Assembly (NCBI RefSeq): GCF_007989805.1
Contig: NZ_BJUB01000001.1
Coordinates: forward strand, 576,325 to 640,324
Reading direction: 5' to 3'
Source: Cellulomonas xylanilytica
Lineage (GTDB): Bacteria > Actinomycetota > Actinomycetes > Actinomycetales > Cellulomonadaceae
Length of the DNA: 64,000 bases
Shown: positions 1 through 64,000 of the stretch, piece by piece
Numbering within the stretch: position 1 is the stretch's first letter
How the letters are laid out: each line of letters starts with the position of its first letter
The notes under the pieces: generated by a model
Database searches by the model: none
What the model was told of the DNA's origin: nothing
The model's input: only the letters and a program-made list of their open reading frames with translations
Program-made: the position numbers and the translations under genes

Positions 1-2215
<2,215 letters not shown>

Positions 2216-2219
<4 letters not shown>

Positions 2220-3538
2220 CGAAGAACTACCTGCTGCGGGACGTCAGCCCGCTGGGCGAGGGCACGACCGACGTGCTCCTCGCCGGCGGCGTGATCGCAG
2301 CGATCGGGGCCGACGCCGAGCCGCAGGCCGGTGCGGACGCGGTCATCATCAACGGCAGCGGTCTGATCCTGCTGCCCGGGCTGGTCGACCTGCACACGCA
2401 CCTGCGCGAGCCGGGCCGGGAGGACGCCGAGACCGTCCGCTCGGGTACCCGTGCCGCGGCGATGGGCGGGTTCACCGCGGTGCACGCGATGGCCAACACG
2501 ACACCCACCCAGGACACGGCGGGCGTCGTGGAGCAGGTCTGGCGCCTCGGTCGCGACGCCGGCTGGGTCGACGTGCGCCCCGTCGGCGCGGTCACCGTCG
2601 GCCTGGAGGGCGAGCGGCTCGCCGAGCTCGGCGCCATGGCCGAGTCCGCCGCCCAGGTGCGCGTGTTCTCCGACGACGGCCGGTGCGTCCACGACCCGGT
2701 GGTGATGCGGCGCGCGCTGGAGTACGTCAAGGCGTTCGACGGCGTCATCGCCCAGCACGCCCAGGAGCCCCGGCTCACCGAGGGCGCCCAGATGCACGAG
2801 GGCGTCGTCTCCGCCGAGCTCGGGCTGGCCGGCTGGCCCGCGGTCGCCGAGGAGGCGATCATCGCCCGGGACGTGCTGCTCGCCGAGCACGTCGGCTCGC
2901 GCCTGCACGTCTGCCACCTGTCGACGGCCGGGTCCGTCGAGATCATCCGCTGGGCCAAGTCGCGGGGCATCGACGTCACGGCCGAGGTCACGCCGCACCA
3001 CCTGATCCTCACCGACGAGCTGGCCCGTGGGTACGACCCGGTGTTCAAGGTGAACCCGCCCCTGCGCACGCAGCGCGACGTCGAGGCGGTCCGCGAGGGC
3101 TTGGCCGACGGCACGATCGACATCGTCGCCACCGACCACGCGCCGCACACGCGCGAGGACAAGGACTGCGAGTGGGGCGCCGCGGCGTTCGGCATGACCG
3201 GGCTCGAGACGGCGCTCTCGGTGGTGCAGGAGACGATGGTCGACACCGGTCGCATGACCTGGGCCGACGTCGCGCGGGTGCTCTCGACCACCCCCGCGCG
3301 CATCGGCCGCGTCACCGACCACGGCCGCCCCATCGCGGTGGGGGAGCCTGCCAACGTGACCCTCGTCGACCCGGGCATCCGCCGGGTCGTCGTGCCGGAG
3401 GAGCAGGCCACGCACAGCGTCAACTCGCCGTTCCGGGGACGCGAGCTGTCGGGCTGCGTCATCGCGACCTGGTTGCGCGGCCGCGCGACCGTCATGGACG
3501 GGTCGGCGTGCGACGAGAGCGTGGTGGTCAGCTCGTGA
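2216..3538 (+). CDS. pyrC: Dihydroorotase
   Basis: Closes N-carbamoyl-aspartate to dihydroorotate; a zinc amidohydrolase of 440 residues, the size of class I dihydroorotases. It has the metal-binding HTHLREPG at about residue 61, the MANTTP substrate loop, a metal-ligand histidine in [16 protein letters not shown], and the catalytic DHAPHT near residue 305. The GTG at 2216 overlaps the pyrB stop (GTGA). Position in the operon agrees with the pathway order PyrB then PyrC. I saw no missing metal ligand. Confidence 0.96.
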
Positions 3539-4065
3539 CCCGCCAGGCGCTCTCGACGGTCGTCCTGCTCCTGGTGGTCCTGGTCGTGTTCTGGGGGATG
3601 CGCGCCGGCTGGCGTGCACGGACCCGACGGTCCTCGGCGCTGGTCACCTCGCTGCCGGAGGCGCCGTCCGACCTCGGGGCGGCCCGCCTCGGGCCGGTCG
3701 ACGCCACGTACGTGTCGACCACCCGGGCGGGGGACTGGCTCGACCGCGTCACCGCGCAGGGCCTGGGCGTGCGCAGCCCCGCACAGGTCGCCGTGTTCGA
3801 CGCCGGCGTCCGGATCAGCCGCCAGGGCGCCACCGACCTCTTCGTGCCCGCCGCGGCGCTGCGCGCGGCGGCCGGTGCACCCGGCATGGCGGGCAAGGTC
3901 GTCGGGGGAGAGGGTCTCGTCGTGCTCACCTGGCAGGCCGACCCGGCCGACTCACGCGGCCTCGACACGGGGCTCCGCCCGAAGCACGCCGCCGACCGCG
4001 AGCGGCTCCTCGCCGCACTCGAGACGTTGACCCCGGGCCAGGCGCCCGCGCAGGAGGGAAGCTGA
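3535..4065 (+). CDS. Membrane-anchored PH-like protein inside the pyr operon
   Basis: A 176-residue protein with one N-terminal membrane segment (about residues 5-22, Leu/Val-rich, ending in a basic [10 protein letters not shown] stop-transfer) and a soluble domain of about 140 residues without recognised enzyme motifs; its beta-rich layout resembles bacterial PH-like domains. The GTG at 3535 overlaps the pyrC stop and its own stop overlaps the carA ATG, so it is translated with the pathway enzymes. The same position between pyrC and carA is held in mycobacteria by an unnamed membrane protein (Rv1382), and I take this as its counterpart. Its role in pyrimidine metabolism is unknown. Confidence 0.8.
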
Positions 4066-5233
4066 TGACTGACGCCGTGCTGATGCTGGAGGACGGCCGG
4101 ACCTTCCGGGGCCGCGCCTACGGTGCCGAAGGGTCCACGCTGGGCGAGATCGTCTTCAACACCGGCATGACCGGGTACCAGGAGACGCTCACCGACCCGT
4201 CGTACCACCGGCAGATCGTCGTGATGACCGCGCCGCACATCGGCAACACGGGGGTCAACGACGAGGACGACGAGTCGACCCGGATCTGGGTCGCGGGCTA
4301 CGTGGTCCGCGACCCCGCACGGCGGGCGTCCAACTGGCGTTCGCTGCGCACGCTCGACGACGACCTGGTCGCCCAGGACGTCGTGGGGATCAGCGACGTC
4401 GACACCCGCGCGCTCACCCGCCACCTGCGTGAGCGCGGCGTGATGCGCGCCGGCATCTTCTCGGGTGCCGCCCTGCTCGACGAGAACGGTGAGCGGCGTC
4501 CCGACGACGAGCTCCTCGACGACGTGCTGGCGGCACCGGCGATGGCCGGCGCCGACCTGGCGGGCGAGGTGTCCACCGACTCCGCGTACGTCGTCGAGCC
4601 CGTCGGCGAGCACGTCGCCACGGTCGCTGCGGTCGACCTCGGCATCAAGTCCATGACGCCGCAGCGCCTGGCGGAGCGCGGCGTCCGGGTCCACGTCCTG
4701 CCGTCGCACGCGACCATCGACGACGTCCTCGCGACCGCACCGGACGGCGTGTTCTTCTCCAACGGCCCCGGCGACCCGTCGGCGGCGACGCACGAGATCG
4801 AGCTGCTCCGCGACGTGCTGGACCGCAGGATCCCGTTCTTCGGCATCTGCTACGGCAACCAGCTGCTCGGCCGGGCGCTCGGCTACGGCACCTACAAGCT
4901 GGGCTACGGCCACCGCGGCGTGAACCAGCCGGTCATGGACCGTGCCACGGGCAAGGTCGAGATCACCGCGCACAACCACGGCTTCGCGGTGGACGCGCCC
5001 CTCGACGGGGAGTCCGTCGCACCGCACGACGGCGGCCGGTACGGCCGGGTCGTCGTCAGCCACGTCGACCTCAACGACGACGTGGTGGAGGGCCTGCGGG
5101 CGCTCGACCTGCCGGCGTTCTCGGTCCAGTACCACCCGGAGGCCGCGGCCGGCCCGCACGATGCCGCCTACCTCTTCGACCGCTTCGTCGACCTGATGGC
5201 CGATCCCACGAACCAGAAGAAGGGTGACGCCTG

Positions 5234-5234
<1 letters not shown>
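4065..5234 (+). CDS. carA: Carbamoyl-phosphate synthase small (glutaminase) subunit
   Basis: Hydrolyses glutamine and passes ammonia to CarB for carbamoyl-phosphate synthesis. The 389-residue protein has the N-terminal CPSase domain ([31 protein letters not shown]) and a class I glutamine amidotransferase domain with SNGPGDP, the nucleophile cysteine in [16 protein letters not shown] and the catalytic pair in [11 protein letters not shown]. The ATG overlaps the preceding stop (TGATG), after a GGAGG-like site at 4052-4057. The stop overlaps the carB ATG. Supply of carbamoyl phosphate for both pyrimidines and arginine probably depends on this copy, since arginine genes are not seen here. Confidence 0.96.
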
Positions 5235-8568
<3,334 letters not shown>

Positions 8569-8572
<4 letters not shown>

Positions 8573-9414
8573 TCGTGCCGTTCGGGGCGCGCCTCGCCGC
8601 CGCCATGGACGCCTCCGGGCCGCTCTGCGTCGGGATCGACCCGCACCAGAGCCTCCTCGAGGCGTGGGGGCTCCCGGACGACGCGTCCGGGGTCCGCTCG
8701 TTCGCCCTGCGCGTCCTGGAGGCGGTCGGTGGGCGGGTGGCGGCGGTCAAGCCGCAGGCCGCCTTCTTCGAGCGCCACGGCTCCGCGGGGGTCGCGGTCC
8801 TCGAGGAGGTCGTCGCGGCGGGCCGCGACACGGGGACGCTCGTGATCGTCGACGCCAAGCGCGGCGACATCGGCTCCACGATGGGTGCGTACGCGGACGC
8901 GTTCCTGCGCGACGGCTCCCCGCTCGCCGGCGACGCGCTGACCATCTCGCCGTACCTGGGGTTCGGCTCGCTCGACCCTGCGATCGACCTGGCGCTGTCC
9001 TCGGGACGCGGTCTGTTCGTGCTGTGCCTCACCTCCAACAAGGAGGGCCACGAGGTCCAGCACGCGCGGACGGACGACGGTGTGACGGTCGCCGCCCGTG
9101 TCGCGGCACGCGCGGGTGCGCTGAACGAGGGCGTCGAGCCGCTCGGCTCGATCGGTCTGGTCGTCGGCGCCACCATCGGCGACGCGGCGCGTCGCACCGG
9201 CGTGGACCTCGCGGCGGTCAACGGTCCGCTGCTGGCGCCCGGCGTGGGCGCCCAGGGCGGGGGAGCGCGCGAGCTGGCGCAGGTCTTCGGCGCCGCACGC
9301 CGGCAGGTGCTCGCCTCCTCGTCGCGCGGCGTGCTCGCCGCCGGACCGGACGTCGCGTCGCTGCGGGCCGCCGCCCGACGGGCCTCGGACGAGGCGGCCG
9401 CGGCCCTGTCCTGA
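8569..9414 (+). CDS. pyrF: Orotidine 5'-phosphate decarboxylase
   Basis: Decarboxylates OMP to UMP, the last step of the pathway. The 281-residue length and the signature [13 protein letters not shown] near residue 97 identify the longer bacterial type 2 family rather than the short E. coli type. The active-site Asp-Lys...Asp arrangement is intact. The ATG overlaps the carB stop. No pyrD or pyrE is present in the window, so the operon covers the first three steps and the last one. It ends the operon; a weak GC hairpin GGGCG/CGCCC at 9445-9459 follows the stop. Confidence 0.95.
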
Positions 9415-9466
9415 GCTCGTGTCACGGTGTCGCTGCAGGTCCGGGGGCGCTGGACGCCCGTCCGCA

Positions 9467-9495
9467 TTGCCGATCGGGGTGGTGCTCGCTAGTTT
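9467..9495 (+). promoter_or_regulatory. Promoter of the mihF-gmk unit
   Basis: TTGCCG (9467-9472) and TAGTTT (9490-9495) are separated by exactly 17 bp, a good match to a housekeeping actinobacterial promoter. Transcription would start near 9502 and leave a leader of about 55 nt before the mihF GTG at 9558. Confidence 0.65.
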
Positions 9496-9557
9496 CGTTC
9501 TCACGATCCCGCGCACTTCACGTGGGTCGCCGGCCCACTGACGAGAAGGTGACGCGC

Positions 9558-9869
9558 GTGGCACTCCCTCCGCTGACTCCCGAACAACGAGCGGCAGCGC
9601 TCCAGAAGGCCGGCGCCGCCCGCCAGGCCCGCGCTGAGGTCAAGAACCGCCTCAAGTACTCCCAGGGCACGCTCTCCGAGGTGATCGCGCAGGGCCAGGC
9701 GGACGAGACCATCGGCAAGCTGAAGGTCCTCGCTCTCCTCGAGTCCCTGCCCGGCGTCGGCAAGGTCAAGGCGCGTGCGATCATCTCCGAGATCGGAATC
9801 TCCGAGACCCGACGCGTGCGTGGGCTCGGACCGCACCAGGTGAAGGCTCTCGTCGACCGCTTCGGGTGA
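9558..9869 (+). CDS. mihF: Actinobacterial integration host factor (mIHF)
   Basis: A 103-residue nucleoid-associated protein of the actinobacterial mIHF family (Mycobacterium Rv1388, Streptomyces sIHF). It opens with [17 protein letters not shown], typical of the family, and carries a helix-two-turn-helix DNA-binding motif at the C-terminal end ([19 protein letters not shown], then RRVRGLG). The GTG at 9558 is chosen over the GTG at 9549 because GAGAAGG (9543-9549) is well placed for it. The order mihF-gmk-rpoZ-coaBC-metK is the same as in mycobacteria. It probably shapes chromosomal DNA and influences many promoters. Confidence 0.94.
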
Positions 9870-9924
9870 ACATCTCGAGGAGCGGCGGGCCACGCCGTCC
9901 ATCTCGAGGAGCACTGCACCACCC
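9870..9924 (+). repeat. 13-bp direct repeat in the mihF-gmk gap
   Basis: CATCTCGAGGAGC occurs at 9871-9883 and again at 9900-9912. Each copy contains a GAGGAG ribosome-binding-like core and an XhoI-type CTCGAG. The second copy lies 12 nt before the gmk ATG. This is either a local duplication of the ribosome binding site region or a paired protein-binding site. Confidence 0.7.
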
Positions 9925-10494
9925 ATGACGACGACGCCTGCCCGGCTGACCGTTCTCGCCGGACCGACCGCCGTCGGCAAGGGGACGGTGTCCGCCGACG
10001 TCCGGTCCCGCTACCCGGAGGTCTGGCTCTCCGTCTCCGCCACCACCAGGCCCCCTCGACCCGGCGAGGTCGACGGGGTGCACTACCTCTTCGTCACCGG
10101 TGACGAGTTCGACGCCATGGCCGAGCGGGGCGACCTCCTCGAGTGGGCCGTGGTCCACGGGCGGAACCGCTACGGCACCCCGAGGAGGCCCGTCGAGGAG
10201 CGACTGGCGCAGGGCGAGCCGGCCCTCCTCGAGATCGACCTGCAGGGCGCGCGGCAGGTGCGCGAGTCCATGCCCGACGCGCACTTCGTGTTCCTCGCGC
10301 CCCCGTCGTTCGCCGAGCTCGAACGGCGGCTCGTGGGGCGGGGGACCGAGGACGCGGAGGAGCGCGAGCGCCGGCTGAGCACGGCACGGGTCGAGCTGGC
10401 CGCCGCGGCGGAGTTCGACCAGGTGATCGTCAACGACGACGTCCACCGCGCGACGGACGAGCTCGTCCGCGGGATGGGGATCCGCACCAGGTAG
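9925..10494 (+). CDS. gmk: Guanylate kinase
   Basis: Phosphorylates GMP to GDP with ATP. The 189-residue protein has the P-loop GPTAVGKGT near residue 13, the GMP-binding [17 protein letters not shown] segment, and the [11 protein letters not shown] motif near residue 105. The P-loop is slightly unusual, with TAVGKG in place of the common SGVGKG. The ATG at 9925 is supported by the downstream family start; the nearest GAGGAG (9905-9910) is rather far upstream. It follows mihF by 55 bp, and the rpoZ -10 box overlaps its stop codon. Confidence 0.95.
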
Positions 10495-10497
10495 GAT
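10492..10497 (+). promoter_or_regulatory. -10 box for rpoZ
   Basis: TAGGAT at 10492-10497 overlaps the gmk stop TAG. No clear -35 is seen. Transcription from here would give rpoZ a leader of about 44 nt. Confidence 0.4.
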
Positions 10498-10547
10498 GGG
10501 GTCAGAGCACGTCACTGCCACCCCCCTCTGCTTCCTGGGAGATCACC

Positions 10548-10811
10548 GTGTCCGGAACCGTCGCCGCCCCCACGGGCATCACCGACCCGCCCATCGACCG
10601 TCTGCTCGAGCGTGCCGACTCCAAGTACGCGCTCGTCCTGTACTCGGCCAAGCGTGCGCGTCAGATCAACGCCTACTACTCGCAGCTCAACGAGGGCCTG
10701 CTCGAGTACGTCGGCCCGCTGGTGGACACCCGCCCGCAGGAGAAGCCGCTGTCGATCGCGATGCGCGAGATCGACGCCGGCCTGCTGACGTCCGAGGCCA
10801 CCGAGGGCTGA
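10548..10811 (+). CDS. rpoZ: DNA-directed RNA polymerase omega subunit
   Basis: An 87-residue omega subunit, which helps assemble and stabilise RNA polymerase through the beta-prime subunit. The core [20 protein letters not shown] is the family signature, and the C-terminal [11 protein letters not shown] is the usual conserved tail. The start is the GTG at 10548, preceded by GGGAG at 10537-10541. It lies between gmk and coaBC as in other actinobacteria. Confidence 0.94.
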
Positions 10812-10822
10812 CCCTCCCTCCC

Positions 10823-12019
10823 ATGCACATCGTCCTCGGCGTCGCGGGCGGCATCGCCGCCTACAAGGCGGTGCTCCTGCTGCGCCTCCTGCGCGAGCAG
10901 GGCCACGCCGTCCGCGTCGTCCCCACCCGCGCGGCGCTCGAGTTCGTCGGGCGCGCGACGTGGGAGGCGCTGTCCGGGCAGCCCGTGACCACCGACGTCT
11001 TCGAGGACGTCGACCAGGTGGCGCACGTCGCGGTCGGCAAGCAGGCCGAGCTGGTGATCGTTGCCCCGGCCACCGCGGACCTGCTGGCCCGGGCGGCGAC
11101 GGGACAGGCCGACGACCTGCTCACCGCCACGCTCCTGGTGGCCCGCTGCCCGGTGCTGCTGGCACCCGCGATGCACACCGAGATGTGGGAGCACGCCGCC
11201 ACGGTCGCCAACGTGGAGACGCTGCGGGCGCGCGGCGTGCACGTCCTCGACCCGGCCGCCGGGCGCCTCACGGGCTCGGACACCGGCCCGGGACGCCTGC
11301 CGGAGCCGGAGGAGATCGCCGCCGCCGCGCTCACGCTGGTCAGCGACCGGCCGCAGGACCTCGCGGGCACGCACGTCGTGGTCTCCGCCGGCGGCACCCG
11401 CGAGCCGCTCGACCCGGTCCGGTTCCTGGGCAACCGCTCCTCCGGTCGGCAGGGTGTCGCGCTGGCCCGGACGGCCCACGCCCGCGGTGCCCGGGTCACG
11501 CTGGTCGCCGCGAACATCGACGTGCCCGTGCCGAGCGGGGTCGACGTGGTCCACGCCGAGACCGGCGCCGAGCTGCGGGACGCCGTGCGCGCGGCGGCGA
11601 AGGACGCGGACGTCGTCGTCATGGCTGCCGCCGTGGCCGACTTCCGCCCTCGCACCAGCGCGGAGTCCAAGATCAAGAAGCAGGCCGACGGTGCGCCGAC
11701 CGTGCTCGAGCTCGTCGAGACGGTCGACATCCTCGCCGAGCTCGGTGCGCAGCGGCTACGGCCGGGTCAGGTCGTCGTCGGCTTCGCCGCGGAGACCGGT
11801 GACCAGGCGGGCAGCGTGCTCGAGCACGGGCGTGCGAAGGCGCGCCGCAAGGGTGCCGACCTGCTCGTCGTGAACGCCGTCGGTGACGGGCGCGGGTTCG
11901 GCACCGACGTCAACGACGTGACGATCCTCGACGGCGCCGGCACGGTGGTCGGCGAGGCCTCCGGGTCCAAGTCCGAGGTCGCCGACGCGGTCTGGGACGC
12001 GGTGCTCGCGCGCCGCTGA
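10823..12019 (+). CDS. coaBC: Bifunctional phosphopantothenoylcysteine decarboxylase / synthetase
   Basis: Joins cysteine to phosphopantothenate (CoaB, with CTP) and decarboxylates the product (CoaC, FMN-dependent) in coenzyme A synthesis. The 398-residue protein starts with the flavoprotein domain ([14 protein letters not shown]; catalytic AMHTEMW near residue 115) and continues from about residue 185 with the CoaB domain, which has [21 protein letters not shown] and AAAVADFRP, and a lysine-rich KIKKQ substrate site. The ATG at 10823 is 11 bp after the rpoZ stop, so it is likely co-transcribed with rpoZ. Confidence 0.95.
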
Positions 12020-12049
12020 GACGTCGCGCGGGCGTGGGCGGCGGCCCAT

Positions 12050-12055
12050 TACGCT
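12050..12055 (+). promoter_or_regulatory. -10 box for metK, probably leaderless
   Basis: TACGCT at 12050-12055 ends 7 nt before the metK ATG at 12063, so transcription is expected to start at or next to the start codon. Confidence 0.55.
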
Positions 12056-12062
12056 GTCCGCC

Positions 12063-13265
12063 ATGACCGAGCCTGACATGCGCCTCTTCACGTCCGAGTC
12101 CGTGACCGAGGGGCACCCGGACAAGATCTGCGACCAGATCTCCGACGCCATCCTCGACGCGATGCTCGAGCAGGACCCCCAGGCGCGGGTCGCGGTCGAG
12201 ACCATGGTCACCACGGGTCTCGTGCACGTCGCGGGCGAGGTCACCACGAGCGCGTACGTCGAGATCCCGCAGATCGTCCGCGAGGTGGTCCGGGGGATCG
12301 GCTACACCTCGTCGGCGATCGGCTTCGACGGCGACTCCTGCGGCATCTCCGTCTCGATCGGTCAGCAGTCCCCGGACATCGCGGCCGGCGTCGACAAGGC
12401 GCTCGAGATCCGCGAGGACTCCGCCGACCTCGACCCGCTGGACGCGCAGGGCGCCGGCGACCAGGGCCTCATGTTCGGCTACGCCTCCGACGACACCCCC
12501 ACGCTGCTGCCGCTGCCCATCTGGCTCGCGCACCGGCTGGCGGAGCGCCTCACGCTCGTGCGCAAGGAGGGGATCCTGCCGGGGCTGCGTCCCGACGGGA
12601 AGACGCAGGTCACCATCGGCTACGACGGCGACCGCGCGGTCCGGCTCGACACCGTCGTCCTGTCCACGCAGCACGACCCGGACGTCCAGCTGGCCGCGAC
12701 GCTGCGGCCGGCGGTCGCCGAGCTCGTCGTGGCTCCCGTCCTGGAGCAGCTGGACCTGGACGCGACCGACTACCGCCTGCTGGTGAACCCGACCGGCACG
12801 TTCGTGGTCGGCGGTCCGCAGGGGGACGCGGGCCTGACCGGGCGCAAGATCATCGTCGACACGTACGGGGGGATCGCCCGGCACGGTGGCGGGGCGTTCT
12901 CCGGCAAGGACCCGTCGAAGGTCGACCGCTCGGCCGCCTACGCGATGCGCTGGGTGGCCAAGAACGTCGTCGCCGCCGGCCTCGCCCGGCGCTGCGAGGT
13001 CCAGGTCGCCTACGCCATCGGCAAGGCGAACCCGGTCGGCCTGTACGTCGAGACGTTCGGCACCGAGACGGTGCCGCTGGACCGCGTGTCGGCCGCCATC
13101 CGCGAGGTCTTCGACCTGCGGCCGGCAGCGATCGTGCGGGACCTCGACCTGCTGCGCCCGATCTACCGCAAGACCGCCGCGTACGGGCACTTCGGCCGGG
13201 AGCTGCCGGAGTTCACGTGGGAGCGCACGGACCGCGTGGCGGACCTCCAGTCCGCGGTGGGCTGA
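12063..13265 (+). CDS. metK: S-adenosylmethionine synthetase
   Basis: Makes S-adenosylmethionine from methionine and ATP. The 400-residue protein has the N-terminal [24 protein letters not shown], the ATP-binding [12 protein letters not shown] near residue 136 and the phosphate loop [16 protein letters not shown] near residue 277, all complete. A 43-bp gap after coaBC holds a -10 box but no room for a SAM riboswitch. The ATG at 12063 fits the leaderless spacing. SAM made here also supplies the methyltransferase RsmB encoded 4 kb downstream. Confidence 0.97.
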
Positions 13266-13314
13266 CGCCGGTCGTCGGCGAGGGCGGCCCAGCACGTCGG
13301 ACGGGCGCGTGGAC

Positions 13315-15390
13315 ATGAGTGCGGACGGCGAGCAGCTGATGCTCGAGGGCCTGCCGCAGCCGAGGCGACGCACCCGGCCGGCTGTCGGTGGTGTCCCGCC
13401 GGCGGAGCACCTGCCGGTCGCACGGGTGTGCGTCGACCTGGTGCCGGCTCACCTGGACCGCGTCTTCGAGTACCTGGTCCCGGCGACGCTCGCGGACACC
13501 GCAGTCCCGGGGACCCGGGTCAAGGTCAGGTTCGGTGCCCAGGACGTCAACGGCTACGTGCTCGACCGCGTCGCCGAGTCGGAGCACGACGGTGCTCTGC
13601 AACCCGTGCGCAAGGTCGTCTCGACGGAGCCGGTGCTCACGCCGCGGGTCGCCAGGCTCGCGCGGGCCGTCGCCGACCGGTGGGCGGGCACGCTGAACGA
13701 CGTGCTGAGGCTCGCGATCCCGGCGCGGCACGCCCGCGTCGAGGCCGAGGCTCCTGCACCGGCGGACGCCGGTCCGACGCCGTCACCGTCGGCCACGGCG
13801 TGGGCCCCGTACCGCGGAGGGTCGGCGTTCCTCCAGCACGTGACCGCCGGCGGTGCCCCCCGGGCGGTGTGGACCGCGTTGCCCGGCGCCGCGGGGGAGC
13901 GCTGGCCGGACGCGATCGCCCAGGCGGTCGCCGCGTGCGTGCTGGGTGGACGCGGTGCGCTCGTCGTCGTGCCGGACGCGCGGGACATCGACCGCGTGCT
14001 CGCTGCCCTGGAGGACGGGGGGATACCACGCTGGACGCCCGGGACCGCCGGCGGAGCGGTCCGGCTCGCCGCCGACGACGGCCCGGCGGCGCGATACCGG
14101 TCGTTCCTCGCGGCCCTGCGCGGTCGTGCGAGGGTCGTCGTCGGCACCCGCGCGTCCGCGTTCGCCCCCGTGGCGGACCTCGGGCTCGCCGTGGTGTGGG
14201 ACGACGGTGACCCGCTGCACGCCGAGCCGCGAGCGCCGTACCCGCACGTCCGCGAGGTGCTGGCCCTGCGCTCCGAGCTGGAGCAGTGCGCGCTGCTCGT
14301 GGCCGCGCACGGTCGCAGCGTCGAGGCGCAGGCGCTCGTCGAGTCGGGGTGGGCGCGCGAGGTCGTCGCGGACCGTCCCACGACGCGGGCCCGTGCCGCC
14401 CGGGTGCTGGCCCTGACCTCGGTCGAGCTGGCGCGCGAGGGGCCGGCGGCAGCCGCGCGGCTCCCCGCGCCGGCCTGGCGGACCCTGCGTGACCGGTTGG
14501 CCGACGGACCCGTCCTGGTGCAGGTGCCGCGGGCGGGCTACGTGCCCGCGGTCGCGTGCGGGCGCTGCCGGGCGGCGGCGCGCTGCGGCGTCTGCCACGG
14601 ACCGCTCGGGCTGACGACGGCCGACGGCGTCCCGACGTGCGGGTGGTGCGGGCGGCTGGCCACGGACTGGCGGTGCACCGAGTGCGGGGCCGGGGTGCTG
14701 CGCTCCGTGCGGGTGGGCTCGGAGCGGACGGCCGAGGAGCTGGGCCGCGCGTTCCCCGGCGTCCCGATCCGCGTGTCCGGGGCCCGCGCGGCCGGTGGCG
14801 TGCTGGCGACCGTCGCCGACGTGCCCGCGGTCGTCGTCGCGACGCCCGGCGCCGAGCCCGTCGCGCCGGGCGGCTACGCCGCGGCCCTGCTGCTCGACGC
14901 GGCCGTCAGCACCGCGGGCACGTCCCTGCGGACCGGCGAGGACGCGCTGCGCAGGTGGCTGGCGGCCGCCGCCCTGGTGCGTCCGGCGTCGGCAGGGGGG
15001 ACCGTCGTGCTCGTGGGCGACGCCGAGGAACGGGTCACGCAGGCGCTGGTGCGGTGGGACCCCTCGGGCTACGCCTCCCGCGAGCTGGCCGAGCGCGTGG
15101 AGCTCGCCCTGCCGCCCGCGGTGCGGATGGCGTCGGTGACGGGTCCTCGCGACGCCGTCGACATCCTGCTGTCCCGGCTCGACCTGGCCGACGCCGAGAT
15201 CCTCGGCCCGGTCCCGGTGGACGCCGCCGAGCAGGACGCGCTCGAACCCGCCGTCCGTGCGCTCGTCCGGGTGCCCCGCGCAGGCGGCGCCGCCCTGGCG
15301 CGCGCGCTCTCCGCGTCGCTGGCGGTGCGCAGCGCTCGTCGCGAGGGCGGCACCGTGCGCGTCCAGATGGACCCGGCGGAGCTCGGATGA
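13315..15390 (+). CDS. priA: PriA-type primosomal protein N', helicase motifs lost
   Basis: The 691-residue protein has the PriA architecture: an N-terminal DNA 3'-end-binding domain (VCVDLVPAHLDRVFEYLVP), a helicase-like core, the zinc-binding insert with paired cysteines (CGRC, CGVC, CGWC, CTEC at about residues 420-465) and a C-terminal domain. The ATPase site is gone: where PriA normally has a GKT P-loop this protein reads TALPGAAGERW, and the DEEH box is replaced by VVWDDGD. Loss of helicase motifs is known for actinobacterial PriA, so it probably acts as a replication-restart scaffold, not a motor. The ATG at 13315 is chosen; a GTG at 13309 is possible. Confidence 0.9.
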   Translation: MSADGEQLMLEGLPQPRRRTRPAVGGVPPAEHLPVARVCVDLVPAHLDRVFEYLVPATLADTAVPGTRVKVRFGAQDVNGYVLDRVAESEHDGALQPVRKVVSTEPVLTPRVARLARAVADRWAGTLNDVLRLAIPARHARVEAEAPAPADAGPTPSPSATAWAPYRGGSAFLQHVTAGGAPRAVWTALPGAAGERWPDAIAQAVAACVLGGRGALVVVPDARDIDRVLAALEDGGIPRWTPGTAGGAVRLAADDGPAARYRSFLAALRGRARVVVGTRASAFAPVADLGLAVVWDDGDPLHAEPRAPYPHVREVLALRSELEQCALLVAAHGRSVEAQALVESGWAREVVADRPTTRARAARVLALTSVELAREGPAAAARLPAPAWRTLRDRLADGPVLVQVPRAGYVPAVACGRCRAAARCGVCHGPLGLTTADGVPTCGWCGRLATDWRCTECGAGVLRSVRVGSERTAEELGRAFPGVPIRVSGARAAGGVLATVADVPAVVVATPGAEPVAPGGYAAALLLDAAVSTAGTSLRTGEDALRRWLAAAALVRPASAGGTVVLVGDAEERVTQALVRWDPSGYASRELAERVELALPPAVRMASVTGPRDAVDILLSRLDLADAEILGPVPVDAAEQDALEPAVRALVRVPRAGGAALARALSASLAVRSARREGGTVRVQMDPAELG

Positions 15391-15998
15391 TCGACACGGT
15401 GGTCTTCGACCTCGGGAACGTGCTGGTCCGGTGGGACCCGTACCGGCCGTTCGTCGGGCGTCTCCCGGCTGCGCAGACGGAGGCCTTCCTCACCGGGTTC
15501 GACTTCATGGCCTTCAACCACCTGCAGGACGCCGGGCGCTCCTGGGCCGACGCGCGGGCGGAGCTGGCCGCGAGCGCGCCCGAGCACCTGCCGGCGCTCG
15601 ACGTGTACGTCGAGCACTTCGCGGAGACGCTGACCGGACCGGTCGAGGGCTCGTACGACGTCGTGCGCGACCTGCGTGCCCTCGGCGTCCGGCTGCTCGG
15701 GCTGACCAACTGGTCGGCCGAGACGTTCCACCTGGCCGAGCCGGCGGCGCCCGCCATCGGGCTGCTGGAGGACGTGCTCGTGTCGGGGGAGGTCGGTCTC
15801 GCGAAGCCGGACCCGAGGGTGTTCGCCCTGCTGACGCAGCGGTTCGGCCTGCACCCGGCACGCACCGTGTTCGTCGACGACTCCGCGGCGAACGTCGACG
15901 CGGCCGCGGCGGCCGGGTTCGACGCCGTGCTGTTCACGACGGCCGAGGCCCTCCGGGCTGACCTCGCGGCGCGCGGGGTGCGTCTGCCGCGCACCTAG
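15387..15998 (+). CDS. HAD-family hydrolase
   Basis: A 203-residue haloacid-dehalogenase-superfamily phosphatase, likely acting on a small phosphorylated metabolite. Motif I is [12 protein letters not shown] (residues 7-18; the second catalytic aspartate is replaced by N, a pattern seen in the YihX-type subgroup), motif II is LTNWS, motif III the lysine in [10 protein letters not shown] and motif [12 protein letters not shown]. The four-helix cap lies after motif I. The ATG overlaps the priA stop (ATGA). The substrate cannot be predicted. Its TAG stop is part of the fmt -10 box. Confidence 0.9.
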
Positions 15999-16001
15999 GA
16001 T
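15996..16001 (+). promoter_or_regulatory. -10 box for fmt, leaderless
   Basis: TAGGAT at 15996-16001 is 7 nt before the fmt ATG (16009) and contains the stop codon of the upstream HAD gene. Confidence 0.55.
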
Positions 16002-16008
16002 CGACGCC

Positions 16009-16947
16009 ATGCGACTGCTCTTCGCCGGAACTCCCGCGGCCGCGGTGCCGTCGCTCGAGGCGCTCCTCGCCTCCCGCCACGAGGTGGTGGCCGTGCTCAC
16101 CCGGCCCGACGCCCGGTCGGGACGGGGGCGGTCCTCCGCGCCGAGCGAGGTCAAGGCCCGCGCCCTGGAGGCCGGGCTCGAGGTCCTGACGCCGCAGCGC
16201 CCGCGCGACGAGGACTTCCAGGCGCGGCTGGCGGAGCTCGCGGTCGACGCGGCTCCGGTCGTGGCCTACGGCGCCCTGATCCCTCCGGCGCTGCTGGACG
16301 TCCCGACCCACGGCTGGGTCAACCTGCACTTCTCGGTGCTGCCGGCGTGGCGTGGAGCCGCCCCCGTGCAGCACGCGATCATCGCCGGCGACGAGGTGTC
16401 CGGGGCGTCCACGTTCCGGCTCGAGGCGGGCCTGGACACGGGCCCGGTGTTCGGGTTCCTCACCGAGACGATCCGCGCGCGGGACACCGCGGGTGACCTG
16501 CTGGGGCGACTGGCGGTCGCCGGTGCCGGGCTGCTGGTGCAGACGCTCGACGCCCTCGAGGAGGGGATCCTCAGCCCGGTCGTGCAGTCCACCGACGGCG
16601 TGAGCCTCGCGCCGAAGCTCGAGGCCGAGGACGCGCGGGTGCGCTGGACCCACCCGGCGCACGCGGTCGACCGGCTCGTCCGGGGCTGCACCCCCGCACC
16701 CGGTGCCTGGACGACGCTGCCGGACGGGTCCCGCCTCGGCCTGGCACCCGTCGTCCCGGTCCCCGACGTCACCGACCTGGCGCCGGGGAAGCTGCGGGCC
16801 GGCAAGAAGGAGGTGCTCGTCGGGACCGGCGGGCACGCGGTGCGGCTGACCGACGTGACCCCGCAGGGCAAGCGGGCGATGGCCGCGGCGGACTGGGTCC
16901 GGGGCGCCCGCCTCGATGCCGGCACGGTGCTGGGGAGCGCCGCGTGA
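16009..16947 (+). CDS. fmt: Methionyl-tRNA formyltransferase
   Basis: Formylates the amino group of initiator Met-tRNA using 10-formyl-tetrahydrofolate. The 312-residue protein has [17 protein letters not shown] at the N-terminus, the catalytic triad region with [20 protein letters not shown] near residue 108 (Asn, His) and the aspartate of LDTGPVF near residue 144, followed by the C-terminal OB-fold domain. The usual partner def is not adjacent. The GTG of rsmB overlaps its stop. Confidence 0.96.
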
Positions 16948-18452
16948 GCGCCGCCGACGACCGTCGCGACGCGAGCGGCCGCCAGCGCGGCGCCGCCCGG
17001 TCGCAGGGCCGGACGCAGCGGTCGGCCGCCGCACCGTCGCGGCGCCGCCGGGGGAGCGACCCCGCCCGTACCGCGGCCTACGACGTCCTGCGGTCGGTGG
17101 ACGGCTCCGACGCGTACGCCAACCTGGTGCTCCCGCCCCTGCTGCGCGAGCGCCGGATCTCCGGCCGGGACGCCGCGTTCGCCACCGAGCTCGCCTACGG
17201 CACGCTGCGGCTGCGCGGCCGGTACGACGCGATCATCGCCCAGGCGGCGAACCGCGAGGTCGGCACGATCGACGCCCCGGCGCTCGACGTGCTGCGGCTC
17301 GGCGTCCACCAGCTGCTCGGCATGCGCGTCCCCGCGCACGCGGCCGTGTCCGAGACCGTGGGGCTGGCCCGCGAGCAGCTGGGTACCGGGCCGTCGCAGT
17401 TCGTCAACGCGGTGCTGCGGACGGTCGGGCGCGCCTCGTCGGAGGAGTGGCAGGACCGGATCGCCGCCGCCGCGGGCGACGACGAGCTGGGCCGCCTCGC
17501 GGTCGTGCAGAGCCACCCGCTGTGGGTCGTCCGAGCGCTGCGCGAGGCGCTCGTGGGCAACGGCCGGTCCGCCGACGAGATCGAGGCGCTGCTCGCGGCG
17601 GACAACGAGGCTCCCCGGGTGACCGTGGTGGCGCGTCCGGGGCTGGTGGACCAGGAGCAGGTGGTCGAGGAGACCGAGGGGGCCGGCCTCGTCGGCGCGC
17701 TCGCGCGGACCGCGGTGGTCCTCACCGGCGGTGACCCCGCGGCGCTGCCGAGCGTCCGGGACGGTCGCGCCGGTGTCCAGGACGAGGGCAGCCAGCTCGT
17801 CGCGCTCGCGCTGACCGAGGCCCCGCTCGACGGTCCGGACGAGCGCTGGCTCGACCTGTGCGCGGGTCCCGGAGGCAAGGCCGCGCTGCTCGCCGCCGTC
17901 GCCGGCGAGCGAGGCGCGCGGATCGTCGCCAACGAGGTGCAGCCGCACCGGTCGCGGCTCGTCGAGCAGGCGCTGCGCGCGGTGCCCGCCGATGCGGTCG
18001 AGGACGTCCGGACGGGTGACGGACGCACGCTCGGTGCCGACGGGCCCGGCTCGTACGACCGCGTGATGGTCGACGCGCCCTGCACCGGCCTCGGAGCGCT
18101 GCGGCGTCGGCCGGAGGCCCGGTGGCGGCGGACGCCGGCCGACCTTGCGGCGCTCAGTGCGCTCCAGCGCGACCTCCTGGTCTCGGCGCTCCAGGCGGTA
18201 CGCGTCGGCGGCGTGGTCGCCTACGTGACCTGTTCGCCCCACCTCGTCGAGACGCAGCTCGTGGTCAAGGACGCGCTGCGCGCCGCGGCCCGGACGGGCA
18301 CCGACGTGGAGCGGCTCGACACGCCCGCGGTCGTACGTGGCATCGCGGCGGGTGGGGTCGACCTGGACGACGAGCGCACCGACGTGCAGCTGTGGCCGCA
18401 CGTCCACGGCACGGACGCGATGCACCTGACGCTGCTGCGCCGCACCAGCTGA
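16944..18452 (+). CDS. rsmB: 16S rRNA (cytosine-5) methyltransferase RsmB/Sun
   Basis: Methylates C967 of 16S rRNA (E. coli numbering) with SAM. The 502-residue protein starts with a basic, disordered 40-residue tail, then a NusB-like RNA-binding domain ([20 protein letters not shown] to about residue 190), and a C-terminal Rossmann methyltransferase domain with [16 protein letters not shown], the [15 protein letters not shown] catalytic cysteine and YVTCSPH with the second cysteine, typical of m5C enzymes. The GTG at 16944 overlaps the fmt stop, so fmt and rsmB form one unit, as in many bacteria. Confidence 0.95.
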
Positions 18453-18459
18453 GGAGCCC

Positions 18460-18465
18460 TAGGCT
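18460..18465 (+). promoter_or_regulatory. -10 box for rpe, leaderless
   Basis: TAGGCT at 18460-18465 ends 6 nt before the rpe GTG at 18472; the intergenic gap is only 19 bp. Confidence 0.5.
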
Positions 18466-18471
18466 GGCCGC

Positions 18472-19143
18472 GTGCCTGCGCTGATCAACCCGAGCATCCT
18501 GTCCGCCGACTTCGTCAACCTCGAGCGCGACCTCCAGGCGATCGCCGCGGCCGACTTCGTGCACGTGGACGTCATGGACAACCACTTCGTGCCCAACCTC
18601 ACGCTCGGCCTGCCGGTGGTGAAGCGGATCGCGGAGGTGTCGCCCGTCCCGCTGGACCTGCACCTGATGATCGAGGACGCCGACCGCTGGGCGCCGGAGT
18701 ACGCCGCGCTCGGGGCGGCCTCGGTGACGTTCCACGCGGAGGCCACCCAGGCGCCGGTCCGCCTGGCACGCGAGCTCCGCTCGCGTGGCGTGCGTGCGGG
18801 GATCGCGCTGCGGCCCGCGTCGCCGGTCGAGCCGCTGCTGGACCTGCTGCCGGAGTTCGACATGATCCTCGTGATGACGGTCGAGCCCGGGTTCGGCGGC
18901 CAGTCGTTCATCGAGGGGATGCTGCCCAAGATCCGCCGGGCACGGCGGGCCATCGAGGAGTCCGGTGCCGACACCTGGATCCAGGTGGACGGGGGCGTCG
19001 CGCGGGACACGATCGGCCGGATCGCGCAGGCGGGGGCGAACGTCTTCGTCGCCGGCTCCGCCGTCTACGGGGCCGAAAGCATCGCGGACGAGATCGCCGC
19101 GCTGCGGGGCCTCGCCGACTCCGGGGCGGACGCGAACGCCTGA
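18472..19143 (+). CDS. rpe: Ribulose-phosphate 3-epimerase
   Basis: Interconverts ribulose 5-phosphate and xylulose 5-phosphate in the pentose phosphate pathway; ribulose 5-phosphate is also the substrate of RibB encoded just downstream. The 223-residue TIM barrel has NPSILSADF, the metal/catalytic [38 protein letters not shown] and a VDGGV motif near the end, all intact. The GTG at 18472 fits the leaderless -10 box. Confidence 0.96.
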
Positions 19144-19196
19144 CGGGCGGGAATGCCGTGTGTGGCATGATCGTTGGCGCAGTACGAACACATACA

Positions 19197-19325
19197 CGTG
19201 CTCCGGGGTCGGTGTAATTCCGAGCCGGCGGTGACAGTCCGCGACCCGCACGGTCCGCAAGGACCGGGCGGTTGACCTGGTGGAACTCCGGGACCGACGG
19301 TGAAAGTCCGGATGGGAGGATCACG
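19197..19325 (+). ncRNA. FMN riboswitch (RFN element)
   Basis: The aptamer has the conserved core of the RFN element: CGGGGTCGGTGTAATTCCG, then CCGGCGGTGACAGTCCGCG, a variable arm (CGGTCC/GGACCG), TGACCTGGTGGAACTCCGGG, and ACCGACGGTGAAAGTCCGG with GATGGGAG closing the outer stem. P1 pairs CGTGCTCC at the left with GGAG...CACG at the right. It senses FMN and lies directly upstream of the ribD-ribE-ribBA-ribH operon. A -10-like CATGAT at 19166-19171 may be its promoter. Confidence 0.96.
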
Positions 19326-19328
19326 TGG

Positions 19329-19403
19329 CGGCGCCTGTGCGCCGTGGCTACGGGACCCTTCCTGTTGCCCTCACCCCGGAGCCCCGCGCGTCCGGAGGTG
19401 AGC
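19329..19403 (+). promoter_or_regulatory. Riboswitch expression platform masking the ribD ribosome binding site
   Basis: After the aptamer comes a small hairpin CGGCGC-CTGT-GCGCCG (19329-19344), then CTCACCCCGG (19370-19379) which can pair with CCGGAGGTGAG (19392-19402) leaving one bulged A. This second stem hides the Shine-Dalgarno GGAGGTGAG just before the ATG at 19404. No U-rich terminator is seen, so FMN most likely controls translation start. Confidence 0.65.
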
Positions 19404-20483
19404 ATGACCAGCATCGAGAGCGTCGTGCGTGCCGCCCCCGCAGAGCTCGACGCCATGCGCCACGCGCTGGAGATCGCCCGGCGTGGACCGGCGAAGGGCC
19501 CCAACCCCCGCGTGGGGTGCGTCCTGCTGAGCGCGGCGGGTGACGTCCTCGGCGAGGGCTGGCACCGGGGCGCCGGCACGCCGCACGCCGAGGTGGCCGC
19601 GCTGGCCGACGCTGCAGGGCGCGGGACGTCCACGCGTGGCGCGACGGCCGTCGTCACGCTCGAGCCGTGCAACCACACCGGCCGCACCGGCCCGTGCTCC
19701 GAGGCGCTCCTGGCTGCCGGGGTCGCGCGCGTCGTGGTGTCGGTCCCGGACCCGAACCCGGTCGCCGCCGGAGGAGCGCAGAGGCTGCGCAGCGCGGGGG
19801 TCGAGGTGGAGGTCGGTGCGCTGGCCGACGAGGGACGCGCCCTGCTGGGTGCCTGGCTGCCGTCGGTCGAGCGCGGCCGCCCGTTCGTCACGCTGAAGCT
19901 CGCCACCTCGCTGGACGGTCGCGTCGCGGCGGCCGACGGCTCCAGCCGGTGGATCACCTCGGAGGTCTCGCGGCACCACGCGCACGACCTGCGCGCCGAG
20001 GTCGACGCCATCGTGGTCGGCACCGGCACCGCGCTCGTCGACGACCCCTCGCTGACCGCACGCAACGCCGCGGGGGAGCTGCAGCGCCAGCAGCCGCTGC
20101 GCGTCGTCGTGGGCCACCGGGACCTTCCGCCGCACGCCCGCCTGCACGGCCCTGGCGGCGAGCTGGTCCACGTGCGCACGCACGACCCGGCCCGCGTGCT
20201 GACCGAGCTCGCGGCGCGGGAGGTCCGGCACGTCCTCGTGGAGGGCGGACCCACGCTGGCCGCGGCGTTCCTGGCTGCCGGGCTGGTCGACGAGGTGCAC
20301 GCCTACGTCGCGCCGGTCCTGCTCGGCGCCGGGCGCCCCGCCATGGCTGACCTCGGCGTCACGACCATCGGCGACGCCGTCCGCCTCACCACCCGGTCCG
20401 TCATCCCGCTCGGTCCCGACGTCCTCGTCGTCGCGACCCCTGATCGGCACATCGACCCGCACAGCACCACGGAGGAGCACTGA
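19404..20483 (+). CDS. ribD: Riboflavin deaminase / reductase RibD
   Basis: Carries out the second and third steps of riboflavin synthesis: deamination of the pyrimidine from GTP cyclohydrolase II and NADPH-dependent reduction of the ribosyl chain. The 359-residue protein has the zinc deaminase domain ([12 protein letters not shown] and [12 protein letters not shown], near residues 55-95) and a C-terminal reductase domain ([31 protein letters not shown]). The ATG at 19404 follows a strong GGAGGTGAG. First gene of the FMN-controlled operon; its stop overlaps the ribE ATG (TGATG). Confidence 0.95.
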
Positions 20484-21094
20484 TGTTCACCGGAATCGTC
20501 GAGGAGATCGGCACCGTCGAGGCCATCGAGCACCGCGGGGAGGGGTTGGACGCGCGCCTGCAGGTCCGCGGGCCTCTCGTCGTGTCCGACGCCCGCCTGG
20601 GCGACTCGATCAGCGTCTCCGGCGTCTGCCTGACGGTCACCGAGCTCCCCGGCGACGGCACGTTCTCCGCCGACGTCATGCCCGAGACCCTGCGGCGCAG
20701 CGCGCTGGAGGACGTCGGGGTGACCAGCCCGGTCAACCTCGAGCGCGCGCTGCCGGTGGGCGGCCGGTATGGCGGGCACGTCGTGCAGGGGCACGTCGAC
20801 GGGGTCGGCACGATCCTGTCCCGGTCGCCCGGACCGCGCTGGGACGACGTGGAGATCGGCCTCGCACCGGAGCTCGCCCGGTACGTGGCGGAGAAGGGGT
20901 CCATCGCCGTCTCCGGCATCTCCTTGACGGTCACGCACGTGACCGACGACTCGTTCGGCGTCTCGCTCATCCCCACCACCCTCGAGGCGACGACCCTCGG
21001 CACGCTCGCTCCCGGAGCCCGGGTCAACCTGGAGGTCGACGTGCTGGCCAAGTACACCGAGCGGCTGCTCTCGACGGCGGGGGTGCTGCGGTGA
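20483..21094 (+). CDS. ribE: Riboflavin synthase alpha chain
   Basis: Disproportionates two 6,7-dimethyl-8-ribityllumazine molecules to riboflavin. The 203-residue protein has two lumazine-binding barrel repeats; the first begins [17 protein letters not shown] and contains [16 protein letters not shown], the second holds [16 protein letters not shown] and [16 protein letters not shown], followed by the C-terminal trimerisation helix. It overlaps ribD and ribBA. The gene is called ribC in mycobacteria. Confidence 0.95.
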
Positions 21095-22458
21095 CGGCCC
21101 CCGCAGGCGTGCGCCTCGGCACCGTCGAGGACGCCCTGGAGGCCCTGCGTGCCGGGCGCCCGGTGCTCGTCGCGGACTCGCCGGACCGCGAGAACGAGGC
21201 CGACGTCATCCTCGCCGCGCAGTCGGCGACGCCCGAGTGGATCGCCTGGACCATCCGGCACTCGTCCGGGTACCTGTGCGCGCCGATGCCGGCCGCGCGG
21301 GCCGACGCGCTCGACCTGCCGCTGATGGTCCCGAGCAGCCAGGACCCGCGGCGGACCGCCTACACGGTCACGGTCGACGCCGCGACGGGCGTGACGACGG
21401 GCATCTCCGCCTCCGACCGGGCGCGCACGCTCCGGGTCCTCGCGGATCCCGCGTCGGGCCGTGAGGACCTGATCCGTCCCGGGCACGTCCTGCCGCTGCG
21501 CGCCGTCCCCGGTGGCGTCCTGCACCGGGCGGGGCACACGGAGGCGGCCGTCGACCTGTGCCGGCTAGCCGGCCTGGAGCCGGTCGGTGCCATCGCCGAG
21601 CTGGTCAACGACGACGGGTCGATGACGCGGCTCGACGTGGCGTCGGCGCTGGCGGAGGCCGAGGGGCTCGTGCTCCTGACCATCGAGGACATCGTCGCGT
21701 GGCGCACCCGGCACGGCGACGACGTGACCGCGGAGGTCGCCGTCGCGGCGCCGCCGAAGGAGCGGGTGCACGCGACGCACACCGCGTACCTGCCCACGAG
21801 GCACGGCGACTTCCGCATCCACGGCTTCCGCGACCTGCGCACGGGCGCGGAGCACGTCGCGCTCGTGCCGACGGCCGGCCTGGCCGAGGTGCCCGTCGTG
21901 CGCGTGCACTCCGAGTGCCTCACCGGCGACGCCTTCGGCTCGGCCCGCTGCGACTGCGGTCCCCAGCTCGACGCGGCCCTCGAGCTCGCCGCCGAGCAGG
22001 GCGGTGCCGTCGTCTACCTGCGCGGGCACGAGGGCCGCGGGATCGGCCTGCTGGCCAAGGTGGCGGCGTACGCGCTGCAGGACCAGGGTCGGGACACGGT
22101 CGAGGCCAACCTCGACCTCGGCTGGCCCGCGGACCGGCGCGAGTACGGCGCGGCCGCGGCCATCCTCACGGACCTGGGCGTGGAGCGGGTCAGCCTGCTG
22201 ACCAACAACCCCGCGAAGGTGGCCGGGCTGCGGGCCCACGGCATCGACGTCGCGGAGATCCGCAGCCTCGAGGTCGGGCGCACGCCGCAGAACGAGGCGT
22301 ACCTGCGGACCAAGGCCACGTCGATGGGGCACCTGCTCCACCTGACCCCGGGCACGGAGCGGGAGCCCATCCCGGTCTCGCCCGTGCACGCCACGCCGGC
22401 CACCCCCGGCGCCGACCACGACGACCACGCGTTCGAGAACCTGGAGGACCTGGCATGA
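21091..22458 (+). CDS. ribBA: Bifunctional DHBP synthase / GTP cyclohydrolase II
   Basis: The N-terminal half makes 3,4-dihydroxy-2-butanone 4-phosphate from ribulose 5-phosphate; the C-terminal half opens GTP to the riboflavin pyrimidine precursor. The 455-residue protein has [12 protein letters not shown] near residue 30 (family norm RENEGD; here Ala for Gly), [11 protein letters not shown] and GHTEAAVDL in the DHBPS half. From about residue 215 the GCH2 half has the zinc ligands in [18 protein letters not shown] and the catalytic [15 protein letters not shown] start overlapping the ribE stop. Confidence 0.95.
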
Positions 22459-22949
22459 GCGGTGCTGGAGCACCCACCCTGACCGTCGACGGCACCGGCC
22501 TGAAGGTCGTCGTCGTCGCCGCGAGCTGGCACACCGTCGTCATGGACGGCCTGCTCGCCGGATCGCAGCGCGCTCTCGCCGCCGCGCACGTCGAGGACGT
22601 CACGATCGTGCGCGTCCCCGGCACGTTCGAGCTCCCTGTCGCGGCGCAGGTCGCTGCCGAGAGCGGTGCCGACGCGGTGGTCGCGCTCGGCGTCGTCATC
22701 CGCGGCGGCACCCCGCACTTCGAGTACGTGTGCCAGGGCGCCACCCTCGGCCTCACGGACGTGGGGATCCGTACGGGCGTGCCGGTCGGGTTCGGCGTCC
22801 TCACCTGCGACAACGAGGAGCAGGCGCTCGACCGCGCGGGCCTCGAGGGGTCGCACGAGGACAAGGGTGCCGAGGCGGCCGAGGCAGCGGTGGCGACCGT
22901 GGTCGCGCTGCGCGCACTGCGGTCCGCTCCGTCTAGAGTCTCCGCGTGA
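22455..22949 (+). CDS. ribH: 6,7-dimethyl-8-ribityllumazine synthase
   Basis: Condenses the pyrimidine and butanone phosphate intermediates to lumazine, the substrate of RibE; usually forms a 60-subunit or pentameric shell. The 164-residue protein has VAASWH at the substrate site, [32 protein letters not shown] with the catalytic histidine, and [11 protein letters not shown]. Its ATG overlaps ribBA, and its TGA overlaps the GTG of hisE. Confidence 0.95.
22934..22939 (+). promoter_or_regulatory. -10 box for hisE inside ribH
   Basis: TAGAGT at 22934-22939 lies in the last codons of ribH, 6 nt before the hisE GTG at 22946. This would let hisE-hisG escape FMN control of the rib operon. Confidence 0.5.
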
Positions 22950-23209
22950 AAACCTTCGACACCCTGTTCGCCGAGCTCTCCGAGAAGGCCGCGACCCGCC
23001 CGGCAGGCTCCGGCACGGTCGCGGAGCTGGACACCGGCGTGCACGGCATCGGCAAGAAGGTCGTCGAGGAGGCCGCCGAGGTCTGGATGGCCGCCGAGCA
23101 CGAGTCCGACGAGCGGACGGCCGAGGAGATCTCCCAGCTCCTCTACCACCTGCAGGTGCTGATGATCGCCCGCGGGCTGACGCTCGCCGACGTCTACACC
23201 CACCTCTGA
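22946..23209 (+). CDS. hisE: Phosphoribosyl-ATP pyrophosphohydrolase
   Basis: Hydrolyses phosphoribosyl-ATP to phosphoribosyl-AMP, step 2 of histidine synthesis. At 87 residues it is the stand-alone MazG-like HisE. The signature [17 protein letters not shown] and a following [13 protein letters not shown] helix with acidic metal ligands are intact. GTG start overlapping the ribH stop; hisG follows after 11 bp. HisE-HisG pairing is typical of actinobacteria. Confidence 0.95.
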
Positions 23210-23220
23210 GGAGAACGACC

Positions 23221-24069
23221 GTGCTGAGGATCGCCGTCCCGAACAAGGGCTCCCTGTCGGAGCCCGCCGTCGAGATGCTCAAGGAGGCCGGCTACCGGCA
23301 GCGCCGCGACTCGCGCGAGCTGGTGCTGCCCGACCCGGACAACGACGTCGAGTTCTTCTTCCTGCGGCCGCGCGACATCGCCGTGTACGTCGGCGCGGGG
23401 ACCGTCGACGTGGGCATCACCGGCCGCGACCTGATGCTCGACTCGGAGTCCGCAGCCGTCGAGCACCTGCCGCTGGGGTTCGCCCGGTCCACCTTCCGGT
23501 TCGCCGGGACCGCGGGGGAGTGGACCGACGTGAAGCAGGTCGGCGGGCGCCGCGTCGCCACGTCGTACCCGGTGCTCGTGCGGGCCTACCTGCGCTCGCT
23601 CGGCATCGAGCCGGCGGGCGTCGTGCGCCTGGACGGTGCCGTCGAGTCCGCGATCAAGCTCGGCGTGGCCGACGTCATCGCGGACGTCGTCGAGACCGGG
23701 ACGACGCTGCGCGCGGCCGGTCTGGAGATCTTCGCCGACCCGATCCTGCGTTCCGAGGCCGTGCTGGTGCGGCGTGCCGACGGCGACGAGCCCGCGGGCC
23801 TCGACGTGCTCACGCGCCGGATCCAGGGCGTGCTGACCGCGCGCGAGTACGTGCTCATGGACTACGACGTGCCGCTCGACCTGGTCGACGCGGCCGTCGC
23901 GATCACCCCCGGCCTGGAGTCACCGACCGTCTCGCCGCTGCACAACCGCGACTGGGCGGCCGTGCGGGCGATGGTCCGGCGGGACCAGACCAACCGGGTC
24001 ATGGACTCCCTGTACGACATCGGTGCGCGTGCGATCCTCGTGACGTCGATCCACGCGTGCCGGCTCTGA
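23221..24069 (+). CDS. hisG: ATP phosphoribosyltransferase (long form)
   Basis: First and feedback-regulated enzyme of histidine synthesis (ATP + PRPP). The 282-residue length shows the long form with its own C-terminal histidine-binding ACT-like domain (from about residue 210), so no HisZ is needed. Motifs: [32 protein letters not shown], the PRPP loop [19 protein letters not shown]. The GTG at 23221 is preceded by GAGGAG. It forms a unit with hisE and probably with the following PH-domain gene. Confidence 0.95.
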
Positions 24070-24080
24070 GGAGGGCGGCC

Positions 24081-24515
24081 GTGGACGAGCTCACGGCACC
24101 GTTCCGCCCGCGGTTCGCGCGGGTCGTCGCGCTCGGGCTGGCGGTTCTCGTCCTGGCGGCGACCGCGGCCATCATCCTGGCCATGTCCGAGCTCTCGACG
24201 GGCGACCGGATCGGCTTCGTGCTCGTGGGCGGTCTGATCGCCTGGTTCCTGTGGCGGCAGGCGTCGGTCGCGGCGGTGGTGCGCGACGACGGGCTGACGG
24301 TGCGGAACCTCGTCTTCACACGGCGGCTGGCGTGGGCAGAGATCGTGTCGGTGCGGTTCGGCTCCGGTCGGCCATGGGTCCAGCTCGACCTGTCCGACGG
24401 CGACACGCTCGCCGTCATGGGGATCCAGCGGGCGGACGGCGAGCGCGCCGACGCCGAGGCCCGCCGGCTGGCGACGCTCGTCGCGATGCACACCGCGACG
24501 CCCCGGGACGACTGA
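24081..24515 (+). CDS. PH-domain membrane protein
   Basis: A 144-residue protein with two membrane helices at about residues 14-35 and 42-58, followed by a small bacterial PH domain: VVRDDGLTVRNLVFTRRLAW, then EIVSVRFGSGRPWVQLDL and a helix at the end. Proteins of this kind commonly follow his or rib genes in actinobacteria, but their role is not established. The GTG at 24081 follows GAGGAGGGC and sits 11 bp after hisG. It ends convergently with the DUF3866 gene, only 3 bp apart. Confidence 0.85.
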   Translation: MDELTAPFRPRFARVVALGLAVLVLAATAAIILAMSELSTGDRIGFVLVGGLIAWFLWRQASVAAVVRDDGLTVRNLVFTRRLAWAEIVSVRFGSGRPWVQLDLSDGDTLAVMGIQRADGERADAEARRLATLVAMHTATPRDD

Positions 24516-24518
24516 GGG

Positions 24519-25625
24519 CTACGGCCCGACCGCGTGGACGCCCGCCGCCGCGGCGGCCAGGAACGCCTCCGGGTCCTGGTCGAGCCCACGGCCCATGGTC
24601 GAGAGCCGGACCGGGGAACCGGCCAGTGCGCTGCGCAGGTCCGCTCCGGCCGGGACCTCCACGAGCCGGTGCCGCCGGGCGAGGGGCGCGGCCTGTTCAC
24701 GGACGCGCACGCCGAGGTCGCCGTCGAGCAGCGGCACGACGACGTCCGCCGGGGCCAGCGCGACGCGGCCGTATGCGGTCAGCGAGTGGTGCGAGACGCC
24801 GAGATGGCGTTCGCGCTGGTCCGCCCCGGACACGCGCAGCGACGCGACGGGCCGACCGCCCAGCGCGCCGACGGCGTTCACGGCCTCCCCGGCGGCGACC
24901 CCCGAGAAGCCCCAGCGCGTCCCGGTGCCGAGGTTGCCCGGCCCTTGTGCCACGACGACGAGGTCCGCGCCGACCACGTGCTTGGCGGCGAGCAGGCCGG
25001 TGTGCACCGTGACCGCCTCCAGGTCGCCACCGAACGACTGCCCGGTGGTGACGCAGGCCTCGATCCACCCGGCGGAGCGCAGCCCGGCGACCGTGCGCGA
25101 GAACCACGCGGGCAGGGCGCCGCCGTCGGTCATCACGTACGCGACGCGCGGCACAGGACGGCCCGCCCGGGCGGCGGCGAACCGGGCGCCGGCGACGATC
25201 GCGGGCAGGGCCGAGTGCAGGTCCGCGACGACGACGGGAAGCCCGGCGAGGTCCTCGGCGTCGCGCAGCAGCTCGTGGTGCGGCGACTCCTGGTCGTCGA
25301 CCCCGAGGACCATCGCCTGCAGCGGGGTGTACCGCGCCTTGACCAGGTGACCCGGTCCGGCGGGCGGGTCGGCGGGCGTGCGGTCGGGCAGCGCGATGAC
25401 GAGCGCGTACCCGCCGGTCCCCAGCCCGCGGGCGAGCGCCGAGACGTTGAGCAGCACCCGGTCGCCGATCTCCGGGCTCCCGACCAGCGCCGGGAACGCC
25501 AGCGCGCGGACCGTGTCACCGGCCGTCGCGGTGCCGACAGGAGCCTCCAGCTCGACCGTCACCTCGGCGGCCCCGGGCCACGTGGCCCCGAGCGACACCA
25601 CGACACCCGCACGCCACGTGATCAC
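24519..25625 (-). CDS. DUF3866 family protein
   Basis: A 368-residue protein that I recognise as the actinobacterial DUF3866 family; no enzymatic function is known to me. Visible features: an N-terminal beta-rich segment (VVVSLGATWPGAAEVTVEL), a glycine-rich LARGLGTGGYALVIAL, the central GRPVPRVAYVMTDGGALPAWFSRTV and VVVAQGPGNLGTGTRWGFSG, suggestive of a Rossmann-like fold. It diverges from pafB across 34 bp; the GTG at 25625 lies 6 nt after a minus-strand -10 box. The conserved DGGALP and QGPGNLGTGT patches would be the place to look for an active site. Confidence 0.85.
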   Translation of the reverse strand: MITWRAGVVVSLGATWPGAAEVTVELEAPVGTATAGDTVRALAFPALVGSPEIGDRVLLNVSALARGLGTGGYALVIALPDRTPADPPAGPGHLVKARYTPLQAMVLGVDDQESPHHELLRDAEDLAGLPVVVADLHSALPAIVAGARFAAARAGRPVPRVAYVMTDGGALPAWFSRTVAGLRSAGWIEACVTTGQSFGGDLEAVTVHTGLLAAKHVVGADLVVVAQGPGNLGTGTRWGFSGVAAGEAVNAVGALGGRPVASLRVSGADQRERHLGVSHHSLTAYGRVALAPADVVVPLLDGDLGVRVREQAAPLARRHRLVEVPAGADLRSALAGSPVRLSTMGRGLDQDPEAFLAAAAAGVHAVGP

Positions 25626-25659
25626 GCGCCCACGCTACCGGCCACTACGGTGGTCCTCG
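25626..25659. promoter_or_regulatory. Back-to-back leaderless promoters of DUF3866 and pafB
   Basis: The 34-bp gap holds two -10 boxes facing outwards: TAGCGT on the minus strand (25637-25632), 6 nt from the DUF3866 GTG, and TACGGT on the plus strand (25646-25651), 8 nt from the pafB ATG. Each -35 region must lie around or inside the opposite gene's start. Confidence 0.6.
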
Positions 25660-26673
25660 ATGGCCGCCCAGATCGCCCCCGCAGAGCGCCTGCTCAACCT
25701 CGTCATCGCCCTGGTGAACACCGCCGGGCGCATGACGAAGGAGCAGGTGCGCACCAGCGTCGCCGGGTACCAGGAGGCACCGTCCGACGACGCCTTCGAG
25801 CGGATGTTCGAGCGGGACAAGGACACGCTGCGCGACCTCGGCATCCCGATCCTGACCGTCACGGACGCCGGGCACGGGGACGACATCGGGTACCGGGTCG
25901 ACCTGGACGCGTACGCGCTGCCCGCGCTCGAGCTGACCGCCGCCGAGCTGGGCGTGCTCGCGATGGCGGCGCAGGTCTGGCAGGACCAGGCGGTCCGCGC
26001 CGACACCACGCGGGCACTGACCAAGCTGCGGGCGGTCGGGGACGCCCCGGAGTCGACGGACCTCGTCGCCGGCCTGGCCCCCCGGGTGCGGGCCGGCGGG
26101 GGTGCGTTCGGGCCGCTGGTGGACGCCGTGCAGGCTCGCCAGGCCGTCCGCTTCACGTACCGCGCGGCCACCACCGGCGAGGTGCGGGAGCGCACCGTCG
26201 AGCCGTGGAAGCTGCTCGCACGCCGTGGCGGCTGGGTGCTCGTGGGCCGCGACCGCGACCGCGACGCCAGCCGGTCGTTCCGGCTGAGCCGTATGGAGGG
26301 CTCGGTCCGGACGGTCGGTGAGCCCGGCTCGTTCACGGCCCCGTCGGCGGACGAGCTCGCGGAGGCGCTGCAGACGTGGGGGAGCGGGCCGGAGCGGATC
26401 GCGACGCTCGCGATCCTGCCGGAACGGGCCAGCGCACCGCGCGCCCGTGCCGTGCTCGCGCCTCCCGGCGAGCCGGACCGGTCCGGCGACCCAGTGCTCG
26501 CGCAGCGCGACCTCGTGCACGTGCCGTTCCGGGCCGAGTGGGAGCTTGCCGAGGAGCTCGTCGGCTACGGCGACGCGGTCGTGGTGCTGGCACCGCCCGG
26601 ACTGCGGCAGTCCGTGCTGCACCTCCTGCGCACGGCCGCGACGCTCGACCAGGGGGTGGACGGCGATGGCTGA
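25660..26673 (+). CDS. pafB: PafB, WYL-domain transcriptional regulator
   Basis: One half of the PafBC heterodimer, which activates the SOS-independent DNA-damage regulon in mycobacteria. The 337-residue protein has an N-terminal winged HTH (ERLLNLVIALVNTAGRMTKE to about residue 75), a WYL domain (about residues 150-230, with VEPWKLLARRGGWVLVGRDR, a variant of the WYL core) and a C-terminal extension domain. The ATG at 25660 fits the -10 box at 25646. It overlaps pafC by 8 bp. No proteasome or pupylation gene is next to it. Confidence 0.92.
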   Translation: MAAQIAPAERLLNLVIALVNTAGRMTKEQVRTSVAGYQEAPSDDAFERMFERDKDTLRDLGIPILTVTDAGHGDDIGYRVDLDAYALPALELTAAELGVLAMAAQVWQDQAVRADTTRALTKLRAVGDAPESTDLVAGLAPRVRAGGGAFGPLVDAVQARQAVRFTYRAATTGEVRERTVEPWKLLARRGGWVLVGRDRDRDASRSFRLSRMEGSVRTVGEPGSFTAPSADELAEALQTWGSGPERIATLAILPERASAPRARAVLAPPGEPDRSGDPVLAQRDLVHVPFRAEWELAEELVGYGDAVVVLAPPGLRQSVLHLLRTAATLDQGVDGDG

Positions 26674-27628
26674 GCGGGCGAGCGACCGGCTGCTGCGGAT
26701 GCTCGGCATGATCACCTACCTGGACCGCCACGAGGGCGTCCCGGTGGAGGCGATCGCCGAGCAGTTCGGCGTGAGCACGCGCCAGGTCATGGACGACATC
26801 GACACCCTGTGGGTCACCGGCACCCCCGGGTACTACCCGCACGACCTCATCGACTTCGACGCGGCGTCCTACGAGCAGGGCGTGGTCCGCCTCACCGAGT
26901 CGCGGGGGATGACGCGGCCGCTGCGCCTCGGTGCGCGCGAGGCGGTCGCCCTCGTGGCCGCCCTGCGCGCCGTCGAGGCGGCGCTCGGCGACGCGATGGA
27001 CCCGGAGCGCGCCGACGTCCTGCGCTCCGCCCTGGCCAAGCTGACCGCCGCGACGGGTGACGCGGCCGCCGCCGTCGACGTGCAGCTCGCGGTCGACGCC
27101 GCTCCCGACGTGGCGGCGGCGGTGGCCACCGCGCTGCGGCACGGTCGCCGGCTGCACCTGCGGTACGTCAACGCGTCCGACGTGACCACCGAGCGCGACG
27201 TCGACCCGATCCGCCTGGTCACCGACGACGAGCGCTCCTACCTGCTGGCGTGGTGCCGGCTCGTGGACGGGGAGCGCCTCTTCCGGGTGGACCGCGTGCT
27301 GTCCGCCGAGGTCCTCGACGCCGACGCGGAGGACCACCAGGTCCGGCCCGGCGCCGAGGTGTTCTCACCGGGCCCGGAGGGCGAGCTGGTCACCCTCCAC
27401 CTGACCAGCCGCGCGCGGTGGGTCGCCGAGACGACGCCCGTCGACGCGGTGCGCAACCTGGACGACGGGTCGTTCGAGGTGGACGTCCGCGTGGTCCAGC
27501 ACGCCTGGCTGCGGCACCTGGTGCTCCAGGTGGCGGACGACGTGCTCGAGATCCGGCCCGCGCGCATCGCGCAGGAGGTGGCGGCCGCCGCACGCGCCGC
27601 GTTGCGCGCCTACGGGGAGACGATCTGA
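26666..27628 (+). CDS. pafC: PafC, WYL-domain transcriptional regulator
   Basis: Partner of PafB. The 320-residue protein has the same layout: winged HTH (RLLRMLGMITYLDRHEGVPVE, then VSTRQVMDDIDTLWV), WYL domain around residues 150-225 (LHLRYVNASDVTTERDVDPI, YLLAWCRLVDGERLFRVDRV) and a C-terminal domain. The ATG at 26666 lies within the last codons of pafB, consistent with equal production of both subunits. WYL domains bind nucleic-acid ligands; DNA strand breaks are the known trigger in mycobacteria. Confidence 0.92.
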   Translation: MAERASDRLLRMLGMITYLDRHEGVPVEAIAEQFGVSTRQVMDDIDTLWVTGTPGYYPHDLIDFDAASYEQGVVRLTESRGMTRPLRLGAREAVALVAALRAVEAALGDAMDPERADVLRSALAKLTAATGDAAAAVDVQLAVDAAPDVAAAVATALRHGRRLHLRYVNASDVTTERDVDPIRLVTDDERSYLLAWCRLVDGERLFRVDRVLSAEVLDADAEDHQVRPGAEVFSPGPEGELVTLHLTSRARWVAETTPVDAVRNLDDGSFEVDVRVVQHAWLRHLVLQVADDVLEIRPARIAQEVAAAARAALRAYGETI

Positions 27629-27630
27629 CG

Positions 27631-27954
27631 ATGCTCTGGTTCTCGGTCTGGACGGTGCTGGTCCTCGCGACGCTCGGTGGGGCGTTCCTGCTCGGCCGCA
27701 GCCTGTGGCGCTCCACGGTCGCGCTCGGCCACGAGCTGTCGCGCGCGGCGGACGTGACGGCGCAGCTGGCGGACCGGGTCGACGAGCTCCAGGCGGCTGC
27801 CGGGACCCGGGACACCGGCTCCACGCTGTTCGCCGACCGCGACGTGCTGCGTGCCCGACGCGACGCGCTGCGCGAGGCCGCCGCCGGCCGGCGCGCCGAG
27901 CGCGAGCAGCGCCACGTAGCCACGCGGCTGCGGTGGCAGGCGTTCTGGCGCTAG
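27631..27954 (+). CDS. Small single-pass membrane protein
   Basis: A 107-residue protein that starts 2 bp after pafC. It has one membrane helix (about residues 3-23, FSVWTVLVLATLGGAFLLG) and a charged, probably coiled-coil cytoplasmic part (ALGHELSRAADVTAQLADRV; then an Arg-rich tail). I recognise no domain. Position between pafC and tatA is often filled by such a protein in this group. Function unknown. Confidence 0.8.
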   Translation: MLWFSVWTVLVLATLGGAFLLGRSLWRSTVALGHELSRAADVTAQLADRVDELQAAAGTRDTGSTLFADRDVLRARRDALREAAAGRRAEREQRHVATRLRWQAFWR

Positions 27955-27985
27955 CGGCCTGCGCTGCATCCCCAGGTGACGCGGG

Positions 27986-27991
27986 TAGGAT
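27986..27991 (+). promoter_or_regulatory. -10 box for tatA
   Basis: TAGGAT at 27986-27991 precedes tatA by 36 nt; a ribosome binding site GGAGG lies at 28015-28019. No clear -35. Confidence 0.4.
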
Positions 27992-28027
27992 CACCCGGTC
28001 ATCGAGATTCCGACGGAGGACCCTGAC

Positions 28028-28354
28028 GTGTTCCGGAACATCAGCGCCTGGCACGTGGTGATCGTGCTGCTCGTGGTCGTCCTGCTCTTCGGCGCGAAGC
28101 GGCTGCCCGACCTGGCCAAGAGCGTCGGCCAGTCGATGAAGATCTTCAAGCACGAGGTCAAGGACCTGCGGGACGACGACGCCCCCGCGACGACCACGAC
28201 CACCACCACGACGGCGGTGCCCCCGGTCGCCCCCTCCGGCGTGACGCCGGTCGGCGCCCCGCCCGCCGTCCCGCCCACGGTCGACCCTCAGTACGTGACC
28301 CCCGTCCGGCCCGTCACGGAGCCGTCCGAGGGCAACGCCCCGCCGAAGGCCTGA
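28028..28354 (+). CDS. tatA: Sec-independent translocase protein TatA
   Basis: Pore-forming component of the twin-arginine pathway, which exports folded proteins. The 108-residue protein has the short N-terminal membrane helix (SAWHVVIVLLVVVLLFGAKRLPDLAKS), the family FGAKRLP hinge and the amphipathic helix with KSVGQSMKIFKHEVKDL. A Thr-rich run and a Pro/Val-rich tail follow. The GTG at 28028 follows GGAGG. TatC is 7 bp downstream; tatB is not adjacent, as is usual in actinobacteria. Some secreted hydrolases of this organism may use this route. Confidence 0.95.
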   Translation: MFRNISAWHVVIVLLVVVLLFGAKRLPDLAKSVGQSMKIFKHEVKDLRDDDAPATTTTTTTTAVPPVAPSGVTPVGAPPAVPPTVDPQYVTPVRPVTEPSEGNAPPKA

Positions 28355-28361
28355 CCGTCAC

Positions 28362-29180
28362 GTGAACGCACGCCGCGGGGATGAGCCCGGCGGCCGGATG
28401 CCGCTGCGCGCACATCTGGTCGAGCTGCGCCGACGCGTGTTCCTGGCCGCGCTCGGTGTCGTGGTGGGTGCGGTCATCGGGTGGTTCCTCTACGACCCCG
28501 TCTTCACGGCGCTCCAGCGGCCGATCGAGCTCGTCGCCGCCGAGCGTGACGACCTCATCACGCTCAACTTCGCCGGCATCGCGACGTCGTTCGACATGCG
28601 CGTCAAGGTGTCGTTCTTCCTCGGCGTGATCCTGTCGAGCCCGTGGTGGCTGTACCAGTTCTGGGCCTTCGTCACGCCCGGCCTGACCCGTCGGGAGCGC
28701 GGCTACGCCATCGGGTTCGTGGCGGTGGCCGTGCCGCTGTTCCTCGCGGGCGCGTTCATGGCCTGGTGGGTGCTGCCCAACGCGGTGCGGCTGCTCACCG
28801 AGTTCACACCCACCGGTGCGACGAACATCATCGACGCCCAGACGTACCTCGGGTTCGTCATGCGGATCATGCTCGCGTTCGGCATCGCGTTCCTGCTGCC
28901 CATCATCATGGTCGCGCTCAACTTCGCCGGGATCGGCACGGCGGCCACCTGGCGCAAGGGCTGGCGCTGGGCGGTGCTGCTGTCCTTCGTGTTCGCCGCG
29001 ATCGTGACCCCCACGCCCGACGCGATCACCATGCTCGCCGTCGCGATCCCGATGAGCGCGCTGTACTTCCTGGCTCTCGGCGTGTGCGTCCTGCACGACC
29101 GCCGCGTCGATCGCCGGCGGGTGGCCGCCGGGCTGCCGCGGCTGGACGGGACCATGGCCGACGAGCCGGGCACCGCGTGA
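28362..29180 (+). CDS. tatC: Sec-independent translocase protein TatC
   Basis: Receptor of the Tat pathway that binds twin-arginine signal peptides. The 272-residue protein has six membrane helices, the N-terminal MPLRAHLVELRRRVFLA with the conserved LVELRRR, and the SPWWLYQFWAFVTPGLTRRER loop with the functionally important glutamate/Pro region. The C-terminal FVFAAIVTPTPDAITMLAVA is typical. The GTG start follows tatA by 7 bp and the stop overlaps the next gene's GTG. Confidence 0.96.
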   Translation: MNARRGDEPGGRMPLRAHLVELRRRVFLAALGVVVGAVIGWFLYDPVFTALQRPIELVAAERDDLITLNFAGIATSFDMRVKVSFFLGVILSSPWWLYQFWAFVTPGLTRRERGYAIGFVAVAVPLFLAGAFMAWWVLPNAVRLLTEFTPTGATNIIDAQTYLGFVMRIMLAFGIAFLLPIIMVALNFAGIGTAATWRKGWRWAVLLSFVFAAIVTPTPDAITMLAVAIPMSALYFLALGVCVLHDRRVDRRRVAAGLPRLDGTMADEPGTA

Positions 29181-30091
29181 TCCACCTCGGTCTGGTCATC
29201 AACCCGACCGCGGGCAGGGGCCGTGGCACGCAGGCCGGTCGACGGGTGCACGAGCTCCTGCGGGCACGCGGCCACAAGGTCGAGGACCTCTCGGCGGTCA
29301 CCCTCGCGCAGGCGACCGACCGGGCGCGTGCCGCGGCGGTACAGGGTCTCGACGCGCTGGTCGTGGTCGGCGGCGACGGGATGGTGCACCTCGGCGTCAA
29401 CGTCGTGGCCGGGACCGGTCTGCCGCTGGGCGTCGTCGCCGCAGGCACTGGGAACGACATCGCCCGCAGCCTCGCGCTCCCACGCGGGGACGTCGAGGCG
29501 TCGGTCGCCGCCGTCGAGCGGGGTCTGCTCGACGGTCCTCGGCGCGTGGACGCCGTCCGGGTCGGGTCGCCGGAGCACGCGGCCCACGAGTGGTATCTGG
29601 GCGTGCTGTCGTGCGGGTTCGACGCGGCGATCAACGCGCGCGCCAACGAGATGACCTGGCCGAAGGGGGCCGGCCGCTACGTGCGGGCGCTGCTCGCCGA
29701 GCTGGGCACGTTCCAGCCGTACGGGTACCGCGTGACGCTGGACGACGTGGTGTGGGAGTCGGCGGGCACCCTGGTCGCGGTCGCCAACACGCCGTGGTTC
29801 GGGGGCGGCTTCCAGATCGCCCCGGACGCGCGGGTCGACGACGGCCTGCTCGACGTCGTCGTCGCGGGTCCGTTCACCAAGCCGGGCATCATGAAGATCT
29901 TCCCGGGCATCCCGCAGGGCAGGCACATCGGCCACCCCGCGGTCGAGGTCCACCGCAGCCGGTCCGTGCTGATCGAGCCGCTCGCCGACCTCGGGCCGGT
30001 GCCACCCGTCGCGTTCGGGGACGGGGAGCGCATCGGTCCGCTTCCCCTGCGAGTCACCGTCGACCCCGGAGCGCTCTCGGTCCTGTGCTGA
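29177..30091 (+). CDS. Diacylglycerol / lipid kinase family protein
   Basis: A 304-residue member of the DAGK catalytic-domain family, which phosphorylates diacylglycerol or related lipids with ATP. Motifs: LVINPTAGRGRG at the N-terminus, VVVGGDGMVHLGVN (the GGDGT-type nucleotide loop with M in place of T), AAGTGNDIARSLALP, and the C-terminal NTPWFGGGFQIAPDARVDDG. Start is the GTG overlapping the tatC stop, so it is co-translated with tatAC. The lipid substrate cannot be told. It could be a phosphatidylinositol mannoside-related kinase instead. Confidence 0.88.
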   Translation: MIHLGLVINPTAGRGRGTQAGRRVHELLRARGHKVEDLSAVTLAQATDRARAAAVQGLDALVVVGGDGMVHLGVNVVAGTGLPLGVVAAGTGNDIARSLALPRGDVEASVAAVERGLLDGPRRVDAVRVGSPEHAAHEWYLGVLSCGFDAAINARANEMTWPKGAGRYVRALLAELGTFQPYGYRVTLDDVVWESAGTLVAVANTPWFGGGFQIAPDARVDDGLLDVVVAGPFTKPGIMKIFPGIPQGRHIGHPAVEVHRSRSVLIEPLADLGPVPPVAFGDGERIGPLPLRVTVDPGALSVLC

Positions 30092-30126
30092 GCGCGCCGC
30101 GGGAGTGCGTCGGACGGTGGTGTGCC

Positions 30127-30132
30127 TAGGGT
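30127..30132 (+). promoter_or_regulatory. -10 box for helY, leaderless
   Basis: TAGGGT at 30127-30132 ends 6 nt before the GTG at 30139, which decides that start over the GTG at 30133. Confidence 0.5.
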
Positions 30133-30138
30133 GTGCAG

Positions 30139-33003
30139 GTGGTATCCCGCTCCCGGAGATCCGTCCCGCCGTCCTCGTCTCGCAGCGCGAGCGCCCCGCC
30201 GGCCGAGCCGTCACCGGCGGAGCGGTACGCCGCGGCCCGGCGGCGCGCGGAGATCGACCGCAGCGAGCTCGGGCAGTTCCGCGAGCTCCTCGGCTTCCCC
30301 CTGGACCCGTTCCAGATCGACGCCTGCCAGGCGCTGGAGCGGGGGAGCGGCGTGCTCGTCGCCGCACCGACCGGGGCCGGCAAGACGGTGGTCGGGGAGT
30401 TCGCCGTGCACCTCGCGCTGGCCGCCGGCCGCAAGGCCTTCTACACGACGCCCATCAAGGCCCTGTCCAACCAGAAGTACTCGGACCTGGTGCGCCGCTA
30501 CGGTGCCGACCAGGTCGGGCTGCTGACCGGGGACACCACGATCAACGGCGACGCGCCCGTCGTCGTCATGACCACCGAGGTCCTGCGCAACATGCTCTAC
30601 GCGGGCTCGACCGCCCTGCAGGGTCTCGGGTTCGTGGTCATGGACGAGGTGCACTACCTCGCCGACCGCTTCCGCGGCCCGGTGTGGGAAGAGGTGATCA
30701 TCCACCTCACCGACGACGTGCAGCTGGTCTCGCTGTCCGCCACCGTGTCGAACGCGGAGGAGTTCGGCGACTGGCTGTCGACGGTGCGCGGCGACACGGC
30801 CGTGGTGGTCAGCGAGCACCGGCCTGTCCCGCTGGGCCAGCACGTCCTCGTGCACGGGGACCTGCTGGACCTGTACGCGGGCCACGTGGACCCGACCGCG
30901 CCCGGGGTCGACCCGCCGATCAACCCCGACCTGACCCACCTGCTGCGGCGCAGCAACCGCGAGGAGGTCGGCCAGCCGCGGCGCGGTCCGCGCGACCGGG
31001 GCGGACGGCAGCGTCCCGGCGCACGTCCGGGCGGAGGTCGTCCGACGCCGAGGTTCGCGGTGGTCGACGCGCTCGACCGCGACGGCCTGCTCCCGGCGAT
31101 CGTCTTCATCTTCTCCCGGGCCGGGTGCCAGGGCGCCGTGCAGCAGTGCCTGGCCGCCGGCGTGCGGCTCACCACCCCGGCCGAGGTCTCCGAGATCCGC
31201 CGGATCGTCGAGGAGCGCTGCGCCGCCGTCCCGCCCGAGGACCTCGACGTGCTCGGCTACTGGGAGTTCAGCGACGCGCTCCAGCGCGGGCTCGCCGCGC
31301 ACCACGCCGGGATGCTGCCGCTGTTCAAGGAGACCGTGGAGGACCTCTTCTCCCGCGGCCTGGTCAAGGTCGTGTTCGCCACCGAGACGCTCGCGCTCGG
31401 CATCAACATGCCCGCGCGGTCCGTGGTCATGGAGAAGCTGGTCAAGTGGGACGGGTCGAACCACGTCGACGTCACGCCCGGCGAGTACACGCAGCTGACC
31501 GGACGGGCGGGTCGGCGGGGGATCGACACGGAGGGCCATGCGGTGGTCGTCGCGCACCCCGGCCTGGACCCCGTGCAGCTGGCCGGCCTGGCCTCCAAGC
31601 GGCTGTACCCGCTGCGCTCGAGCTTCCGGCCGACGTACAACATGGCCGTCAACCTGGTGGCCCAGGTGGGCCGCGACCGCGCGCGAGAGGTCCTCGAGAC
31701 GTCCTTCGCGCAGTTCCAGGCCGACCGGGGCGTGGTCGGCCTCGCGAGGCAGGCACAGGGCCACGCAGAGGCCCTGGAGGGGTACGCACGCGCGATGGTG
31801 TGCCACCAGGGCGACTTCGCGGAGTACGCGGCGCTCCGGCGCGAGATCACCGCGCGCGAGAAGGACCTGACCCGCGCCGAGGCGTCCGCCCGACGTGCCG
31901 AGGTGGCACGCACGCTCGAGGGCCTGCGGGTCGGCGACGTGCTGGAGATCCCGATCGGGCGGCGGTCGGGGCACGCGGTCGTCATCGACCCCGGGGGCGC
32001 TGCCGGGTTCGACGGGCCGAAGCCGACCGTGCTGACCATCGACCGGCAGGTGCGCAAGCTCACCGTCGCGGACGTCGGGACGGGCGTCAGCACCGTGGGG
32101 TTCCTGCGCGTGCCGAAGGGGTTCTCGGCCCGGGTGCCCGCCGCCCGTCGCGACCTCGCCGCCGCGCTGCGGTCCTCCGTCGGCACGGGGACCGGACCGA
32201 CGCGCAAGGACCGGCCGAAGGGCAACCGTCGTGCCGCGCAGGACGACGCCGAGATCGCCGCCCTGCGCCGCCGGCTCCGGGCGCACCCGTGCCACAGCTG
32301 CCCCGACCGCGAGGAGCACGCCCGCTGGGCGGAGCGCTGGGCGCGGCTGTCCAGCGAGCACGACGCCCTCGTCGCGCGCATCGCCGGCCGGACGGGTTCC
32401 ATCGCCGCCGTGTTCGACCGCATCTGCGACATCCTGCTGCGGCTCGGCTACCTGGAGACCACGACCGACGACGCCGGGCGCGGGGCGCTGCAGGTGACCG
32501 ACGACGGCCGGTGGCTGCGGCGGCTCTACGCGGAGAACGACCTGCTCCTGGCCGAGTGCCTGCGTCGCGGCGTCTTCGACGAGCTCGACGCCCCGGGGCT
32601 CGCCGCAGCGGTCTCGACCCTCGTGTACCGGTCCCGCCGCGACGACCAGGCCGAGCCGCGCATCCCGGGCGGCCCGAGCAGCCGGCTGGGCGTCGCGCTC
32701 GACGGCTGCGTCCGGGCATGGTCGGAGCTGGACGACCTCGAGACGGCGCACAAGGTGGAGACCATCCAGCCGCTGGACGCCGGCCTGGTGGAGGCGGTGC
32801 ACCGGTGGGCCGCGGGGCGGAGCCTCGACGCGGTCCTCAAGGGCGGCGAGCTGTCCGCGGGCGACTTCGTGCGGTGGTGCAAGCAGGTCATCGACGTGCT
32901 CGACCAGGTCTCCCAGGCGGCACCGCACCAGCGGCTGCGGACCACCGCCCGCCAGGCCGTCGACGCCCTCCGGCGCGGGGTCGTGGCGTACTCGTCGGTC
33001 TAG
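30139..33003 (+). CDS. helY: HelY-type DEAD/DEAH-box RNA helicase (Ski2-like)
   Basis: A 954-residue superfamily 2 helicase of the Ski2/Mtr4-like actinobacterial HelY family, probably an RNA helicase. Motifs in order: the P-loop APTGAGKTVVGEFA near residue 76, TTPIKALSNQKY, the DEVH box VVMDEVHYLADRF near residue 169, SATVSNAEEFGDWL, then after a Gly/Arg-rich linker (about residues 275-310) HHAGMLPLFKETVEDLF, FATETLALGINMPAR and [14 protein letters not shown]-terminal helical domain contains a cysteine pair in HPCHSCPDREEH. The order tatC... helY is shared with mycobacteria. Confidence 0.92.
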   Translation: MVSRSRRSVPPSSSRSASAPPAEPSPAERYAAARRRAEIDRSELGQFRELLGFPLDPFQIDACQALERGSGVLVAAPTGAGKTVVGEFAVHLALAAGRKAFYTTPIKALSNQKYSDLVRRYGADQVGLLTGDTTINGDAPVVVMTTEVLRNMLYAGSTALQGLGFVVMDEVHYLADRFRGPVWEEVIIHLTDDVQLVSLSATVSNAEEFGDWLSTVRGDTAVVVSEHRPVPLGQHVLVHGDLLDLYAGHVDPTAPGVDPPINPDLTHLLRRSNREEVGQPRRGPRDRGGRQRPGARPGGGRPTPRFAVVDALDRDGLLPAIVFIFSRAGCQGAVQQCLAAGVRLTTPAEVSEIRRIVEERCAAVPPEDLDVLGYWEFSDALQRGLAAHHAGMLPLFKETVEDLFSRGLVKVVFATETLALGINMPARSVVMEKLVKWDGSNHVDVTPGEYTQLTGRAGRRGIDTEGHAVVVAHPGLDPVQLAGLASKRLYPLRSSFRPTYNMAVNLVAQVGRDRAREVLETSFAQFQADRGVVGLARQAQGHAEALEGYARAMVCHQGDFAEYAALRREITAREKDLTRAEASARRAEVARTLEGLRVGDVLEIPIGRRSGHAVVIDPGGAAGFDGPKPTVLTIDRQVRKLTVADVGTGVSTVGFLRVPKGFSARVPAARRDLAAALRSSVGTGTGPTRKDRPKGNRRAAQDDAEIAALRRRLRAHPCHSCPDREEHARWAERWARLSSEHDALVARIAGRTGSIAAVFDRICDILLRLGYLETTTDDAGRGALQVTDDGRWLRRLYAENDLLLAECLRRGVFDELDAPGLAAAVSTLVYRSRRDDQAEPRIPGGPSSRLGVALDGCVRAWSELDDLETAHKVETIQPLDAGLVEAVHRWAAGRSLDAVLKGGELSAGDFVRWCKQVIDVLDQVSQAAPHQRLRTTARQAVDALRRGVVAYSSV

Positions 33004-33063
33004 CGCCGGGCGTTCACCCGGGCACGTGTCCGGTTCGGGGCGCTTCGTCGTACTGACCTGCCC

Positions 33064-33069
33064 TATCGT
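33064..33069 (+). promoter_or_regulatory. -10 box for the amidohydrolase gene, leaderless
   Basis: TATCGT at 33064-33069 is 8 nt before the GTG at 33078. Confidence 0.45.
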
Positions 33070-33077
33070 GTGCCTCT

Positions 33078-34706
33078 GTGAGCTCGACCCTGTACCGGCA
33101 CGGCGTGGTGCACTCCGCCGCCGACCCCTTCGCCGAGGCGCTGCTCGTGGACGACGGCACGGTCGTCTGGCTGGGCGCGGACGACACCGCCGACGGCATG
33201 GTGTCGCGCGCCGACGAGGTGGTCGACCTCGACGGGGCGCTGGTGGCACCCGGCTTCGTCGACGCGCACGTCCACGTCCTGGAGACCGGGCTCGCCCTGG
33301 AGTCGGTCGACCTGTCGCCCGAGGGCGGTGTGCACTCGCTGGCGGACGCCCTCGACGCCGTGCACCGGGCCGCGCGCGCCAGGACGTCGGAGGCGCCCGT
33401 GCTCGGCTTCGGCTGGGACGAGCTGCGCTGGACGGAGGGCCGGCCGCCCACGCGTGAGGAGCTCGACGCCGCGGCGGGCGGGGCACCGGTCTACCTCGCG
33501 CGCGTCGACGTGCACTCCGCGGTGGTGTCGAGCGCCCTCTCGGACGCCGCGGGCCTCGACCGGCTGCCGGGCTGGAGCTACGACGGCCGGGTCGAACGGG
33601 ACGCCCACCACGCCGCGCGCGACGCCGCCCGCCAGGTGAGCCCGGAGCGGCGGACCGCCCTGTACCGCCGCGCGCTCGAGCACGCGGCGGCCCGCGGCGT
33701 CGTGTCCGTGCACGAGCACTCGGCACCGTCCATCGACACCCGGGCCGGGCTGGTCGAGCTGCTGAAGCTGACCGCCGACGCCGCCGGCGGGCTGCCGCAC
33801 CTCGTGGCCTACCGCGGCGAGCAGTGCGTCACGGTCGACGACGCACGCGAGATCCTCGCGGCGATCCCGGGCCTAACCGGCATCGGCGGGGACCTCAACG
33901 TCGACGGCTCGATCGGCTCGCACACCGCCGCCGTCCGCTCGCCGTACACCGACGCACCGGACACCTCGGGCGTGCTCTACCTGACCGCCGAGCAGATCTG
34001 CAACCACCTCACCGCGGTGACCCGCGCGGGCGTGCAGGGCGGTTTCCACGTGATCGGCGACCGCGCGATGGACGAGCTCCTGCTCGGCCTGCGCGCCGCC
34101 GTGGACGTCGAGGGTCCGGACGCCATCGCGCGGATGGGCCACCGGCTGGAGCACGCCGAGATGGTCGACGCGCCGACGCTCGCGGCGCTCGTGCTGCTGG
34201 GCGTCCGGCTCAGCATGCAGCCCGCGTTCGACGCGGCGTGGGGCGGTCCCGACGGCATGTACGCGACCCGGCTCGGTGCGGGGCGTGCCGCTGCGCTCAA
34301 CCCTCTCGCCGACCTGGCCGCCGCGGGCGTGCCACTCGCGTTCGGGTCCGACTCGCCGGTGACCGCGGTGGACCCGTGGGCGGGCGTCCGGGCGGCCGTC
34401 CGGCACCGCGCCGTCGACCAGCGGATCTCCGCACGAGCGGCGTTCCGGGCGTCCACCCGGGGCGGCTGGCGGGTAGCGGGGCTCGACCACACGGGCGCCG
34501 GTGAGCTGCGCGTGGGCGCACCTGCCCACCTCGCGGTCTGGCGGGCGGACAGCCTCACGGTGCAGGCCGCCGAGGGGCAGTTCTCCTCCTGGAGCACCGA
34601 CGCGCGGGCCGGCATCCCGCTGCTGCCCGACCTGGGACCCGACGTGCCGGAGCCGGTCTGCCTGCGGACGGTCCGCGCCGGCGTCGTCCTGCACGACGCC
34701 CTCTGA
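33078..34706 (+). CDS. Amidohydrolase, YtcJ/exoenzyme-regulatory type
   Basis: A 542-residue metal-dependent amidohydrolase of the YtcJ-like subgroup (amidohydrolase 3 family). It has the N-terminal small beta domain, the metal-binding VAPGFVDAHVHVLETG near residue 56, a central FGWDELRWTEGRPPTREEL, the C-terminal HRLEHAEMVDAPTLAAL and FGSDSPVTAVDPW with the catalytic aspartate. Typical reactions are hydrolysis of N-acyl or formamide bonds, but the substrate is unknown. It is transcribed alone from a leaderless promoter and followed by a small hairpin (34710-34725). Confidence 0.88.
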   Translation: MSSTLYRHGVVHSAADPFAEALLVDDGTVVWLGADDTADGMVSRADEVVDLDGALVAPGFVDAHVHVLETGLALESVDLSPEGGVHSLADALDAVHRAARARTSEAPVLGFGWDELRWTEGRPPTREELDAAAGGAPVYLARVDVHSAVVSSALSDAAGLDRLPGWSYDGRVERDAHHAARDAARQVSPERRTALYRRALEHAAARGVVSVHEHSAPSIDTRAGLVELLKLTADAAGGLPHLVAYRGEQCVTVDDAREILAAIPGLTGIGGDLNVDGSIGSHTAAVRSPYTDAPDTSGVLYLTAEQICNHLTAVTRAGVQGGFHVIGDRAMDELLLGLRAAVDVEGPDAIARMGHRLEHAEMVDAPTLAALVLLGVRLSMQPAFDAAWGGPDGMYATRLGAGRAAALNPLADLAAAGVPLAFGSDSPVTAVDPWAGVRAAVRHRAVDQRISARAAFRASTRGGWRVAGLDHTGAGELRVGAPAHLAVWRADSLTVQAAEGQFSSWSTDARAGIPLLPDLGPDVPEPVCLRTVRAGVVLHDAL

Positions 34707-34709
34707 GCG

Positions 34710-34725
34710 GGTCCGTCCGCGGACC
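34710..34725 (+). terminator. Hairpin after the amidohydrolase gene
   Basis: GGTCCG-TCCG-CGGACC forms a perfect 6-bp stem with a 4-nt loop, 3 nt after the stop codon. No U tract follows, so it is only a possible terminator. Confidence 0.4.
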
Positions 34726-34879
34726 GGGTGAAATCTGCGCCGCGCGCCCGCGACCGGATCCGCCCGCTTCGACCGGATCTGCCGACACGCGCGACGACAC
34801 GCCGAGCCGAACCGGTCAGACGGGACCGATGGTGCGCTGATGACCTGCGACTACGGCTCCCACCTGCACCGACGCGGCC

Positions 34880-34922
34880 TTGACACTCCTGTGGATCTCG
34901 GTAGGTTCCTCAGGAGATCCAC
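34880..34922 (+). promoter_or_regulatory. Promoter with overlapping 9-bp palindrome
   Basis: A perfect -35 TTGACA (34880-34885) and TAGGTT (34902-34907) are 16 bp apart. GTGGATCTC (34891-34899) and GAGATCCAC (34914-34922) form a perfect inverted repeat that brackets the -10 box, as an operator would. Transcription would start about 34914, some 220 nt before lnt. Confidence 0.6.
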
Positions 34923-35121
34923 CGCTGCGGACATGCGTCCAACGACGTCGTCGGCGCCTGTGAGGGCAGCGGTCGGGGGAGGGCTCCGACCGGGCCCGCG
35001 TGTTCAGTAGACAACGGTCCGTGCGCCTGCACGCCGACCGGTACGAAGGACACGCGGGCCGGTCGGTCGGACCCGTCGAGGCCCTGCGCGGCCGACGAGT
35101 GAGAGCCTCAGCCCACTGACG

Positions 35122-35127
35122 TACCCT
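35122..35127 (+). promoter_or_regulatory. -10 box for lnt, leaderless
   Basis: TACCCT at 35122-35127 ends 6 nt before the lnt GTG at 35134. Confidence 0.45.
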
Positions 35128-35133
35128 CCAGGG

Positions 35134-36699
35134 GTGCCCGCCCGTGAACCCGCCCGCTGGTGGACTCTCGTCCTGGCCGTGACCGGTGGCCTGCTCACAC
35201 GGCTCGCGTTCCCGGAGCCCGGCTGGTGGGGGACCGCCTTCCTCGGCGTCGCCCTCCTGTACCTGGCCCTGCGGCGCGACAGCGCCCGCTGGAACGCCCT
35301 CGTCGGGCTCCTGTGGGGGCTCGCGTTCTTCCTGCCGCTGATCACGTGGGCCGACGAGGCCGTCGGGCTGGTGCCGTGGCTGGCGCTCAGCACGCTCGAG
35401 GCGGGGTACGTCGCGCTGTTCGGCGCCGCGTGGAGCTGGGCGCGGCGCGGCAACGCGGTGTGGCGCAGCATCGGCCTGCAGGTGGTCGTCTTCACGATCC
35501 TCTTCGTCGCCACCGAGGAGCTCGCCGCGGCCTGGCCGTTCGGCGGCTTCCCGTGGGGACGTCTCGCGTTCTCCCAGGCCGACTCGCCCCTGGCCGCGCT
35601 CGCGTCGCTGGGTGGCACCCCTCTGCTGACCGGCGCTGTAGTCGTCGTCGGCGTGCTGCTGGCCCGGATCATGCTCGCCGCGCGCCGCTTGGAGCTGGCG
35701 CGGCTGGCCGCCGCCACGGCCGTCGTGGGCGCCGTCCTGGTGGTCGGCATGATGATCCCGCTCGACACCCAGGCGCAGTCCGGCAACCTGCGGGTCGGCG
35801 CCGTCCAGGGCAACGTGCCCGGTACCGGGCTGGACGCGTTCGGTCAGCGCCAGGCCGTCCTGGACAACCACGTCGCCGGCACGCTCGCGCTGCTCGACCA
35901 GGTGGAGCCCGGCGAGCTCGACCTCGTGCTGTGGCCCGAGAACGGGACCGACATCGACCCGCAGGTCGACCAGGGCGCGGCCGAGCTCATCGACGGCGCC
36001 GCCCAGGCGATCGACGCCCCCATGCTCGTGGGCACCGTCGAGTACCCGCCGAGCGGCGGGCGCTACAACACTGCCGTCCTGTGGGAGCCCGGTGTGGGCG
36101 TCACCGCGACGTACACCAAGCAGCACCCGGCGCCGTTCGCGGAGTACATCCCCATCCGCTCGTTCGTGCGGCAGTTCTCGTCGGCGGTGGACCTGGTGAC
36201 GCGGGACATGCTCCCCGGCACCGAGCCGGGCTACGTCCCGCTGGACTCCGAGCGCCTCGGCCGGACGGTCGGCATCGGCGACGTCATCTGCTTCGAGGTC
36301 GCGTACGACGGGATCGTGCGGGAGGCGGTCCGGTCCGGCGGCGAGCTGCTCGTGGTGCAGACGAACAACGCGTCCTTCGGCGTGTCCGACGAGTCGACGC
36401 AGCAGCTGGCCATGTCCCGCATCCGTGCGATCGAGCACGGTCGGGCGACCGTGCAGATCTCGACCGTCGGCGTCAGCGCAGTCATCGATCCCAACGGGGT
36501 GGTCACCCACCGGACCGGGCTCTTCACCGCGGAGCAGATGGTGGCTACCCTTCCTCTGCGCGACACGCTGACGCCCGCAACGAGGCTGGGCTCGTGGCCC
36601 GCATGGATCATCGACGCCCTCGCGGTGTGCGTGGTGCTCGCCGGTGCAGCCGGGGCGCACCGGGTGCGTCGCGCCGACCGGATCGAGACAGCCGTATGA
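35134..36699 (+). CDS. lnt: Apolipoprotein N-acyltransferase
   Basis: Adds the third acyl chain to the N-terminal cysteine of lipoproteins at the outer face of the plasma membrane. The 521-residue protein has about six N-terminal membrane helices (to about residue 210), a nitrilase-fold domain and a C-terminal membrane helix (WIIDALAVCVVLAGAAG). The catalytic triad is visible: Glu in VLWPENGTD (about residue 269), Lys in TYTKQHPAPFAEYIP (about 329) and Cys in GDVICFEVAYD (about 386). The stop overlaps the ppm1 ATG. In M. tuberculosis these two are fused in one protein. Confidence 0.95.
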   Translation: MPAREPARWWTLVLAVTGGLLTRLAFPEPGWWGTAFLGVALLYLALRRDSARWNALVGLLWGLAFFLPLITWADEAVGLVPWLALSTLEAGYVALFGAAWSWARRGNAVWRSIGLQVVVFTILFVATEELAAAWPFGGFPWGRLAFSQADSPLAALASLGGTPLLTGAVVVVGVLLARIMLAARRLELARLAAATAVVGAVLVVGMMIPLDTQAQSGNLRVGAVQGNVPGTGLDAFGQRQAVLDNHVAGTLALLDQVEPGELDLVLWPENGTDIDPQVDQGAAELIDGAAQAIDAPMLVGTVEYPPSGGRYNTAVLWEPGVGVTATYTKQHPAPFAEYIPIRSFVRQFSSAVDLVTRDMLPGTEPGYVPLDSERLGRTVGIGDVICFEVAYDGIVREAVRSGGELLVVQTNNASFGVSDESTQQLAMSRIRAIEHGRATVQISTVGVSAVIDPNGVVTHRTGLFTAEQMVATLPLRDTLTPATRLGSWPAWIIDALAVCVVLAGAAGAHRVRRADRIETAV

Positions 36700-37466
36700 C
36701 CCAGGCCCCGTCGCGTGTGCTCGTCGTCGTCCCGACGTACGACGAGCGCGAGAACCTGCCGGGTGCGCTGGACCGCCTGCGCAGCCACGTCCCCGACGCC
36801 GACGTCCTGGTCGTCGACGACGGCTCGCCCGACGGGACGGGTGAGCTGGCCGAGAAGATCGCCGAGGCGGAGGCCGTCGAGGGGCGGCAGCGCGTCCACG
36901 TGCTGCACCGGGCGGGCAAGCTCGGGCTGGGCACCGCGTACGTGGCGGGGTTCGGCTGGGCGCTGGAGCGCGGGTACGACGTGGTAGTGGAGATGGACGC
37001 CGACGGGTCGCACCGGGCGGAGGACCTCCCGCGGCTCCTGGCGGCGCTGACCGACGCCGACCTCGTGCTGGGCTCGCGGTGGGTACCCGGTGGGAGCGTG
37101 CTCAACTGGCCCGTGAGCCGTCACGTGCTCTCGCGTGGCGCCAACACCTACACCCGCATCGTCCTCGGCATCCCGTTGCGCGACGCGACGGGCGGCTTCC
37201 GCGCCTACCGCTCGGACCTGCTCCGCGCGCTCGCCCTCGACGACGTGGCGTCCCAGGGCTACTGCTTCCAGGTGGACATGGCCTGGCGCGCGGTCCGCAC
37301 CGGTGCACGAGTGGTGGAGGTGCCGATCACGTTCGTCGAGCGGGAGCTCGGCCAGAGCAAGATGAGCCGCGCCATCGTCGTCGAGGCGCTGTTCAGCGTG
37401 ACCCGGTGGGGGATAGCAGAACGCTCCCGCCGTGTGGCGGGAGCGTTCCGTCGCTCTGGGGGCTGA
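36696..37466 (+). CDS. ppm1: Polyprenol monophosphomannose synthase
   Basis: A GT2 glycosyltransferase that moves mannose from GDP-mannose to polyprenol phosphate, giving the donor for lipomannan and protein O-mannosylation. The 256-residue protein has VVVPTYDERENLPGAL, VVDDGSPDGTGELAE, the metal-binding VVEMDADGSHRAEDLPRLL and the loop FRAYRSDLLRAL, with no membrane segment of its own. The ATG overlaps lnt (ATGA), so enzyme and Lnt membrane protein are made together, as in the fused mycobacterial Ppm1. A terminator hairpin is embedded in its last codons. Confidence 0.93.
   Translation: MTQAPSRVLVVVPTYDERENLPGALDRLRSHVPDADVLVVDDGSPDGTGELAEKIAEAEAVEGRQRVHVLHRAGKLGLGTAYVAGFGWALERGYDVVVEMDADGSHRAEDLPRLLAALTDADLVLGSRWVPGGSVLNWPVSRHVLSRGANTYTRIVLGIPLRDATGGFRAYRSDLLRALALDDVASQGYCFQVDMAWRAVRTGARVVEVPITFVERELGQSKMSRAIVVEALFSVTRWGIAERSRRVAGAFRRSGG
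37420..37447. terminator. 12-bp hairpin inside the 3' end of ppm1
   Basis: AACGCTCCCGCC (37420-37431) and GGCGGGAGCGTT (37436-37447) form a perfect 12-bp stem with a GTGT loop. It lies before the ppm1 stop (37464-37466) and 27 nt beyond the stop of convergent rbpA, so it likely terminates rbpA and perhaps acts in both directions. Neither side has a U tract. Confidence 0.7.
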
Positions 37467-37473
37467 GCGGGTC

Positions 37474-37818
37474 CTAGGCGCTGCGGCGCAGCTTGCCCGA
37501 CCGGAGGAGGTCGAGGCGCTCGTCGAGGAGCTCCTGGAGCTCACCGACCGTGCGGCGCTCGAGCAGCATGTCCCAGTGGGTGCGCGGCGGCTTGCCGGCC
37601 TTCACCTCGGGCTTGGACGCGTCGCGGAGCAGCGCCTCCTCGCCACAACGGCACTCCCACACCACCGGCACGTCGGCCTCGACCGAGAACGGCAGGATGA
37701 TGGTGTGCCCGTTGGGACAGTCGTAGTGAGCCTGGAGCCGGGGGGCGAACTCGACGCCGTCTTCCGTCTCCATGCTGTGGGACCCGATGCGCATGCCGCG
37801 CAGGGACCGGTTTGCCAT
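37474..37818 (-). CDS. rbpA: RNA polymerase-binding protein RbpA
   Basis: An actinobacterial transcription factor that binds RNA polymerase with the principal sigma factor and stabilises the open promoter complex. The 114-residue protein has the N-terminal tail RSLRGMRIGSHSMETEDGVEFAPR, a zinc-binding core with cysteines in YDCPNGHTI and WECRCGEEALL, the basic linker KPPRTHWDMLLERRT and the C-terminal sigma-interacting helix ELQELLDERLDLLRSGKL. The ATG at 37818 follows GGAGG (minus strand, 37831-37827). Its position opposite lnt-ppm1 is conserved with M. tuberculosis (Rv2050/Rv2051c). Confidence 0.96.
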   Translation of the reverse strand: MANRSLRGMRIGSHSMETEDGVEFAPRLQAHYDCPNGHTIILPFSVEADVPVVWECRCGEEALLRDASKPEVKAGKPPRTHWDMLLERRTVGELQELLDERLDLLRSGKLRRSA

Positions 37819-37951
37819 CTGGGGAACCTCCGTGCCGTTGTACGGCCGTCGAGAGTGAGAACTTCCACCGGTGTCAACGGCGGGCGCCCCTCCAGTGTTC
37901 CAGGGGGACGTGAAGGTCTCGTGAACGCGGGTGGTGTGCGGGGGAGAGGCT

Positions 37952-37957
37952 TAGAGT
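37952..37957 (+). promoter_or_regulatory. -10 box for the aldo/keto reductase gene, leaderless
   Basis: TAGAGT at 37952-37957 is 7 nt before the GTG at 37965. Confidence 0.5.
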
Positions 37958-37964
37958 TGCCCGG

Positions 37965-38966
37965 GTGAGCAATCCGACCCCTTCCGCCCCTCAAGCCTCC
38001 CGCACCGACGGCGAGATGTCCTTTCGACAGCTCGGAGACAGCGGCCTGGTGGTCTCGGTGGCCGGTCTCGGGTGCAACACCTTCGGTGCGACCCTGGCGC
38101 CGGACGACGTCCCCGCCCTGGTCGCGGCAGCGCTCGACGCCGGGATCACCTTCTTCGACACCGCGGACGTGTATGGCGGGGTGCCGGGGCAGAGCGAGGA
38201 GCTGCTGGGCGCAGCGCTCGCAGGGCACCGGGACGACGTGGTGGTCGCGACCAAGTTCGGGCTCGACACCGGCGGGCTGAACGGTCCGGACTGGGGCGTC
38301 CGCGGGTCCCGGCGCTACGTGCGGCGGGCCGTCGAGAGCTCGTTGACCCGGCTGCGCACCGATCACGTGGACCTGCTCCAAATGCACGCCCCGGACCCGG
38401 TGACCCCGATCGAGGAGACCCTGGCCGCTCTGCACGAGCTGGTGGTGGAGGGCAAGGTGCGCTACCTCGGCTCCTCGAACTTCGCGGCGTGGCAGGTGGT
38501 CGACGCCGACTGGTCGGCCCGCACCGCGGGAGTGACGCCCTTCGTGTCGGCGCAGAACCGGTACAACCTGCTGGACCGCGCCGCGGAGGCCGAGCTGGTG
38601 CCCGCAGCCGAGCAGGTGGGCGTCGGGCTGATCCCGTACGTGCCGCTGGCGTCCGGGCTCCTCACCGGCAAGTACCGGCGCGGCGAGTCCGCCCCGGACG
38701 GGACGCGGCTCACCCGGATGCCGGACCGGCTGGCGCGCGCCGACTTCGACCGGATCGAGGCGCTGGAGTCGTTGGCCGTCGCGTGGGGGATCGACCTGCC
38801 CACCCTGGCGCTCGGCGGGCTCGCGGCACAGCCCGCCGTGGCGACCGTCATCGCGGGGGCACGCACCCCGGAGCAGCTGCGCGCGAACGTCGCCTCGATC
38901 GCGTGGGAGCCGACCCTCGAGCAGCTCGCGGCGATCGACGAGGCGGCACCGGGCCCCGCGTCCTGA
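37965..38966 (+). CDS. Aldo/keto reductase
   Basis: A 333-residue NAD(P)H-dependent reductase of the AKR superfamily, reducing aldehydes or ketones. After a 15-residue flexible start it shows the family pattern: GCNTFGATL, FFDTADVYGGVPGQSEELLG with the catalytic Asp and Tyr, VATKFG with the catalytic Lys, and LLQMHAPDPVTPIEETL with the catalytic His. The C-terminal IAGARTPEQLRANV binds cofactor phosphate. It resembles the YhdN/AKR11-like oxidoreductases. The substrate is unknown. Confidence 0.92.
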   Translation: MSNPTPSAPQASRTDGEMSFRQLGDSGLVVSVAGLGCNTFGATLAPDDVPALVAAALDAGITFFDTADVYGGVPGQSEELLGAALAGHRDDVVVATKFGLDTGGLNGPDWGVRGSRRYVRRAVESSLTRLRTDHVDLLQMHAPDPVTPIEETLAALHELVVEGKVRYLGSSNFAAWQVVDADWSARTAGVTPFVSAQNRYNLLDRAAEAELVPAAEQVGVGLIPYVPLASGLLTGKYRRGESAPDGTRLTRMPDRLARADFDRIEALESLAVAWGIDLPTLALGGLAAQPAVATVIAGARTPEQLRANVASIAWEPTLEQLAAIDEAAPGPAS

Positions 38967-38983
38967 CCGGCGAACGCCCGTCC

Positions 38984-39484
38984 TCACCACTCGAGCACGC
39001 GCGCCCGGCTCTCGCCGATCGCCACGACCGCCCACAGGCGCACCCCGGCGTCGTCCGCGGCGTCACGCAGCGCGGGGACCCACTGCGCCTCGAACGCCCC
39101 CAGGTCTCCGCCCGCCGCCCGCACGAGCCCGACGACCACCGACCCGCCGGGCGCCTCGGTCCGCAGGTACCCGTCGAAGAGCCCGAGGAGGCGCCGGGCG
39201 ACCGTACGGTCGGCACGCACCGGCACGTCGGCGATCGGCAGGACGACGGGCAGAGCGCGGTCCTCGGAATCGAGCAGGACGAACCACAGCGCCGGCCCGC
39301 CCGCTCGCCCGGGACCGACGAGGTCCAGCAGGACGGCGAGGGCGTCGCTCCCCGACCGCAGCGCCCCGGGAGGCCGGGGCAGGTCGGTCGCGAGTCCGTG
39401 CCCCTCGGACCTCGTCGTGGGGACGTCCCAGACGTCGTCGCCGTCGTCGTCCCAGTCCTCGTCGAACCACCCGTGCTCCGTCAT
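38984..39484 (-). CDS. Hypothetical protein with acidic N-terminus
   Basis: A 166-residue protein that I do not recognise. It starts with a very acidic, Trp-rich stretch (WFDEDWDDDGDDVWDVP), then an alpha/beta domain of about 130 residues: DALAVLLDLV, PALWFVLLDSEDRALPVVLPI, and VVVGLVRAAGGDLGAFEAQW. No membrane segment. It ends convergently with the aldo/keto reductase gene. A GCCGAC-AGC-GTCGGC palindrome sits directly upstream of the ATG. Codon use and frame statistics look like a real gene. Function unknown. Confidence 0.75.
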   Translation of the reverse strand: MTEHGWFDEDWDDDGDDVWDVPTTRSEGHGLATDLPRPPGALRSGSDALAVLLDLVGPGRAGGPALWFVLLDSEDRALPVVLPIADVPVRADRTVARRLLGLFDGYLRTEAPGGSVVVGLVRAAGGDLGAFEAQWVPALRDAADDAGVRLWAVVAIGESRARVLEW

Positions 39485-39499
39485 GCCGACAGCGTCGGC
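39485..39499 (-). promoter_or_regulatory. Palindrome next to the start of the hypothetical gene
   Basis: GCCGAC (39485-39490) and GTCGGC (39494-39499) form a perfect 6-bp inverted repeat touching the ATG at 39484. It may be an operator or a hairpin at the 5' end of a leaderless mRNA; a variant -10 box GACGCT overlaps it. Confidence 0.4.
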
Positions 39500-39572
39500 C
39501 GCGCCGGAACGCCGCGAGGGCCGGCTCAGCAGAACCGTGGAGGGTCACCCCGCCGGAGGGGCTGTGGGCGGC

Positions 39573-40046
39573 TCAGCCCAGGTGGGCGGCGAGCGCCTCG
39601 ACGACGAGCGCGTGGTCGTCGGCCTGCGGCAGTCCGGAGACGGTCACCACGGCCACGATCCCGACGTCGCGGACCCGCACGGGGAAGGCGCCACCGTGCG
39701 CGGCGAACTGCTGCAGCGGAAGGTCGTGCTGCGAGGCGAACGTGCTGCCCTTCGCCCGGGCACGCAGGCCGACGAGGTACGACGACGCGCCGAACCGCTC
39801 GACCACCCGGACCTTGCGCTCGACCCAGCTGTCGTTGTCCGGCGTGGTCCCCGGCCGCGCGGCGTGGAACAGCTGCTGGGTGCCGCGCCGGATGTCGACG
39901 GTGACCGGCAGGTCCCGCTCCTGTGCGAGCTCGACGAGCAGGCAGCCGAGCCGCCAGGCGTCGTCGTTGGTGAAGGTGGTGAAGAGGAGGTCGTGCTCCT
40001 GCTGCTCGACCTGCGCGATGACGCCGTCGATGTCGTCGGTGCTCAT
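39573..40046 (-). CDS. UPF0303 / heme-degrading-domain protein
   Basis: A 157-residue protein of the UPF0303 family (HbpS/GlcG-like heme-degrading domain fold). Recognised by LLFTTFTNDDAWRLGCLLVE, RRGTQQLFHAARPGTTPDN, WVERKVRVVERFGASSYLVG and the C-terminal GAFPVRVRDVGIVAVVTVSGLPQADDHALVV. Biochemical role is unclear; related proteins bind heme or cobalamin or occur with flavin oxidases. Its ATG overlaps the stop of the flavoenzyme fusion upstream, so the two are co-translated, which suggests a shared pathway. Confidence 0.87.
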   Translation of the reverse strand: MSTDDIDGVIAQVEQQEHDLLFTTFTNDDAWRLGCLLVELAQERDLPVTVDIRRGTQQLFHAARPGTTPDNDSWVERKVRVVERFGASSYLVGLRARAKGSTFASQHDLPLQQFAAHGGAFPVRVRDVGIVAVVTVSGLPQADDHALVVEALAAHLG

Positions 40047-42334
40047 GTCGTCATCGTGGCACGGTCCACGTCCGGCGTCGGTGTCACGCCGAAGTTGCCG
40101 TCGAACACCCGGTCGGGGTCGTAGAGCGACTTGAGCCGGCCGAGGCGGGCGAGGGTCTCCGGCGGGAAGACCTCCGCGAGCCGCGCGGGGGACTGGTTCG
40201 TCTCGAAGCTGAGGTAGACGCCGTGCAGGTGGGGCGAGAGGCGCTCCCACCAGGCATCGATCCCTGCGCGACGGCTGCCGCGCGCCGCGGCCAGCAACGA
40301 GAAGTTCTGGGTGCGGTGGGCGTAGGCGGTCGCGGCCGGGTCGACGTCGTTCACGGCACCGCCGACCGCCCTCAGCTGCAGCATGTCGGCGTCACCCGCG
40401 GCGAGCAGGTCCGCGAGCAGCGCGGCCAGCTCCGGCGTCACGTGGTCGACGAGCCCGCCACGCGTGGCCGGCGCCGAACCACCCGTGTGCTCGCCGTGGT
40501 GGGCTGCCACGGTCGCGGCGTAGGGGACCAGCTGCGCCTGCTGCTGGAGCACCGGCGCCAGGTCGAGGAACCGCTCGAGCGCCACGACGGCCGCATCGGT
40601 GTCGTCGTCCGCCCACACGACGATCGTGTACCCCACGGCGGGATCGTTGCCGCGGGCCGGCACGAGGGTCAGGAAGCTGGTCAGCTCCCGGGGTGAGGAC
40701 TCCACGAGCTCGGCCCACGCCTGCACGAACGGTGCGGTGTCGGTGGCGTCGAAGATGATCGTCGCGTGGACGACGTCGCCCACCTCGGCCGCCTCGATCT
40801 CGACCGCGGTGAGGATGCCGAAGTTCGCCCCGGCGCCCCGGACGGCCCACAGCAGGTCGGGCTCGTGGACCGCGTCCGTCCGCACGAGCCGCCCGTCCGC
40901 GAGCACCAGCTCGGCGGCGACCACGTGGTCGAGCGTGAGCCCGTACGACCTGCCGAGGAAGCCTTGACCACCCGCGGTCACCAGCCCGCCGACCCCGACG
41001 TCGCCGTAGTCGCCCGAGCTGATCGCCAGCCCGTGCGGGGACAGCGCGGCCGCCACGTCGCCCCAGCGTGCGCCCGCACCGAGGCGGACGAGCCCCCGGT
41101 CCCGGTCGAGCACCTCGACGGTGTCGAGCGCGCCGACGTCGACGACGACGCCGCCGTCGTTGGTGGACCGGCCGCTGATGCCGTGCCCGCCGCTACGCAC
41201 CGCGAACGGCACCTCCTGCGCCCGGGCGAACAACACCGCGTCGCGCACCGCCTCGGCGTCCTGGGGCCGGAGCACGAGCCCGGGGGAGCCCGCGTAGACG
41301 TAGGACGACCGGACGCGGCCGTACTCGCGGTCGCCCGGTTCCACGGCCGTCGCGACGAGGGAGTCGGGGATGCCGTCGTAGTCGATCCCGGTCCGGCGCC
41401 GGGCCAGGGCGGCCGCGGGTCGGACCGAGCCGGTCACGGTGCCGGCCGTGCCGCGCGCCGAGGCCACGGCCTCGCGCAGCGCCGGGGCCACCTCCTCGCC
41501 GAAGCGCGCGATGGTCGCGGCGTCGTCGCTGCCGAGGACGAACGTCGAGATGCCGTCCTCGAGCACCAGCGGAAGCAGGCCGTCCACCCACCGCTCGGGC
41601 GGTCCCTGGAGGAAGCCGGCCCCGGAGAACGACCCGCCGCCGAGGTTGAGCAGGCGGCGGATCTCCCGGGGGTCCCGGCCGGCAGCCTGCGCCGACTCGT
41701 CGATCCGGGCGTTGCCGACGGCCAGGTCGCCGTCCTTGAGGTAGCCGAGGCTCGGCAGCCAGCCGTCGGCCTTGCGACCCACCAGAGCGAGCATCCGTGG
41801 CTTGTACGCGCCCACCCAGATCGGGATGTCGTGCGCGGGCGCCGGGCCGCGCTTGGCGCCGTCGACACGATGGTGGGTCCCGTGGATCCGCAGGGGCGCG
41901 CGCTCGTCGGTGTCCCAGATGCCGCGGATGATGTCGAGGGCCTCGTCCAGCGCATCCACGCCCTCGCCGGGCGTGAGTCGCGGCGAGCCCATCGCGACGA
42001 TCGCGTCCCAGAACGCCCCGGATCCCAGACCGAGGGCGAACCGTCCGCCCGACAGCAGGTCCAGGCTGGCCGCGGCACGCGCGAGGACGGCGGGCGGGCG
42101 CAGCGGGAGGTTGAGCACGTTGCCTGCCACCTGCACCCGGCTCGTCGACGCGGCGACCCAGGCGAGCAGGGTCCACGTGTCGAGGAACGCCGGCTGGTAC
42201 GGGTGGTCCTGGAACGTCACGAGGTCGAGCCCCGCACGCTCGGTGGTCTGCGCGAGGGCGACCACCTGCTGGGGGTTCTTCGCCGCGGGCGTGAGGAAGG
42301 TACCCAGGACGAGGTCGTGGCCGTAGTCGGGCAT
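40043..42334 (-). CDS. Fusion of luciferase-like oxidoreductase and FAD-linked (BBE) oxidase
   Basis: A 763-residue two-enzyme fusion. Residues 1 to about 290 are a luciferase-like (LLM) flavin/F420-dependent oxidoreductase: LVLGTFLTPAAKNPQQVVAL, LVTFQDHPYQPAF, GRFALGLGSGAFWDAI, IPIWVGAYKPRMLALVGRKADG. From about residue 330 a PCMH-type FAD domain follows, with RSGGHGISGRS near residue 380; the His is the usual covalent FAD site. No second cysteine for bicovalent FAD is seen. The C-terminal berberine-bridge part ends YDPDRVFDGNFGV. The ATG at 42334 follows AGGAG. Such a protein could couple an F420 or FMN step to oxygen-dependent oxidation of one substrate. Confidence 0.88.
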   Translation of the reverse strand: MPDYGHDLVLGTFLTPAAKNPQQVVALAQTTERAGLDLVTFQDHPYQPAFLDTWTLLAWVAASTSRVQVAGNVLNLPLRPPAVLARAAASLDLLSGGRFALGLGSGAFWDAIVAMGSPRLTPGEGVDALDEALDIIRGIWDTDERAPLRIHGTHHRVDGAKRGPAPAHDIPIWVGAYKPRMLALVGRKADGWLPSLGYLKDGDLAVGNARIDESAQAAGRDPREIRRLLNLGGGSFSGAGFLQGPPERWVDGLLPLVLEDGISTFVLGSDDAATIARFGEEVAPALREAVASARGTAGTVTGSVRPAAALARRRTGIDYDGIPDSLVATAVEPGDREYGRVRSSYVYAGSPGLVLRPQDAEAVRDAVLFARAQEVPFAVRSGGHGISGRSTNDGGVVVDVGALDTVEVLDRDRGLVRLGAGARWGDVAAALSPHGLAISSGDYGDVGVGGLVTAGGQGFLGRSYGLTLDHVVAAELVLADGRLVRTDAVHEPDLLWAVRGAGANFGILTAVEIEAAEVGDVVHATIIFDATDTAPFVQAWAELVESSPRELTSFLTLVPARGNDPAVGYTIVVWADDDTDAAVVALERFLDLAPVLQQQAQLVPYAATVAAHHGEHTGGSAPATRGGLVDHVTPELAALLADLLAAGDADMLQLRAVGGAVNDVDPAATAYAHRTQNFSLLAAARGSRRAGIDAWWERLSPHLHGVYLSFETNQSPARLAEVFPPETLARLGRLKSLYDPDRVFDGNFGVTPTPDVDRATMTT

Positions 42335-42337
42335 GCA

Positions 42338-42404
42338 CCAGCTCCTATGGTTGAGAGTTCAACTATAACCCTGACGGCGCGCGGTGCGTGGCACGATCAG
42401 GTGG
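42338..42404. promoter_or_regulatory. Divergent control region with GTTGA-N4-TCAAC palindrome
   Basis: On the minus strand TATAGT (42367-42362) is a -10 box for the flavoenzyme fusion, followed by a ribosome binding site AGGAG (42347-42343). The inverted repeat GTTGA (42350-42354) / TCAAC (42359-42363) overlaps this -10 box and the expected start site, as a repressor site would. On the plus strand a weak CACGAT (42392-42397) lies 7 nt before the AraC-family GTG. Confidence 0.55.
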
Positions 42405-42854
42405 GTGAGCACCGCGCCCGCCACGGCACAGCACCTGAACGACCTCGTCCGCCTGCGACGCGTGCGGGACCGGATCGACCGCGAGTACGCCCAGCCCCTC
42501 GACGTCGAGGCCCTGGCGCGGGGGGCGCACATGTCCGCCGGGCACCTCAGCCGCGAGTTCCGCCGCGCGTACGGGGAGTCCCCGTACGCGTACCTCATGA
42601 CGCGCCGCATCGAGCGCGCCATGTCGCTGCTCCGCCGGGGTGACCTCAGCGTGACGGAGGTCTGCTTCGCGGTCGGCTGCTCCTCGCTCGGCACCTTCAG
42701 CACGCGTTTCACCGAGCTGGTCGGAGTACCCCCGAGCGTCTATCGGCGCGAGCACGCGGGCGTGACCGAGGGGATGCCCTCGTGCGTCGCGAAGCAGGTC
42801 ACCAGACCGGTCAGGAATCGAGAAGCGCGGACCGCGCAGCCCCACCTAGCGTGA
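42405..42854 (+). CDS. AraC-family transcriptional regulator (DNA-binding domain only)
   Basis: A 149-residue protein made almost only of an AraC-type DNA-binding domain: RRVRDRIDREYAQPLDVEAL, HMSAGHLSREFRRAYGESPY, then the second HTH with DLSVTEVCFAVGCSSLGTFS and TRFTELVGVPPSVYRRE. No ligand-binding domain precedes it. The GTG at 42405 fits leaderless spacing. The VOC gene begins 5 bp after the stop; short AraC regulators next to a VOC protein are a common actinobacterial pairing. It may also act on the divergent flavoenzyme operon. Confidence 0.9.
   Translation: MSTAPATAQHLNDLVRLRRVRDRIDREYAQPLDVEALARGAHMSAGHLSREFRRAYGESPYAYLMTRRIERAMSLLRRGDLSVTEVCFAVGCSSLGTFSTRFTELVGVPPSVYRREHAGVTEGMPSCVAKQVTRPVRNREARTAQPHLA
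42847..42852 (+). promoter_or_regulatory. -10 box for the VOC gene, leaderless
   Basis: TAGCGT at 42847-42852 ends 7 nt before the ATG at 42860 and contains the TAG of the AraC gene's end region; it argues against the in-frame GTG at 42851. Confidence 0.5.
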
Positions 42855-42859
42855 CCGTC

Positions 42860-43270
42860 ATGGATCTCGCCCTGCACTACGCCTTCCTGCCGCACGACGA
42901 CCCCGACGCCGCGCTGGCGTTCTACCGCGACGCCCTCGGCTTCCACGTCCGCAACGACGTCGGCTACAACGGTCTGCGCTGGATCACCGTCGGGCCCGCG
43001 GACCCGTCGGCGCCGGCGATCGTCCTGCACCCGCCGGCCGCCGAGCCAGGCCTGACCGACGACGAGCGCCGCACGATCGCCGAGATGATGGCGAAGGGCA
43101 GCTACGGCGCGATCACGCTGGCCACGCACGACCTCGACGAGGTCTTCGCGCGGCTCGTGACCAATGGTGCCGAGGTCGTCCAGGAGCCGACCGACCAGCC
43201 GTACGGGGTGCGCGACTGCGCCTTCCGCGACCCTGCGGGCAACCTGCTGCGCATCAACGAGCTCCCGTGA
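42860..43270 (+). CDS. VOC-family (glyoxalase/bleomycin-resistance-like) protein
   Basis: A 136-residue vicinal-oxygen-chelate protein with two beta-alpha-beta-beta-beta modules: LHYAFLPHDDPDAALAFYRDALGFHV and YGAITLATHDLDEVFARLV, ending RDCAFRDPAGNLLRINEL. Members are glyoxalases, dioxygenases or drug-sequestering proteins. The start is the ATG at 42860 because a TAGCGT -10 box is 7 nt upstream. Its stop overlaps the GTG of the UvrA-like gene, which suggests the resistance type. Confidence 0.9.
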   Translation: MDLALHYAFLPHDDPDAALAFYRDALGFHVRNDVGYNGLRWITVGPADPSAPAIVLHPPAAEPGLTDDERRTIAEMMAKGSYGAITLATHDLDEVFARLVTNGAEVVQEPTDQPYGVRDCAFRDPAGNLLRINELP

Positions 43271-45621
43271 CGCACCCCGCCGACAGCCACGACCTCATCC
43301 GGGTGCACGGGGCACGCGAGAACAACCTCAAGAACGTCAGCGTCGAGATCCCGAAACGCCGGTTGACGGTGTTCACCGGCGTCTCCGGCTCGGGCAAGAG
43401 CTCGCTCGTGTTCGACACCATCGCCGCCGACTCGCAGCGGATGATCAACGAGACCTACAGCGCCTTCGTCCAGGGCTTCATGCCGACGCTGGCGCGCCCC
43501 GACGTCGACGTCCTCGACGGTCTGACGACGGCGATCATCGTCGACCAGGAGCGCATGGGTGCGAACCCGCGCTCGACCGTCGGCACCGCGACCGACGCGA
43601 ACGCGATGCTGCGGATCCTGTTCAGCCGGCTCGGCACCCCGCACATCGGCTCGCCGCAGGCGTTCTCGTTCAACGTCGCCTCGATCAGCGGTGCCGGGGC
43701 CGTCACCCTCGAGCGCGCGGGTCGGGAGACCAAGGAGCGCCGCAGCTTCAGCATCCTCGGCGGCATGTGCCCGCGGTGCGAGGGCCGCGGCTCCGTCAAC
43801 GACATCGACCTGACCCAGCTGTACGACGCGAGCCTGTCGCTGAACCAGGGCGCACTCACCATCCCCGGCTACAGCATGGACGGCTGGTACGGCCGGATCT
43901 TCCGGGGCTGCGGCTTCTTCGACCCGGACAAGCCGATCGCCCGGTTCACCAAGCGCGAGCTCGACGCGCTCCTCTACAAGGAACCCACCAAGATCCAGAT
44001 CGAGGGCATCAACCTCACCTACGAGGGTCTGATCCCGCGGCTGCAGAAGTCGTACCTGGCCAAGGACGTCGACGCGCTGCAGCCGCACATCCGCGCCTTC
44101 GTCGAGCGCGCGGTGACGTTCTCCACGTGCCCGGAGTGCGACGGCACCCGCCTGAGCGCGGAGGCCCGCTCGTCGACCATCGACGGGAAGAGCATCGCCG
44201 ACGTCTGCGCCATGCAGATCAGCGACGTCGCCGGGTGGGTCCGGGGGCTGGACGAGCCGTCGGTCGCACCGCTGCTGACGGGCCTGCAGCTGCTGCTGGA
44301 CTCGTTCACGGACATCGGGCTGGGCTACCTGTCGCTCGACCGGTCGTCCGGGACGCTGTCCGGGGGAGAGGCGCAGCGCACCAAGATGATCCGCCACCTC
44401 GGGTCGTCCCTGACCGACGTCACCTACGTCTTCGACGAGCCGTCCATCGGCCTGCACCCGCACGACATCCAGCGGATGAACCAGCTGCTCCTGCAGCTGC
44501 GGGACAAGGGGAACACCGTCCTCGTCGTCGAGCACAAGCCGGAGATGATCACCATCGCCGACCGCGTCGTCGACCTCGGCCCCGGCGCAGGCACGGCCGG
44601 CGGCACGGTCTGCTTCGAGGGCACGGTCGACGAGCTGCGGACCAGCGGGACCCTGACGGGCAAGCACCTCGACGACCGGGCCGCCGTGAAGGACTCCGTC
44701 CGCGCACCGACCGGCCGGCTCGAGATCCGCGGCGCGTCCGCGAACAACCTGCGCGACGTCGACGTCGATGTCCCGCTCGGCGTCCTCGTCGTCATCACCG
44801 GCGTCGCCGGGTCCGGCAAGAGCTCGCTGGTGCACGGCTCGATCCCCGCCGGCGACGGCGTCGTGTCCATCGACCAGGGAGCCATCCGCGGGTCCCGCCG
44901 GAGCAACCCCGCCACGTACACCGGGCTGCTCGAGCCGATCCGCAAGGCGTTCGCCAAGGCGAACGGCGTGAAGCCGGCACTCTTCAGCGCCAACTCGGAG
45001 GGTGCGTGCCCGGCCTGCAACGGCGCGGGCGTCATCTACACCGACCTGGCCATGATGAGCGGCGTCGCGACGGTGTGCGAGGTCTGCGAGGGAAAGCGTT
45101 TCCAGGCGTCCGTCCTGGAGTACCACCTGGCCGGCCGCGACATCAGCGAGGTGCTGGCCATGTCGGTCACGGAGGCCGAGGAGTTCTTCGCCGCGGGGGA
45201 GGGCCGGACGCCTGCCGCTCACGCCGTCCTGGCGCGCCTGGTCGACGTCGGGCTCGGCTACATCAGCCTCGGTCAGCCGCTGCCGACGCTCTCGGGCGGC
45301 GAGCGGCAGCGGCTCAAGCTGGCGACGCACATGGGGGAGAAGGGCACGGTCTACGTGCTCGACGAGCCGACCACCGGCCTGCACCTGGCCGACGTGGAGA
45401 ACCTCCTCGCCCTGCTCGACCGGCTGGTCGACGCCGGCAGGTCCGTCATCGTGATCGAGCACCACCAGGCCGTCATGGCGCACGCCGACTGGATCATCGA
45501 CCTGGGCCCCGGCGCCGGCCACGACGGCGGTCTCGTCGTCTTCGAGGGCACGCCCGCCCAGCTCGTCGCCACCCGACCCACCCTGACCGGCGAGCACCTC
45601 GCCGCCTACGTCCGCAGCTGA
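43267..45621 (+). CDS. UvrA-like ABC ATPase (short, drug-resistance type)
   Basis: A 784-residue class II/DrrC-like UvrA homologue, clearly shorter than the roughly 950-residue repair UvrA. Two ABC units: Walker A GVSGSGKSSLVFDT near residue 38 and GVAGSGKSSLVHGS near 512; signatures LSGGEAQRTKMIRHLGS and LSGGERQRLKLATHMG; zinc motifs CPRCEGRG, CPECDGTRL and CPACNGAG...CEVCEGKRF. Such short proteins usually lack the UvrB-binding region and have been linked to resistance against DNA-binding drugs such as daunorubicin. It is translationally coupled to the VOC gene. Confidence 0.92.
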   Translation: MTHPADSHDLIRVHGARENNLKNVSVEIPKRRLTVFTGVSGSGKSSLVFDTIAADSQRMINETYSAFVQGFMPTLARPDVDVLDGLTTAIIVDQERMGANPRSTVGTATDANAMLRILFSRLGTPHIGSPQAFSFNVASISGAGAVTLERAGRETKERRSFSILGGMCPRCEGRGSVNDIDLTQLYDASLSLNQGALTIPGYSMDGWYGRIFRGCGFFDPDKPIARFTKRELDALLYKEPTKIQIEGINLTYEGLIPRLQKSYLAKDVDALQPHIRAFVERAVTFSTCPECDGTRLSAEARSSTIDGKSIADVCAMQISDVAGWVRGLDEPSVAPLLTGLQLLLDSFTDIGLGYLSLDRSSGTLSGGEAQRTKMIRHLGSSLTDVTYVFDEPSIGLHPHDIQRMNQLLLQLRDKGNTVLVVEHKPEMITIADRVVDLGPGAGTAGGTVCFEGTVDELRTSGTLTGKHLDDRAAVKDSVRAPTGRLEIRGASANNLRDVDVDVPLGVLVVITGVAGSGKSSLVHGSIPAGDGVVSIDQGAIRGSRRSNPATYTGLLEPIRKAFAKANGVKPALFSANSEGACPACNGAGVIYTDLAMMSGVATVCEVCEGKRFQASVLEYHLAGRDISEVLAMSVTEAEEFFAAGEGRTPAAHAVLARLVDVGLGYISLGQPLPTLSGGERQRLKLATHMGEKGTVYVLDEPTTGLHLADVENLLALLDRLVDAGRSVIVIEHHQAVMAHADWIIDLGPGAGHDGGLVVFEGTPAQLVATRPTLTGEHLAAYVRS

Positions 45622-45639
45622 CCGAAGAGAGGTTCTGAG

Positions 45640-46068
45640 ATGACCGAGAGCACCAAGGCCGGAGCGTTCACGGCCGAAGAGCGCGACGCCATGAAGGAGC
45701 GCGCGAAGGAGACCCGCCGAGGGTCGAAGGCCGCGGCGAACGGTGAGAAGGACCTGCTCGCCAAGATCGCGGAGATGGACCCCGACGACCGGGCGATGGC
45801 GGAGCGGATCCACGCGATCGTCACCGAGACGGCGCCGGAGCTCGCCCCGAAGACCTGGTACGGCCAGCCCGCCTACGCCAAGGACGGCAAGGTTGTCGTG
45901 TTCTTCCAGGCCGCGTCGAAGTTCAAGACGCGGTACGCGACGCTCGGCTTCAACGAGGACGCGGCGCTCGACGACGGCTCGATGTGGCCGACGGCCTTCG
46001 CGCTGGTGTCGCTGACCACGGCTGACGAGAAGCGCATCGCCGCGCTCGTGAAGAAGGCCGTCGGCTGA
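45640..46068 (+). CDS. DUF1801-like protein
   Basis: A 142-residue soluble protein of the DUF1801/YdhG-like group. It starts with a charged helix (AEERDAMKERAKETRRGSKA) and then has the recognisable APELAPKTWYGQPAYAKDGKV, FFQAASKFKTRYATLGF and MWPTAFALVSLTTADEKRI pattern. Its function is not established. It starts 18 bp after the UvrA-like stop with an AGAGAGG ribosome binding site, so it is probably the last gene of the AraC-VOC-UvrA cassette. Confidence 0.88.
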   Translation: MTESTKAGAFTAEERDAMKERAKETRRGSKAAANGEKDLLAKIAEMDPDDRAMAERIHAIVTETAPELAPKTWYGQPAYAKDGKVVVFFQAASKFKTRYATLGFNEDAALDDGSMWPTAFALVSLTTADEKRIAALVKKAVG

Positions 46069-46076
46069 CGCGAGGG

Positions 46077-47078
46077 CTACGGCGTGCGGGCGCGCAGGAC
46101 CTGCCGGGCGGGGGAGAGGAGCGCGGCGTCGCGGACGTCGGCCGCCGTGGCCTTCACGTAGATGCCCGTGGTCTTGAGGTCCTCGTGGCCGAGGAGCGCC
46201 TGCACCGCGGGCGCCGGCACGCCGGAGCGGATCAGTCCCTTGGCGTACGTGTGCCGGAACCCGTGCGCCGACTCGCCCTCCTGCTTGGGCACGCCCGAGC
46301 GCGCGATCCAGCCGTCGACCAGGTGCCGCAGGGCGCCGCGCGTCAACGGCACACCGTCGGCCCGGCGGAGCAGGGGAGAGGCGGCGGGGAGCGTGCCGAA
46401 CCGCACCGTCCGCTCCTGCAGGTACTCCTCGACGAAGGTGATCGCCTCCGGTGGGACGGGGACGATGCGCTGCCGGTTCCCCTTGCCGATCACGGAGACG
46501 ACGACCTCTCCGCCGGAGTCGCGGCGCAGCGACTGCTCGGTGATGGCGCACAGCTCGGCCGCGCGCACGCCCGTCGTCGACAGCAGCGCGAAGGTCGCGC
46601 GCTCGAGCGCCGGCCAGCGCCGGGCGTGCGCCTTGCGCTCCTCCCAGACGGCGTCGGCGAGGCGCTCGAGCTCGTCGTCGTTCCAGCCCGCCGGTAGCCG
46701 CACGGGGCGTTCGGGTGCCTCGATGCGCAGCGTCGGGTCGACACCCAGGTGGCCCTCGAGCTGGAGCCAGTGGCACAGCAGTCGCAGGGTGCCCACCCGG
46801 CGCTGCGTGGTGCTCACGGCTTCCTGGAGCCGGATGACGCGGTACGCGTTCTTGATCTGCGTCTCGGTCAGGTCGTCGACCAGCACGACGTCCAGCGGGG
46901 CGGGGTCCTCCGGCGTGGGCCGGTCACCGAGCCGGCCGGCCTGGCGGGCGATGACCGTGGCCCACACGACGATGTCGCGCCGGTAGTTCTCACGCGAGCT
47001 CTCGGTCAGGCCGCGGCGCGTGAGGGTCGCACGGTCGATGAGGAACTGGTCGACGACCTCGCTCAGCGGAACACCCAT
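46077..47078 (-). CDS. Tyrosine recombinase / integrase
   Basis: A 333-residue site-specific recombinase. The N-terminal SAM-like core-binding domain (ESSRENYRRDIVVW) is followed by a catalytic domain with all residues present: Arg in STTGVRAAELC (about 170), Lys in SVIGKGNRQRIVPV, HGFRHTYAKGLI (about 272), the histidine in LLGHEDLKTTGIY and nucleophile Tyr (about 306). The ATG at 47078 is chosen because TAACGT (47091-47086, minus) lies 7 nt upstream. It is XerC/D-like in size, but stands alone without visible attachment site, excisionase or phage genes. Confidence 0.9.
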   Translation of the reverse strand: MGVPLSEVVDQFLIDRATLTRRGLTESSRENYRRDIVVWATVIARQAGRLGDRPTPEDPAPLDVVLVDDLTETQIKNAYRVIRLQEAVSTTQRRVGTLRLLCHWLQLEGHLGVDPTLRIEAPERPVRLPAGWNDDELERLADAVWEERKAHARRWPALERATFALLSTTGVRAAELCAITEQSLRRDSGGEVVVSVIGKGNRQRIVPVPPEAITFVEEYLQERTVRFGTLPAASPLLRRADGVPLTRGALRHLVDGWIARSGVPKQEGESAHGFRHTYAKGLIRSGVPAPAVQALLGHEDLKTTGIYVKATAADVRDAALLSPARQVLRARTP

Positions 47079-47394
47079 GCAGCGCACGTTAGGTCGGCTC
47101 TCTGCGCCGCGGGCGGCGACGCGCCGCCGGTTGCGCGCATAGTGGCGCGGCCGACCCGCAGGAAGCCCTCGCGCGTGGAGCAAAGCCGATCGTGGCGGGC
47201 GACGCAGCACCGCCGTCGAACTCGGTCCAGCGGACTTTCGTCATGACGACCGGAGGAGTCAGGACCGTTGCGACGAAGGGAACCCCGCCAAGCGAGCATC
47301 CGGAGCCTGATCGGCGCACACGAGGGGTTCAGATGTTTCTTGCATAGTGCCGCCTATGTGCGTAACACTACGATTCTGCCGTTCGGAAGGGGTG
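47079..47394. other. 316-bp gap with a lower-GC patch
   Basis: The gap contains the integrase -10 box (47091-47086, minus), a strong hairpin GGCGGCG-ACG-CGCCGCC (47112-47128) and, at about 47331-47395, a patch near 50% G+C, well below the surrounding DNA. No gene with a good start site or typical composition was found. The low-GC patch between the integrase and the GNAT gene may be a trace of foreign DNA. Confidence 0.55.
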
Positions 47395-47913
47395 TCAAGT
47401 CGTCGCCGCGTCGCGCAGGGTCAGCACGTAGCGCTCCTCGGTCTGCGACGGGTCGCGCGGCACCACCTGACGCTCACCCGTGCGCGTGAAGCCTGCCCGG
47501 ACGAACAGGTCGCCGGCGGCATGGTTGCCGTCCAGCAGCCACAGCGAGACGGTCCGGGCGTCCTGTGCGACGGCAGCCTGACGGACGGCGTCCAGCAGCG
47601 CCCAGCCGACGCCGTGGCGCCGGGACTCCGACGCCACCCACAGCGCGACGATGTGCCGGTCGTCCACCGGCGAGCCGGGCTCCTGCATCATCGTGACGAT
47701 GCCACGACCGACGCCGTCGTCGTCCACGGCGACCCAGGTGGTGGTCGTCCGGATGCGCATCCGCCAGTGGGACTCGGTGAACCGTTCCTCCCTGGCCAGC
47801 GACGCCCCGAACACGTCCGGGTCCTCGCGCAGGGCGCGCAGCCGGACATCCTGGACAAGCTTCCAGTCGTTCTCCACCACCTGTTGGACAAGCACAGACA
47901 CAGGATGCCTCAC
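47395..47913 (-). CDS. GNAT-family N-acetyltransferase
   Basis: A 172-residue acetyltransferase of the GNAT superfamily, transferring acetyl from acetyl-CoA to an unknown amine. Motifs: VRLRALREDPDVFGASLARE at the N-terminus (common in one GNAT subgroup), the acetyl-CoA-binding VASESRRHGVGWALLDAV, and NHAAGDLFVRAGFTRTGER near the C-terminus. The start is uncertain: GTG at 47913 is given, with another GTG at 47898 possible. It follows the small acidic protein gene by 18 bp. Confidence 0.88.
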   Translation of the reverse strand: MRHPVSVLVQQVVENDWKLVQDVRLRALREDPDVFGASLAREERFTESHWRMRIRTTTTWVAVDDDGVGRGIVTMMQEPGSPVDDRHIVALWVASESRRHGVGWALLDAVRQAAVAQDARTVSLWLLDGNHAAGDLFVRAGFTRTGERQVVPRDPSQTEERYVLTLRDAATT

Positions 47914-47931
47914 GTCGGCCGAAAAGAGCGC

Positions 47932-48093
47932 TCAGGGCTCGTCGCGCGCCGTCGGCTCACCCGGTGGCGTTCCCCCGTGCCCGGCAGGATCCGGGACGGA
48001 CCGTGCGACGTCGGCGATCTCCTCCTCGGGTCGCGGCGGCACGGTCTCGTCGTACTCGAGCTCGGGCACCTCGTGCCCCACGGACTCCGTCAC
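47932..48093 (-). CDS. Small acidic protein, 53 residues
   Basis: A short frame from GTG at 48093 to a stop at 47934-47932. Support: a perfect Shine-Dalgarno AAGGAG (48105-48100, minus) 6 nt before the GTG, and a composition unlike a random frame, rich in Pro and Glu (VPELEYDETVPPRPEEEIAD, then PAGHGGTPPGEP). No domain is recognised and it looks disordered. It lies between the metal-hydrolase and GNAT genes in the same direction. Confidence 0.65.
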   Translation of the reverse strand: MTESVGHEVPELEYDETVPPRPEEEIADVARSVPDPAGHGGTPPGEPTARDEP

Positions 48094-48116
48094 CTGGTTC
48101 TCCTTCCGATGTGACA

Positions 48117-48132
48117 CACCGCACGGGCGGTG
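48117..48132 (-). terminator. Hairpin between the metal-hydrolase and small-protein genes
   Basis: CACCGC-ACGG-GCGGTG forms a perfect 6-bp stem with tetraloop, 22 nt after the metallo-hydrolase stop and 12 nt before the small-protein ribosome binding site. It may attenuate or protect the mRNA. Confidence 0.45.
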
Positions 48133-48154
48133 CATGTACGAGATGCGTGCAGGT

Positions 48155-48799
48155 TCACAGGTCGATGCCCTCGCCCGGGTCGAGAGAGATCGGCTCGCCC
48201 GCACCACCCAGCCGGCCGAGCAGCCCGTTCGCCATGCCCTGGCCGATGGCGCTGAGCAGCGCGTCGTGGACGACGACGACCCGGTCGGGCCCCACGCTGC
48301 GCACATAGTCCACGACCTCACCGAGCTTGAGCCACGGCGCTCCGATCGGTGTGCAGAGCACCGCGACGTCGGCGCCCGCCGGGTCGACGTAGGCGTCCCC
48401 CGGGTGGAGGATCCCCTCGACGAGATAGCCGACGTTGTGGATGCGCGGGACGTCCTCGTGGACCAAGGCGTGCCACTCCCCCAGTGCCGCGACCTCGAAG
48501 CCGCCGGCGCCGAACGTCTCCCCGGCACGGACCGCGTGCACACGGTCGGCGGGTGCACCGGCCCCGACGAGGGCGTCGACGACCGCCTGCGGTGCCCACA
48601 CCTGCACGCCGCCCTGGACGGCCTCGACCACGGGCTCCGTGGCGAGGTGATCGGGGTGCTCGTGCGTGACGAGGACCGCCTCCACGCCGTCGAGCGCACC
48701 GGGCAGCTCGGAGAAGACCCCGGGGTCGATGACCAGGCGGTCCGTGCCCCGGTCGAGTCGGATGCAGGCATGTCCCCAGCGCGTCAGACGGATGCTCAT
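48155..48799 (-). CDS. MBL-fold metal-dependent hydrolase (UlaG-like)
   Basis: A 214-residue metallo-beta-lactamase-fold hydrolase of the UPF0173/UlaG-like group. It starts with MSIRLTRWGHACIRLD, has the metal motif VTHEHPDHLAT near residue 45, a conserved HNVGYLVEGILHPGDAYVDP and a C-terminal histidine in VVVHDALLSAIG. The substrate is unknown. The ATG at 48799 lies 6 nt after a -10-like CAGACT (48811-48806, minus), so it is probably leaderless and the first gene of an operon with the small acidic protein and the GNAT gene. Confidence 0.9.
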   Translation of the reverse strand: MSIRLTRWGHACIRLDRGTDRLVIDPGVFSELPGALDGVEAVLVTHEHPDHLATEPVVEAVQGGVQVWAPQAVVDALVGAGAPADRVHAVRAGETFGAGGFEVAALGEWHALVHEDVPRIHNVGYLVEGILHPGDAYVDPAGADVAVLCTPIGAPWLKLGEVVDYVRSVGPDRVVVVHDALLSAIGQGMANGLLGRLGGAGEPISLDPGEGIDL

Positions 48800-48863
48800 C
48801 CGTGCAGTCTGTCCTGACCAGCGCGAACGCGCGCGGCGTTTCGCTCCCGACGCGTCGCCCGGA

Positions 48864-48869
48864 TACGGT
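48864..48869 (+). promoter_or_regulatory. -10 box for the ParA-like gene, leaderless
   Basis: TACGGT at 48864-48869 ends 7 nt before the GTG at 48877. Confidence 0.5.
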
Positions 48870-48876
48870 TGCGCAC

Positions 48877-49641
48877 GTGCTGGTGCTCGGGGTGTGCAGT
48901 CTCAAGGGTGGCGTGGGAAAGACGTCGATCACCCTCGGTCTGGCGTCGGCAGCCCTCGAACGCGGTCTGCGCACGCTCGTCATCGACATGGACCCGCAGG
49001 GCGACAGCACCATGGCGCTCGGGGCACGCCCACAGGCCGGCGACGTCGCCTCGGTGCTCGACCAGCCGGACGAGTCGACGATGCGGGCAGCGACCGTCCT
49101 GTCGTCCTGGGCCGACGACGGTCTGGACGTCCTCGCCGGCTCGGAGCGGTCCGCGGTGCACGACCGGCTGGACGGTACCGACGTCGACCGCCTCCGGTAC
49201 GCGCTGTCGTGGGTGCACGGGTACGACCTCGTCATCGTCGACTGCCCGCCGTCCCTCGGCGGGCTCACCCGCACAGGCCTGGCGGCCTGCGACCGCGCCC
49301 TCGTCGTCACCGAGCCCGGCCTGTTCGCGGTGATGGCGGTCGGCCGCGCGATGCGCACCATCGACGAGCTCCGGCGCGGACCCGCGCCCGCACTCCAGCC
49401 GCTCGGCATCGTCGTCAACCGGGTCCGCTCGCGCTCCATCGAGCAGGCGTTCCGGCTCGAGGAGCTGCAGACCCTCTACGGGCCCCTCGTCCTCACTCCC
49501 CCGGTGCCGGAACGGGCAGCGCTCCAGCAGGCCCAGGGTGCCGCCCAGCCCGTGCACGCGTGGCCGGGCGCCGCGGCCGCCGAGCTGGCGCGCACGTTCG
49601 ACGCGCTGCTCGACCGCGCCCTGCGCGCACCGCGGCACTGA
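48877..49641 (+). CDS. ParA-family ATPase
   Basis: A 254-residue Walker ATPase of the ParA/Soj type. The deviant Walker A CSLKGGVGKTSITLGLA is at residues 7-23, Walker A-prime DMDPQGDSTMALGA near 45 and the switch II/Walker B VIVDCPPSLGGLTRTGL near 125. No ParB or centromere-like repeats are next to it, so it is not a plasmid partition pair and probably positions some other cargo. The GTG at 48877 is chosen from the -10 box. It ends convergently with merR. Confidence 0.9.
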   Translation: MLVLGVCSLKGGVGKTSITLGLASAALERGLRTLVIDMDPQGDSTMALGARPQAGDVASVLDQPDESTMRAATVLSSWADDGLDVLAGSERSAVHDRLDGTDVDRLRYALSWVHGYDLVIVDCPPSLGGLTRTGLAACDRALVVTEPGLFAVMAVGRAMRTIDELRRGPAPALQPLGIVVNRVRSRSIEQAFRLEELQTLYGPLVLTPPVPERAALQQAQGAAQPVHAWPGAAAAELARTFDALLDRALRAPRH

Positions 49642-49694
49642 CGCACCGCGGAACCCGGGCGCCGACGAACCGCGTACCCGGCGCTGACGCGCAG

Positions 49695-49724
49695 CGAGCG
49701 GCCACCCTGACGGGCAGCCGCTCG
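49695..49724. terminator. Bidirectional terminator between parA-like and merR genes
   Basis: CGAGCGGC (49695-49702) and GCCGCTCG (49717-49724) form a perfect 8-bp stem; the 14-nt loop can pair further through CCC/GGG. It sits between two converging stop codons (49641 and 49738). Confidence 0.55.
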
Positions 49725-49737
49725 GGAGGTGCGTGGG

Positions 49738-50331
49738 TCAGCCGGCGGTTCGCGCCTGCCGACGCAGCGCCAGCTCGTCCTGTGCCGACGGCTGGACGGC
49801 GAGCTCGTCCTCTTCCTCGGCCCGTTCGGTGGGCAGAGCGGCGAGGGTGCCCTCCACCTCGCGCCAGACCCGGCCGACCGCGATGCCGAAGACGCCCTGG
49901 CCGCCCTGGACGAGGTCGATGACCTCATCGGCCGAGGTGCACTCGTAGACGCTCGCACCGTCGGACATCAGGGTGATCTGGGCGAGGTCGTCGACACCGC
50001 GCTCGCGGAGGTGGCTCACCGCGGTCCGGATCTGCTGCAGCGAGACCCCCGTGTCGAGCAGCCGCTTGACCACCTTGAGGACCAGGATGTCGCGGAAGCT
50101 GTAGAGGCGCTGGGTGCCCGAACCGGTGGCCGGGCGGATCGACGGCTCGACGAGCCCGGTCCGGGCCCAGTAGTCCAGCTGCCGGTAGGTGATCCCGGCG
50201 GCCCGGCACGCGGTGGGTCCCCGGTAGCCGGTCGCGGTGTCGAGGTCAGGGAGGTCGTCGTCGAACAGCATGCCCTGAGCGCGCTGCGGCACTACCCCGC
50301 TGACGCTCTCGGCGCTCTCGTTGCTGGTCAC
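49738..50331 (-). CDS. MerR-family regulator (Rv1830-like)
   Basis: A 197-residue MerR-type regulator with the HTH near residues 40-70 (YRGPTACRAAGITYRQLDYW, then the RTGLVEPSIRPATGSGTQRLYS wing), a LLDTGVSLQQIRTAVSHLRE coupling helix and a C-terminal domain with FGIAVGRVWREVEGTL. By order after bfn and ftsR it matches mycobacterial Rv1830, linked to cell division control. The GTG at 50331 is preferred, preceded by GGAGG; an ATG at 50367 has an over-close GGGGGAG. A -10 box TAGTCT (50391-50386) and a palindrome lie upstream. Confidence 0.88.
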   Translation of the reverse strand: MTSNESAESVSGVVPQRAQGMLFDDDLPDLDTATGYRGPTACRAAGITYRQLDYWARTGLVEPSIRPATGSGTQRLYSFRDILVLKVVKRLLDTGVSLQQIRTAVSHLRERGVDDLAQITLMSDGASVYECTSADEVIDLVQGGQGVFGIAVGRVWREVEGTLAALPTERAEEEDELAVQPSAQDELALRRQARTAG

Positions 50332-50385
50332 GGATCCTCCACTCGTCGCGCGCCGGTCGGCGGACATCTCCCCCGGCTGCTTGTC

Positions 50386-50473
50386 AGACTAGGCCCGTGG
50401 AGGTGTGGACGCCATGACGCCCTCCGGGCGTGTCGCGGCTGGCGAGTCTTACCTTCGACCTGAACGCGAAGGT
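50386..50473 (-). promoter_or_regulatory. merR promoter and ACCTTCG palindrome
   Basis: TAGTCT on the minus strand (50391-50386) is a -10 box for merR. Upstream, ACCTTCG (50451-50457) and CGAAGGT (50467-50473) form a perfect 7-bp inverted repeat with a 9-nt spacer, a size that suits a MerR-type dimer. It lies in the 180-bp gap between bfn and merR. Confidence 0.5.
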
Positions 50474-50511
50474 TCACCCGCTTGCCGCGGCCGGCCCGTC
50501 GCCGCGACGAC

Positions 50512-51036
50512 TCATCGGCCCTCGGGGCCACCCTGGTCGTCCGGCTCCACCCCGGTGGTGAAGTCCTCCGGCGTCACGGCGTCGAGGAATCGGCGGAACC
50601 GCTCGAGGTCCTGCTCCGACGTGGTCGTCCGCACCTCGACCCCGGCCACCGCCACGACCTCCGCCGAGCACAGGACCGGGCACCCGAACCGCAGCGCCAT
50701 CGCGATCGCGTCCGACGCCCGCGAGTCCACGCGGGGCCCGGTGCGCAGCACCAGCGCGGCGTGGAACACACCGTCCTCGAGGCGGGTGATCTCGACCCGG
50801 GTCAGGCCGGAGCCCACCGCGATGAGCACGTCACGCAGGAGGTCGTGCGTCATGGGCCTCGGCGGCACGATCCCGGCCTGGGCGGAGGCGATGGCGCTCG
50901 CCTCGGCGGCACCGATCAGGATCGGCACCAGGAGCTCGGAGTCGGGGTCGAGCAGCAGCACGACGATCTCCTCGTCGGCGAGATGCTGGCGCACGCCGAC
51001 GATCTCGACCGGAACCAGCTCGGCGTCCTCTCCCAT
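50512..51036 (-). CDS. Bifunctional nuclease domain protein (DUF151)
   Basis: A 174-residue protein of the DUF151/BFN family; plant members have DNase and RNase activity. Motifs: VPVEIVGVRQHLADEEIVVLL, VPILIGAAEASAIASA, RPMTHDLLRDVLIAVGSGLTRVEI, and RASDAIAMALRFGCPVL. The ATG at 51036 is chosen because TAGCGT (51049-51044, minus) lies 7 nt upstream and overlaps the alternative GTG at 51045. Counterpart of mycobacterial Rv1829, in the same order between ftsR and the MerR gene. Confidence 0.92.
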   Translation of the reverse strand: MGEDAELVPVEIVGVRQHLADEEIVVLLLDPDSELLVPILIGAAEASAIASAQAGIVPPRPMTHDLLRDVLIAVGSGLTRVEITRLEDGVFHAALVLRTGPRVDSRASDAIAMALRFGCPVLCSAEVVAVAGVEVRTTTSEQDLERFRRFLDAVTPEDFTTGVEPDDQGGPEGR

Positions 51037-51043
51037 GCAGCCC

Positions 51044-51049
51044 ACGCTA
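51044..51049 (-). promoter_or_regulatory. -10 box for the bifunctional nuclease gene, leaderless
   Basis: TAGCGT on the minus strand (51049-51044), 7 nt before the ATG at 51036. Confidence 0.55.
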
Positions 51050-51103
51050 CGACGCCGACGCCGATCCGGCGCCCCCCACAGGCTGTGAGGTCTCCAGGAG
51101 GCG

Positions 51104-51868
51104 CTACGGGGTCAGGTCGGAGACGGCGGCGCGCACGAGCGCGGTGTGCATCTGCGTGCACAGCTCGCCCACCTCGGCCGCCAACGTGCCCGCCCGGGCG
51201 CGCGACGACGCGCTGCGCTGCCCCCGCCACGGCGCGACCACCTGCTCGACCAGGTCCGCCTGCCGGTCCGCGGCCGTGCGGAACTGCCGCAGGTGCCGAG
51301 CGTCGATACCGTGCTCGGCCAGCGCGGCGGCGGCCACCACGATCTCCCGCGCCCACAGGTCGAACGACCCGGAGCGGTGCACCCGCAGGACGCCCGCGGT
51401 GACGAGCTCGTCGATGAAGCCCACCTCCACGCCGGCCTCACGGGCGAGCACGTCGATGGTCCAGCGCGTCCCCGGGACCTCGCGGACCCCGTCACGCGTG
51501 GCGAGGCGTGCCCGCGGTGCCGGCTCGTCCTCCTCGCCGGCGTCCAGAGCCGCGAGGCGGTCACCGATGACCTTCAGGGGCATGTACCTGTCCCGCTGCT
51601 GGCGCAGCACGAACCGCAGACGCTCGATGTCCGCCGGGGAGTACTGCCGGTAGCCGGCCGCGGTCCGGACCGGCTCGACGAGCCCCTGCTCCTCGAGGAA
51701 GCGGAGCTTGGACGTGGTGACGGCCGGGAACTCGATCTGCAGCGATGCCAGCACGTCGGAGATCCGCATCGACGCCCGGCGCGAGATGCCGCGGGGCCAC
51801 GGCTCGTGCTCGCCGTCGGGTGCGGGGACCTCCGGAGCCTGGACGCGCTGCGAGCGAGCGCTCGTCAC
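51104..51868 (-). CDS. ftsR: FtsR, MerR-type regulator of cell division
   Basis: A 254-residue MerR-like regulator, the counterpart of Rv1828/FtsR, which activates ftsZ in Corynebacterium. A 30-residue disordered start is followed by the HTH (SMRISDVLASLQIEFPAVTTS, KLRFLEEQGLVEP, then RTAAGYRQYSPADIERL) and, from about residue 110, a second winged domain (VREVPGTRWTIDVLAREAGV, ELVTAGVLRVHRSGSFDLWA). GTG at 51868 with AGGGGAG upstream. Co-directional with garA, 40 bp apart. Confidence 0.92.
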   Translation of the reverse strand: MTSARSQRVQAPEVPAPDGEHEPWPRGISRRASMRISDVLASLQIEFPAVTTSKLRFLEEQGLVEPVRTAAGYRQYSPADIERLRFVLRQQRDRYMPLKVIGDRLAALDAGEEDEPAPRARLATRDGVREVPGTRWTIDVLAREAGVEVGFIDELVTAGVLRVHRSGSFDLWAREIVVAAAALAEHGIDARHLRQFRTAADRQADLVEQVVAPWRGQRSASSRARAGTLAAEVGELCTQMHTALVRAAVSDLTP

Positions 51869-51908
51869 GTGAGGGCTCCCCTCGGGCCGAGCGTCCGGGA
51901 CCGGCCCT

Positions 51909-52373
51909 TCACGCGCCGGCCGCGTCGCGGTGCGGGCTGGGGTGGAACGTCATGCGGTACTTGCCGATCTGGACCTCGTCACCGGACCGCAGCACGGTCT
52001 GGTCGATGCGCGACCGGTTGACGTAGGTGCCGTTCAGCGACCCGATGTCCCGCACCGCGAACGTCGTCCCCTCGCGGACGAACTCCGCGTGCTTGCGCGA
52101 CACGGTGACGTCGTCGAGGAAGATGTCGGCCCCCGTCGACCGGCCGGCGACGGTCCGCTCGGCGTCGAGCAGGAACCGCGCGCCCGCGCTGGGACCGCGC
52201 TGCATCACCAGGAGGGCCGACGTCGGCGGGAGCGCGTGCACCGCGGCGACCTCGTCCGGCGTCAGTCCGACGGGCGCCGACGCCTCGATCTCGACCGGTT
52301 CGATCGCTCCGAAGCTCATCGTCGTGTCGGGTCCGTGGGCCGGACGCCCGACCTGCGGGTCCTCGCCGCTCAT
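51909..52373 (-). CDS. garA: GarA, FHA-domain regulator of glutamate metabolism
   Basis: A 154-residue FHA protein. In mycobacteria GarA is phosphorylated by PknB/PknG on an N-terminal threonine and switches 2-oxoglutarate dehydrogenase and glutamate enzymes. The N-terminal DTTMSFG stretch (residues 16-22) resembles the phosphorylated ETTS site. The FHA domain (about residues 55-145) has TVAGRSTGADIFLDD, VTVSRKHAEFVRE and GSLNGTYVNRSRID with the phosphothreonine-binding Arg, Ser and Asn intact. ATG with GGAGGT upstream. Confidence 0.94.
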   Translation of the reverse strand: MSGEDPQVGRPAHGPDTTMSFGAIEPVEIEASAPVGLTPDEVAAVHALPPTSALLVMQRGPSAGARFLLDAERTVAGRSTGADIFLDDVTVSRKHAEFVREGTTFAVRDIGSLNGTYVNRSRIDQTVLRSGDEVQIGKYRMTFHPSPHRDAAGA

Positions 52374-52432
52374 GCCACCTCCCGGGCCCGTTCTTCACGT
52401 CGACCACCGGCGTACCTCGGGGTCAGGCACAC

Positions 52433-52517
52433 ACCCTATGCGGACCGGGCGGGTCGGCGCAGCACGTCCCAGGCTCCCACCAGGCACGATCGTGCCGACC
52501 GACCACGCAGACCGGGA
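52433..52517 (-). promoter_or_regulatory. garA promoter region with 14-bp palindrome
   Basis: TAGGGT on the minus strand (52438-52433) is a -10 box for garA, giving a leader of about 55 nt. A perfect palindrome GGCACGATCGTGCC (52483-52496) sits 45 bp upstream and 21 bp after the DUF881 reading frame's stop, so it may be an operator or a weak terminator. Confidence 0.5.
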
Positions 52518-53921
52518 CTAATCGCCCTGCGGAGGAACGGGGGTCGCGTAGACCGGCTCGGGCACGATGCGCACCGCGTCGACCTGGACCAGGTCGAGCT
52601 GGTCGACGGTCCCCTTGCCGCCGCTGTTGCGCACCTGGGCCATCGCTCCGCCAGGGATCTGCAGCGCCGGTGCGATGGCGTCCGGGTCGCCGATCGCGAT
52701 CCAGCGGTACGGCGCGCTCAGCTCCACCCCGTCGAGCACCACGGCCCCACCGGTGCCCGTGAACGCACTGCTCGCGGTGATGCGCTGGCCGTTGAGCTGG
52801 ATCGCCTCCGCCCCGGCGTTGCGCATCTCCTCGAGCATGTTGAGCATCGTGTTCGGCTTGATGAACCTGTCCGGCTCCGTGAGCGTCACGATGACGCCGG
52901 GCCCCTCGGCGGGCAGCCGACCCGCGAGGATCCCCTGCGTCTCCGCGCTGCGCCGCAGGGCGTCGAGCGCGGCCTGCCTCCGGTCCGACCCGGACAGCAG
53001 GTCGTCACGCTCGCGCGCCAGGTCCGCCGCCTCGCGGGCCAGCGCGTCGCTCCGGTTCGTGGTCTCGTCGAGGATGCGCACGAGGTCGCCCTGGCGCATG
53101 CCGGCCAGGTCGGTCTCACCCGACTGGCGCACCTGCGCCACAACGGCGAAACCGAGGACCGCGCACAGCACCCCGGCGACGATCTGTGCACGGGTCGCCC
53201 GCGGCGCCAGCGCCCGTCGCAGGACGGCCCACCCGCTCGGAGACGACGCAGCGGCCTCCGCGGTCGGGACGTCACCTTCCGTCACGTCCTGCACGTCGGA
53301 CGCGTCGTCCGGCGCCACGAAGATCCTGACGTCCTGGGGCCGGGCCGCGCGGTCGCCCGGCGCGTCCGCGGCCGGCGGGGCCATCTCCTCGGTCTGCGCC
53401 TCGTCGAGCACGGCCGGCGGCGGGAGCGCGTCGGCCTCCAGCTTGTCGGGAGGCGCGGAGTCGAGGTCAGCGGGTCCGTCCTCGTCCGGCACGACCGGCG
53501 GCAGGGAGTTCGGCTCCCCCGGGTCAGGCTCGTCCGGGACGACCGGCGGGAGCGAGTTCGGCGCCTCGGTCTCGGACGCGACCGACGGGAGCGGGCTCGG
53601 CTCGTCGGCGGGCTCGGCCCCGTCCGGCAGGACCTGCGGCACGGAGCTCGGCTCCCCCGGGTCAGGCTCGTCCGGGACGACCGGCGGCAGGGAGTTCGGC
53701 ACCTCGGCGTCGGACGCGAGCGACGGGACCGAGCTCGGCTCGTGGGCCTCCTCCGGCACGACCGGCGGCAGGGAGTTCGGCGCCTCGGCGTCGGACGCGA
53801 GCGACGGGACCAAGCTCGGCTCGTCGGCCTCGTCCGGGACGACCGGCGGCAGGGAGTTCGGCTCGTCCGCAGGGGGCATGGGGTCTCCCGCGTCTCGTCC
53901 GTCCTGGGGCCGCATCGTCAC
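52518..53921 (-). CDS. DUF881 protein with a long repeat-bearing N-terminal tail
   Basis: A 467-residue membrane protein. Residues 1 to about 240 are an acidic, proline-rich cytoplasmic tail with five copies of PNSLPPVVP(D/E) in longer imperfect repeats (SVPSLASDAEA types between). One membrane helix follows (AQIVAGVLCAVLGFAVVAQV, about 245-264), then a coiled coil (SDALAREAADLARERDDLLS) and the DUF881 domain (GVIVTLTEPDR, MLNMLEEMRNAGAEAIQLNG, YRWIAIGDPDAI). Counterpart of Rv1825, which has no comparable tail. It overlaps sbp (GTGA-type). DUF881 proteins are linked to divisome or cell envelope roles. Confidence 0.88.
   Translation of the reverse strand: MTMRPQDGRDAGDPMPPADEPNSLPPVVPDEADEPSLVPSLASDAEAPNSLPPVVPEEAHEPSSVPSLASDAEVPNSLPPVVPDEPDPGEPSSVPQVLPDGAEPADEPSPLPSVASETEAPNSLPPVVPDEPDPGEPNSLPPVVPDEDGPADLDSAPPDKLEADALPPPAVLDEAQTEEMAPPAADAPGDRAARPQDVRIFVAPDDASDVQDVTEGDVPTAEAAASSPSGWAVLRRALAPRATRAQIVAGVLCAVLGFAVVAQVRQSGETDLAGMRQGDLVRILDETTNRSDALAREAADLARERDDLLSGSDRRQAALDALRRSAETQGILAGRLPAEGPGVIVTLTEPDRFIKPNTMLNMLEEMRNAGAEAIQLNGQRITASSAFTGTGGAVVLDGVELSAPYRWIAIGDPDAIAPALQIPGGAMAQVRNSGGKGTVDQLDLVQVDAVRIVPEPVYATPVPPQGD
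53470..53880 (-). repeat. Degenerate tandem repeats coding PNSLPPVVP units
   Basis: Five copies of a near-identical stretch coding PNSLPPVVP(D/E)E recur at roughly 53490, 53535, 53680, 53760 and 53840 (plus coordinates). Spacing ranges from about 45 to 145 bp, consistent with duplication and partial loss of a unit near 80 bp. Confidence 0.75.
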
Positions 53922-54250
53922 GCCTTGAACAGGTGACGGCGGATCGAGGCGGCGTTCGAGAAGATCCGGATGCCGAGCACGACGACGACGGCGGTGGACA
54001 GCTGCGTGCCGACGCCCAGCTGGTCACCGAGGAAGACGATCAACGCGGCGACGACCACGTTGGACAGGAAGGAGATGAGGAAGACCCGGTCGTCGAAGAT
54101 GCCGTCGAGCATGGCGCGCAGGCCCCCGAAGAGAGCGTCGAGGGCCGCCACCACGGCGATCGGGAGGTAGGGCTGGAGCTCCAGGGGCACCGTGGGCTGC
54201 AGCAGCAGACCCCCGACGACCCCGATGACCAGGCCGATGACTGCGATCAC
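53918..54250 (-). CDS. sbp: Small basic protein Sbp
   Basis: A 110-residue membrane protein of the Sbp family (DUF1290), found next to division genes in Gram-positives. Three membrane helices: IGLVIGVVGGLLLQPTVPL, PIAVVAALDALFGGLRAML and VVVAALIVFLGDQLG. The conserved LPIAVVAALDALFGG is the family signature. GTG start at 54250 overlaps the end of the upstream DUF881 gene. Counterpart of Rv1824. Confidence 0.94.
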   Translation of the reverse strand: MIAVIGLVIGVVGGLLLQPTVPLELQPYLPIAVVAALDALFGGLRAMLDGIFDDRVFLISFLSNVVVAALIVFLGDQLGVGTQLSTAVVVVLGIRIFSNAASIRRHLFKA

Positions 54251-55191
54251 GTGCCGTCCCTCCCTGTCGGACCAGCAGACCCTGCCACATCGCCCTCGTC
54301 CAGCGCACCCTCCGCTGGTCCCGGCTCGGGGACGGGGTCCGCGCTGGTCACAGGGACCCGCGCCGAGTACATCGTGACGAGGCCGGTGCCCGGGAGCTCG
54401 AGCTTGCTCTGCGACGACAGCTGGACGCCGATGCCGAAGGTCGTGCGCAGCGTCGCGAGGTGCTGTCCCGCGGCCGCTCGGGCGAGCTCCGTCTGCATGT
54501 GGGTGGCGTCGCCGACGACCTCGACGGTGTACGGGCTGGCCAGGGGCACGAGATCGACGAGCACGGCGTCGCCGGCGCTACGGATCGCGGTCATCGCGCT
54601 GAGCCGCTGTCCGTTCACGGCGATGGCCTCGGCTCCGGCGGCCCACAGCCCGTTCACCACGATCTGCAGGTCGACGTCCTGCACCCGGGACATTGGGTCC
54701 ACGACGTCCGGGTCGTCGGACGGGGCATCTGTCAGGACGAGCCGCAGGCCACGACCGGTGACCGGCATGACGGCGGCCTCGACCGCGACCTCGTCGATCT
54801 GGTCGCTGACGGGTCGGCCCTCGTCGCCGAGGAGGTCCTCCTGCAGGGTGGCGATCTGTTCCGTCATCGCGGTGATGTCGGCCTGGGTCGCGTCCGCCTC
54901 CTCGCTGCGCTGCGCGATCTGGGACTCCAGCAGCTCGCGGGCCTCCTGGACCGAGGTGGTGGGCTGGCGCAGCGCGAGCGTGGCCGCCGTGGCACCCAGG
55001 CCGAGCCCGATCGCCAGCGCCACGAGACCCACGGTCGACCGCCGCGTCCGTCGCGGCTCCGAACCGGCGGCGCGACGGGCTGCCGCGTCGGCGTAGCCGG
55101 GGTCGAGGGGGCGTCGGTAGAACTCGTTGATGAGGGTCATCGAGGCGTCGGGGCTGCGCTGCACCTCGCCGGAGCCGTGCCGGGGGGTCAT
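54247..55191 (-). CDS. DUF881 family protein
   Basis: A 314-residue protein: a short cytoplasmic N-terminus (SMTLINEFYRRPLDPGYADA), one membrane helix at about residues 52-72 (VGLVALAIGLGLGATAATLA), a coiled coil (VQEARELLESQIAQRSEEAD) and the DUF881 domain (GRGLRLVLTDAPSDDPDVVD, VNGLWAAGAEAIAVNGQRLS, ASPYTVEVVGDATHM). A Pro/Glu/Gly tail ends it. It overlaps the phosphatidyltransferase and sbp genes. Counterpart of Rv1823; the long-tailed DUF881 protein downstream is its paralogue. Confidence 0.92.
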   Translation of the reverse strand: MTPRHGSGEVQRSPDASMTLINEFYRRPLDPGYADAAARRAAGSEPRRTRRSTVGLVALAIGLGLGATAATLALRQPTTSVQEARELLESQIAQRSEEADATQADITAMTEQIATLQEDLLGDEGRPVSDQIDEVAVEAAVMPVTGRGLRLVLTDAPSDDPDVVDPMSRVQDVDLQIVVNGLWAAGAEAIAVNGQRLSAMTAIRSAGDAVLVDLVPLASPYTVEVVGDATHMQTELARAAAGQHLATLRTTFGIGVQLSSQSKLELPGTGLVTMYSARVPVTSADPVPEPGPAEGALDEGDVAGSAGPTGRDGT

Positions 55192-55787
55192 CCGGCGCTC
55201 GCCGGCACGCGCAGGAGGTGGCGCGCCTGGGTCAGGTAGACCGCGGCGGAGAACCAGTACAGCGCGACGCCCCACAGCGCGCAGGCCCACCCGACGACCC
55301 CGGCGGCCGTCCCCACCCACGAGTCCCACTGGGCCAGCAGGAGGAGCGGGAACGCGTACAGCAGCGCGAACGTGCCGGCCTTGCCCGCGAGGTGCACCTG
55401 GAGCGGGGCGTAGCCCGCCCTGGCCAGCACGACGAGCATGACCGCGAGGACCACGTCCCGCAGGACCAGCACGCCGAGCAGCCACCACGGCACCACGCCG
55501 CTCCAGGCGAGCGCGACCAGCGTCACGATGATGAAGAGACGGTCCGCCGCCGGGTCCAGCAGCTGTCCCAGGCGGGAGACCTGACCGAGCCGGCGCGCGA
55601 GCACGCCGTCCAGCCAGTCGCTGGCGCCGGAGATGGCGAGGACGCCGACCGCCCAGCCGTCCTGGCCGCGCACGATCAGCAGCGCGAAGACGGGGACGAG
55701 CAGGAGCCGCACGAGGCTGATGATGTTGGGGACGGTCAGCACGCGCGTGGAGACGACGTCGTTGCTCGCCACTGCCTCCCCCGTCAC
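55188..55787 (-). CDS. CDP-alcohol phosphatidyltransferase
   Basis: A 199-residue membrane enzyme of phospholipid synthesis. The active-site motif of CDP-alcohol phosphotransferases is seen in SDWLDGVLARRLGQVSRLG followed by QLLDPAADR, with the Asp, Gly-x-x-x-Asp metal ligands present, in the middle of five or six hydrophobic helices. By position it is the counterpart of mycobacterial Rv1822 (pgsA2); the alcohol could be glycerol 3-phosphate or another polyol. GTG at 55787 with AGGAC nearby and TAGGAT (55814-55809, minus) upstream; a GTG at 55772 is possible. Confidence 0.9.
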   Translation of the reverse strand: MTGEAVASNDVVSTRVLTVPNIISLVRLLLVPVFALLIVRGQDGWAVGVLAISGASDWLDGVLARRLGQVSRLGQLLDPAADRLFIIVTLVALAWSGVVPWWLLGVLVLRDVVLAVMLVVLARAGYAPLQVHLAGKAGTFALLYAFPLLLLAQWDSWVGTAAGVVGWACALWGVALYWFSAAVYLTQARHLLRVPASAG

Positions 55788-55808
55788 CGTCTCGTCCTGG
55801 CGGCGTCG

Positions 55809-55814
55809 ATCCTA
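55809..55814 (-). promoter_or_regulatory. -10 box of the phosphatidyltransferase-DUF881-sbp operon
   Basis: TAGGAT on the minus strand (55814-55809) gives a leader of about 15 nt before the GTG at 55787. Confidence 0.5.
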
Positions 55815-55890
55815 TGCGGCCACGGAGCGGGCCTCCGACGACGGCGCGCCCTCGGCTGCGGCGCAGGTCGGGTGGTGCGACAGTGCTGAG

Positions 55891-56304
55891 GTGGCTCACC
55901 GCAACGATCCCGACGTGATCACCCGGCTCCTGACGACCCCCGGCCGGTGGGCCGTCGTCGGCCTGTCCACCAACACCGCGCGTGCCGCCTACGGCGTCTC
56001 GCGGTACGTCCAGTCGCTCGGGAACGTGATCGTGCCGGTGCACCCGAAGGCACAGACGGTGCACGGAGCGCCGGGCGTGCGGTCGCTGGCGGAGGTGGAG
56101 GGCTCGCTGGACGTCGTGGACGTGTTCGTCAACAGCGCGCGGTGCGGCGACGTGGTCGACCAGGCGATCGCGGCGGGAGCCGGGGCCGTCTGGCTCCAGC
56201 TGGGGGTGGTCGACGAGGCGGCTGCCGAGCGCGCCCGTGCCGCCGGGCTCGACGTCGTGATGGACGCGTGCCCGGCGATAGAGGGTCCGCGGCGCGGCCT
56301 GTGA
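55891..56304 (+). CDS. CoA-binding domain protein
   Basis: A 137-residue stand-alone CoA-binding (Rossmann) protein of the YccU type. Pattern: RWAVVGLSTNTARAAYGVSRY, the IVPVHPKAQTVHG loop, VDVVDVFVNSARCGDVVDQA and GAVWLQLGVVDEAAAERA with the C-terminal VMDACPAIEGPR. The conserved cysteine near the end is kept. Some relatives sense acyl-CoA, but the role here is unknown. The GTG at 55891 is preceded by GACAGT 6 nt upstream, a degenerate leaderless -10. Confidence 0.9.
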   Translation: MAHRNDPDVITRLLTTPGRWAVVGLSTNTARAAYGVSRYVQSLGNVIVPVHPKAQTVHGAPGVRSLAEVEGSLDVVDVFVNSARCGDVVDQAIAAGAGAVWLQLGVVDEAAAERARAAGLDVVMDACPAIEGPRRGL

Positions 56305-56563
56305 CGTTGTGCCGGACGTCACCTGCGGCTTCTCTGCCGACAGAGCCGTGCGCCCGGTAGACTCCTTCACGAATCTGGAGTTCGTCGCGTCCCCCTTCGA
56401 GGCGTCGGCACCACCGCTGAGGCGGTCGGGGCCCGCCTCGCGTCGTGTGGTCTAGGCATCGCGTGAGCGGTTGCCGCTGGGTGGTCCGGGGCTGCGACCC
56501 GCTGTTCGCCGACCCGGTGCACGGTTCAGGGCTCCGCCCCGCGATGATCGGTTCCCCCATTTC
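56305..56563 (+). promoter_or_regulatory. Long structured 5' leader of the DEAD-box helicase gene
   Basis: TAGACT (56358-56363) with a weak TGCCGA 17 bp upstream places a transcript start near 56370, about 195 nt before the ATG at 56564. The leader can fold strongly: CGAGGCG (56398-56404) pairs with CGCCTCG (56434-56440) around an inner ACCGC-TGAG-GCGGT hairpin. No gene is visible in it. Cold-shock DEAD-box genes often have such leaders. Confidence 0.6.
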
Positions 56564-58336
56564 ATGAGCTCTGTCCTGTCCTCTGCCGCGCCGTCGGTCC
56601 CCACGGACCTTCCGGCCGACGCCACGTTCTCCGACCTCGGTCTGCCGCCGGCCCTCGAGGCCGCGATCTCCGACCTCGGCTTCACCGTCCCCTCGGCCAT
56701 CCAGGCCCAGGCCGTCCCCGCCCTGCTGAGCGGCCGCGACATCGTCGGCGTCGCCCAGACGGGCACCGGCAAGACCGCCGCGTTCGGTCTGCCGCTGCTG
56801 GCGGCGATCGACTACGACCTCCCGGCGGTCCAGGCCGTCGTGCTGACGCCGACGCGTGAGCTCGCCATGCAGGTCGCCGACGCCATCCAGTCGTTCGCGA
56901 CGCACCTGCCGGGCCTGAACGTGCTCGCCGTGTACGGCGGGTCGCCGTTCCTGCCGCAGCAGCGCGCGCTGTCCCGCGGTGCGCAGGTCGTCGTCGGCAC
57001 CCCCGGCCGCGTCCTCGACCACCTCGACCGCCGCACGTTGAAGATGGACAACGTCCGCTTCCTCGTGCTGGACGAGGCCGACGAGATGCTGCGCATGGGC
57101 TTTGCGGAGGACGTCGACAAGGTCCTCTCCGCCGCCCCGCGCGAGCGCCAGGTGGCCCTGTTCTCCGCCACCATGCCGCCGCAGATCCGCCGCGTCGCCG
57201 AGCAGCACCTCAACCGCCCGGTCGAGATCACGGTCTCGCGCCAGGCGTCCACGGTCACCAGCGTCCGCCAGACCTACGCCGTCGTCCCGCACCGCCACAA
57301 GACCGGCGCGCTCGCCCGCGTGCTCGCCGTGTCGCCGGCGGACGCGGCGATCGTGTTCGTCCGCACCCGCGGCGCGGCCGAGGAGGTGGGGAGCGCGTTG
57401 ATCGAGAAGGGCATCTCCGCGGCCTACATCTCGGGCGACGTTGCCCAGACCGAGCGCGAGAAGATCGTCGACCGGCTGCGCACCGGGGCGCTCGACGTCC
57501 TGGTCGCCACCGACGTGGCGGCGCGCGGGCTCGACGTCGACCGGATCGGGCTCGTCGTCAACTTCGACGTGCCGCGTGAGCCGGAGACCTACGTGCACCG
57601 CATCGGCCGTACCGGCCGGGCCGGTCGCGAGGGTGAGGCGCTGTCGTTCGTCACGCCGTCCGAGCAGTCCCGCCTGCGGCAGATCGAGCGCACCACGCGG
57701 CAGTCGCTCCTGCAGGTCGAGATCCCGTCGCCCGCCGAGGTCTCCGCGCACCGGGTGCAGACGCTCCTGGCGCGCACCGCCGCACGCGCCGAGCTCGACC
57801 GCCTGGACCTCTACCGCGAGGCCATCGCGGTGCACCTCGCGCAGAACCCGGACGTGGACCCGTTCGAGCTGCTCGCCGTCGTGACCGCGCTGGCCGTCGG
57901 CGACGAGGGACCCGTGGCCGTGCAGCACGGCGACGACCTCGACGACGCACTCTCCCGCGCCCACCTCACGGGCGGCAGCAACGACCGGGGCGACCATCCC
58001 GAGCGCGGCGAGCGCCGTCGTTCCGACACGCACGTCGCCGGCGGTTCGCCGCGGTGGCGCGTCGCCGTGGGCCACCGCGACGGCCTGCAGCCGGGTGCCC
58101 TCGTGGGTGCGCTCACCGGTGAGGGCGGGCTGACCGGCAAGGACGTCGGCAAGATCGACATCTTCGGCAGCTTCGCGCTCGTGGACATCCCGGCCGGTCT
58201 CTCCGCCGACGTGATCGACCGTCTCGCGCGGACGCGGGTGGCCGGTCGGCCGCTGCGCATCCGGCTCGACTCGGGCCCCCGCCCGGGGCACGGCGCCTCG
58301 CGGCCGACGCACGGCCCCGCGCGCGGCCGCAGCTGA
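56564..58336 (+). CDS. deaD: DEAD-box RNA helicase DeaD/CsdA type
   Basis: An RNA helicase for ribosome assembly and cold adaptation. The 590-residue protein has a Q motif (FSDLGLPPALEAAISDLGF), the P-loop AQTGTGKTAAFGL near residue 64, PTRELAMQ, LVLDEADEMLRMGF near residue 168, FSATMPP, and VHRIGRTGRAGR in the second RecA domain. A Gly/Arg/Asp-rich linker leads to a C-terminal DbpA-like RNA-recognition domain (about residues 485-570). The ATG at 56564 is the first with the family N-terminus. It ends in a strong terminator. Confidence 0.94.
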   Translation: MSSVLSSAAPSVPTDLPADATFSDLGLPPALEAAISDLGFTVPSAIQAQAVPALLSGRDIVGVAQTGTGKTAAFGLPLLAAIDYDLPAVQAVVLTPTRELAMQVADAIQSFATHLPGLNVLAVYGGSPFLPQQRALSRGAQVVVGTPGRVLDHLDRRTLKMDNVRFLVLDEADEMLRMGFAEDVDKVLSAAPRERQVALFSATMPPQIRRVAEQHLNRPVEITVSRQASTVTSVRQTYAVVPHRHKTGALARVLAVSPADAAIVFVRTRGAAEEVGSALIEKGISAAYISGDVAQTEREKIVDRLRTGALDVLVATDVAARGLDVDRIGLVVNFDVPREPETYVHRIGRTGRAGREGEALSFVTPSEQSRLRQIERTTRQSLLQVEIPSPAEVSAHRVQTLLARTAARAELDRLDLYREAIAVHLAQNPDVDPFELLAVVTALAVGDEGPVAVQHGDDLDDALSRAHLTGGSNDRGDHPERGERRRSDTHVAGGSPRWRVAVGHRDGLQPGALVGALTGEGGLTGKDVGKIDIFGSFALVDIPAGLSADVIDRLARTRVAGRPLRIRLDSGPRPGHGASRPTHGPARGRS

Positions 58337-58350
58337 CGCACGTCGCACAC

Positions 58351-58389
58351 CGACGCCCCCTGCCTCCTCGACGGAGGCAGGGGGCGTCG
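58351..58389. terminator. Strong terminator after deaD
   Basis: A perfect 17-bp stem (58351-58367 with 58373-58389) closes a 5-nt TCGAC loop. It lies 14 nt after the deaD stop and 8 nt beyond the stop of the convergent sensor gene, so it serves both. The sequence after it, TGCTGTCGCT, has few T residues. Confidence 0.85.
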
Positions 58390-58397
58390 TGCTGTCG

Positions 58398-61088
58398 CTA
58401 CCGCAGGACGGAGCCGGACCGGCCCTGGCGGGAGGCGCCGCGCAGGAGCGTGATGTCCGCCTCCCGCAGCACCTCGCCGACGTCCCGGAACCCGCGGATG
58501 CTGCCGAGCACGCCGATGGCCAGCCGCGACCCGAGCTCCTGGCGCAGCTGGTCCAGCAGGAGCGAGAGCCGGGGCGGCACGCCACCCGGGCCCACGTCGT
58601 CCAGCAGGACGACGAAGTCGTCCTCGGCGATGCGTGCGGGGGTGTCACCCTCGCGCAGCGGTCGGCGCAGGCGCCGGACCAGCTCCCGGTGCAGGTCGAG
58701 GCGTGCGTCACCCTCCGACTCGACGTGGCCCTGCGTCGGGATGGACGGCCCGTCCAGGACGCGGACCACGGCGAGCGCGCAGTCGTACCCCGGCGACCGT
58801 CGGGTCCGCAGGACCGCCGCACCCAGCCGGTCGAGGAACAGCAGCCGGTTGACCAGGCCCGTCTCCGGGTCCCGCAGCGCGTCGCGCTGGAGGGCGATCT
58901 CCTGCTCCTTGCGCTCGGTGACGTCCACCAGGGCGCCGACGAGACGGGCCGGGCACCCGGCGTCGTCCAGCACGGTGACGGCGCGGCACAGCATCCACCG
59001 GTAGTCGCCGGAGGACGTCCGGACACGGTGCTCCAGCTCGAGCGGCGACCCGGCACCGGCCAGCTGCGAGGCGATCGACGCCGACAGCTCGTCGCGGTCC
59101 GCGGGGTGCACGCGCTCGAGCCACTCCCCCGGTGAGTCGCCGATGACGTCGTCGTCGTAACCGAGTGTCTGCTTCCACCGCGGCGAGTAGTACACCGTGC
59201 CGGCCGAGACGTCCCAGTCCCACGTGCCGTCGTGCGCGGCCATGGAGGCGAGCGCGTACCGTTCCTCGCTCGCCCGCACGGTGTCCGCCAGCGACCGCTC
59301 ACGGGCTGCTGCCTGCTCCAGTGCCCGGCGCTGCTCGCGCAGGTTGGCCAGGAGACGCTCCTGGTCGAGCGCGACCGCGAGGAGGGCCGCCCAGTGGTTG
59401 AACCGGTCCCGGGCGCTGGTCGCGCGCGTCTCCACCGTCCCGTCGATGGCGAGCAGACCCCAGTCGCTGCCGCCGAAGGTCACGGGCACGACGAACGTCA
59501 GCTCGTTGGACCCGACGGTTCCCGCCCGCGTCAGCGCCGCCGGCGGGAACTGGCTCGCGGTGGTCCGCACGCCGACCAGCCGGGACAGGGTGCCGGACGT
59601 GTCGTGCACGCCGACGACCTCCATCTCGCGGTCCCCCGGGCCGCGGTCGGCGCCGAGCCACAGCCCGAGGCACGCGTGGCCCCGGACCCCGCGCGGCAGC
59701 CAGCCCAGCGCCCGAGGGCTTGCCCCGTCGCCACGCAGGAGGTCCATGTCGACCTCGTACTGGTCGACGATGGTGCGCTCGAGCTGGCCGCTGCGGGCGA
59801 GCATCGCGCGGGTGCACCCCTTGGTCAGCGCCAGCAGCACCTCCGTGACGGACCGCCGGACCGCGTCCTCGTGCTCCGGACGCGAGAGCGCTTCCACCAC
59901 GTCCGCCTCCACGCCGCGCAGGCAGATGACCAGCTGCTCGAGCGCCTCGGGGTGGGGCTGCATCGCGGACGTGACGTCGGCGAGCCGGGCCAGGGTCGCG
60001 GTCCCGGGGACCGTCCCCCGCTCCGCCGCCGTCTCGATCGGCTCCACGACGGCGTGCCACCACGTCTCGCGCGGTGCCACCCCGGTGCGACGAGCCCCGC
60101 CGCTGCCGGACGGACCCACGAACGCCGTCCCGGCGAGGGCGCGCAGCACCTGGTAGCCGCTCCGGCTGCCGCCGCCCGACCCCGTCGCCGGCGCGGACCG
60201 GGCGGACTCGGTGCACCCGCAGGACTCGCGCAGGACCAGCGTGGACGGGGCGCGGTACTCGCCCCCGGGGACGTCCTCGCCGCGCATCCGGGACAGCAGC
60301 AGCGACACCGCGGTCTCGCCGACCCGGTCGTAGTGCGCGTCGACCGTCGACAGCCGCGGCGTCACGCGCGCCCCGGAGTCGGCGTGGTCGAAGCCGATCA
60401 CGGCCTGGTCGCGCGGGAGCACGAGCCCGGCGGCCCGCAGGGCACGCTGGAACCCGATCGCGTTGCGGTCGGTCGCTGCGATCACCGCGGTTGTCGGGGA
60501 ACCGGCCGCGAGCATCTTCGCCGCGGCGTCCGCGCCGCCCTGCTCGTGGTTGTCCGACGACTCGTAGATCCACCCGTCCGGAGCCTCGATGCCGTGGTCG
60601 GCGAGGGTCGCGCGGTAGGCGGCGAAACGCTCGCGCATGTCCCGCTGCGTCAGGCACCCGACGAAGCCGATCGCCGTGTGCCCGTGCTCGAGCAGGTGCT
60701 CGACGGCCGCGCGCACGCCGCCGACGTTGTCCGGGAGGACCACCGCGTCGTCGCCGGACTGCGGCTCCTCGCTGACGAGCACGACGGGCAGACCCCACTG
60801 CTGCACGGAGGCGAGCCGGTCGCTGCGCAGCGCCTTGCCGACGACGACGAGCCCGTCGACGGCACCGAGCGCCACGGGCGCGTCGAGGATCGACTCGTCC
60901 GGGTACCTCTCCCGGTCGAGCCCCGCCGGGTAGGTCTGCACCGCGACCACGCGATGCCCTGCTGCCCGAGCCGCCCGTGCCACCCCAGCGATCAGGGCCC
61001 CAAAGTAGAACCCGCCGACCACCGGCGAGAGCACACCGATCGTCCGTCTCGCCGTTGGTGAGACCGGTCCACGCCGCACTGTTCCCAT
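58398..61088 (-). CDS. LacI-type sugar-binding / PAS / degenerate GGDEF sensor
   Basis: An 896-residue cytoplasmic sensor. Residues about 15-295 are a LacI/periplasmic-binding fold (RTIGVLSPVVGGFYFGALIA, VLPDNVGGVRAAVEHLLEHG, AVIAATDRNAIGFQRALRAA) without a DNA-binding HTH, signal peptide or membrane helix. A middle region has a GAF-like part (LTFVVPVTFGGSDWGLLAID). A PAS domain follows (about 615-730; SMAAHDGTWDWDVSAGTVYY, then LVGALVDVTERKEQE). The end is GGDEF-like (RDPETGLVNRLLFLDRL), but the GGDEF motif is AEDDF near residue 822, so cyclase activity is doubtful. The ATG at 61088 is chosen because the GTG at 61154 would almost touch the divergent gene. Confidence 0.85.
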   Translation of the reverse strand: MGTVRRGPVSPTARRTIGVLSPVVGGFYFGALIAGVARAARAAGHRVVAVQTYPAGLDRERYPDESILDAPVALGAVDGLVVVGKALRSDRLASVQQWGLPVVLVSEEPQSGDDAVVLPDNVGGVRAAVEHLLEHGHTAIGFVGCLTQRDMRERFAAYRATLADHGIEAPDGWIYESSDNHEQGGADAAAKMLAAGSPTTAVIAATDRNAIGFQRALRAAGLVLPRDQAVIGFDHADSGARVTPRLSTVDAHYDRVGETAVSLLLSRMRGEDVPGGEYRAPSTLVLRESCGCTESARSAPATGSGGGSRSGYQVLRALAGTAFVGPSGSGGARRTGVAPRETWWHAVVEPIETAAERGTVPGTATLARLADVTSAMQPHPEALEQLVICLRGVEADVVEALSRPEHEDAVRRSVTEVLLALTKGCTRAMLARSGQLERTIVDQYEVDMDLLRGDGASPRALGWLPRGVRGHACLGLWLGADRGPGDREMEVVGVHDTSGTLSRLVGVRTTASQFPPAALTRAGTVGSNELTFVVPVTFGGSDWGLLAIDGTVETRATSARDRFNHWAALLAVALDQERLLANLREQRRALEQAAARERSLADTVRASEERYALASMAAHDGTWDWDVSAGTVYYSPRWKQTLGYDDDVIGDSPGEWLERVHPADRDELSASIASQLAGAGSPLELEHRVRTSSGDYRWMLCRAVTVLDDAGCPARLVGALVDVTERKEQEIALQRDALRDPETGLVNRLLFLDRLGAAVLRTRRSPGYDCALAVVRVLDGPSIPTQGHVESEGDARLDLHRELVRRLRRPLREGDTPARIAEDDFVVLLDDVGPGGVPPRLSLLLDQLRQELGSRLAIGVLGSIRGFRDVGEVLREADITLLRGASRQGRSGSVLR

Positions 61089-61159
61089 GACCCCACATCC
61101 CTCGCCCACGTCGTCGGAGCCGAGATGATGCATTTCACCCGCATCGGGCGACACACTAG

Positions 61160-62290
61160 GTGATCGTGGTCACACCTGCATATGACTCCGGAGTACCCGG
61201 CTCTTCCGCGTCGCCGTCGACGCCGTCGCCCGGGCCGTCCTCCCCCGCCCCTTCCCACGCGCCCGCACCGGCGCCGGCACGACGTCCGACGATTACCGAC
61301 GTGGCACGCGCCGCGGGTGTCTCGATCGCCGTCGTGTCCTACGCACTAAACGGTCGACCGGGGGTCTCCGCAGCGACCCGCGAACGCGTCCTGCGCGTCG
61401 CCGACGAGTTCGGCTGGCGGCCCAGCGCGGCCGCGCGGTCGATGCGCACGGGTCCCCGCGCGATCGGTCTCGTGTTCGACCGCGGCGCCGCCGGCCCGGT
61501 GGCGCAGGCCACCGGCGTGCTCGAGTTCGTCATCTCGTTGCAGGAGGTGCTGGCGACGCGCAACCTCGCCCTGGTCCTCCAGCTCGTCGACGGGCCCGAG
61601 GCCGCCGTGACCTTGTACGGCGAGTGGTGGGCCGAGCGCCGGTTCGACGTCATGGTCGTCACCGACGTCCTCGCGGAGGACCCGCGGATCGACGCGCTCC
61701 GACGTCTGCGCGCTCCCGCGGTGATCGTCAGTGCAGGTCAGAGCGATGTGGACCTCGCCTCGGTGACCATCGACGACGCCGAGGCGTTCGTCCGTGTCGG
61801 CCGGTACCTGCTGGAGCTGGGGCACCGGCACGTGGCCCTGGTGAGCGGGCCCAAGGAGCTCGTGCGCACCCGCGAGCGACTCGCAGCGCTCTCCGGAGTC
61901 CTCGACGCGGCGAGCGGCGTGCTCGTCCACGAGGCCACCGGGGGCACCGCCGAGGAGGCGGCCGTGGCGACCAGGCGGCTGCTCACCGGGGGCCGCGCGC
62001 CGACGGCGATCGTGTACGACTCGGACCAGATGGCGGTCGCCGCGCTCGACGTCGCGCGTCGGACCGGGCTCGCCGTGCCGTGGGACCTGTCGGTCGTGGC
62101 GGGCTCCGACTCGGCTCTCTGCCGGCTCGCCACGCCGTCGATCACGACGCTCCCCTCGGCCCAGCGGGATCTCGGGACGGCGACCGGAGAGGCCGTCCTG
62201 GCGGTCCTCGACGGGGACGTCCGGGCACGCCGCGAGCTCCAGATCGGCGGCCTCGCGGTGCGCGGGAGCACCGGTCCCAGGTCGAGATGA
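61160..62290 (+). CDS. LacI-family transcriptional repressor
   Basis: A 376-residue LacI-type repressor. A 45-residue Pro/Ser-rich, disordered tail precedes the HTH and hinge helix (TITDVARAAGVSIAVVSYAL, then FGWRPSAAARSMRTG), followed by a sugar-binding core (AIGLVFDRGAAGPVAQATGV, GHRHVALVSGPKELVRTRER, AIVYDSDQMAVAALDVARRT). It diverges from the sugar-sensor gene. Its stop codon lies in a CebR/CelR-like palindrome and the cellulase gene begins 174 bp further on, so it is a likely regulator of that gene. Start is uncertain: GTG 61160 or 61166; both lie in the low-complexity tail. Confidence 0.88.
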   Translation: MIVVTPAYDSGVPGSSASPSTPSPGPSSPAPSHAPAPAPARRPTITDVARAAGVSIAVVSYALNGRPGVSAATRERVLRVADEFGWRPSAAARSMRTGPRAIGLVFDRGAAGPVAQATGVLEFVISLQEVLATRNLALVLQLVDGPEAAVTLYGEWWAERRFDVMVVTDVLAEDPRIDALRRLRAPAVIVSAGQSDVDLASVTIDDAEAFVRVGRYLLELGHRHVALVSGPKELVRTRERLAALSGVLDAASGVLVHEATGGTAEEAAVATRRLLTGGRAPTAIVYDSDQMAVAALDVARRTGLAVPWDLSVVAGSDSALCRLATPSITTLPSAQRDLGTATGEAVLAVLDGDVRARRELQIGGLAVRGSTGPRSR

Positions 62291-62303
62291 GAACGCTCTC
62301 ATC
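62286..62303 (+). promoter_or_regulatory. CebR/CelR-like LacI operator upstream of the cellobiohydrolase
   Basis: GATGAGA-ACGC-TCTCATC has perfect 7-bp arms. The inner 14 nt TGAGAACGCTCTCA match the actinobacterial CebR/CelR box TGGGAGCGCTCCCA at 11 of 14 positions. It overlaps the lacI stop (62288-62290) and lies 162 bp before the cellulase GTG. A cellobiose- or oligosaccharide-responsive LacI protein should bind here. Confidence 0.7.
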
Positions 62304-62464
62304 CATGTCACATTTTGGTAACGGCGAGAACCTAAACGATTTGCCCCGTGCCGCCCGGAAAGTCCGCATGGTGATCTACGTCCAGTCGCCGTGGACTTTC
62401 CCGGCCGACATGCGCCCGGACGGGACGGCCGGCCGGGCACGCCGATCGACACCCGGAGGACTAC
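62304..62464 (+). promoter_or_regulatory. Leader of the cellobiohydrolase gene with long-range hairpin
   Basis: The stretch after the operator is locally A/T-rich (around 62310-62345, TTTTGGTAACGG and CCTAAACGATTTG) and probably holds the promoter, but no clean -35/-10 pair is seen. GGAAAGTCC (62357-62365) and GGACTTTCC (62393-62401) form a perfect 9-bp inverted repeat with a 27-nt loop. The ribosome binding site GGAGGA is at 62456-62461. Confidence 0.5.
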
Positions 62465-64000
62465 GTGTCCACACACGGCAAGAGAGCGGTGAGGCAGCGT
62501 CTGCGCGCCGCCACCACCGCAGCAGCAGCGATGGCGCTGCTCGCAGCCCCCCTGTGCATCACCACGAGTGCGAGCGCCGCCGAGGCGCACGTCGACAACC
62601 CCTTCGCGGGCGCGACGCAGTACGTGAACCCCACGTACGCGGCAGCGGTTGAGAGCGCTGCCACACGTGCCGGCGACGCGACCCTGGCCGCGAAGATGCG
62701 GACCGTCGCCAAGCAGCCGACCGCCGTCTGGATGGACCGGATCAGCGCCATCACCGGCAACGCGGACGGCAACGGCCTGAAGTTCCACCTGGACAACGCG
62801 GTGGCCCAGAAGGGCGCGGGCCCGATCGTGTTCAACCTGGTCATCTACGACCTGCCCGGCCGCGACTGCTTCGCCCTCGCGTCGAACGGTGAGCTCCCCG
62901 CCACCGACGCCGGGCTGGCGCGCTACAAGACCGAGTACATCGACGCCATCGCGGCGCTCCTGGCCGACCCGAAGTACCAGGACCTCCGCATCGTGGCGAC
63001 GATCGAGCCCGACTCGCTGCCGAACCTGGTGACGAACATCTCGGAGCCCGCCTGCCAGCAGTCGGCGCCCTACTACCGGGCGGGCGTGAAGTACGCGCTC
63101 GACAAGCTCCACGCCATCCCGAACGTCTACAACTACATCGACATCGGCCACTCGGGCTGGCTCGGCTGGGACAGCAACGCCGGTCCGTCCGCCACGCTCT
63201 TCGCCGAGGTGGCCAAGTCGACGACGGCCGGCTTCGCGTCCGTCGACGGGTTCGTGAGCGACGTGGCCAACACCACCCCGCTCGTCGAGCCGTACCTGCC
63301 GGACTCCTCGATCTCCGTCGGTGGCACGCCGATCCGGTCGAGCTCGTTCTACGAGTGGAACTTCGACTTCGACGAGACCGACTTCACGGCGCACATGCAC
63401 CGTCTGCTCGTCGCCGCCGGGTTCCCGTCGTCGATCGGCATGCTGATCGACACCTCGCGCAACGGCTGGGGCGGTCCGAACCGTCCGACCGCCGCGTCGA
63501 CCAGCACCAACCACAACACCTACGTGAACGAGTCCAAGGTGGACAAGCGCGTCCACCGTGGCGCGTGGTGCAACCCGCTCGGTGCCGGTATCGGCGAGCT
63601 CCCGCAGGCGACGCCCTCGGGCTACACGGCCTCGCACCTGGACGCGTTCGTCTGGATCAAGCCCCCGGGTGAGTCCGACGGTGCCTCCAGCGAGATCGAG
63701 AACGACCAGGGCAAGCGGTTCGACCGCATGTGCGACCCGACCTTCGTGTCGCCCAAGCTGAGCAACCAGCTCACCGGCGCCACGCCCGGTGCCCCGCTGG
63801 CCGGCCAGTGGTTCGAGGCGCAGTTCAAGACCCTCGTCGCCAACGCCTACCCGGTGATCCCCGGCGGCACCACGCCGACCGACACGACGGCGCCCTCGGT
63901 GCCGGCGGGTCTGACGGCCGGTACCACCACCACGACGTCGGTCCCGCTGTCCTGGACCGCCTCGACCGACAACAGCGGTGGTTCCGGCGTCGCCGGATAT
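62465..64000 (+). CDS. cbhA: GH6 exocellobiohydrolase with Fn3 linker, 3' end outside window
   Basis: A secreted cellulase; 512 codons are visible and the frame runs off the right edge. A signal peptide (basic RAVRQRLR, hydrophobic AAAAMALLAAPLCI, cleavage near TSASAAEA) is followed by a GH6 domain with NLVIYDLPGRDCFALASNGE (catalytic acid Asp at residue 134), ATIEPDSLPNLVTN, YIDIGHSGWLGW, RGAWCNPLGAGIG and WIKPPGESDG. From about residue 472 a fibronectin-III repeat starts (APSVPAGLTAG). This is the layout of Cellulomonas CbhA/Cel6B, which cleaves cellobiose from the non-reducing end; further Fn3 and a CBM2 are expected beyond the edge. GTG start with GGAGGA. Confidence 0.93.
   Translation, partial: MSTHGKRAVRQRLRAATTAAAAMALLAAPLCITTSASAAEAHVDNPFAGATQYVNPTYAAAVESAATRAGDATLAAKMRTVAKQPTAVWMDRISAITGNADGNGLKFHLDNAVAQKGAGPIVFNLVIYDLPGRDCFALASNGELPATDAGLARYKTEYIDAIAALLADPKYQDLRIVATIEPDSLPNLVTNISEPACQQSAPYYRAGVKYALDKLHAIPNVYNYIDIGHSGWLGWDSNAGPSATLFAEVAKSTTAGFASVDGFVSDVANTTPLVEPYLPDSSISVGGTPIRSSSFYEWNFDFDETDFTAHMHRLLVAAGFPSSIGMLIDTSRNGWGGPNRPTAASTSTNHNTYVNESKVDKRVHRGAWCNPLGAGIGELPQATPSGYTASHLDAFVWIKPPGESDGASSEIENDQGKRFDRMCDPTFVSPKLSNQLTGATPGAPLAGQWFEAQFKTLVANAYPVIPGGTTPTDTTAPSVPAGLTAGTTTTTSVPLSWTASTDNSGGSGVAGY

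Follow-up and report, generated by a model that had tools for sequence, protein, structure and literature searches.

In the 64-kb stretch of DNA analysed here (the window), a LacI-type-binding/GAF/PAS/GGDEF-like protein without a helix-turn-helix (HTH), hereafter the sensor, is encoded head-to-head with a LacI repressor, whose gene is followed by that of a GH6 exocellulase (Table 1). This arrangement, the core of the original prediction, was confirmed. As the best explanation of the whole we tentatively propose, at slightly less than even weight, that the sensor binds a sugar and relays the signal to the LacI protein, which represses GH6 and a wider regulon via CTAAACGNTT. The sensor would likely bind cello-oligosaccharides and pass the signal on by protein contact; repression by LacI, through CTAAACGNTT operators, is predicted for the GH6 exocellulase gene and a set of plant-cell-wall hydrolase genes. 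No description of the pair or of the architecture was recognised among the literature matches listed (titles and abstract beginnings, with most subscription journals outside the coverage).

The probable start of the sensor gene is the ATG at 61086-61088, giving a protein of 896 aa. If lacI starts at its likely GTG, its transcript is possibly leaderless. A sigma-70 promoter scan found no promoter, and no CTAAWCGNTT site was seen by eye in the window's sensor-lacI gap. The inverted repeat in the shared promoter was rejected as a general feature, as a loose form of its pattern was present in only 21 of the 54 distinct sensor-lacI promoter regions. Membership of the repressor in the LacI/GalR family was established with PF00356 (55.4 bits) and PF13377 (93.5 bits).

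Table 1. Features of the sensor-lacI-GH6 locus (window coordinates).
Feature	Position	Strand	Remarks
Sensor gene, 918 aa ORF	58398..61154	-	LacI-type binding domain, helical part, GAF, coiled coil, PAS, GGDEF-like
Sensor LacI-type periplasmic-binding domain without HTH	60219..61046	-	residues 15-290 from ATG; Pfam, AlphaFold2 model, fold matches
Sensor GAF-fold domain	59337..59777	-	about residues 438-584
Sensor PAS domain	58923..59231	-	about residues 620-722; Pfam PAS_3
Sensor degenerate GGDEF-like domain	58425..58856	-	Pfam GGDEF 25.5 bits
AEDDF replacing the GG(D/E)EF active-site motif of the sensor	58614..58628	-	
Inverted repeat GATGC-N9-GCATC	61127..61145	no strand	shared sensor/lacI promoter region
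lacI-family repressor gene	61160..62290	+	likely start GTG 61166
LacI HTH of the repressor	61289..61426	+	Pfam; helix SIAVVSYALN
CebR-like palindrome TGAGAACGCTCTCA	62288..62301	no strand	overlaps lacI stop; pattern restricted to near relatives
MtrA-like direct repeat GTCAC-N6-GTAAC	62307..62323	+	
Conserved candidate operator CCTAAACGATTTGCC	62331..62345	no strand	CTAAWCGNTT class
GH6 exocellulase (cellobiohydrolase) gene	62465..64000	+	cut by contig end at window end

Sensor and lacI are divergent in 63 of 64 loci (eight of the 64 being regions found twice), and the single miss starts at a contig edge; a chance neighbourhood is thereby rejected. GH6 lies downstream in 33 of the 35 named loci, one of them from Kribbella, and the two exceptions, L043 and L054, lie on a short contig and on one that begins within the sensor gene. 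Conservation of the pair beside cellulase genes in relatives had been set in advance as the point on which the original prediction could fall, and the unit was found in Cellulomonas, Cellulosimicrobium, Isoptericola and Kribbella. The unit of Kribbella catacumbae (L056) matches at 64% for the sensor, 65% for LacI and 75% for GH6. In a tree from which five partial sequences were left out, the Kribbella sensors nest among those of Cellulomonas; the homologue set comprised 120 of the 198 homologues found. The sample included 17 genomes of the window's genus: 12 keep all three genes, with LacI next to the sensor and a GH6 of the exo type (338 bits or more), and five miss all three at the thresholds used, with no sensor at 1e-100, any LacI match (1e-40) at most 41% identical and any GH6 match at most 226 bits. 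As the latter also lack an exo-type GH6, regulator and regulon may have been lost together for ecological reasons.

The HTH of the partner LacI is nearly constant, and its SIAVVSYALN helix nearly invariant. Of the 78 genomes in which the sensor had no match, 20 were searched for this LacI, and nine of them gave 13 matches (1e-40, 35-42% identical). The five best of these (L093-L097) have a different recognition helix, STGAVSYALN, and the other eight do not fit the recognition-helix pattern used. No GH6 match was obtained at the 13 loci, and the sensor matches there fall on the LacI-type proteins themselves.

Operators were counted in 51 of the 64 lacI-GH6 regions, after removal of 13 that were duplicates or truncated. 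CTAAWCGNTT was exact in 39 of the 51 (shuffled mean 0.02) and within one to two mismatches in the remaining 12. The CebR-like operator of the original prediction is present at the lacI stop of the window; general control of the CebR/CelR type was not borne out, and this operator was rejected as the conserved control element because TGAGARCGYTCTCA occurs in 8/51 regions, from near relatives only, against 39/51 for CTAAWCGNTT. Relaxing the pattern to TGRGARCGYTCYCA brings in nothing beyond 13-of-14 matches in L023 and L025, which fall at the beginning of the gene that comes next. The CebR-like site may be a second input in the window's clade. The MtrA-like repeat was present in 25/51 regions under a strict pattern, its consensus being taken from the available text of PMC13189361; it was not seen near nine other CTAAWCGNTT sites examined in the window's own genome, so we do not regard it as part of the regulon site.

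Across the window's own genome, CTAAWCGNTT with up to one mismatch gave 19 sites, against two in the reversed control. Seven of the eight exact sites adjoin GH6, GH48, GH9, GH11, GH74-like, pectate lyase and GH3 genes. A lacI-type gene other than that of the pair begins 17 bp downstream of one site (L114). The genome-wide count was extended to 44 genomes, 28 of the 30 with the pair and 16 of the 20 without; G004, G012, G015, G017, G029 and G039 were left out because of many reversed-control matches. Of the 28 genomes that have the pair, 27 contain the exact site (124 sites, against 5 in the reversed control), as do 4 of the 16 that lack the pair (four sites, one each, against 3 in the reversed control), a co-occurrence with Fisher p 1e-6 when relatedness is ignored. 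When one mismatch is tolerated, the reversed control is exceeded in genomes that lack the pair too (for example 9 vs 1 in G020, 9 vs 0 in G010, 8 vs 0 in G009). In the five genus genomes without the pair these one-mismatch sites are CGAATCG-, CAAATCG- and similar forms, and none is CTAAWCG. The LacI protein of the pair probably binds the CTAAWCGNTT-class operator. Since AAACG-centred sites are common among LacI proteins, part of the regulon might belong to a different regulator.

The AlphaFold2 model of the sensor's binding domain matches the folds of LacI, CcpA, RbsR and CelR. The GAF domain had no Pfam match and is assigned from predicted structure; the model of this part gave GAF folds, although no Foldseek match had an E below 0.02 and the match list mixes GAF domains with haemoglobins. 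NCBIfam returned a PAS S-box model and otherwise only weak relatives below cut-off. Among 54 relatives the PAS domain and coiled coil are the most conserved part of the sensor.

In the sensor's binding domain 84/275 columns are at least 95% constant (51 loci), and the pocket-like R, T-D and D positions, which we take to be the LacI inducer contacts, are constant in 51/51. The LacI effector domain has only 28/271 such columns (51 loci), with R in 40/51 and D in 49/51 at the equivalent pocket positions. This pattern of sequence constraint favours, without proving it, sensing by the sensor over the original idea that both proteins detect one sugar in parallel. The LacI protein keeps its effector domain and hence may sense sugar itself. 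The weakest part of the scheme is that the sensor acts on LacI itself and, with sugar bound, releases it from DNA; we put this forward tentatively, as an almost even possibility, and no LacI contact surface was identified on the sensor.

The sensor could instead act on another partner (a c-di-GMP enzyme, a kinase or RNA polymerase) and never on LacI, which would sense its own sugar, the genes being merely co-inherited and co-used. GAF and PAS domains often work with a variety of partners, the LacI effector domain is complete, with its D retained in nearly all loci, and paralogues of the sensor exist without a LacI HTH motif nearby. We nevertheless consider this explanation rather unlikely, since the near-constant divergent pairing and the joint absence in 5/5 genus genomes point to a private partner, and constraint on the effector columns of LacI is much weaker than on those of the sensor.

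Less probable again is a PelD-like role for the degenerate GGDEF domain, as a c-di-GMP receptor that integrates sugar and c-di-GMP and whose bound form contacts the repressor or a different target. Receptors with a degenerate GGDEF, PelD among them, have been described (PMC7112168 and others), and the window's sensor has an I-site-like RxxD five residues before AEDDF, of which both residues are kept in 47/81 sequences and the D in 78/81. The R, however, is not kept in 32/81 sequences, and the GGDEF-like domain is the least conserved folded domain of the sensor (median identity 0.50 vs 0.84 for PAS in the 54 relatives). The whole domain is absent in 37/121 sequences, which end after the PAS; on the tree this trait changes seven times, six of them forced by starred branches. 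Loci whose sensor match ends before the domain (L029, L032-L037) keep the divergent LacI.

A sensor behaving as a headless LacI, whose mixed dimers with LacI remove the latter from DNA in the manner of dominant-negative lacI alleles, appears more improbable still; with about 26% identity over the matched part between the sensor and LacI binding domains (LacI of near relatives), a shared dimer surface is doubtful. Signalling through c-di-GMP by an active diguanylate cyclase, to which a Pfam GGDEF score just above the cut-off (25.5 vs 23.8 bits) and related proteins with intact GGDEF and EAL might point, can be set aside, since GG(D/E)EF occurs in 0/121 sensor sequences, the D-x-D-x-F-K-type segment of the enzymatic paralogues is absent, the window's sensor has no EAL match at E<=1 and the domain itself is missing in the shortened sensors. 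Active c-di-GMP synthesis was rejected on the lost motif and missing domain, and the nucleotide signalling suggested originally does not hold as synthesis; judged from its sequence, the sensor is very probably devoid of nucleotide-making activity.

The sister paralogues with intact GGDEF number ten, from seven loci. These LacI-type/GAF/PAS/GGDEF/EAL proteins (L106-L112, L167-L169) are 35-41% identical to the sensor over the shared domains and, like it, have an SCGC-type motif after the binding domain. They differ in the intact GGDEF, in an EAL domain (3/3 scanned) and in the absence of a LacI HTH motif from the neighbourhood in the 10 fetched loci. The sensor appears to be derived from such an enzyme by loss of EAL followed by decay of GGDEF. 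It is conceivable, though we lean against it, that in Cellulomonas and relatives sugar sensing was handed to a headless LacI-like receptor that gates a LacI repressor of frozen specificity and, by way of it, the complete plant-cell-wall hydrolase regulon; that this receptor was built from a dead c-di-GMP enzyme belongs to the same speculative reading.

Cellulomonas is a classic cellulose degrader in which one main cellulase operator so far has no named regulator in the available text on it. If the proposed relay from sensor to LacI is true, this orphan operator would be assigned a regulator, the classic one-component repressor would have a two-protein version, and the sugar signal passed from sensor to regulator would explain how plant-cell-wall enzymes are switched on. 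The pair further offers a recurrent example in nature of a c-di-GMP enzyme that loses catalysis, with the sensing part retained and coupled to a single transcription factor, an enzyme-to-regulator step traceable across genera. The sensor-lacI pair is a concrete, genetically testable candidate for cellulase control.

PelD-type receptors combine a GAF with a degenerate GGDEF domain, as the sensor does; the sensor differs in an I-site that is not kept throughout, in relatives without the domain, and in the added LacI-type and PAS domains. CelR (Thermobifida fusca) and CebR (Streptomyces) are likewise LacI-family regulators with palindromic CG-centred operators before cellulases, but their operator class is TGGGAGCGCTCCCA, whereas CTAAACGNTT is found here. 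Unlike in those systems, no ABC transporter was noticed at the window locus, and an HTH-less LacI-like second protein is a constant partner. CelR (5ysz) scores 81.5 bits with the window LacI, below 4o5a (168) and PurR/CcpA entries; no CelR orthologue was identified in the window's genome. According to the available text of PMC3377646, T. fusca CelR is a LacI-family protein with palindromic CG-centred operators before cellulases and cellobiose as the signal; close variants of TGGGAGCGCTCCCA are given there. In the Actinoplanes amlR-amlE-ACSP50_2473 cluster a LacI regulator, a glycoside hydrolase and a GGDEF-type protein also occur together, and feedback to the regulator has been suggested (PMC6828939, available text). 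A transmembrane domain is predicted at the N terminus of that GGDEF-EAL protein, its GGDEF and EAL domains are conserved, and the same text mentions no LacI-type domain in it, whereas here the motif is lost, a LacI-type domain is present and the genes are divergent. The closest precedent for the operator is the C. flavigena cellulase site CNAA(T/A)CGNTT (Anderson et al., 2012, PMC3377646): CTAAWCGNTT is of the same class and likewise lies before cellulases and hemicellulases, but where the available text of that study names no regulator, the LacI protein of the pair is proposed here.

A check proposed at the outset, on whether the sensor, lacI and GH6 genes stay together in Cellulomonas, had a positive outcome. 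A divergent lacI adjoins the sensor gene in 63 of 64 sensor-bearing loci (about 56 distinct, as 8 duplicate the lacI-GH6 region of another); in the single exception, L054, a contig edge falls within the sensor gene. GH6 was present in 33 of the 35 loci from named strains (exceptions L043 and L054), the flank of the other 29 being mostly too short to judge. In C. bogoriensis (L063 and its twin L022) another gene directly follows lacI, and GH6 lies farther along. The closest named relatives by sensor are Cellulomonas strains with 95-98% identity (C. terrae, C. humilata, Root485, and others). In the window itself (G000:C1:576325-640324; genome 4.44 Mb) the GH6 gene is incomplete, the contig ending where the window ends. 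A DEAD-box helicase gene adjoins the sensor gene in most Cellulomonas loci. The GC-rich hairpin between these convergent genes was absent from the terminator scan output; it is likely a terminator common to both.

Across the family sample, 72 of 150 genomes matched the sensor at 1e-100, enzymatic paralogues counted in. Within the window's genus group (g1, 17 genomes; C. cellasea and some others that bear the name Cellulomonas belong to group g17), the sensor was found in 12 genomes, with lacI adjoining in every one. No sensor was found at 1e-100 in the remaining five. Four of these gave no LacI match at 1e-40, the fifth (G109) giving two (41% and 37% identity); an exo-type GH6 was found in none of the five, and weaker-scoring GH6 proteins (177-225 bits) are retained by four. 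In a class-wide sample, 6 of 394 genomes matched the sensor at 1e-90: two belong to the window's family, and four carry long frames with 37-41% identity. The whole unit, with operator, was detected in another actinobacterial lineage, in Kribbella catacumbae (L056; sensor 64%, LacI 65%, GH6 75%), with no match to the DEAD-box helicase gene. Since the named Kribbella sensors fall inside the Cellulomonas sensors on the tree, the sequences suggest that this unit was apparently acquired by transfer.

The sensor was originally proposed to signal possibly through nucleotides, and the sequences argue against its synthesis of a nucleotide. The window protein has AEDDF at the active-site position, GG(D/E)EF occurs nowhere in 121 sequences (the window and 120 homologues), and 37 of them lack the GGDEF-like domain with PAS kept. 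Among the folded parts, this domain is conserved least (median identity 0.50 vs 0.84 for coil and PAS, 54 relatives), and its presence or absence changes seven times on a quick ML tree, six changes being forced by strongly supported branches. In the enzymatic sister group (ten proteins, seven loci), GGDEF is intact in all ten and EAL was present in all three proteins scanned; a pattern search revealed no LacI HTH motif in these seven loci or three more. From the motif and locus counts, therefore, the group paired with LacI lacks catalytic motifs, and the group in which no LacI was found retains them. Based on the order in which such losses usually occur and on a midpoint-rooted tree, we infer that the enzyme was ancestral and lost its catalytic motifs later. 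An R-x-S/T-C-G-C motif just after the sensor binding domain was found in 116 of the 121 sequences, and each of the ten enzymatic paralogues has a similar one. LacI-type/GAF/PAS/GGDEF/EAL genes stand in tandem, three at L106 and two at L111, beside a gene labeled, from its N-terminal sequence, as DEAD-box-helicase-like.

Constraint is distributed unequally between the two partners. Columns that are at least 95% constant over 51 paired loci number 34 of 58 in the LacI HTH and hinge, which hardly vary (median identity 0.97), 28 of 271 in the loosely conserved LacI effector domain, and 84 of 275 in the sensor binding domain. With seven of the nearest relatives removed, the effector and binding-domain column counts were the same, and median pairwise identity was 0.45 for the LacI effector vs 0.58 for the sensor. 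At aligned positions that we take to correspond to LacI inducer contacts R197, N246, and D274, the sensor has R, T-D, and D in 51 of 51 each; in the LacI protein, R is kept in 40, the second position varies (S/T/D), and D is kept in 49. A different recognition helix is seen in the five best LacI matches from pair-less genomes.

The candidate operator most consistently present between lacI and GH6 is CTAAWCGNTT, exact in 39 of 51 distinct regions (shuffled mean 0.02, largest 2) and with one or two mismatches in the other 12. It is of the same class as CNAA(T/A)CGNTT, the site reported upstream of C. flavigena cellulases (PMC3377646). The CebR-like operator first proposed at the lacI stop did not hold as such: this palindrome occurs in 8 of 51 regions, all from near relatives of the window's strain, and its wider form added only two near-matches (13/14 bases; L023 and L025), both within the start of the following gene. 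The idea was right in kind, as a CTAAACG-type palindrome itself overlaps the stop in nine regions under a loose pattern (Cellulosimicrobium, Isoptericola, and others); the CebR-like form is perhaps a second input gained in the window's clade. A direct repeat, GTNAC-N6-GTNAC, was found in 25 of 51 regions (shuffled mean 0.2, largest 3) and agrees with the published MtrA pattern GtnAcC-n5-GTnAcn (PMC13189361). No such repeat was seen near nine other operator sites of the genome; the window copy may tie the exocellulase to the MtrAB system.

Operator and pair occur together. Among 44 genomes, compared with relatedness and shared cellulase loss disregarded, the exact site occurred in 27 of 28 pair-bearing ones (124 sites vs 5 in the reversed control) and 4 of 16 pair-less ones (4 vs 3); within g1 the figures were 12 of 12 (71 sites) vs 0 of 5. 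The contrast weakened with one mismatch allowed, pair-less genomes also exceeding the control (for instance G020, 9 vs 1); the CTAAWCG core was in none of the listed one-mismatch sites of the five pair-less g1 genomes. In g1 genomes, both those with and those without the pair, CGAATCGATTCGAC-like sites are repeatedly found two together, 34 bp from one start to the next; they could be a tandem operator of another regulator.

The window's genome has 19 copies of CTAAWCGWTTYNNC when one mismatch is allowed (reversed pattern, 2). Seven of eight exact CTAAWCGNTTY sites adjoin plant-polysaccharide-type genes (GH6 to GH3 in the table). The ORF divergent from GH3 at L118, whose N-terminus is Tat-like and lipobox-like, has no Pfam match and is possibly a solute-binding protein; the locus is possibly a cello-oligosaccharide uptake point under shared control. 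One-mismatch sites precede a second GH9, a GH5, and a GDSL-CBM2 protein, and one lies within a predicted ORF spanning the 5′ end of a GH10 gene; the set is mixed, because others precede transporters and a different lacI.

Sequence features and candidate operator sites
Feature	Position	Setting
GC-rich hairpin	58352-58388	between helicase and sensor genes
R-x-S/T-C-G-C motif	60213-60230	sensor residues 287-292
GATGC-N9-GCATC inverted repeat	61127-61145	halfway between divergent start codons; retained in some relatives
CebR-like palindrome	62288-62301	on lacI stop
GTCAC-N6-GTAAC (MtrA-type)	62307-62323	between lacI and GH6
Exact CTAAWCGNTTY		beside GH6
Exact CTAAWCGNTTY		beside GH48, 212 bp
Exact CTAAWCGNTTY		beside GH9, 141 bp
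Exact CTAAWCGNTTY		beside GH11, 118 bp
Exact CTAAWCGNTTY		beside GH74-like BNR protein (our label; Pfam, BNR and Sortilin-Vps10 only), 114 bp
Exact CTAAWCGNTTY		beside pectate lyase, 125 bp
Exact operator, L118	G000:C10:20657	overlaps predicted GH3 ORF start; GH3 divergent from another ORF
Exact CTAAWCGNTTY, eighth		5′ part of lipoprotein-like ORF, no Pfam match
Paired CGAATCGATTCGAC-like sites	G020:C10:61326-61373; G041:C1:54260-54307; G121:C1:856099-856146; others	

We infer that a sugar signal is passed by contact from sensor to LacI protein. The sensor would take up sugar in its putative binding domain and, once loaded, signal to the LacI protein, which would then leave GH6 and other hydrolase genes. 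Contact is favored because no catalytic output domain is left and some of these proteins end with PAS; the LacI protein was picked as target because the partnership is private. There are three alternatives: the sensor may bind c-di-GMP where the I-site-like RxxD is retained (47 of 81 sequences), it may work on a second partner, or the two proteins may form mixed LacI-type dimers.

Neither a fixed pairing with an HTH-less LacI-type protein nor a regulator proposed for the orphan operator CTAAWCGNTT was found in a literature search conducted mostly at title and abstract level. The components are known separately: cellulases controlled by LacI proteins, GGDEF proteins that are degenerate, and clusters of LacI and hydrolase genes with a GGDEF protein gene beside them, the last exemplified by the aml locus (PMC6828939).
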